Positions 1 to 26,672 of a stretch of 26,672 nucleotides of DNA are shown here, in pieces. A model generated the notes under the pieces. The model made no database searches. It had not been told where the DNA came from and was given only the letters and a program-made list of their open reading frames with translations. Positions within the stretch are counted from its first letter, which is position 1; each line of letters opens with the position of its first letter. This DNA is from a virus. Made by a program: the position numbers and the translations under genes. Location of the stretch: positions 1 through 26,672 of IMG/VR virus record IMGVR_UViG_3300027901_000163; one strand, written 5' to 3'.

Positions 1-1
1 G

Positions 2-1090
2 CCGGTTACGCCGTACCAAATGCGTGCGGCGTTTAACTTGCCGCCGCCCGCGCCTATGCCACCTGCTATGAATATGGGAACTACGCAGCCGGTTACGCCG
101 GAACAAATGCGTGCGGCGCTTAATCTTCCGGCTCCTAATACTCAGACTCCTCACCTCTCTAAACCGCAGATGGATATGGGAACTACGCAGCCGGTTACGC
201 CGGAACAAATGCGTGCGGCGCTTAATCTTCCGGCTCCTAATACTCAGACTCCTCCCGCCACCCCTACCGCCGCCCCTACCGGTGTTCGCTCCGCTGCTCC
301 TCGCGCCGCTCCGCGTCCTGTCGCTGGTGGCTTGGGTGCTATCGCGCCGACCGCTCCTACTGCTCCAGCAGCGCCGGAAAGCGCCCCGGCTAACACGCTA
401 GAGGATAGCGTTAACTTGTATAAGAAGCTGGTAGGGGCGGATGAAGGCTCCCCGGCACGGGATAAGCTGCGCCAATCGCTGGCTGATATCATGTCCCCTG
501 ATGCGGAGGGCAAGGCTAAGGATGACGCTAAGTGGATGGCGCTGGCTCAGATCGGCGCTAGCCTAGCGGCTTCGAAGTCTCCCTACTTCTTGCAGGCGGC
601 GGGTGAAGCCATGCAGGGGGCCATTCCGGGTGTCGCTGCGGCGCGTAAAGAGCGCAAGGATGAAGTCCGCCAAGCTCTGGCGGCTCAGGCCGACCTCGAA
701 AACATGGATCGTGCCGAGAAGCGTGACTATGTGAAAGCTGGTATGGATTACCATAACCAAGCTGAACAGCTGCGTATGGAAGGCGATAAGCTTAAGCTTC
801 AGGGTAAAATCGCTGAAGCCGAAGAGAAGTACCGTATGGCGTCTCTAGCGCAGCAGTATGCTCTGGGTATGGCTGGTATCGAAGTGCAACGGGAAGCGGC
901 TAGGAGGCCGAGTTCGTTCATGGAGATGCTTAACGCGTACAAGACGGATAAACCCGCTACCGAAGCTATTCTTGGGCTTCAACACCCCGGTCGTTCTGGT
1001 ACAGGTACGAGTGCCGAAGAAGTAGCAAACCGTCTGCGTGGACCCAAAGTTGCAGGCGGGCGGATCATTAGCGTTACGCCTGCGGAATAA
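2..1090 (+). CDS. Ala/Pro-rich virion-associated protein with N-terminal tandem repeats (5' partial)
   Basis: The frame is open to the left window edge, and residues before the first ATG (position 20) already belong to the repeat (PVTPYQ before MRAAFNLP), so the true start lies outside the window. The N-terminal ~90 residues are Pro/Ala/Thr-rich copies of a unit containing QPVTPEQMRAALNLPAP. The rest is Ala- and charge-rich and probably helical: a stretch around IGASLAASKSPYFLQAAGEA, then a long coiled-coil-like segment rich in E, K, A and Q. There is no signal peptide in the visible part. It lies 19 bases upstream of the large LPD38-type protein, a position where many such phages encode an accessory internal virion or ejection protein. 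I recognise no specific family; the virion role is inferred from position and composition. Confidence 0.7.
   Translation, partial: PVTPYQMRAAFNLPPPAPMPPAMNMGTTQPVTPEQMRAALNLPAPNTQTPHLSKPQMDMGTTQPVTPEQMRAALNLPAPNTQTPPATPTAAPTGVRSAAPRAAPRPVAGGLGAIAPTAPTAPAAPESAPANTLEDSVNLYKKLVGADEGSPARDKLRQSLADIMSPDAEGKAKDDAKWMALAQIGASLAASKSPYFLQAAGEAMQGAIPGVAAARKERKDEVRQALAAQADLENMDRAEKRDYVKAGMDYHNQAEQLRMEGDKLKLQGKIAEAEEKYRMASLAQQYALGMAGIEVQREAARRPSSFMEMLNAYKTDKPATEAILGLQHPGRSGTGTSAEEVANRLRGPKVAGGRIISVTPAE
72..254 (+). repeat. Two identical 81 bp direct repeats within the coding region
   Basis: Positions 72-152 and 174-254 are identical over 81 bp, at an offset of 102 bp (34 codons). A diverged third copy begins at the window edge (ggttacgcc at position 4, 87 bp before the next). 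Identity at synonymous positions suggests recent duplication. The spacings 87 and 102 are both multiples of three, so the reading frame is kept. Confidence 0.9.
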
Positions 1091-1109
1091 TTACAGCTAG
1101 GCTAGCCCA

Positions 1110-4100
1110 ATGGGTATGATGCGTTATGTCTACGAGTATAATGGTATGCGATATACCATTGAGGCTCCTGAAAACTCTACAGCGGAAGACCTTGCCGCTA
1201 TTGTAGAGGGTAATAACGCTACCCCTAAAAAGGATGCGGGGTTCCTCGGCTCGTTTATGGACTCCGCTAAAACGTTGGGTCTTAGCGATGAAGCCACTGC
1301 GTTCGCAGCTAACCCAAACGAACAAACTCGTAAGGCGTTTCTGGATGCTGCGGAGTCTAAGTATAGCAAAACCGATTTCGGCAAAGGCAAAGACTGGGAA
1401 GCATTCAAAGAGCTTGCCGGTAGCAGCTTAGGTGCTCTCGTTGCGCCGGTTGCGGTGGGCGCTGGTGCTTCTGCGCTTACGACCCCTGTTGGTGGTTTGG
1501 CTGCGGCGAGCGCCACGTCGGGTACGCAATACACCATTCAGAACCTGCTGCGGCAAGCACAGGAACAGCAGAATGCCGTGCAAGCCTGGGAAGAACTGAA
1601 GCCGGTTTCGGTCGGTAAGGCGGTGATTGCCGCCGGAGGTCAAACGGCGCTTGATCTAGCGGCGGGTCCGGTATTTAGCAAAATTGCTAAAACGTTTCCG
1701 TTTATGCGCCCCCTGTTGGCGGAAGCAGGCGGGAAAGCGGCGGCACGTGCTGGTGAAGTGCTGGCGGATGCGGCAAAGAAAGGCACGATTACCTTTGCCA
1801 AGGGCGTCGCCAAGGGTGTCGGCAAAGGTGTCGCCTTTGAGGTCCCGCAGGAAATCGCTCAGCAAGCACTGGAACGTTGGCAAGCTGGCCTTGGGTTGGC
1901 GGATGATGATGCGCTAAGCGAGTACAAACAAGCGGCCATCGGGGCGGCGATCCTTGGTGGTGGCTTCGGCGCAATCGAAGGTGCTATCCCGGAAACGCGG
2001 GCGGAAGCCGCCACAAAAGAAGAGCCGAGTGCTCCTAAGTTCGACCGTAAGTCGTTTAGCGAACGTCTCCGTGCGCCCTTGGCGGATATAGTGGTTGTAC
2101 CGGGGGCTGCTCGACATATCGACGCTGTGCAGCGTAAGCTGGAAAATGATGTACGCTTGAACACGCCGGAGAGTTTGGCTTCTTCCGAAGCCTACCTTCG
2201 TGCTGTTGAGGACAACATCGACGCGGGGAAGTACCCTGATAATGAGATCACGCCCTTAGAAGCTGTGGTCAAGCAAGCGCGCACCATTCTAAATGAGCGC
2301 CGCGAGCAGTCTGCGGCGGGAGAAACGGCAAATGGAAAGCCGACTGAACAGGTTTCAGAACCTGATGGCGGAACTGGACTGGCTGTCGCTGGACGAGATG
2401 CAAGCGGCGTTTCTGCACCTGTGGGACCCGGACCTGCCGAGCCCGCAGCAGGAAGTGCTGGAGCAGATATCAACGCGGGAGTGGAAACTACTGGAGCTGC
2501 TCCTGTCGTCTCTGATGTTGGAGAAGGAACACAGCCGCGTCCACTGACGATTAAGGCTACCAAAGAGCAGCGATATGCGGCGCTAAATGAAGCGGGCAAC
2601 CGGTATCCGCTGGACTCTAAGGAACACGATGCTTTCTACCGTGGCGCTATCAACGCTCCTCCGGATGAGTATTTTAATTCTCTAGCCACTAAGCAAGAGG
2701 TAGCAGCTTATCAGGAAGGGTTGAACTATGCAGGAGAGCAAGCGCCGCCGGTTAATGCTGCGCCGGAAATCTCTGCGCCTGCTGTAGAACCTGCTGCGCC
2801 CGTTGAACCGGTAACGCCCACTGAAAAAGCCAAGGTGGCTGAAGAGGCTGCACCGCCTACGCCGCCTCCGCCTCCGCCTGCTAGCGGTCCAGGACTGCGT
2901 AATCCTGCGAACCCCGAGAAGCCGCTTTCTGTGCCGGAGTTTAAGGCGGCGCTTGAACTTGAGCGTAAGTTTTCAGACGAGTTCGCAGACGCTGAAGAAC
3001 TCACCAAATACTTTGGTGACTTGCAAGATGAGACGGGTTCAGTCCCTGAGCAGTACAATCTTGGCCATGGTTTTGAACTTCACAAAACTACTAAGAGTGG
3101 CTTGCAGCGGGAGATCGAACGTAAGTTTGAACGACCCCTAATTAACAAGATAGCGGAAGCTAAAGTCCCGTTGAGTGACGTGGCTACCTATTTGCTGTCG
3201 CGTGCCGCGCCGGATCGTAACCGCATGGTCCGAGCACAAAACGCTGCGTTCCCCGAGGGGGGTTCGGGTATCCTTGACGCAGAAGCCGCCGAGAATATGG
3301 CGGAACTGAAGGCGCGTGGACTTCTCCCGAAGCTGGAAGAGATAGCCGCGTTCCACGACAAGCTCGTCAATTATATGCTCGACCTACAGGTCAAAAATAA
3401 CCTGCTCTCTGAGGAGCAAGCTAAAGCTCTTCGAGAAGAGCAGCCGTACTATACGCCGTTCAAGGGCTTCGCTTTGGATGGTGACTTCCTTACGGCAGAC
3501 CCACGAGATGACGCTCACTCTCCGGCCCGACGCGCCGCCATAACCAGTGCAGGTCGTGGTATCCGCACGAAAGAGTTTTTCTCTGCGATGGGTCGCAAAT
3601 CGCTGCCCTTCCACCCGCTGTTCAACCTTCTGACAGACGCCGAAGCTCTCGCGCGTCGCGTCGAGATGAACAAGCTATATGTAACCCTGCTGGATATGGC
3701 GAAAGCCAATCCTCAGTTTGGGTCGGAAGTTATCGCTAACGTCTACACAGACAATAACCCGCGTCGGAAAACTATTCCGAGTGCGACGAACCCGGCTGGC
3801 AAGCAAATCCAAGTACCGATGTCGCAGCAAGTACGTGAGAAAGATTCACGTCTGCACGTAGCTAAGCTTAACGGGCAAAACCAATACATTGAGTTTCGGT
3901 CGGATACTGACGCGGGTATCGCGGCGGAACGGTTGTTTTCTAACCTGACGCCTAAAGAAATGAGCGAGACGATGCGTAACGTGACGCGCATCAACAACGC
4001 GCTCAAAGGGCTGCTCACCTACCGCAATCCGCTCTATCTGACCATTGTGGCTCCGGCCCGCGATATTTCTGACGCTGTGGCTACGGCGCTGCATAACCAG

Positions 4101-5678
4101 AATGTCAAAGGCTCGCCTCTCTTCAAGAAGGGCATTGCGCTCAAGGTCGCCAAGTACTCGCTCGACCCCACCATGTGGCGTACGGTTACGCGCTGGATCA
4201 TGGGGCGTGAGCCGGTGAAGGGCCAAGAAGAACTGATGGCGCTTCTGGATAAGATGATTATGGATGGGGGTGCCCCCATGCAGGTCCCGTTCAAGAACGC
4301 AGAGGAAAAAGCTAACGCAGCGGTCGAAGAGCTTAAACGGCTGGAGGGCGTTGAGCGTGGCGACTCTGTTGCTATCACTAAGCAAGCCGCGCACACCTTC
4401 GGTAAGTTTTTCGACCACTGGGCGGAAATCAACGACATCGTGCCGCGTTTCGCCACTTACCGCGCGGCGACTGAAGCAAACCTTACCGGAAGGCAAGCGG
4501 CGTCTTTGTCGCTGGATTCTTCACTGAACCTGACGCGTCGGGGTGAGTATGCTCGGTTGATGGACAACCTCATTCCGTTCTTTAGCGCGGGCGTTGAGGG
4601 AAGCCGTAAAGTTGTGCGGATCGCTACTAACCCACGGTCGGTCGCCAAGGTGATTGGCGGCATGGTGGCGCTTGGTATCGCGGAGTCTTTAGCTAACGCT
4701 ACGTTCGGCGGCGATGACGACGATGACGGCGTCCCGGACTACCTTACTGTTGACCGTAATAAGCGTATGTCGCGCTTGGTCGTCTCCTACGGTGGCGGTG
4801 ATAAAAACGTGTCTCTGCCGATTGGGCAGATGCTGGGCTACTTCAAATACATCGGCAACAAAATCGCCGACACATGGATGGGCGTATCCAGCGGGGAAGG
4901 CGCGGCCATGGCTATACAAGACGCCAGCTTCGACGTCGCCGCTGGGGTAGTCAGCCTCATGTCTCCGGCCCGTATCCAAGGTGGTGACCTTCAATCGACT
5001 CTGGCCTCCCTTACCCCCCTGATCGGTAAGCCGGTGGTGGACGTTGTGCGGAATAAAAACTTCTTCGGTACGCCGATCTACACGCAACGACGCGAAGGCA
5101 TGGGTCCGAGGTCGGAACTGGGCCAAGCGGCAACGGCGGACTTTTGGAAGGGTATCGCCACGTCTATCAACCAACTTACGGGTGGCAGCCCGGCTACGAG
5201 CGGGTACGTGGATATTCAGCCGGAAGTTTATGAGTATCTTATTAATACGTATCTTGGTGGAGCTGCACGACTTGTTAAGCAGGTGGGGAGTTTTGCCGAA
5301 GAACCCACGACCAAAAACGCTCCCGTCCTTCAGGGGTTCTTAGGCATCGGCTTCGACTATGCCCCACAAAACAGGTTCCGCAAGAACACCAAAGTGATCG
5401 CTGACGTGCTGGGGCGCGGAGAGAAATTGTCTGACGCGCAGCTGGTCAAGCTCCAAGCCAGCAACCCCGTGGCGTTGGACCCGGACATTGTGGACGCGTA
5501 TATCGAAGTCGACAGAAGCATTGACCGGCTCTATCGGGAACGTGCTGTGGTTATGAAGGAAGCCAAGGACTCCGGGGAACGCAAACTGTTCAACGACTAT
5601 TACCTCGGTGAAATGAACAAGCTGTGGTCTGCGTTTAACTACACGTACGAGAAGCGCCGCGTGGAACAGAGCCAATAA
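1110..5678 (+). CDS. Large polyvalent virion protein with LPD38-like C-terminal region
   Basis: A 1522-residue protein. The N-terminus has a small polar domain (RYVYEYNGMRYTIEAPE). Hydrophobic Ala/Gly segments follow at about residues 100-140 and 170-190, and again near 280, possibly for membrane insertion during ejection. A Pro/Ala-rich linker (PPPPPP) lies near residue 590. The C-terminal half, roughly residues 815-1265, resembles the large polyvalent-protein-associated domain LPD38: RNPLYLTIVAPARDISDAV, DIVPRFATYRAA, and NLIPFFSAGVEGSRK, followed by an acidic DDDDD run near residue 1200. Proteins of this kind are injected or internal virion proteins in podovirus-like phages. The start is uncertain because ATGs at codons 1, 3 and 4 share a weak ribosome site. 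I see no clear catalytic motif. It is the last rightward gene and converges on the leftward operon. Confidence 0.8.
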   Translation: MGMMRYVYEYNGMRYTIEAPENSTAEDLAAIVEGNNATPKKDAGFLGSFMDSAKTLGLSDEATAFAANPNEQTRKAFLDAAESKYSKTDFGKGKDWEAFKELAGSSLGALVAPVAVGAGASALTTPVGGLAAASATSGTQYTIQNLLRQAQEQQNAVQAWEELKPVSVGKAVIAAGGQTALDLAAGPVFSKIAKTFPFMRPLLAEAGGKAAARAGEVLADAAKKGTITFAKGVAKGVGKGVAFEVPQEIAQQALERWQAGLGLADDDALSEYKQAAIGAAILGGGFGAIEGAIPETRAEAATKEEPSAPKFDRKSFSERLRAPLADIVVVPGAARHIDAVQRKLENDVRLNTPESLASSEAYLRAVEDNIDAGKYPDNEITPLEAVVKQARTILNERREQSAAGETANGKPTEQVSEPDGGTGLAVAGRDASGVSAPVGPGPAEPAAGSAGADINAGVETTGAAPVVSDVGEGTQPRPLTIKATKEQRYAALNEAGNRYPLDSKEHDAFYRGAINAPPDEYFNSLATKQEVAAYQEGLNYAGEQAPPVNAAPEISAPAVEPAAPVEPVTPTEKAKVAEEAAPPTPPPPPPASGPGLRNPANPEKPLSVPEFKAALELERKFSDEFADAEELTKYFGDLQDETGSVPEQYNLGHGFELHKTTKSGLQREIERKFERPLINKIAEAKVPLSDVATYLLSRAAPDRNRMVRAQNAAFPEGGSGILDAEAAENMAELKARGLLPKLEEIAAFHDKLVNYMLDLQVKNNLLSEEQAKALREEQPYYTPFKGFALDGDFLTADPRDDAHSPARRAAITSAGRGIRTKEFFSAMGRKSLPFHPLFNLLTDAEALARRVEMNKLYVTLLDMAKANPQFGSEVIANVYTDNNPRRKTIPSATNPAGKQIQVPMSQQVREKDSRLHVAKLNGQNQYIEFRSDTDAGIAAERLFSNLTPKEMSETMRNVTRINNALKGLLTYRNPLYLTIVAPARDISDAVATALHNQNVKGSPLFKKGIALKVAKYSLDPTMWRTVTRWIMGREPVKGQEELMALLDKMIMDGGAPMQVPFKNAEEKANAAVEELKRLEGVERGDSVAITKQAAHTFGKFFDHWAEINDIVPRFATYRAATEANLTGRQAASLSLDSSLNLTRRGEYARLMDNLIPFFSAGVEGSRKVVRIATNPRSVAKVIGGMVALGIAESLANATFGGDDDDDGVPDYLTVDRNKRMSRLVVSYGGGDKNVSLPIGQMLGYFKYIGNKIADTWMGVSSGEGAAMAIQDASFDVAAGVVSLMSPARIQGGDLQSTLASLTPLIGKPVVDVVRNKNFFGTPIYTQRREGMGPRSELGQAATADFWKGIATSINQLTGGSPATSGYVDIQPEVYEYLINTYLGGAARLVKQVGSFAEEPTTKNAPVLQGFLGIGFDYAPQNRFRKNTKVIADVLGRGEKLSDAQLVKLQASNPVALDPDIVDAYIEVDRSIDRLYRERAVVMKEAKDSGERKLFNDYYLGEMNKLWSAFNYTYEKRRVEQSQ

Positions 5679-5722
5679 AAAAGCCCCCCGCTGACTGAGT
5701 CGGCGGAGGGCTAGGGGGGCTT
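5677..5722 (-). terminator. Intrinsic terminator of the leftward operon
   Basis: AAGCCCCCC at 5681-5689 pairs with GGGGGGCTT at 5714-5722, with an inner CCGC/GCGG pairing. Read on the minus strand, the GC stem is followed by a run of T (complement of the A-run 5677-5682), the canonical order for stopping leftward transcripts. Read on the plus strand the stem is followed by acc rather than T, so it is weaker for the rightward genes. Confidence 0.85.
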
Positions 5723-5725
5723 ACC

Positions 5726-5742
5726 GGAAGGAGCAAACTTCC
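5726..5742. other. Small hairpin carrying the GGAGCAAAC ribosome-site motif
   Basis: GGAAG at 5726-5730 pairs with CTTCC at 5738-5742, enclosing the sequence otherwise seen as the ribosome-binding context of many leftward genes, here on the plus strand. No plausible start codon follows on the plus strand. Possibly a relic or coincidence. Confidence 0.4.
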
Positions 5743-5755
5743 AGTAACTGTTATA

Positions 5756-5950
5756 TCAGAGCCTCCAAACGCGTAAACCCCGTATCCCATCAACAAGCAC
5801 CACCTTAGTCAAAACTTTGATCTGTAGGCGGTTAGTCACCGTAAGCAGCTGCTCTCTAGCCCGCAAAGGGTCGAGGCACGGGAAAAACAGCGAAGTCCCC
5901 CGCTTAAACTTGCGCCAGTCTATCTCGTAGGTGACGCCCTCAACCTGCAT
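5756..5950 (-). CDS. Small hypothetical protein, last gene of the leftward operon
   Basis: A 64-residue basic protein (VEGVTYEIDWRKFKRGTSLF at its N-terminus). Its ATG overlaps the end of the primase-helicase gene by 11 bases, suggesting translational coupling. FPCLDPLRAREQL is followed by a Val/Leu-rich C-terminus. The segment EIDWRKFKRGTSLFFPCLD is reminiscent of short phage proteins that follow replication genes, but I recognise no family. It is followed by the hairpin and terminator at 5677-5742. Confidence 0.65.
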   Translation of the reverse strand: MQVEGVTYEIDWRKFKRGTSLFFPCLDPLRAREQLLTVTNRLQIKVLTKVVLVDGIRGLRVWRL

Positions 5951-8759
5951 CTTCCGTGGCTTCCACCTTCACGTACTCGTTGGCGTTGATGAAGTCGTCG
6001 TCCAGTTTGAAGTGCAGGCAGTGCACCGGATCGCCAACGACCTGCATCCCTTTGGACAGGCGCTTAGTGCCACGAGTGACGAGCCGCCCTTTCTCCTCCA
6101 GCCGCCGTAGCGTGTCGTTGTAGTTGATCTGGTATTTGACGCAGTACTCCTTGAACGCACGGGAGACGATGAACATCATCTTGGTATCAGGCTCGACCCG
6201 TATAAGCAGTTCGCCTTTCGGCTCCCGCTTGGGCAGTGCAGCCATGTTGGTGCGTCGGTCAGCCATATCGTCGACGACAAGGATGTTCTGGATATGACGA
6301 TATAGGTAGTCGCCTATCACCTGCTCTACGTCGTTCAGAGGTGCATCGGTATTAGTCCGAAGGCGCTCAATGCACCCGCAGGCCCAAAGGTAGATGGCGT
6401 CAATGTCCCAGTCTATCAGCCCGCAGTGGCGTGCGATCATGCCGCCGACGATGTTGCTAGCGACAGTGGCGGACCAGAACCGCTCCTTGGGATACAGACC
6501 CAACTCCCGATCCACCTTGGCCTGCATACGCTGACAAAGGTTGGAGACTTGCTCGGCATTCGAGAGCACGTAGCGCAGGAAGATCGGCCCAGCGTGGCCG
6601 TAGTTGTTGAACAGAACCGTATCAAACATGTTCTTAGCATCAGCGGTGCTGACGGACTCGACCAACCCAACCGGGTACTCAATGAGCCGCATAAGCTCGC
6701 CTTCCGGGTGGTTCTTGAGAACTGACAGCTTCTCCGCAAACGATGAGTTCGCCGTGGACACCGTGATGGTTTGCCACGTGGTATTGTTTTCCCGAAGCTC
6801 ATTGCTCCCGGCGAGCATCCGCTCTTTGCCTTTGCCGTTCGACAGCGCGTAGAGCAGGTCCGAGTATTGCTCCGGGGTAGCGTTGGTCAGCTCATCCATC
6901 GTAGCCGGTAGGTTATTAAGGATACCAACCCACTGAAGTTTGCCGTTGATCGTGTCGATTTCTTTGAGCCGCAAATCCTTTGGGTGTCCGTAGACGCTGT
7001 TGACCATGTTGAGCACTGTGGTTTTGCCGGTGCCCGAACGCGGGTTGAACATGTTGATGACCGCGCCTGTCTGGTTCAAGAACCGCAAGAGCGGCGAGCC
7101 GAAGGCGCTAAGAGCGGCGAACGCGTGGGCTTCCATGCCCGGTTTGCCATACAACGCCCAGACTTCTTTCCACTTTTCCAATGACCCGACAGGGCCAATG
7201 AACTTCGCCAGCTTCTGTGTGGTCTTAGACGGCGGAGAGTAGACGTTACCGTCCGCAGTAATCTCTTGGTCACCCAAAACAAACCGGCTGTAGTTATCAG
7301 CCCATCCGAACTGTTGACGCATGACTTCGGCCTTCTCTTTATCTTGTAAGTTGTTTGCGGACATGGACACGTACTCAAGAAGTAGGTCGAACTTCTTGCC
7401 AATGCAGTAGACGCCTTTAGAGGACAGCGCCTTTCTGAGTTCGTCTCTTTGTCCAAGCTTCGACGAAGGTATGGTGAACTCGCGCAGCCCATCTTGCGGG
7501 AGCCACAGGTGGAGCAGGACGACCTCTTCGTGGTTGTCGTCCATGCGCTTGACTACATACAGGTCACGCTCATAGACCAGTACGGGTTCGGCTTCCTCGT
7601 TGGGCGGCGGTGCACGCCAGACGCCGCCACCTTCACCCCGGAAATATGGCCGTGGGAAAGGAGGGATGGCGCGGCCCGCGATGATAACCGAGCCGTCTTC
7701 GTCTTTGCTTTGGTCTTCTCGTACCTCAACGCCAAGCTGCTTGGGGCCAAGTATGCGCCCATTATGCGGACACCCGGCACATAGCTCTGGGTTTGTGCTA
7801 CGGAACTTAGCGCAGCTCGTAGCCATTTTGATCGTGGCGACTTTGCGGTCGACGCCTTCTGGATCGTAACCCGGATGTCCTTTGGACAGCTTATGGACCG
7901 CCTTTTCGGCGTCGTCGCACATCGCCGCAACCGATAGCGCGTAGAACCACTCGTAGTAACCGATTGTCGCCCGGTTGACGTAGGCGTTAAGGATTTGGTT
8001 GCAGCCAGTTCCAGCGATGGACCGCCGCATGATCCGGTCGAAGCTATAGCCGGTGCTGCGCTTGCGGGCTTCTTCCCGCGCGCTTTGCTCCCACTCGACG
8101 TTGAGCCCGTGGGCTTTTTTGTCCTCGACACCGAGGATTTCCCGCAGTTCGTGTACGGGCGTGGTTTCCCCTACGTATATGATCTCGACGGGGACAGGTG
8201 TTTCACGCTTGAAATTAAACGTGCCGGGCACCCGCAGGATGCGGGCGACTTCGAAAACCTTGCTATCAACGTAAAAGTCTTGCTTCTGACAAAGCTCACG
8301 GAGCCTGTCAGCGATGGGTTCCCACTCAGCGCGGGTAAGTTCTTCTTCGGTAGGCCAGTAGGCGTGAATGCCATAGCCAGAACTGACGAGCGTGGGGCGC
8401 GGCAGTCCTACTGTTCTACAGAACTTCTTAAGAGCACGCAGTCCAGCATCCTGATCGACATAACCATCGGGCTTCCCCGTCGCTGGGTTGGGTTCAGCTT
8501 TGGTTGGCCCGCAGTCTATGTCTAACCAGAAACATTTCAGCCCTTTGACGTTGGCTTTCGTACGACCGTCTCCGGATGCGTACTTCGCCACGCCATAGAA
8601 AACGTTACGGTGTTCGTCTACATAACGCTCAATCAGCCTGTCGGCTTCTTCGCGCGAGGAGACAAGCGCCTGCTGGACGTCGCGTTCGCCCTTGATACCC
8701 ACAATGGCAAACCAGCCTTCGGCTGGCTGCACTAGGTCCAAAAGATCGACGTCGGTCAT
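5940..8759 (-). CDS. Primase-helicase (archaeo-eukaryotic-type primase plus P-loop helicase)
   Basis: A 939-residue protein with an N-terminal AEP/PrimPol-like domain. The metal-binding pair is in FWLDIDCG (D80, D82), the SGYGIHAYW motif supplies His132, and VDSKVFEVARILRVPGT follows (about 164-180). A Cys/His cluster (CAKFRSTNPELCAGCPHNG, about residues 310-330) looks like a zinc site. The C-terminal half has a Walker A motif (PRSGTGKTT, about residue 575) and a likely Walker B (TMDELTN, about 617). The combined architecture is that of phage and plasmid replication proteins that prime and unwind DNA at the fork. The polymerase, SSB-like protein and SNF2 helicase in the same operon fit this. 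The start ATG has only a weak ribosome site. Confidence 0.9.
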   Translation of the reverse strand: MTDVDLLDLVQPAEGWFAIVGIKGERDVQQALVSSREEADRLIERYVDEHRNVFYGVAKYASGDGRTKANVKGLKCFWLDIDCGPTKAEPNPATGKPDGYVDQDAGLRALKKFCRTVGLPRPTLVSSGYGIHAYWPTEEELTRAEWEPIADRLRELCQKQDFYVDSKVFEVARILRVPGTFNFKRETPVPVEIIYVGETTPVHELREILGVEDKKAHGLNVEWEQSAREEARKRSTGYSFDRIMRRSIAGTGCNQILNAYVNRATIGYYEWFYALSVAAMCDDAEKAVHKLSKGHPGYDPEGVDRKVATIKMATSCAKFRSTNPELCAGCPHNGRILGPKQLGVEVREDQSKDEDGSVIIAGRAIPPFPRPYFRGEGGGVWRAPPPNEEAEPVLVYERDLYVVKRMDDNHEEVVLLHLWLPQDGLREFTIPSSKLGQRDELRKALSSKGVYCIGKKFDLLLEYVSMSANNLQDKEKAEVMRQQFGWADNYSRFVLGDQEITADGNVYSPPSKTTQKLAKFIGPVGSLEKWKEVWALYGKPGMEAHAFAALSAFGSPLLRFLNQTGAVINMFNPRSGTGKTTVLNMVNSVYGHPKDLRLKEIDTINGKLQWVGILNNLPATMDELTNATPEQYSDLLYALSNGKGKERMLAGSNELRENNTTWQTITVSTANSSFAEKLSVLKNHPEGELMRLIEYPVGLVESVSTADAKNMFDTVLFNNYGHAGPIFLRYVLSNAEQVSNLCQRMQAKVDRELGLYPKERFWSATVASNIVGGMIARHCGLIDWDIDAIYLWACGCIERLRTNTDAPLNDVEQVIGDYLYRHIQNILVVDDMADRRTNMAALPKREPKGELLIRVEPDTKMMFIVSRAFKEYCVKYQINYNDTLRRLEEKGRLVTRGTKRLSKGMQVVGDPVHCLHFKLDDDFINANEYVKVEATEDAG

Positions 8760-8820
8760 GAAATAGCTCGCCGCTACGAGACGTGCTCGCCGGTTAAAAG
8801 AACAGGAGGACTAGACGAAC

Positions 8821-9057
8821 TTAGCGGTTTTTGAGCGCGTCGATGTACGCGTTGACCGCGTCAAACAGGTCTTTGTGGGGGTTAGACTCCCCACAGAACC
8901 AGCTATAGATCGTAGTACGCGTTACCCCCAAGGCGGCTGCCGCTTCGATCACAGACACGTCTTTTTCCAAGCAGGCGCGTCCAAGTTGGACGCCGAGGTT
9001 ATCGGCGTCCGCGTTGAGGATAGTATTGGCAAACCGGAGACTATATCCACGAGACAT
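8821..9057 (-). CDS. Small helix-turn-helix DNA-binding protein
   Basis: A 78-residue protein with a Cro/CI-type HTH: DVSVIEAAAALGVTRTTIYS gives helix 2, the turn and recognition helix 3 at about residues 33-52. WFCGESNPHKDLFDAVNAYI follows, as in phage XRE-like proteins. The start codon lies two bases after the stop of the SSB-like gene, with a GAGGTG ribosome site inside that gene's end. It probably controls the replication genes, but its target is unknown. Confidence 0.75.
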   Translation of the reverse strand: MSRGYSLRFANTILNADADNLGVQLGRACLEKDVSVIEAAAALGVTRTTIYSWFCGESNPHKDLFDAVNAYIDALKNR

Positions 9058-9059
9058 GG

Positions 9060-10019
9060 CTAGAATGGCACCTCATCACCGTCGTCGGCTTCCCACGTAT
9101 CCATCACCGAATTGATCTTCGGCTTGGAGGCGGGAGCAACCTCCCGCTTGGGGGCGCTACGCTTCGACTGCATGACTTCCGGCTCACCGGCATCGTCATC
9201 GTCGTCAAACACGTTCTTCGGCTTAGTACTGGCCTTCGGCGCAGGTTCCGGTTCCACGTGACGAGCCGCCTTGGGGGCAGCCTTCTCCTCCGCCGTGGCA
9301 GACGGGCGGTTGCTAGGCGTAGCAATCAGGGTGTAACGCGCCGTATCGGGATCAGCCGCAGCGACATCCACAAGATCAGACTCTTCTTGGGTCAGGTGGC
9401 GCAGCGCGCGGAACTTGAGGGTCAAGCTGTCGGCGTCGGTGTCGTACATGACCTTAGTCACCACGGAGTCCGGACCTTCGCCGTTGGCCTTGAGGTAACG
9501 GCAGTAAGCTTCGTAGGGGAAGTCGTTGCCGACCGGCTCACCAAACAGCGACTTGCCGGGCACTCCCAGTTGGTAAACTTCGCCGCTCGGATCACCCTCA
9601 ACCATAACTGCGAGGTGGCGGCGGTATCGGCACGCCTTACCTTTACCGCGTGCGCCGGAACCAACGACATTCATCGGGCAGCTCTTGCACGAAGAAGCCT
9701 GCTTGTTAGGGGCACTCTCATCCGGCATGCGCCCGTCATTGGACCAGCAGTCAGGAGCCTTAGCCTGTGCATCTTTGTCATAGGCTTCAGCGTAGTAGCT
9801 GCGCCCCACCTCGGCAGACTGGTCCACGACGATGACGTTCAGTTGGTGCGGCACGGCGCGGCCAATCTGCTCACCGCCAACAATACGCTTGAAGGTGCCG
9901 TTGGTGTTGGTCTGGATGCGCCGCAGGCTGGCGCCCGTGACGATTTTCTCCGCCAACCGCGACTTGCGGCGGATGGTCGGCAGGTTGCTGTTATCTTCGA
10001 AAAGAACGAGGTCGCTCAT
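9060..10019 (-). CDS. Probable single-stranded DNA-binding protein with SSB-like acidic tail
   Basis: A 319-residue protein. The N-terminal ~215 residues contain a Cys cluster (SSCKSCPMNVVGSGARGKGK, then CRYRRHLAV) that could bind zinc. Next comes a mixed region that could form an OB-like fold (not shown by sequence alone), and a disordered Ala/Pro/Lys-rich linker with DDDDD. The C-terminus is WEADDGDEVPF. This matches the acidic-plus-PF tip by which bacterial SSB recruits partner proteins (E. coli SSB ends DDDIPF). Its place between the primase-helicase and recombination-type genes supports an SSB role. The call rests on the tail, the layout and general resemblance to phage SSB-like proteins. 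Confidence 0.65.
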   Translation of the reverse strand: MSDLVLFEDNSNLPTIRRKSRLAEKIVTGASLRRIQTNTNGTFKRIVGGEQIGRAVPHQLNVIVVDQSAEVGRSYYAEAYDKDAQAKAPDCWSNDGRMPDESAPNKQASSCKSCPMNVVGSGARGKGKACRYRRHLAVMVEGDPSGEVYQLGVPGKSLFGEPVGNDFPYEAYCRYLKANGEGPDSVVTKVMYDTDADSLTLKFRALRHLTQEESDLVDVAAADPDTARYTLIATPSNRPSATAEEKAAPKAARHVEPEPAPKASTKPKNVFDDDDDAGEPEVMQSKRSAPKREVAPASKPKINSVMDTWEADDGDEVPF

Positions 10020-10027
10020 GTTTTTCC

Positions 10028-10435
10028 CTAGCGATTAGTTGGTTTGCGAACAGTGATGACGTACGTGTTGTCTACTTGAAGCCCTATCGGATGAACGTCA
10101 GGGTTCTCCTCAAGGAATTGCTTCATATTGCTTTCGTGGATGCGCTGCTGAAGCAGGTAGGGCGCATCGTTCTCTTTGATGAACTGGTACATGTTGTCCC
10201 AGTCGGTGGTCCAGTAGCGTGACTTCATCCTCCGAGTGACGGTGCCTTCCGGCGTGCGGAGGCTGTCTAGGTTCTGTTCGTTGCAGATAGCCAGAAGCTG
10301 TTCGGACACTACGTCAAGATCGGACTTAAGCCGTGCGATCTCTTCCTTGTGGGCAGCTTCTTTCTCGTTGATGACGCCGCGAATGCGGCGATAGATAGCG
10401 ACCAGCCGGTCGGCTGGCAGGTTATCGGTTGTCAT
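10028..10435 (-). CDS. Conserved phage protein of unknown function, coiled-coil N-terminus
   Basis: 135 residues. The N-terminal helix (KEAAHKEEIARLKSDLDVVSEQ, about 25-46) is charged and probably a coiled coil. The C-terminal part contains TPEGTVTRRMKSRYWTTDWD and HESNMKQFLEENPDVHPIGL. Proteins with these segments recur next to SSB-like genes in phage genomes, but I know of no assigned function. The start has a strong ribosome site (AAGGAGCAAAC directly before the ATG). It lies 9 bases from the SSB-like gene, so the two are probably co-translated. Confidence 0.7.
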   Translation of the reverse strand: MTTDNLPADRLVAIYRRIRGVINEKEAAHKEEIARLKSDLDVVSEQLLAICNEQNLDSLRTPEGTVTRRMKSRYWTTDWDNMYQFIKENDAPYLLQQRIHESNMKQFLEENPDVHPIGLQVDNTYVITVRKPTNR

Positions 10436-10474
10436 GTTTGCTCCTTCTTAGCCCGCAACCAGCCTAGCCTAACA

Positions 10475-12019
10475 TTATACAGTGTCAAGCTCTTGTCGGT
10501 ACAGGTCGATAATTTTTTGGTGGTTGTCGATGTTGCCGCGTAGCATGGCGTACAGGCGCTCCTCCACTTGGCTACCCTTAATGTGAACGATGGTCATGGC
10601 ATTCTTCTGCCCCGGCCTGTCGATGCGCGCGTTGGCTTGGAGGTAGGTTTCCACGCTCGTAACCGGCGCGTACCAAATAATTGTATCGGCGGCGGTAAGA
10701 GTTAGACCGTGGCTGGCAGCTTGCGGCTGAATAAGAAGCACGCGCGGGTTTTCTTTATTCTGGAACCTGTCGACGATATCGGTGCGTTTATTAGGAGAGA
10801 CGCTACCGTTAATGACTTCGCACGGGATTCCTTCTTTCTCCATACGAGCCCGCAGTAGCTCTATAGTGTGGGTGAACGGCACAAAGATAAGAACCTTGTT
10901 GTTCGTCTCTTCGATAACTTCAAGCACCACATTGATGCGGTTGGAGACGTCAAACTCCAAGGCTTGTCCGCTGTCGGTGTAGACTACGCCGCTAGCGATT
11001 TGCAGGAGCTTGTTCATTTTAGTCGCCGCGTTGACGGCGCTTACTTCTTCCCCGGCAGCTTCGAGCAGCATCTGCGTCTTAAGCTGCATGTAGTACTTTT
11101 TCTGTTGTGGCGTCAGCGGCGCATCCCGCTCGACGTGGGTGACCGGAGGCAGGTCCAGACAGTCTTTTTTCTCAAACCGGATCGCCGGTTGGAGCAGCCT
11201 ATGAACTATGGCGTGAGCAGCTGGCTTAGGCACCCACTTAAACTGTGTCACCTTAGCCATAACTTGATCGCGGAACTGGCCGTAGAAACGCGGGCAACTC
11301 TCGACCCCCATAAGTTTCGCTAGGCCGTAGGCATCCACTGGCGACTGAGCGGCGGGCGTCCCAGTCAGCATCCAGAGGTGAGGGTCTGTTTCCTTGACGA
11401 TGCGGTTAAGGATTTTCCAGCGGTTGGTCTGTGCATTCTTATAGGCGTTAGCCTCGTCCACGACGATTAGGTCAAACCCACCAGCGGCGATGGCATCCTG
11501 CACCGTGGCTACACCGTCGAAGTTAATGATAACGAACTCAGACCCAGCGTTGATGATCTTCTCGCGCTGCGGAGCCGTCCCGTGCGCCACGCTGCATGAG
11601 CGGTGCATAGCGAACTTAAACAGGTCTTGTTGCCAAGCCGACTTCATAATCGACAAGGGACAAAGAACCAGAACGCGCCGAACCAGCCCCTTCTTCATGA
11701 GGTAGTCCGCAGCCCAGATAACGCTGGCAGTCTTACCGGTTCCGGCCTCGCTGAAACAGAACGCGCGCCTGTGCACGGACAGGAAAGAGGACGTGGTCTT
11801 CTGGTGTTCAAACGGCGCTAGCTTGCTCGTCCACTCATACTCCCGCAGCAACGGAGACGGTGTGTCGGCAAACCCCATGCTGGCAAGCTGGCGAGCTTCG
11901 TTCAGCCCCCAATGCACCAGAACGCCGTCTTCAGTCTCGGCGCTTTTGAGTATGTTGTTTGTGATAAGCCCCGGCTCTGCGGTAGGAACCAGCAAAGCTC
12001 TGTTGTCGATGATATCCAC
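10475..12019 (-). CDS. SNF2/DEAD-like superfamily 2 helicase
   Basis: A 514-residue SF2 ATPase. A Q-motif-like FEHQKT lies at 70-75, Walker A EAGTGKT at 91-97, motif Ia VLCPLSIMKSAWQ at about 118-130, motif II VVDEA at about 186-190 (DEAN), and motif III MLTGTPA at 217-223. In the C-terminal RecA domain the motif V region is followed by motif VI QANARIDRPGQK, typical of SNF2-like phage helicases. The start is GTG at 12019, placed by its TAGGAGCAAAC ribosome site. Such proteins act as DNA translocases in phage replication or recombination; the exact role here is unknown. Confidence 0.9.
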   Translation of the reverse strand: MDIIDNRALLVPTAEPGLITNNILKSAETEDGVLVHWGLNEARQLASMGFADTPSPLLREYEWTSKLAPFEHQKTTSSFLSVHRRAFCFSEAGTGKTASVIWAADYLMKKGLVRRVLVLCPLSIMKSAWQQDLFKFAMHRSCSVAHGTAPQREKIINAGSEFVIINFDGVATVQDAIAAGGFDLIVVDEANAYKNAQTNRWKILNRIVKETDPHLWMLTGTPAAQSPVDAYGLAKLMGVESCPRFYGQFRDQVMAKVTQFKWVPKPAAHAIVHRLLQPAIRFEKKDCLDLPPVTHVERDAPLTPQQKKYYMQLKTQMLLEAAGEEVSAVNAATKMNKLLQIASGVVYTDSGQALEFDVSNRINVVLEVIEETNNKVLIFVPFTHTIELLRARMEKEGIPCEVINGSVSPNKRTDIVDRFQNKENPRVLLIQPQAASHGLTLTAADTIIWYAPVTSVETYLQANARIDRPGQKNAMTIVHIKGSQVEERLYAMLRGNIDNHQKIIDLYRQELDTV

Positions 12020-12027
12020 GTTTGCTC

Positions 12028-12330
12028 CTACTTTTTCTTTTTGCGCTCCCGCGTGCTCGTTTCCGAAACGAGGTTGCGCTTGCTGTCGCGCTTGAACGAA
12101 CGATTGACTGATTTGCTTTCGACCCGCAAGCCGTCGCCGTTGGAGCCACCCTTGTCCAACGCCTTGACGTGAGCCACGTCCTTGCCGTCGCCCTTATGGA
12201 CCTTCCCCGCCTTCATCATCTTGGCGCGAGCAGCGTTACGCATATCGCGTTTCTTAATCTGGTCCGGGCGTCCTTGGTATAGGTCGTACTCACGGCGGTA
12301 GTTACGATCCGCTTTGTTCTTGTAAGACAT
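12028..12330 (-). CDS. Small basic HNH-like protein
   Basis: 100 residues, very Lys/Arg-rich, ending in KKKK. The core RNAARAKMMKAGKVHKGDG is followed by KDVAHVKALDKGGSNGDGLR and VNRSFKRD. This resembles the degenerate HNH-type fold of short phage proteins, with D-x-x-H, a GG turn, then an Asn. The start follows a strong TAGGAGG site. The gap to the next gene upstream (12331-12411) holds nothing I can identify. Nuclease activity is not assured, because the usual second HNH His is not evident. Confidence 0.6.
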   Translation of the reverse strand: MSYKNKADRNYRREYDLYQGRPDQIKKRDMRNAARAKMMKAGKVHKGDGKDVAHVKALDKGGSNGDGLRVESKSVNRSFKRDSKRNLVSETSTRERKKKK

Positions 12331-12411
12331 CAGTTCCTCCTAGGCGGCAGTCACATGGGCCGGGTAGATATGCTGGAGCGTTATGTACCGAAGCGTTGAC
12401 CGCTTAAAAAT

Positions 12412-13095
12412 TTAGCTTTTCCAGCCACCAGCGTTTCTCCCGTTATGTTCGCAACTTATAACAGGACAATGTTTTTTACATAACCCCGAGCTTTTAGCGT
12501 TCCAAACACCGCTCTCATGGGCGGCATCTAGGCGGTCCAGTTGCGGGCTAAACACCGACAACGGGTCGCCGTCGCCACGGCGGTAATCTTTCTTGGGGAA
12601 CTCGTCACTCACCACGTAGATGAGCCCGGCCTTGATGGTTTTGACTTCGGGGAAGTGGGCGAACACCGCCCCAGCCATAAGGTCCAGCTGCTTAGTGTCG
12701 GCGTACCTAGCGTTCTTGCCCGTCTTATAGTCGATCAAGTGCGCCTTGGGGCCGTTCACAATCAACAGGTCGATAATACCCCTGTACCAAACTTCCTTAT
12801 CGAAGAAGTCGCAGGGGGTGTACCCGTCCTCGGTGCGCTTAACACCAAGCTTCATTTCGCAGTACTTGTCGCCGGGAAAGGCAGCAAGTCTTTCTACGAC
12901 GGGCCTGATGTAAGCATACTTTTCGGGGACGGGTACTCCATCTCGTACAAATGCTTCCGCAGCCGCATGGACTTCAGTCCCATAAACGGCTTCTGGTCCC
13001 GGAGTATCTTCGACATCCTTAACCACCTTCAGGTGGAAGTACTTCTTAGGGCACTGGTCGAACGTCTTGATGCTGCTGTAGGACCACGCGGGCAT
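12412..13095 (-). CDS. Cas4/RecB-like PD-(D/E)XK nuclease with likely Fe-S cluster
   Basis: 227 residues. It begins SYSSIKTFDQCPKKYF, the typical start of PDDEXK_1/RecB-family nucleases. Catalytic-type residues are His43 (GTEVHAAAE), Asp109 (RGIIDLL), the DYK of HLIDYKTGK (122-124) and Gln136. Four cysteines, C15 plus C206, C210 and C215 (CKKHCPVISC), have the one-plus-three spacing of the 4Fe-4S cluster in Cas4 and AddB nucleases. It is probably a 5' or 3' ssDNA exonuclease in phage recombination or replication. The ATG overlaps the upstream stop (TAATG). There is no adjacent cas1/cas2, so this is not evidence of CRISPR adaptation. Confidence 0.85.
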   Translation of the reverse strand: MPAWSYSSIKTFDQCPKKYFHLKVVKDVEDTPGPEAVYGTEVHAAAEAFVRDGVPVPEKYAYIRPVVERLAAFPGDKYCEMKLGVKRTEDGYTPCDFFDKEVWYRGIIDLLIVNGPKAHLIDYKTGKNARYADTKQLDLMAGAVFAHFPEVKTIKAGLIYVVSDEFPKKDYRRGDGDPLSVFSPQLDRLDAAHESGVWNAKSSGLCKKHCPVISCEHNGRNAGGWKS

Positions 13096-13499
13096 TAGTC
13101 TTGGCTCTGCATCTCAATGAGTTTGTTCAGGTAGCTACGGGCGAGCGTTAGGGCGCCCTCCGAGCCATCGTAGTTGGCGACGCAGTCTAGAACGCCTCCA
13201 CGCAGGAAGCCAGTAAACTCCTCGCGGGTCATGAACTGTGAATACGCCCGCCAGTTTTCTGGTTCGTCATCTGCTTTTAGTCCCAAAGGTTCGGCCTCTT
13301 GAGCCACCACCTTCTTCGCCCTGCCGACCTTGCCGGTCTTAGCCTTGGACTTTTTGTATTTTTTGATCGGGATACCCAAGGCTTCCTTGCGGTAGTTATA
13401 GATGTTGCCATAACCTACGCCGAACATGCGTGCGACTTCGGCGGGCGAGGCGTCGGGGTTGACCATGAAATATTCAATTGCTTCAGACTTCTTAGACAT
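13095..13499 (-). CDS. HTH-domain phage protein
   Basis: 134 residues. The N-terminal HTH has the pattern NPDASPAEVARMFGVGYGNI followed by YNYRKEA (about residues 14-38), similar to phage-type homeodomain-like HTHs. A basic linker (KKYKKSKAKTGK) follows. The C-terminal helix region (FTGFLRGGVLDC and ARSYLNKLIE) vaguely resembles DUF3310-type phage nucleotide-metabolism proteins, but I do not rely on that. The ribosome site before 13499 is GGAAGAGAG. Probably DNA-binding; target unknown. Confidence 0.7.
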   Translation of the reverse strand: MSKKSEAIEYFMVNPDASPAEVARMFGVGYGNIYNYRKEALGIPIKKYKKSKAKTGKVGRAKKVVAQEAEPLGLKADDEPENWRAYSQFMTREEFTGFLRGGVLDCVANYDGSEGALTLARSYLNKLIEMQSQD

Positions 13500-13511
13500 T
13501 TGCTCTCTTCC

Positions 13512-14312
13512 TTACTTAAGATTGCCACCACTCTTGAGGATGTTACCGCTGTACGTGTAGGTGCCCACGTGAGACAGCGGGATGAACGGATGGGCGTAAA
13601 TCTTCCCTCCGTGTTTGCGCCAGAGCTCACAGAAATGGAAATCCTCTGACAGCAACGCTCCGCTTGCGTCGATGCTAGTAGCAAAGAACTCATGCGTAAG
13701 CGGTTTGATGTACTCGCCGGTATTCGGGTCTTTGAAAGACGACGTGCGGTAGGTCGGCACGTGAGGGGCCAGCTCTTCAAACACATGGCGCTTGATGAGC
13801 ATGAAGCCCGTGCCGCCGTGGCGCACTTCGATGAAGCCTTCGGCGTCCGTCTCTTGGTGGCTATTGCCAACCATGTTGAAAACGAAAGCACCAGCGTGCT
13901 CTTCTAGGTCCGTCTTGCCAGCGGCGGCAGCGCGCTTGACGCTGTCCCAGTTAACTTCCTTCTTCGGGTAGATACCGCAGGCGATATCACGGTCGCCAGC
14001 CATCAGCTGCGCCACTGCCTTCCCGTCGAAGCAGATGTCTGCGTCAATGAACATCAGGTAGTCCTTGCCCGACTCTAGGAAGATACGGGTAAGCTCGTTG
14101 CGGGCGCGGGTAATCAGGCTCTCGTTGGTCATCTGGCACCACAGAACCTCCACACCCAGTTCACGCATGGTTTGCACGGTGAAAAGCAAGCCTTGCACAT
14201 AAGGTCCTGTGCACATGCCGCCGTACATGGGGGTAGCGATCATCAGCGTCGGTCGCCGCTGTTCGTCTTGAGCCACTGGTTTCACTTTCACTTCGTCAGA
14301 AGGGGACGTCAT
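13512..14312 (-). CDS. GT-A-fold glycosyltransferase
   Basis: 266 residues. TLMIATPMYGGMCTGPYVQG opens a nucleotide-sugar-binding Rossmann-like half. RARNELTRIFL is followed by YLMFIDADICF, carrying the DxD metal/sugar-nucleotide motif. GGTGFMLIKRHVFEEL and LLSEDFHFCELWRKHGG (ED-x-x-F) match the acceptor side of GT2/GT62-like phage glycosyltransferases. No signal peptide or transmembrane segment. The substrate could be phage DNA bases, a virion protein or host surface glycan; nothing here decides. Its start overlaps the 3' end of the 58-residue upstream gene by 17 bases. Confidence 0.85.
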   Translation of the reverse strand: MTSPSDEVKVKPVAQDEQRRPTLMIATPMYGGMCTGPYVQGLLFTVQTMRELGVEVLWCQMTNESLITRARNELTRIFLESGKDYLMFIDADICFDGKAVAQLMAGDRDIACGIYPKKEVNWDSVKRAAAAGKTDLEEHAGAFVFNMVGNSHQETDAEGFIEVRHGGTGFMLIKRHVFEELAPHVPTYRTSSFKDPNTGEYIKPLTHEFFATSIDASGALLSEDFHFCELWRKHGGKIYAHPFIPLSHVGTYTYSGNILKSGGNLK

Positions 14313-14472
14313 ATATTTCTCCGTTGCGTACCTTCGTCTTAGTGGCTGCCAGTGCGGCTTCCATCGCGCGCGTGTCTTGACCGGTCCAAGCGGCTTCTTC
14401 CACCTGAGCCCGTAGAGCCTTCGCCTTATCTGCTAGCGTCGGCCAAGTGCGGGGGTCGTGGGGGTTCATCAT
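14296..14472 (-). CDS. Small acidic/helical hypothetical protein (58 residues)
   Basis: Starts at a double ATG and reads MMNPHDPRTWPTLADKAK..., with an Ala/Glu-rich helix, ending KVRNGEIYDVPF. It overlaps the glycosyltransferase start by 17 bases and follows the 18-codon ORF by three bases, so all three may be translationally coupled. I recognise no family. The DVPF ending recalls the SSB-type acidic-PF tip, but on so short a sequence this may be chance. Confidence 0.6.
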   Translation of the reverse strand: MMNPHDPRTWPTLADKAKALRAQVEEAAWTGQDTRAMEAALAATKTKVRNGEIYDVPF

Positions 14473-14475
14473 GGC

Positions 14476-14532
14476 TCACGCCGCCTCTTTGACACGCGCC
14501 AGCCGCAGTTCGTGCTTTTCGTCTTCGGTCAT
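14476..14532 (-). CDS. Possible 18-residue coupled mini-ORF
   Basis: ATG at 14532 overlaps the stop of the membrane-protein gene as ATGA. It encodes MTEDEKHELRLARVKEAA and stops three bases before the ATG ATG of the 58-residue gene. Coupling at both ends argues that it is translated, if only to pass ribosomes along. It is too short to assess otherwise. Confidence 0.4.
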   Translation of the reverse strand: MTEDEKHELRLARVKEAA

Positions 14533-14738
14533 TGGTCAGTCCCCCGAACAGCCGCAAGGATCGCAGTTACACCGTTCCACACGCAGTACGCGCCGAGCGG
14601 CATAAGCCATCCCGCCATGACAATGTAATTTTGATCCTGCCCGATGCCCTTCTGCATTCCAGCGTAGAATGCGAGCATGAGGCTTGCGGCCATTAGGCAG
14701 CAGCCGGTGATGGTGGCGATGATGTCGTTGGGTTTCAT
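14529..14738 (-). CDS. Small two-helix membrane protein
   Basis: 69 residues from the ATG at 14738, chosen because AAGGAGCAAAC lies directly upstream; a longer in-frame version from 14816 would translate part of the repeat array and lacks a ribosome site. Two transmembrane segments are visible: IIATITGCCLMAASLMLAFY (about residues 6-25) and YIVMAGWLMPLGAYCVW with VTAILAAV (about 37-62), with a short GMQKGIGQDQN loop between. It could be a holin-like or accessory membrane protein, but no lysis genes are adjacent. A TATAAA-like -10 on the minus strand (14761-14766) lies just upstream, without a clear -35. Confidence 0.7.
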   Translation of the reverse strand: MKPNDIIATITGCCLMAASLMLAFYAGMQKGIGQDQNYIVMAGWLMPLGAYCVWNGVTAILAAVRGTDQ

Positions 14739-14779
14739 TGTTTGCTCCTTACTGGTTGTGTTTATACGCTCTGAGTGCG

Positions 14780-15348
14780 TGGTTCGGTCGTCCGTTTTGG
14801 CTCGCTCATGTGGCATGGTTCTTTCGGGATGCTTGGCTCACTCTCTTGGTTTGGTTCTGTCTGATTTCCTGGCTCGCTCTGGCAACCTGGTTCTGTCGAC
14901 CTGCTTGGCTCACTCCGCACACCTGATCCTATCGTGAATTTTGGTTCGCTCTTCTCGGATGGTTCAGTCGGTTCCTTTAGCTCACTCTCGAAATCTGGTT
15001 CGTTCGCGCTCTATGGCTCGCTCTGGTGCGGTGGTTCTGTCCAATCTACTGACTCACTCAGAGTCGCTGGTTCTGTCTTTCTGTTTGGTTCGCTCTACCC
15101 ATCATGGTCCTGTCTCTTCACTTGGCTCGCTCTTGGAAGTTGGTTCTGACATCTAGTGTGGCTCGCTCCTGCGTTTTGGTGCTGTCCTTCTGTTTGGCTC
15201 GCTCCTGCGTTTTGGTGCTGTCCTTCTGTTTGGCTCGCTCTTGGCCACTGGTTCTGTCTCGGCTTCTGGCTCGCTCACAAATTTTGGTTCTGTCCCTTGG
15301 TGTGGCTCGCTCTCGATTATTGGTTCTGTCGCGGGGGCTGGCTAAAAC
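14780..15348 (-). repeat. Alternating short-core repeat array (32 cores of 10 bp, 31 variable spacers)
   Basis: The only gene-free stretch over 300 bases. Cores begin every 18 bp from 14780 to 15339 and alternate strictly between two types: TGGTTCTGTC-like (16; 7 exact) and TGGCTCGCTC-like (16; 9 exact). On the leftward-transcribed strand they read GACAGAACCA and GAGCGAGCCA. Spacers are 8 nt, except one of 9 nt at 15096-15104, and look unrelated apart from one duplication. The last core (15339, TGGCTAAAAC) is degenerate; a possible stray copy sits at 14753. Spacers vary at all positions while cores do not, so constraint is on DNA or RNA rather than codons. TGGCTCACTC variants put TGA stops in one minus frame, and the 9-nt spacer shifts the plus frames. 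It starts 9 bases after the end of the IS110-domain gene, on the same transcript. Confidence 0.95.
15159..15240 (-). repeat. Exact tandem duplication of a 36 bp repeat unit inside the array
   Basis: 15159-15194 and 15195-15230 are identical, including both spacers (ctgcgttt and cttctgtt) and a shared core variant TGGTGCTGTC found nowhere else in the array; the next core (15231-15240) continues the match. This shows that the array has grown by copying a whole two-core unit. Confidence 0.95.
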
Positions 15349-15357
15349 TAAATCTAC

Positions 15358-16203
15358 CTAATTCACACCCGGCCCGTGCTTGACGTGGGCATGACCGAGA
15401 ATACCGATAGCGTAGGGCAGCGGCGGCGCTTTGCCGTGGTGCTGGACATACATCATGTGGTGCAGATCACTCAGGAACAGCTTGACTGCATAGCGACGTG
15501 CGCGGGCGTGGATGTGAGCCGGGGGTAGCTTGCCCTGCGAGTAGGCTTTGTATGCGTCGGTATCCTTACCGATATTCTTCTTCTCCAGAACAGCAGCAGC
15601 CTGCGCCGCAAATTCACCGCGCTCGTTACGTTCAATCTCAAGCAGCTTCCGTTCCTTATATGCCTTGGCGTAGTAGGCGTCGTCGTGACCGCCGACCTTC
15701 ACGAAGCTCTCGCCCAGCTTCCAGCACAGCACCTTGAGGTCGGCATTCCACGGGCGCTTCTGCTTCTTTTCCCATACCTTAGACGGCTCCAACCCAGCGA
15801 AGGACCAGAACGCACCAGCCGTCTCCGCCTTGGTGATATCAAGGTGAGCTAGGAACCCAGCGGCAATCACAGGCCCAATGCCCTTCTGCGAGCGCATCCA
15901 CTGCCCGATAGGGTCGGACTCCGAATAGACATCCAACGCCACCTTGATCTGCTCTTCGAGCGTGCGGTTCATGTCCGCCAGCCACTTCACTGTCGTATGA
16001 GGCTCGCCGTCCTTCGCCATGCTACGAACCTGCCCGTCGCTGCGGATGCGGTTAGCTTGCAGTTGGTAATAAGCATCTACAAGGAAGCGGGCTTCGTCCT
16101 TGCCCAGCGTCGAGCCCGCAGCGCGCTCGTCCTTAGTCAGCTTGCGGATAGCTTCCTGAATGACGCCAATGCTCGGGGTATCGTAGTCGGTAGCGGTAGT
16201 CAT
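15358..16203 (-). CDS. Phage protein with IS110/IS116-type C-terminal transposase (HhH) domain
   Basis: 281 residues with a strong ribosome site (AGGAGCAAAC). Residues 101-170 match the C-terminal domain of IS110-family transposases (PF02371-like): helix-hairpin-helix QKGIGPVIAAGFLAHLD (106-122), then GAFWSFAGLEPSKVWE (130-145) and KRPWNADLKVLCWK (149-162). Ser141 after GLEP could correspond to the IS110 catalytic serine, but the usual SGG context is absent, so activity is open. The N-terminal ~95 residues are helical and carry no DEDD RuvC-like domain, which true IS110 recombinases have. The C-terminal third is distinct: KLPPAHIHARARRYAVKLF and a His-rich HHMMYVQHHGK. It is not a whole insertion sequence, as no element ends are seen. 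It lies immediately upstream of, and is co-transcribed with, the repeat array. Confidence 0.75.
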   Translation of the reverse strand: MTTATDYDTPSIGVIQEAIRKLTKDERAAGSTLGKDEARFLVDAYYQLQANRIRSDGQVRSMAKDGEPHTTVKWLADMNRTLEEQIKVALDVYSESDPIGQWMRSQKGIGPVIAAGFLAHLDITKAETAGAFWSFAGLEPSKVWEKKQKRPWNADLKVLCWKLGESFVKVGGHDDAYYAKAYKERKLLEIERNERGEFAAQAAAVLEKKNIGKDTDAYKAYSQGKLPPAHIHARARRYAVKLFLSDLHHMMYVQHHGKAPPLPYAIGILGHAHVKHGPGVN

Positions 16204-16234
16204 GGGTTTGCTCCTGTTTGTTTTTTTAGTACGC

Positions 16235-16441
16235 TTACTTAGCCTTGGTGAACCGGCCCTTTGCGTCCCGGTCAGTTAGCTCTTTGATCTGTGCGTGCAG
16301 CTTGGCATTCTCAAACCGCAGCAGGTCAGCTTCGTATTTGATAGCCCCTTCGGAGTTAATCAAACGCCCGAGAGCGAAGCCCAATCCAAAGGCTCCGACA
16401 ATCATGAAGCCGTAGCCGACGATACCAACCAAATCCATCAT
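16235..16441 (-). CDS. Small one-TM protein with charged coiled-coil tail
   Basis: 68 residues from the ATG at 16441 (or the adjacent ATG 16438), two bases after the methyltransferase stop, with GGGAGG as ribosome site. One transmembrane segment (VGIVGYGFMIVGAFGLGFAL, about residues 4-23) is followed by a charged helix (KYEADLLRFENAKLHAQIKE) and a basic end (DAKGRFTKAK). The topology recalls small phage membrane proteins, but no lysis partner is nearby. Function unknown. Confidence 0.65.
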   Translation of the reverse strand: MMDLVGIVGYGFMIVGAFGLGFALGRLINSEGAIKYEADLLRFENAKLHAQIKELTDRDAKGRFTKAK

Positions 16442-16442
16442 T

Positions 16443-17030
16443 TCAACCTCCCTTCTTTTTGATCGCGGCTTGGTAGCCGATATGTGCAATTTCTAATTGC
16501 TCGGCGAAGATGTTGATGAATGCATCCACCGCCACCTTCGGTCTATGAAGCGAGTCTCGCGGCTCACCCCAGAGATAGTCATCGAACACCATAACGCCAC
16601 CCGGCTTCAAGAGGGGCCACGCCATGCAAGCGTCCGTCAATACGTCCCGCGCGATGTGCGAGCCGTCGATGTAAATGAAATCAAACTGCGCTCCCGCAAG
16701 AGCGGCAAGGTGCGTTACCGATAAGCCCTTACGCTTAAAGACATCTACGTTAGCGTTAGAGTCCATCACTGCGAGGCGGTTGTGATCGAACCGCGCTTCC
16801 ACAGCCTGCATGTCGTGCTTGCCGTGCTCCTCGCCGCCACCCCACGTGTCGATGCAGTAGATTTCACAGCTGTTTTGCTTGTCAGACATATTCTCGGCAA
16901 TCCAGATCATGCTGCGCCCTTCGTACGAGCCGATCTCTAGAAACTTCCTATGTGCAGGCAGCATGTCATGCAGCTTCTCCCACACCGGAGGAGCCCAGTT
17001 AAACCAATCCTCAGTCAGTTGGTATTTCAC
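16443..17030 (-). CDS. Class I SAM-dependent methyltransferase (Methyltransf_24-like)
   Basis: 195 residues, GTG start at 17030 overlapping the upstream stop as GTGA. Motif I KFLEIGSYEGRSMIWIAE (about 29-46) binds SAM. An acidic position follows in IYCIDTWGG, then FDFIYIDGSHIARDVLTD (about 116-133) and LKPGGVMVFDDY (about 141-152), as in the Methyltransf_24 family. Such enzymes often modify sugars or small molecules rather than DNA, and there is no DPPY/NPPY amino-methyltransferase motif. Together with the glycosyltransferase it may be part of a surface or glycan modification pathway (inference). Confidence 0.85.
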   Translation of the reverse strand: MKYQLTEDWFNWAPPVWEKLHDMLPAHRKFLEIGSYEGRSMIWIAENMSDKQNSCEIYCIDTWGGGEEHGKHDMQAVEARFDHNRLAVMDSNANVDVFKRKGLSVTHLAALAGAQFDFIYIDGSHIARDVLTDACMAWPLLKPGGVMVFDDYLWGEPRDSLHRPKVAVDAFINIFAEQLEIAHIGYQAAIKKKGG

Positions 17031-17536
17031 TTAAGCCAGCCTTTCTTTTTGGTTTTGTGCTCTTGCACTACTTCTTGGTAGGCTTTGAGGGTGTCCAGTT
17101 GGCGCTTTGCTAGTAGCTCTTGCATTTCATGTTCTATGTGCGCGTTTTGTTGCATGGCTGACTGGTATGGGGAATTTAGGTTCCCTATCGCGTTCATCGC
17201 GTTCGCGGCACCGACTTTTAATGGGAGGGGCTGTATCCCGGCGTTCACCGACTGAACCTTCAGCACGGCATCCATACGCTTCCTCCGCTCTTCTTCGCGC
17301 CGCGCCTCACCGTTACACAGTTCGTCCATAGCCCGCTCGTGGATTTCATTCATGATGATACGGGCACGTGCCTGCTTCAAAGCGGCGATTTCCTCGTCCG
17401 TGCCATATTCTTGAATGTCCTCTACCACATTAACCCAACGGCTAACGCCGAGCTTAAACTCGTCCGGGAAACTCTCCATCCTACGCAGCATAAGCTCTAC
17501 GACAGGGTGGAATTTGGGTTGCTCTTCATCCGCCAT
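17027..17536 (-). CDS. Hypothetical phage protein, charged and helical
   Basis: 169 residues from the ATG at 17536, which has AGGAGCAAC upstream; an earlier in-frame ATG at 17560 lacks one. It overlaps the 3' end of the polymerase gene by 11 bases. It reads PKFHPVVELMLRRMESFPDE early on, then ALKQARARIIMNEIHERAMD, a Glu/Arg-rich helix (EARREEERRKRMD), and ends in KTKKKGWLK. Likely two coiled-coil stretches. Placement next to the polymerase suggests a DNA-metabolism role, but I recognise no family. Confidence 0.7.
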   Translation of the reverse strand: MADEEQPKFHPVVELMLRRMESFPDEFKLGVSRWVNVVEDIQEYGTDEEIAALKQARARIIMNEIHERAMDELCNGEARREEERRKRMDAVLKVQSVNAGIQPLPLKVGAANAMNAIGNLNSPYQSAMQQNAHIEHEMQELLAKRQLDTLKAYQEVVQEHKTKKKGWLK

Positions 17537-19310
17537 AAGTTGCTCCTGCTTTAGCTTCACAGTTCAGAGGTAGCGCCGGTGCCCACGCGGGCCTCATACG
17601 CATACACCGCATTATGTAGTCCTTAGCCTCTTCGACCTCGGCTTCGGGAACGAGAGACACCACGCTGTCATGCACCGTCATAACCACACGGTACTTTTTA
17701 GCTATGCGTAGCATCTGTCCGCCGATGGCGATGCGGGCCAGCGCCTGACAAACATTCTCGACCGACGCGCCACCCCATATGCGCTTAGGGATAACCGCCT
17801 TACCCTTCTTGGTGTCGTAGATAAGCTCGGTTTTCTCGCCGTTCCTATACCAACGCAGGTTGGGGTATTGCAGCCTAAACCCGTTGGGCAAGTAGACGCC
17901 CTGCTCCCCAGCCACCGTCAGCACACCGTCCCGTCCGTATGGTGCAGTTTGGTTGTTAGCCATAGCATCAAGGGCTTCAGACGCTTCTCGCCACAGCCTC
18001 GGGATCATTGGGTACGTCTCACGGTACACCGCGATAATCCGCTTGCACTCGTCTAGCGGCATTTGGACATTGAACGTTTTGAGTTGGGCTTGAAACTTAA
18101 GCGCCCCCATACCGTAACCACAGTTATGGACGATAATTGGCCCTGCACTGGTCGCAATTGTGTATCTGTTCCTCGGCCCGGCGAAGGCGATGTCGTAGGT
18201 CATCAAGTTCCGTCTGAAGGATACTGACCTTTCTTCGGTTAGCTTGGTTATCTGCCCGCGAGACAAACCGGATATTACCGGGTTCGTACCCTCGGTTGTT
18301 GTCGATGCGGTCCATGTCGAATTCGGGATTATCCCATCCCGGCACAGTTTTGGCGTAGCGCAGGAACTCAACGCGGTCGGCTCTCCATAACTTGCATACG
18401 GTGATGCCTCTACCTCCATAGTCTGCATATACCCGGTTGGTGGGTACGTGGCAGCGGCTGATGGCCGAAGAAAGCCGGTTGAGCAGTCGCTCCCGGTGCG
18501 CGGTATCGGGAAGTGCATGGCTATATTTCCAATAGCGTTTTCTGTGCCCTTCCCGCCTACCACACAAGGGGCAGCGAGTACTTTTGAAGTCTTTGAAATT
18601 ATTCTTATCGACGGTATATTCTGGTCGCCCGCAACCGCATTGGACGATGAGCGCAGATACTCCGCCCCTCGTTCCCGCGACGTACCCGGTGACGACCAAC
18701 TGACCGCTCCGGTGTCCAATGCTAGGGAGAGGATACCTCTGTCTTGCGCCACTGACTGCGCTTCCAGCCACTGGGTCCCGCACAATACTTTGTGATCCGG
18801 CGTCAACCAAAGCCCGCAAAGATTCAATGTTTCTTTGGTGCCTTTCTTCACTAGCCCTTGGTGGCATACCCATTCTTCTCCGTCCCATAGCTGGTCAAAG
18901 GTAGTCACCTCCTCGATTGCTACCCAGCCACGATCCGTCAGTACTAGAGTTCCCTCGGCAAGACAACCCAATATAACCGTCTTACCAGCGAAACGCTCGT
19001 CTTTGGTTATATCCGCCGGTTCTTTCCCATAAATCTTGGCAGCCATGATGCGGTAAACGTCTTCGCCGCGTTCAAACGCCTCCACCAAGTCATCCTGCCC
19101 AGCTAACCACGCCAGCGTGCGGGCTTCGATCTGACTGCTGTCGCAATCCACGATCCAGTATCCCTCCGGTGCCGCTATGGTCTTCTTGAGCGGAGACTTG
19201 CGGGGCAGGTTCTGCATGTTGATCGAGTCCGAGTTATGGACAAGTTTACCGTTAGCCGCAAAGCGGTGGCGGGGGCCGCAATTTTTTATGTCATAGACTG
19301 GGACGAGCAT
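17526..19310 (-). CDS. polA-like: Family A DNA polymerase, C-terminal half, with split-intein C fragment and a second intein
   Basis: 594 residues from ATG 19310, chosen because GGAAGGG lies 7 bases upstream and the peptide then begins exactly at intein block F. Residues 1-26 (MLVPVYDIKNC...GKLVHN) are IntC1. The extein resumes at Ser27, SDSINMQNLPRK, then motif A VDCDSSQIEAR (Asp57). At FAGKTVILG a second intein starts (Cys116-Asn396) and the extein resumes at Cys397, CGYGMGALKF, completing motif B. Motif C is MTVHDSVV (His547-Asp548). The exteins (89 + 198 residues) plus the 319-residue N-terminal half would give a ~606-residue polymerase, normal for T7-like enzymes. Splicing itself is inferred. 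Confidence 0.9.
   Translation of the reverse strand: MLVPVYDIKNCGPRHRFAANGKLVHNSDSINMQNLPRKSPLKKTIAAPEGYWIVDCDSSQIEARTLAWLAGQDDLVEAFERGEDVYRIMAAKIYGKEPADITKDERFAGKTVILGCLAEGTLVLTDRGWVAIEEVTTFDQLWDGEEWVCHQGLVKKGTKETLNLCGLWLTPDHKVLCGTQWLEAQSVAQDRGILSLALDTGAVSWSSPGTSRERGAEYLRSSSNAVAGDQNIPSIRIISKTSKVLAAPCVVGGKGTENAIGNIAMHFPIPRTGSDCSTGFLRPSAAATYPPTGYMQTMEVEASPYASYGEPTALSSCATPKLCRDGIIPNSTWTASTTTEGTNPVISGLSRGQITKLTEERSVSFRRNLMTYDIAFAGPRNRYTIATSAGPIIVHNCGYGMGALKFQAQLKTFNVQMPLDECKRIIAVYRETYPMIPRLWREASEALDAMANNQTAPYGRDGVLTVAGEQGVYLPNGFRLQYPNLRWYRNGEKTELIYDTKKGKAVIPKRIWGGASVENVCQALARIAIGGQMLRIAKKYRVVMTVHDSVVSLVPEAEVEEAKDYIMRCMRMRPAWAPALPLNCEAKAGATYGG
18123..18965 (-). other. Intein 2 in polymerase motif B, in-frame, 281 residues
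   Basis: It begins CLAEGTLVLTDRGWVAIEE (block A, Cys1) and has block B LTPDHKVLCG. It ends MTYDIAFAGPRNRYTI... with GPIIVHN before Cys+1, so the nucleophile pair is Cys/Cys with terminal His-Asn. Between blocks B and F about 180 residues are Ser/Thr/Gly-rich with no recognisable domain; that DNA encodes an HNH endonuclease in another frame. An ATG at 18203 sits exactly at the start of block F (27 residues to the end), mirroring the start of IntC1. IntN2 and IntN1 are related: LWDGEEWVCHQGLV versus VWDGEEFVAHEGVV. Confidence 0.88.
18124..18888 (-). CDS. HNH homing endonuclease nested out of frame within intein 2
   Basis: 254 residues from ATG 18888; ATGs at 18873 and 18867, after GGAGAAGA, are better placed, and a later non-ATG start near residue 60 is possible. 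A zinc-finger-like set CGCG (C84, C86) and CPLCG (C106, C109) precedes the HNH core: NRVYADYGGRGITV (about 151-164), then FDMDRIDNNRGYEPGNIRFV (190-209), typical of phage HNH homing endonucleases. The end has a heptad-like ELDDLRHRLRRAEEQ and a CDQC pair. Its stop (18124-18126) falls on the last codons of intein 2, so the last 27 residues are read from the same DNA as blocks F and G of the intein. Confidence 0.82.
   Translation of the reverse strand: MGRRRMGMPPRASEERHQRNIESLRALVDAGSQSIVRDPVAGSAVSGARQRYPLPSIGHRSGQLVVTGYVAGTRGGVSALIVQCGCGRPEYTVDKNNFKDFKSTRCPLCGRREGHRKRYWKYSHALPDTAHRERLLNRLSSAISRCHVPTNRVYADYGGRGITVCKLWRADRVEFLRYAKTVPGWDNPEFDMDRIDNNRGYEPGNIRFVSRADNQANRRKVSILQTELDDLRHRLRRAEEQIHNCDQCRANYRP
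19233..19310 (-). other. Split-intein C fragment (IntC1)
   Basis: 26 residues with block F (VPVYDIKNCGPRHRF) and block G ending KLVHN, followed by Ser as +1 nucleophile. It stands at the very start of the C-terminal polymerase gene. Its first 20 bases overlap the end of the homing endonuclease gene. Confidence 0.85.
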
Positions 19311-20061
19311 ACTTTTCCCTTCCAAGGATTTCCTCATCGGTCGCGCCTTGTGCAATCCATGAGCGCAGCGTTTCGTAAGATAGGTCGGCCCGGTGCTCCC
19401 TAAGCATTCTGATGCGCTCTCCACTGTGCGTTCTTTTATATGCGCGCTTGTTCCGCGCTTGTTCGCTATAAGTGGCCCATCGAAGGTTCCCTGGCTCGTA
19501 GCCTCGGGAGTTGTCTATACGGTCTAGAGAAAAGTGCTCACCGGGTTTAGGTCCTAAATTGTCTAATGCCCATTCCGCAAACGCCCGGACGGAAGGAAAA
19601 CCAAAAGTAACGCCTCTACCTCCATAGTTAGGGTAAGGCACGGCGTTTGGGTTCGTGCACCGCTGTTTTATCGAAGAACCCAGACTTCGCATGTACGCCA
19701 GGGATGCTCCGTATTTGCGCCTATAGGGGTCTTCAGCTAGGCGCGCAGCTAATGATAGCTTTGCTGCATCCGAAGCTCGCTTAGCCATAGTTACCCGTCG
19801 CTCATGGGGCACCTTCAAAGCTTTTAATTTGGACGAGCAAGACCGACAGCACCTGCTCATACCTGCGATCAGCTCCCGTACCCGTACCTCACTCTCCTTC
19901 CCGCACTGGCAACGGCATAGGACTTTATGTTTGGTGCTTACGTGCAAACTGCTTAGCGGCGTCCACGTCGTCTGCTGTAGGGCTGCGCGCAGTCTGGATT
20001 CGGTGCGATCCCTGCATAGCGTCTCGTAAGCCAATCTCTCCGGCGTCAGTGAATACGACAT
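19291..20061 (-). CDS. Free-standing HNH homing endonuclease between the split-intein halves
   Basis: 256 residues from ATG 20061 (GAGG just upstream); a later start is possible, since the first ~30 residues may be only shadow of the intein frame. Cys-rich segment LCRCQCGKESE (C49, C51, C53) and CCRSC (C71-C75) suggest a zinc finger. The HNH core is VPYPNYGGRGVTFGF (141-155) and FSLDRIDNSRGYEPGNLRWA (177-196), then EQARNKR. The C-terminal helices (about 215-245) may contact DNA. It overlaps the N-terminal polymerase gene by 137 bases and IntC1 by 20 bases, each in a different frame. The target is presumably the uninterrupted polymerase gene at the AHTGRW motif (inference). Confidence 0.88.
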   Translation of the reverse strand: MSYSLTPERLAYETLCRDRTESRLRAALQQTTWTPLSSLHVSTKHKVLCRCQCGKESEVRVRELIAGMSRCCRSCSSKLKALKVPHERRVTMAKRASDAAKLSLAARLAEDPYRRKYGASLAYMRSLGSSIKQRCTNPNAVPYPNYGGRGVTFGFPSVRAFAEWALDNLGPKPGEHFSLDRIDNSRGYEPGNLRWATYSEQARNKRAYKRTHSGERIRMLREHRADLSYETLRSWIAQGATDEEILGREKYARPSL

Positions 20062-21205
20062 GATCCTCAGTACCTGTAACTCCGTCCCATTCGACGACCT
20101 CAGAGAAGCCGCTAAAGACCACGCCCTCGTGGGCCACAAACTCTTCCCCGTCCCAGACCAGATCATCAAGCAAGACGTCCACGATGCGCTTTGTCTGCAC
20201 CCCGTGGCTGGTGTTGTACACGCAAACCTGTGTATCGCCAACTAAACAACCGCCCCACCTGCCTGTGTGGGCCGCGTAGTACCGCAGGGGTATAGGTAGC
20301 CTCCCCCTACCCGACACACCGAGAAGTCGCTCGGTGCGTGTCTCCTCCAGCGTGCTCTTTACCCCTAGCCTAGCAGCGACAATGGCCTGCACGATTACAT
20401 CTTCGTGCTCTAGGAGCGCCTTGAACTCCTCATCGTTCTTGGCGAAGGCATACGTCTCCTTGCCTGTCGTCGGGCTTATCTTGACGGGCGGCTCGACCCC
20501 AAGGCTTCGCAGCGTCTCGGCCAGCTGGCCGTTGGACATAAGGTTGTCCTTAGATATTAGCGCCTTATCTAACAGCTGCTCTTTCTTATGCCGCACTTCC
20601 TTAAGGTGCTCGTTCAGCTTGTCGCTGCTTAGGACTAGCTCCGGCTCGGAGAACATGCGGGTGGTCAAGTCGATCAGGCGGAACTCCTCGACCGGGAACC
20701 CCTGAGCCATTTTCACAAACAGCTTATACGTAAGCTCGACGTCGTTAACGCCATACACACCGTACCGGGCTAGCTCGTCGGGAGTGAAGTCCAGCCTACG
20801 CTTGCCCAGCGCATGAATGACTTCATCGCCCTTGATGCCTGCTCCGTGGCGCTCTGCCAGCACAGCCAGACTATTACCCGCATCGGGGCCATCCAGCGCC
20901 CGCGCCATAGACAGCGTATCCGCAATGCGCTTGGGGCGGATGTCGAAGTGCCAGTTCAGGATAGCCATATCGAACATGGCGTTGTGGGCTACAGCAGTTG
21001 CAGTTTCCCAGTCCCACTGGTCCAGCCAGCGTTTAGTCTGCGCCTTGGTTCCACTAAACCAAACGGCGGCTTCCTCGTTACGCTTGACGCTAACCCCGAT
21101 TGTCTCGAAGTCGGCGTGACGGATGTACTCCTCCGTCGTCATTTTGGAGAGCGAGTACGTAGACGAATAGAACGTCTCGAAGTCGATGGTAAGGATGTCA
21201 CCCAC
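19925..21205 (-). CDS. polA-like: Family A DNA polymerase, N-terminal half, fused to split-intein N fragment
   Basis: 426 residues, GTG start at 21205 preceded by GGGGAG. The 3'-5' exonuclease domain has Exo I TIDFETF (D8, E10), Exo II VAHNAMFDMAIL (D79) and Exo III YGVNDVELTY (D155). The thumb/palm region runs to RYYAAHTGRWGG (residue 319), where the classic polymerase A motif is cut. Cys320 starts IntN1, and the gene ends after residue 426. The rest of the motif, SDSINMQNLPR, begins the C-terminal extein encoded from 19310. Active polymerase therefore should need protein trans-splicing between two separately translated products. It overlaps the small upstream gene by 8 bases. Confidence 0.9.
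   Translation of the reverse strand: MGDILTIDFETFYSSTYSLSKMTTEEYIRHADFETIGVSVKRNEEAAVWFSGTKAQTKRWLDQWDWETATAVAHNAMFDMAILNWHFDIRPKRIADTLSMARALDGPDAGNSLAVLAERHGAGIKGDEVIHALGKRRLDFTPDELARYGVYGVNDVELTYKLFVKMAQGFPVEEFRLIDLTTRMFSEPELVLSSDKLNEHLKEVRHKKEQLLDKALISKDNLMSNGQLAETLRSLGVEPPVKISPTTGKETYAFAKNDEEFKALLEHEDVIVQAIVAARLGVKSTLEETRTERLLGVSGRGRLPIPLRYYAAHTGRWGGCLVGDTQVCVYNTSHGVQTKRIVDVLLDDLVWDGEEFVAHEGVVFSGFSEVVEWDGVTGTEDHVVFTDAGEIGLRDAMQGSHRIQTARSPTADDVDAAKQFARKHQT
19928..20248 (-). other. Split-intein N fragment (IntN1)
   Basis: 107 residues: block A CLVGDTQVCVYNTSHG, a conserved middle (VWDGEEFVAHEGVV) and block B GVTGTEDHVVFTDAGEIGL with the TxxH-type TEDH, then a tail to the stop at 19925. About 130 residues with IntC1, a typical mini-intein size. 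The endonuclease start lies within block B. Confidence 0.85.
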
Positions 21206-21410
21206 GACGCGCGCTCCCCACCACCAAGTTTGACCCGCTGTTCATATAGCTGACGATATGGCGCGCTTGCCGGATCACTATGGGCGAGCCCATTATCTCC
21301 ATATCTACCTTATAGGCTTGGGCTAGCTCCTCGTCTGAGAAGGTACGCACCACGCGACCATAGCGGTTCACCGCTTCATACGTCGCAGCCTTTCCAAAAA
21401 TCCCTGCCAT
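21198..21410 (-). CDS. Small hypothetical protein preceding the polymerase
   Basis: 70 residues; CAGGAGCGCC ribosome site directly before the ATG. It reads AATYEAVNRYGRVVRTFSDE then ELAQAYKVDMEIMGSPIVIR. No recognisable domain; a mixed alpha/beta protein by composition. First gene of the polymerase operon on this side, divergent from the repressor, and overlapping the polymerase GTG by 8 bases. Confidence 0.65.
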   Translation of the reverse strand: MAGIFGKAATYEAVNRYGRVVRTFSDEELAQAYKVDMEIMGSPIVIRQARHIVSYMNSGSNLVVGSARRG

Positions 21411-21435
21411 TTGGCGCTCCTGTTGTTAGCAAGCT

Positions 21436-21450
21436 GTACACGAGACGTAC
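21436..21450. promoter_or_regulatory. Candidate operator O1 (divergent promoter region)
   Basis: GTACACGAGACGTAC, closely matching O2 (three differences over 15 bp) and flanked by GTAC at both ends. It lies within the likely leftward promoter: TTGCAC (14-nt region near 21455-21460 on the minus strand) with a poor -10 (TACAGC) 17 bases on. Probably bound by the adjacent Cro-like protein or by the GcrA homologue (inference). Confidence 0.5.
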
Positions 21451-21476
21451 ACGCTGTGCAATAGGTTGACGATACC

Positions 21477-21491
21477 GTACACGTGAGGTAC
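21477..21491. promoter_or_regulatory. Candidate operator O2 (divergent promoter region)
   Basis: GTACACGTGAGGTAC, second copy of the O1-like site, 41 bp away centre to centre. It lies in the likely rightward promoter for the repressor gene: TTGACG at 21466-21471 as -35, with a weak TACGCA 17 bases later. The symmetrical placement fits two-way control by one regulator. Confidence 0.5.
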
Positions 21492-21501
21492 GCAAAAAAC
21501 C

Positions 21502-21696
21502 ATGACCGTTCTTAAAGATTGGATGGCTGACCATAACGAAACCGATTCCTCGCTTGCTGCGAAGGTCGGCGTCAGCCGCGTTCAAGTCCTACGCATCCGC
21601 AACGGGCGATCCAAACCCTCCCCGCGCCTAGCCAATAGGTTAGAAGCCGTAACGAGCATCGCGGCTTGGGAATTCCTCCGGCCAAGCGAGCCCTGA
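21502..21696 (+). CDS. Cro/CI-like repressor
   Basis: 64 residues with a single HTH: TDSSLAAKVGVSRVQVLRIR (about residues 14-33) and NGRSKPSPRLANRLEAVT after it, the standard XRE/Cro pattern. No cleavage or dimerisation domain, so Cro-like rather than full CI. First gene of a two-gene rightward operon with the GcrA homologue, one base apart. Two matching 15 bp sites lie upstream. It probably represses its own and the divergent leftward transcription (inference). Confidence 0.8.
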   Translation: MTVLKDWMADHNETDSSLAAKVGVSRVQVLRIRNGRSKPSPRLANRLEAVTSIAAWEFLRPSEP

Positions 21697-21697
21697 C

Positions 21698-22210
21698 ATG
21701 TCGAAGGTTCTCTGGACAGAAGAAGCGGAACTGCTCCTCCGAGAACTTTGGATGAAGGGATACAGCGCGGCGCGCTGCTCCGGCGTCTTGTATACGCAGG
21801 CAAGCTTCCGAGTTAGCCGTAACGCTGTCCTTGGTAAGCTATGGCGTATGGGCTTCCGACGTGAAGACCAGCCGAAAGAAGACAAGCCGCCCGAGGTGAA
21901 GCGCAAAATAGAGCCGAGGCTCTCGACACCTCGCAACACGCGGTTTGTTTCTCCGACACCACTACCCTCGACGTTCCCACCTGACTCCACGTGGGAGCCG
22001 CTTGAGGGTGTGACGCCTGTCTACCTATGCGACGCTAGCTCGACACAGTGCCGGTGGCCGGTAGAAGTAGCGCCCGACGCGCACTTTGTTTGTGGCGCAG
22101 AGAAAGACGTGGTTGCCTCCTATTGCGCTGTTCATAACAAGATGGCGTGGACGCCGCTGACCAAACAGCAAAGGCGCATGTCATGGGTCCTGCGGGCTTT
22201 CACTCTCTAG
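21698..22210 (+). CDS. gcrA-like: GcrA-family cell-cycle regulator homologue
   Basis: 170 residues. The N-terminus has the GcrA signature: WTEEAELLLRELWMKGYSAA and SRNAVLGKLWRMGFR (about residues 6-54), the HTH DNA-binding domain. A Pro-rich linker follows (about 60-105). The C-terminal sigma-factor-binding-type part carries CRWPVEVAP (C118), FVCGAEKD (C132) and YCAVHNKMAW (C143, H146), matching the family's Cys/His pattern. GcrA acts with sigma-70 at promoters methylated at GANTC by CcrM in alphaproteobacteria. A phage copy could redirect host or phage transcription. It overlaps the VRR-NUC gene tail to tail by 30 bases. Confidence 0.85.
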   Translation: MSKVLWTEEAELLLRELWMKGYSAARCSGVLYTQASFRVSRNAVLGKLWRMGFRREDQPKEDKPPEVKRKIEPRLSTPRNTRFVSPTPLPSTFPPDSTWEPLEGVTPVYLCDASSTQCRWPVEVAPDAHFVCGAEKDVVASYCAVHNKMAWTPLTKQQRRMSWVLRAFTL

Positions 22211-22498
22211 GATAGTATTGACCATCACCATAACGAGGTGCGTGTTTTCCTCGTTGATGACCAGCGTCCAGCCGCCAGCGTTGCGGATACGCATAAGCTC
22301 CCGGTCTTGAAGGGCCGTGGTAGTTCCCTCGCCGGCCTTGCATTCAATCGCTAAGAACCTACCCCCAACGCAGCAGATGATGTCGGGGACGCCGCTACGC
22401 CCGTACCCATGAGTAGCCGGAAAGAAGTAGTAGACACCGGCTGACTTCAGGATCGACTCAACTTTGGTTTTGACTTTTTTCTCAGGCGTAGCGGCCAT
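22181..22498 (-). CDS. VRR-NUC family nuclease
   Basis: 105 residues, the size of stand-alone phage VRR-NUC proteins. Features: KVKTKVESILKSAGVYYFFP, then GRSGVPDIICCVGGRFLAIE and CKAGEGTTTALQDREL, giving the PD-(D/E)XK core (PDx ... ExK; D near residue 39, E-C-K near 52-54). The family includes Holliday-junction or structure-specific nucleases. The start lies 3 bases after the stop of the gene upstream. Converges with the GcrA homologue. Confidence 0.85.
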   Translation of the reverse strand: MAATPEKKVKTKVESILKSAGVYYFFPATHGYGRSGVPDIICCVGGRFLAIECKAGEGTTTALQDRELMRIRNAGGWTLVINEENTHLVMVMVNTILESESPQDP

Positions 22499-22501
22499 GA
22501 C

Positions 22502-23350
22502 CTATTCCTTCACAAAGAACGACGTTTCAGAGAACCTGTAACCAACGTCATCAACTGCTGTATCGTCGGGAGCGACCTTTAGAATAGTGATCTTAGTCAT
22601 CAGGTCGTCACTAAAGTCCTTCGCGCGCATAACCTTCTCGGTAGTTTTATCTTTGCCTACAACATAATTGCCGTCTCCCTGCACGTGAATATAATACCCG
22701 TTGGTGTTAACGATGGCCTCTGCGCGTTTTATCTCTTGGTCAGCCGCCGTGATGCTCATGAAGCAGTCAGGGTATTCAGTACTAATGCCACTGGTTACTT
22801 TACCGATGTAGGCCAGTATTTTATCCGTGTTACTTCTAAGTAAATCGCGCAGCACCGCTTGTTTCCCCAAAAGGAAATAGGTAAGAGCACTTTCGGTTTC
22901 TTGAACAGTTTTGCGGTACTGTTCCGTAGGAGAAAGACCATAGAAGAAACTAGTGGCTAGCTTGATAGCCTTCTTCGGGTCACGCGTTTCTTTGTATCCG
23001 ATCTTTCTATTGCCAACGAGGCGGCTGGTTATGATCGTGTAGGACATTACGTGCTTGCCTTCGTGGTACGAATACTTCGACTTAATCTTAATCTCACCGA
23101 TGATGGTTGTATCTTTGAGCACGACACAGCGATGAGCGTACCCGTTGAACAGACCCTGTGCGGGCGGAATTACAATCTTCCAGTCGGCGTTTCTGATGGA
23201 CAGCGGATAGATAACGTAGACTAGCTCGCGCAATATAGGCGGCCAAGCTTCTTGGCTTGAACCTTTGGGAAGCACAAAGAAGATATTGTTTCGATCAGGC
23301 GACCGAACGAGGGTTTGTTTCTCGGCGTCGATTTCAAACTTCTTCATCAT
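22502..23350 (-). CDS. Hypothetical protein in the MoxR/VWA cluster
   Basis: 282 residues, two consecutive ATGs (23350, 23347) after AAGGAGCAAAAC. It begins MMKKFEIDAEKQTLVRS. It is mixed alpha/beta with many Tyr, Lys and Ile residues and no transmembrane segment. I recognise no domain. Base composition is more AT-rich than its neighbours, which might indicate separate acquisition. A 24 bp palindrome sits just upstream, so it may have its own control. Confidence 0.65.
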   Translation of the reverse strand: MMKKFEIDAEKQTLVRSPDRNNIFFVLPKGSSQEAWPPILRELVYVIYPLSIRNADWKIVIPPAQGLFNGYAHRCVVLKDTTIIGEIKIKSKYSYHEGKHVMSYTIITSRLVGNRKIGYKETRDPKKAIKLATSFFYGLSPTEQYRKTVQETESALTYFLLGKQAVLRDLLRSNTDKILAYIGKVTSGISTEYPDCFMSITAADQEIKRAEAIVNTNGYYIHVQGDGNYVVGKDKTTEKVMRAKDFSDDLMTKITILKVAPDDTAVDDVGYRFSETSFFVKE

Positions 23351-23366
23351 TGTTTTGCTCCTTCAT

Positions 23367-23390
23367 AGTTATCCCAGACGTCTGGGATAA
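23367..23390. promoter_or_regulatory. Perfect 24 bp palindrome (copy 1)
   Basis: Half-site GTTATCCCAGAC followed by its exact complement, between the DUF3150-like gene (stop at 23392) and the 282-residue gene. A second copy (22 bp) is at 26641. No T-run follows on either strand, so a protein-binding operator or RNA hairpin (10 bp stem, ACGT loop) is likelier than a terminator. Confidence 0.8.
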
Positions 23391-23391
23391 C

Positions 23392-24252
23392 TTACCATTC
23401 GTAATCTTTGAGGATGTTGTCGAGCTTGGCGCGCATATCAGCCCGCACTCCGGCGTCCTCCTTGATGTCGTCAATGTCGACACCACCTAGCGCCGCTTGG
23501 AGCTTAATCCGCGCCTCTTCGAGCTTCGGGTCTTTGGCTACGTTCATATGGGTAAGCAACCCGCACAGCTCATGCGCGTTAGTGAGGAACGAGTCATACC
23601 AGCGCCGCTTGATCTCGGTTTCACCCTCCGGATCAGTCAGCTTGTCCACCATACCCAGCAGCATGTCGTGCATCTTGTCCCATTGGGACTGCATGGCTTC
23701 CTTGACGCGGGCGTCAAGCGCATCGTCGTACTGCCTACGCAGGGTTTGGATTTCCTCCTGAGCAACATCAAGGCGGAAGTCGCCTGACTCCGGCAACGGC
23801 ATGAACACCAGCCGGAAGCCGAACTTGCTACGCATTTCCGCCAGCGACGGGTAGTCGTTGGGGTTATACATTGCACCCAAGTAGCTAGGGGCAGCAGCGC
23901 ACAGGGTCGGATACTCGCGCTCGAAATGCTCGACCATATGCAGGAACTGCGCCTTGCGCTTATCAAGCTCGGCTTTGTAGTCGAGGAACAGCGAAGTCGG
24001 CAGCAGGCGCGAACCGCGATCAGCCCATGGCAGCGTATGGTTATGATGCCACAGGCGGCAGCTAGCCGCGAAGTCGGCGATCTCTTTACGCAGGGTAGAC
24101 CCAGCCAGCAGGTTCTTACGGAACTTGCCAGCATCGACCGACGATGCACCGTTGGCAATCAGCACGTCGTCAGTGACACGCTTATCAATAACAGCTGCGG
24201 TCCAGACGCTGATGTTCAGCTCCACCAGCATAGAAGAAGAGGCGACACTCAT
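23392..24252 (-). CDS. DUF3150-like phage protein
   Basis: 286 residues from the ATG at 24252, chosen for the TAGGAGCAAAC upstream; an upstream in-frame extension has no ribosome site. LVELNISVWTAAVIDKRVTD, then AGKFRKNLLAG and LPWADRGSRLLPTSLFLDYK are typical of DUF3150 proteins, which sit beside MoxR ATPases in phages. The rest is helical with a charged C-terminus (AKLDNILKDYEW). Biochemical function is not known. Probably a partner of the next two genes upstream. Confidence 0.75.
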   Translation of the reverse strand: MSVASSSMLVELNISVWTAAVIDKRVTDDVLIANGASSVDAGKFRKNLLAGSTLRKEIADFAASCRLWHHNHTLPWADRGSRLLPTSLFLDYKAELDKRKAQFLHMVEHFEREYPTLCAAAPSYLGAMYNPNDYPSLAEMRSKFGFRLVFMPLPESGDFRLDVAQEEIQTLRRQYDDALDARVKEAMQSQWDKMHDMLLGMVDKLTDPEGETEIKRRWYDSFLTNAHELCGLLTHMNVAKDPKLEEARIKLQAALGGVDIDDIKEDAGVRADMRAKLDNILKDYEW

Positions 24253-24301
24253 TTTGTTTGCTCCTAGTTTGTTTGTTGGTTTGCTTTTGCTGCTTACGCA
24301 G

Positions 24302-25516
24302 TCAGATGTTCGGGTCCATGTACACCGTAACGCCAAAAGGCGCGGTAAGACCCTTCGTCGTTATAACCCACAGTACCGGATAGCTCGGCGGGCGCGTGGG
24401 CCACGGGGTATAGCCATCCGTAAGGATGATGGCGCACTCAGGCTCAATGTTTTTCTTCTCAATGTAGTCGAACACGCAGTTGACGTCGGTGCCTCCCCCA
24501 CCCGCAGGCTTTGTGGTGTTAGGCATAGCATCGTAGGTAGAGTCATCGTACTCCTCGTGCCGCGCAATTGCCGCGTCCCAGTAGAGCAAGTCGATCTTAT
24601 CGGGACGCACTTCCTTCGCCAGCGACACCATCTCGGTGACAAGCGACATAAGCTCCTTGCCAGCGATAGACCCCGACGTGTCGCAGCAGTTTGCGATACG
24701 CCCCACGCGCTCCGACATAAGCGAAGGCATGGCGATATCTTGGGCTAGGAACCTACGGTTAAGCCGACGCCATGTGGACTTATCGCGCCCATGACACAGG
24801 GTCCGGACGAAATCAGCCAGCACTTCGCGCCAGTTGATCTTAGGCTCAAGCAACTCGGCCAACTCACGGGCCAAGTTACCCGCACCGTCGCCGTTCACTT
24901 TCCGATGCTCCATCGCGCCTTGGCGAGCCGCTCGGTCAATCTCCTTACCCAACGCCTCCTCTTGCGCGGCGCTACGCTCGGAAGCCTTGTCCCAGTCGTG
25001 ATCGTCGAAGTTGTCGCCGCCACTACCGTCGCCGCCGTTGCCTCCTTGCTCCTCCTGCTCCTGCTTAAGAACGCGGAAGATCGCAGGCACATCCATGCCA
25101 CGGAACCGCTCGTCCAGTAGACCGATCAGCTCGCCGTCAGGCGAGCGAGGCATGGCGATAAACTCCTCGGCAGGGTCCATGTCGTGAAGCATCAGATTGA
25201 TGCGGTAGTCACAGGCCATGTTAGCCAGACGCGCGTCCTGCTCATAAAGCCGCTGCCACGTAGACAAATGCCGTTCCAGCTTGTGCCCGTTCTCATGAAG
25301 CACAACGAAGGCAAGCATCTTCTCGTTAAGCATCTCGACAAGACGCCTACCGTAGATTTCGTTGCACCCGTCAGTACAGGCGGTAGGTACATCGTCGGAG
25401 AGTATTGTATCTCCGACCATCATGATCCCACGCCAGAACGCAAACTTATCTTGCCGCATCAGGTTAATCTTGACGCGCTTAAGTTTGCGCTCCGCTGAGT
25501 CTTGTTGCTCATACAT
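24302..25516 (-). CDS. Putative metallopeptidase-VWA protein (DUF2201-like)
   Basis: 404 residues; TAGGAGCAAAC ribosome site. The N-terminal part has LHENGHKLERH (H74, E75, H78), a zinc-peptidase HExxH motif. A Gly/Asp/Gln-rich hinge (about 155-185) follows. The C-terminal VWA-like domain has NCCDTSGSIAG (MIDAS DxSxS, about residue 280), GGGTDVN (MIDAS Thr) and AIILTDGYTPWP. This is the architecture of DUF2201 proteins that pair with MoxR ATPases. Possibly metal-dependent remodelling or proteolysis of a host or phage target (inference). Confidence 0.85.
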   Translation of the reverse strand: MYEQQDSAERKLKRVKINLMRQDKFAFWRGIMMVGDTILSDDVPTACTDGCNEIYGRRLVEMLNEKMLAFVVLHENGHKLERHLSTWQRLYEQDARLANMACDYRINLMLHDMDPAEEFIAMPRSPDGELIGLLDERFRGMDVPAIFRVLKQEQEEQGGNGGDGSGGDNFDDHDWDKASERSAAQEEALGKEIDRAARQGAMEHRKVNGDGAGNLARELAELLEPKINWREVLADFVRTLCHGRDKSTWRRLNRRFLAQDIAMPSLMSERVGRIANCCDTSGSIAGKELMSLVTEMVSLAKEVRPDKIDLLYWDAAIARHEEYDDSTYDAMPNTTKPAGGGGTDVNCVFDYIEKKNIEPECAIILTDGYTPWPTRPPSYPVLWVITTKGLTAPFGVTVYMDPNI

Positions 25517-25553
25517 TATGTTTGCTCCTAGTGTGTTATAGGAAGGCTTTACA

Positions 25554-26621
25554 CTACAAGAGGTCTTGGTTTTGCAGCAGCCAGTTCTTGTAGGTGCTGT
25601 TGCGGAAGCCGACGTGTTGCTTGTTTGACTTAGCCAGCGTCAGACAGAAGGTCGCCTGCCACTGCGTATCCAGCCGATCCAAGTAGGACATGAAGGCGTC
25701 AATCGACTCCGCCTCAACGCGTTGGATTGCACCGAACACCAGCACCGCCGTCGCACCGGGAGAGTCCGGAACACGAGCCGCACGGGGGTTGTCGATAATA
25801 TCTTTCCACGGCGGGATGTCGTTTTGGTACGCTATGTACGCACTCAGGTCACGCGCACCCTGCTCACCGATTGTACCGATCATAGCAGCCAGAAGGGTAT
25901 TCTCGGAGTAGTCACGGCGGCGCTTCACGATAGGCGAGACACGCGACAGCGAGCGAGGCGAGACGTAGGCTTTAGCCGGGCGCTTGGGGTTGAAGATGTA
26001 GTGATTCTCCTCTTGGCCTGCGTCTAAGTAGCTAGCCATACACTGGGGCGTATTAGTAACCCACGCGATCACCGCACCAGAGACGCCAGCGTTAACCGCA
26101 TAGTTATGTATCCACTCCTCGCTCGTAGGCTTACGCATCCGCACCGTAGTCTGCCGACCGATGGTATGAGCCTTGCGCGTGTCGCCCACGCCGTCCGATC
26201 CGAGATTGCCAGTCGAGTAGATGATGCTCCCCTCAACCACCGTCTTATCGCCAAGGCGAGGGTTCGTTTCCTCCAACAGCGGGTGAAGCATGTTCTTCAC
26301 CGGCTCTGCCCCCTTGGTAAGCTCGTCCAACATAATCAGAACGCGCTCGCCGTGGTGCAGCTGGAAGCGTTCGTTAGGATAGTAAGTTGTCGTCTGCGAC
26401 TCATGGCGCAGGGCAGGCATGGCGATGTCGCCAAGGTCAAGGTTAGGCACGTCGATATAAGCACACCGCGTGATGCCGGTCTTGGCCGCGATGGCGTTCA
26501 TCATGCTTGATTTGCCGATGCCCGGCTCACCCTCCACGTGGACCCTGATTTCAGGATTGGCCGCGATAAGCGACACGCACTCGTTAAACGAAAGCGTAGT
26601 ACCGAAGTTGATGTTGCTCAT
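25554..26621 (-). CDS. MoxR-family AAA+ ATPase
   Basis: 355 residues. Walker A GEPGIGKSS (31-39), Walker B VLIMLDEL (94-101) and sensor 1 IIYSTGNLG (133-141). The phrase DLGDIAMPALRHE and a downstream RQTTVRMRKP (possible Arg finger) fit MoxR-like AAA+ enzymes. It heads the cluster with the VWA and DUF3150-like genes; MoxR ATPases commonly act with VWA proteins as chaperone-like activators. Ribosome site AAGGAGCAAAC, preceded by a palindrome at 26641. Confidence 0.88.
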   Translation of the reverse strand: MSNINFGTTLSFNECVSLIAANPEIRVHVEGEPGIGKSSMMNAIAAKTGITRCAYIDVPNLDLGDIAMPALRHESQTTTYYPNERFQLHHGERVLIMLDELTKGAEPVKNMLHPLLEETNPRLGDKTVVEGSIIYSTGNLGSDGVGDTRKAHTIGRQTTVRMRKPTSEEWIHNYAVNAGVSGAVIAWVTNTPQCMASYLDAGQEENHYIFNPKRPAKAYVSPRSLSRVSPIVKRRRDYSENTLLAAMIGTIGEQGARDLSAYIAYQNDIPPWKDIIDNPRAARVPDSPGATAVLVFGAIQRVEAESIDAFMSYLDRLDTQWQATFCLTLAKSNKQHVGFRNSTYKNWLLQNQDLL

Positions 26622-26640
26622 TGGGTTTGCTCCTTGGTTG

Positions 26641-26662
26641 TTATCCCAGACGTCTGGGATAA
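26641..26662. promoter_or_regulatory. Perfect 22 bp palindrome (copy 2)
   Basis: The same palindrome as at 23367-23390 minus the outer base pair (half-site TTATCCCAGAC), located about 20 bases upstream of the MoxR-gene start, just before the ribosome site. Upstream promoter elements fall outside the window. Confidence 0.8.
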
Positions 26663-26672
26663 GTTTTTGAAT

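What the first reader, a model, noticed from the sequence alone, without database searches (positions are those of the whole stretch)
14780..15348. Alternating two-core repeat array with 31 variable 8-nt spacers next to an IS110-domain gene
Seen: 32 cores of 10 bp at an 18 bp step, strictly alternating between two types, spacers free to vary at all 8 positions, non-coding, and directly downstream of and co-oriented with a gene with an IS110-type transposase domain. Known: IS110-family recombinases are guided by a structured bridge RNA encoded next to the gene. Inference: the array may be transcribed into a multi-unit RNA whose 8-nt segments act as guides or whose cores bind the protein. A DNA-level role (iteron-like origin, packaging or protein-loading array) is the main alternative. 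I know of no described repeat class with this geometry.
Basis: partly seen in the sequence, partly recalled or inferred. Interest (0 to 1): 0.92.

Follow-up and report, generated by a model that had tools for sequence, protein, structure and literature searches.

The report
Phage-borne RNA-guided TIGR-TasA guide array
The repeat array and its neighbouring gene form a TIGR-TasA system, a recently described CRISPR-like RNA-guided DNA-binding system carried by a phage, and the short guides of related arrays match early genes of other phages exactly, which suggests that phages use it against rival phages.

Summary
The array is real. On the minus strand, 14767-15343, it holds 16 units of 36 nt (edge repeat GAGCGAGCCA, 8-nt spacer A, loop repeat GACAGAACCA, 8-nt spacer B), starting 14 nt after the stop codon of the 281-aa gene. 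It is a TIGR-Tas system (Faure et al., Science 2025), nuclease-less TasA type. The protein hits NCBIfam TIGR_Tas (208 bits, cut-off 100), and its AlphaFold model matches only TasH/TasR structures well. The family is widespread: 499 IMG/VR relatives; at least 89 of 96 inspected loci carry a two-core array, and every array of the main core type points the same way as the gene. Beyond the published work, I found probable natural targets. Guides from related arrays match exactly, under the tandem A+revcomp(B) gap-0 rule, the early recombination operon of a tas-less phage family (4 guides besides the one used to find that family; re-paired null mean 0.15, 0 of 2000 shuffles as high; none match their own genomes). 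Targets of the window's own guides were not identified. Inter-phage interference is therefore well supported for relatives and inferred for the window.

The parts
15358..16203 (-). tasA gene, 281 aa, stop codon TAG at 15358-15360; Nop-domain TIGR-associated protein without HNH or RuvC domain
   Evidence: NCBIfam NF052498 TIGR_Tas E 1.3e-61, 208 bits vs cut-off 100; AF2 pLDDT 90.4, Foldseek top 11 = TasH/TasR chains; only Pfam hit PF02371 E 1e-4
14767..15343 (-). [quoted passage not shown]
   Evidence: orientation and position relative to tasA conserved across the family
15339..15343 (-). 5'-truncated edge repeat (AGCCA) that opens the array, 14 nt after the tasA stop codon
   Evidence: sequence; truncated edge repeats at both ends are a TIGR hallmark (PMC12045711)
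14767..14771 (-). 3'-truncated edge repeat (GAGCG) that closes the array
   Evidence: sequence
15321..15330 (-). example of a loop repeat, GACAGAACCA (first of the array)
15303..15312 (-). example of a full edge repeat, GAGCGAGCCA (first full one)
   Evidence: edge assignment from truncated ends and from cross-edge pairing
15159..15240 (-). exact tandem duplication of a tigRNA unit (spacers AACAGAAG / AAACGCAG); units missing in near-identical contig L106
15086..15104 (-). edge repeat followed on the plus strand by the only 9-nt spacer (TACCCATCA); 19-bp step
14529..14738 (-). short gene (69 aa, no family) directly after the array with its own ribosome-binding-site-like AGGAGC; array lies inside an operon, no terminator seen

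Best explanation
The locus is a TIGR-TasA system. Shown here: a Nop-domain protein (TasA) sits next to a co-oriented array of 36-nt edge/spacer A/loop/spacer B units, and in the family the two halves of neighbouring edge repeats co-vary as if they pair at the two ends of one 36-nt RNA. Also shown, for related arrays: guides exactly match the early recombination operon of a different, tas-less phage family, in the register and geometry of the TIGR targeting rule. Inferred from the published biochemistry: the array is transcribed with tasA and cut inside edge repeats into 36-nt tigRNAs; a TasA dimer binds one tigRNA; spacer A and spacer B pair with opposite strands of adjacent 8-bp stretches of DNA, unwinding and bending the target without cutting it. 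Inferred: TasA bound to the early operon of a rival phage in the same cell blocks its transcription or replication (RNA-guided phage-phage interference).
For: Protein: NF052498 TIGR_Tas 208 bits over a cut-off of 100; family profile hits TasR 9mty E 6.6e-24 and TasH 21kl E 6e-15; Foldseek top 11 are Tas structures, TM 0.49-0.63. Association: arrays found by pattern have the gene next to them, always co-oriented; loci found by protein have the array in 70 of 96 and 34/36/37-bp dual-core arrays in at least 19 of the other 26. RNA unit: position 7 of one edge repeat and position 4 of the next pair in 98.7% of 1352 cases against 92.1% expected, but 91.5% against 91.0% within one repeat. Targets: in 31 contigs of one phage family fetched by protein similarity, 6 tigRNAs match exactly at gap 0, against 4 over 23 control arrangements and gaps. 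For the array lineage concerned it is 5 against 0 over the 23 controls, and 4 without the seed guide against a re-paired mean of 0.15, 0 of 2000 as high. All six lie in the edge-A-loop-B register. No own-genome matches. Target contigs lack tas (0 of 8 records).
Against: No match was found for the window's own 16 guides in 3.2 Mb of other loci. The target evidence comes from relatives 53-56% identical in TasA, plus one guide of a 79% relative, which alone is not significant. No expression data. A terminator after the array, typical of TIGR, is absent here. The interference step (blocking transcription or replication) is not tested.
Confidence: 0.85

Rival explanations
1. TIGR-TasA is correct, but the natural job is regulation of host or own genes (or help to an integrase), and matches to other phages are a side effect.
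For: TasA has no nuclease; Faure et al. leave its role open. The window's duplicated guide AACAGAAG/AAACGCAG matches groEL 'NAASV' codons in 8 of 20 gap-0 hits in viral contigs.
Against: No own-genome matches above controls in 1.46 Mb of loci or in 185 kb of the lineage's own genomes. groEL is abundant and conserved, and a wrong-arrangement control pattern gave a similar cluster in a portal gene, so that lead is weak. Lineage guides hit one foreign phage family several times over.
Confidence: 0.15
2. DNA-level array: iteron-like origin, centromere or packaging/loading site bound by the protein.
For: Regular 18-bp spacing, intergenic, next to a nucleic-acid-binding protein.
Against: Always on the gene's sense strand; the pairing signal joins neighbouring edge repeats across a 36-nt unit, which makes sense only as single-stranded RNA; spacers match foreign DNA; the period differs between loci (34, 36, 37); the protein family is a proven RNA-binding family.
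Confidence: 0.02
3. Bridge-RNA-like guide locus of an IS110 recombinase.
For: PF02371 hit E 1e-4, IS621 as a weaker structural neighbour.
Against: IS110 equivalog model scores 24 bits against a cut-off of 140; no DEDD domain found; long tandem guide arrays are not an IS110 feature; Tas structures match far better.
Confidence: 0.01
4. Degenerate coding repeat (SEPxxxTEPxxx).
For: 18 bp is six codons and many core variants are synonymous in one minus frame.
Against: Two in-frame TAG codons and a frameshift in the window; 17-, 19- and 37-bp steps common in relatives.
Confidence: 0.005

Closest known systems
TIGR-TasA (Faure et al. 2025, PMC12045711; e.g. Flavonifractor plautii FpTIGR)
   Same: Solo Nop-domain protein, adjacent co-oriented array of alternating edge and loop repeats, 36-nt units, truncated edge repeats at array ends.
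   Different: 8-nt rather than 9-nt spacers, box D reads GA not UG, 16 units, no terminator after the array.
SpTIGR-TasH of Salicola phage CGphi29
   Same: Phage-borne; 16 nt of spacer per unit; array adjacent; best structural matches are TasH chains.
   Different: TasH carries an HNH nuclease; the window protein has none.
IS110-family recombinases (IS621, ISCro4)
   Same: Shared Nop-like/Tnp RNA-binding fold.
   Different: IS110 has a DEDD RuvC-like nuclease and a single bridge RNA, no guide array.
Type IV and V-M CRISPR-Cas
   Same: Works like them if TasA binds rival mobile elements without cutting (analogy made in PMC12045711).
   Different: No Cas protein, no PAM, split 8+8-nt guide instead of one long spacer.

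Membership tests
TIGR-Tas | Nop-domain Tas protein | tested here: met
   NF052498 208 bits, cut-off 100; Foldseek top 11 all Tas
TIGR-Tas | Two alternating 8-12-nt repeats, spacers about 9 nt (8+8 in SpTIGR) | tested here: met
   10-nt edge and loop repeats, 8-nt spacers, one of 9; alternation across relatives
TIGR-Tas | 36-nt unit with the functional ends inside edge repeats | tested here: met
   Unit 36 nt; covariation only between neighbouring edge repeats: 98.7% paired vs 92.1% expected, within repeat 91.5 vs 91.0
TIGR-Tas | Array directly upstream and/or downstream of tas, co-oriented | tested here: met
   14 nt after stop here; all detected arrays of the main core type beside the gene are co-oriented
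TIGR-Tas | Array begins and ends with truncated edge repeats | tested here: met
   AGCCA 15339-15343, GAGCG 14767-14771
TIGR-Tas | Rho-independent terminator after the array | tested here: not met
   No minus-strand terminator-like site; next gene's RBS follows. Described as typical, not as defining
TIGR-Tas | Box C (CCA) and box D motifs in both repeats | tested here: met
   Both repeats end CCA and both begin GA; box D differs from the UG of TasR but is the same in edge and loop, as required
TIGR-Tas | Transcription and processing to 36-nt tigRNAs bound by Tas | not testable with these tools
   needs small-RNA sequencing
TIGR-Tas | Tandem-spacer targeting of both strands of adjacent DNA | tested here: inconclusive
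   Met for related arrays; no target identified for the window's own guides
TasH / TasR subtypes | HNH or RuvC nuclease domain | tested here: not met
   No nuclease family in Pfam; N-terminal ~23 residues have no predicted structure, then all-helical Nop fold: subtype TasA
IS110 recombinase | DEDD RuvC-like domain and full-length IS110 architecture | tested here: not met
   NF033542 24 bits vs cut-off 140; only part of PF02371
IS110 recombinase | Catalytic serine in the Tnp domain | not tested
   an invariant Trp (W144) may lie at the place of the serine, but no residue-level structural alignment was done
CRISPR-Cas | 25-36-nt repeats with long spacers and cas genes | tested here: not met
   10-nt repeats, 8-nt spacers; no cas effector or adaptation gene among the window proteins scanned

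The most novel reading that the evidence does not exclude
Phage-borne TIGR-TasA arrays are weapons between phages: their guides are taken from the early recombination and replication operons of competing tas-less phages, are kept as blocks and replaced as whole units, follow variants of the target, and can capture the same target site independently in either orientation (spacers A and B swapped).
Probability: 0.65. Interest if true: 0.88.

Novelty: new member of a known kind. Interest (0 to 1): 0.74.

Why it matters
TIGR-Tas was described in 2025 with its natural targets and the role of nuclease-less TasA stated as unknown. Here a computational route to natural targets worked: guides from several related phages match one early operon of a distinct phage family exactly, in the predicted split geometry and register, and avoid their own genomes. 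That makes the target and function question directly testable with synthetic 16-bp targets and marker plasmids. It also enlarges the catalogue: hundreds of TasA loci in IMG/VR, an isolate (Microcystis phage Mvi-JY20) that the paper's main text does not name, and prophages in cultured Halomonas and an Acidobacteriaceae strain.

Tried and rejected
Coding repeat: refuted by stops and frameshift. Rfam: no family. Direct DNA similarity of the array to phage isolates: none. Plasmids: none. Self-targeting: no enrichment. Purifying selection on spacers: spacer versus fourfold-site divergence first looked striking (window vs L106 0/209 vs 10/139), but the genomes are otherwise almost identical except for local patches, one of them inside tasA, so it is a recombination patch and not evidence of selection. 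Single-guide target scans are not evidence by themselves: the wrong-arrangement control also gave a cluster of homologous hits, in a portal-like gene with motif SLAKYTR; only agreement of several independent guides counted. Second conserved guide GGAGTATC/AGCACGCG: 13 hits, one at gap 0, nothing coherent. Window guide AACAGAAG/AAACGCAG: groEL cluster, no second window guide in the same contigs.

Full report
OBSERVATION. The array exists as described, with small corrections. On the plus strand 10-bp cores TGG[CT]TCNNTC follow each other at 18 bp from 14780 to 15330, with truncated cores at both ends and one 19-bp step. The two-core pattern occurs 16 times against none in 100 shuffles. Read on the minus strand, which is the coding strand of the flanking genes, the array runs from 15343 to 14767. 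It begins 14 nt after the stop codon (TAG, 15358-15360) of a 281-aa gene with a truncated edge repeat AGCCA. It then alternates loop repeats (GACAGAACCA type) and edge repeats (GAGCGAGCCA type) with 8-nt spacers, and ends with a truncated edge repeat GAGCG. That is 16 units of edge, spacer A, loop, spacer B, 36 nt each apart from the one with a 9-nt spacer. It is not coding: the only protein-like frame has two stops and a frameshift.

HOW WIDESPREAD. A scan for three consecutive cores found 110 stretches of IMG/VR contigs, of which 105 hold arrays of up to 71 cores under a first detector. The A/B alternation holds across them: equal type at lag one 22%, at lag two 85%. In every one of these loci where the neighbouring gene could be read, it is a homologue of the 281-aa protein and is co-oriented with the array. 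The reverse test used only the protein. A 37-member alignment (A1) found 499 relatives in viral contigs (80 kept) and 14 in GTDB genomes, among them Halomonas sp. NO4, Acidobacteriaceae bacterium KBS 96, Bryobacterales, Propionivibrio and Kiritimatiellae. Of 96 loci (these plus two isolate phages), 70 carry the TGGYTC array, always co-oriented, usually starting about 12 bp after the stop codon. At least 19 of the other 26 carry 34-, 36- or 37-bp arrays with a different loop core and a similar edge core; this includes the two isolates, Salicola phage CGphi29 and Microcystis phage Mvi-JY20.

IDENTITY. The family profile hits TasR (PDB 9mty, E 6.6e-24), TasH (21kl, E 6e-15) and, weakly, IS621. 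NCBIfam names the protein TIGR_Tas at 208 bits against a cut-off of 100, while the IS110 equivalog reaches 24 of 140. AlphaFold2 gives a confident all-helical model (pLDDT 90.4) whose best 11 PDB matches are all Tas chains. No HNH or RuvC domain is found, so the subtype is TasA. Faure et al. 2025 (PMC12045711) describe the same architecture: alternating 8-12-nt edge and loop repeats, about 9-nt spacers (8+8 in SpTIGR), truncated edge repeats at both ends, 36-nt processed tigRNAs, and targeting in which spacer A and spacer B pair with opposite DNA strands. The geometry was therefore already described.

A TEST OF THE RNA UNIT FROM SEQUENCE ALONE. The published structure pairs bases of two different edge repeats at the two ends of one tigRNA. 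In 116 arrays of this family, position 7 of one edge repeat and position 4 of the next pair in 98.7% of 1352 cases against 92.1% expected from base frequencies. Within one edge repeat the figures are 91.5% and 91.0%. The covariation thus joins neighbouring edge repeats, as expected if the functional molecule is a 36-nt RNA cut inside edge repeats. In the window both edge repeats with A at position 7 (15086 and 14942) are followed in sense direction by edge repeats with T at position 4 (15050 and 14906). These comparisons treat related arrays as independent, so they are descriptive.

NATURAL TARGETS. The paper states that genuine targets are not known. I first asked whether spacer pairs match held DNA under the rule A+revcomp(B); in 1.46 Mb of TIGR-phage loci there was no excess over wrong arrangements. 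I then scanned IMG/VR for the target of the guide shared by most array contigs (GCCAGGCT/AAGTACAC, contigs L022, L035, L048, L061, L068, L094). Of 30 hits 18 have gap 0. Sixteen of these are one gene (phrog_2480) at its invariant KYTAWP codons, fourteen of them in one phage family. By itself this proves nothing, since a control arrangement also produced a cluster. But the same contigs held matches to other guides of related arrays. I therefore fetched the phage family by protein similarity (A2) and counted distinct guides. In 31 contigs six guides match exactly at gap 0, against four in total over 23 control cells (three wrong arrangements at six gaps, and the right one at gaps 1-5).

Restricted to the array lineage concerned (298 adjacent spacer pairs), the count is 5 exact at gap 0 against 0 over all 23 controls, and 9 against a mean of about 1.2 when one mismatch is allowed. 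Leaving out the guide that led to the family, 4 remain, against a mean of 0.15 when spacers are re-paired at random, and none of 2000 re-pairings reaches 4. All six exact guides lie in the edge-A-loop-B-edge register. The lineage guides have no exact or one-mismatch gap-0 match in 185 kb of the TIGR phages' own genomes. The eight full target-family records carry no tas gene, and the family shows no tblastx similarity to the lineage's own held loci.

The target sites in contig L225 lie in an early operon. The exact or one-mismatch sites of lineage guides are at 9129 in the phrog_2480 gene, at 9689 and 9785 in a 154-aa gene, and at 10025 between that gene and a sigma-factor-like gene. The same operon continues with Sak4, a single-strand binding protein, a Cas4-type exonuclease, helicase and primase. 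Sites for one guide of L137 (79% identical TasA to the window's; exact in five other family loci) and one of L003 lie at 7261 and 6869 in the exonuclease gene. Two details fit capture from, and tracking of, a rival. L007 and L008 carry two variants of one guide (TGGATCGC/GTTCGCAT, TGGATTGC/GTTCACAT), and each fits a different variant of the site best. L014 and L035 carry the same site with spacers A and B exchanged, which the paper found to be functionally equivalent.

HOW ARRAYS CHANGE. Aligned arrays of related phages share blocks with few substitutions and differ by whole-unit replacement, gain and loss. The window differs from L106 by a duplicated 36-bp unit. An apparent excess conservation of spacers over fourfold sites was traced to a local recombination patch and is withdrawn.

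MECHANISM AND CONFIDENCE. That this is TIGR-TasA I hold at about 0.97. That the array makes 36-nt guides loaded on TasA follows from homology and the covariation. That related TasA systems are aimed at other phages' early operons I hold at about 0.75. That binding blocks transcription or replication is inference; Faure et al. proposed it as one possibility. For the window itself no target was found in 3.2 Mb of other loci. Its duplicated guide hits groEL codons among viral contigs, which may be chance.

LIMITS. Contigs are fragments and redundant; hosts are unknown; collection scans were exhausted; spacer pairs of 16 nt allow single matches by chance, so only agreement among guides was used.

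Noticed in passing
window 17526-21205 (-): The family A DNA polymerase gene is split into two ORFs (19925-21205 and 17526-19424) that end and begin with intein-like halves around a free-standing HNH-like ORF (19291-20241); a second intein-like insert (about 18000-18950) overlaps another HNH-like ORF (18124-18888) in a different frame. Looks like fractured-gene split inteins; recalled analogy, not tested.
   Followed up: partly
L120 3857-4612 and 4621-4870 (Microcystis phage Mvi-JY20, PP438412.1): An isolate cyanophage encodes an annotated 'hypothetical protein' that is a Tas protein without detected nuclease domain (NF052498 193 bits), with a 36-bp dual-repeat array directly downstream; the TIGR paper's main text does not mention Microcystis.
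   Followed up: partly
L171 2326-3991; L061 5857-7363; L203: Very long or multiple arrays: 93 cores in L171, 82 in L061, three arrays around one tasA in L203.
   Followed up: no
L125, L130, L133, L153, L175: tasA homologues with room on both sides but no clear dual-repeat periodicity; they may have stem-loop type TIGR arrays or none.
   Followed up: no
L106 6301-6862 versus window tasA: Otherwise nearly identical contigs differ in a local patch of silent changes within tasA (10 of 139 fourfold sites, protein identical), a sign of recombination into the gene.
   Followed up: partly
window 15159-15240; hits L369, L377, L378, L379, L381, L384, L391, L392: The duplicated window guide AACAGAAG/AAACGCAG matches the groEL codons for NAASV exactly at gap 0 in eight viral contigs; may be chance because groEL is common and conserved.
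   Followed up: partly
L003, L225 and L235 (metagenome 3300022752); L211 and L250 (3300033571); L178 and L308 (3300035187): TIGR-carrying contigs and target-family contigs occur in the same metagenomes; guide CTTGACGG/GACGCACT of L003 fits contig L285 of the same sample with one mismatch.
   Followed up: no
window 24302-26621 (-): A MoxR-type AAA ATPase next to a metallopeptidase-like/VWA (DUF2201) protein, a pair of unknown role in this phage.
   Followed up: no
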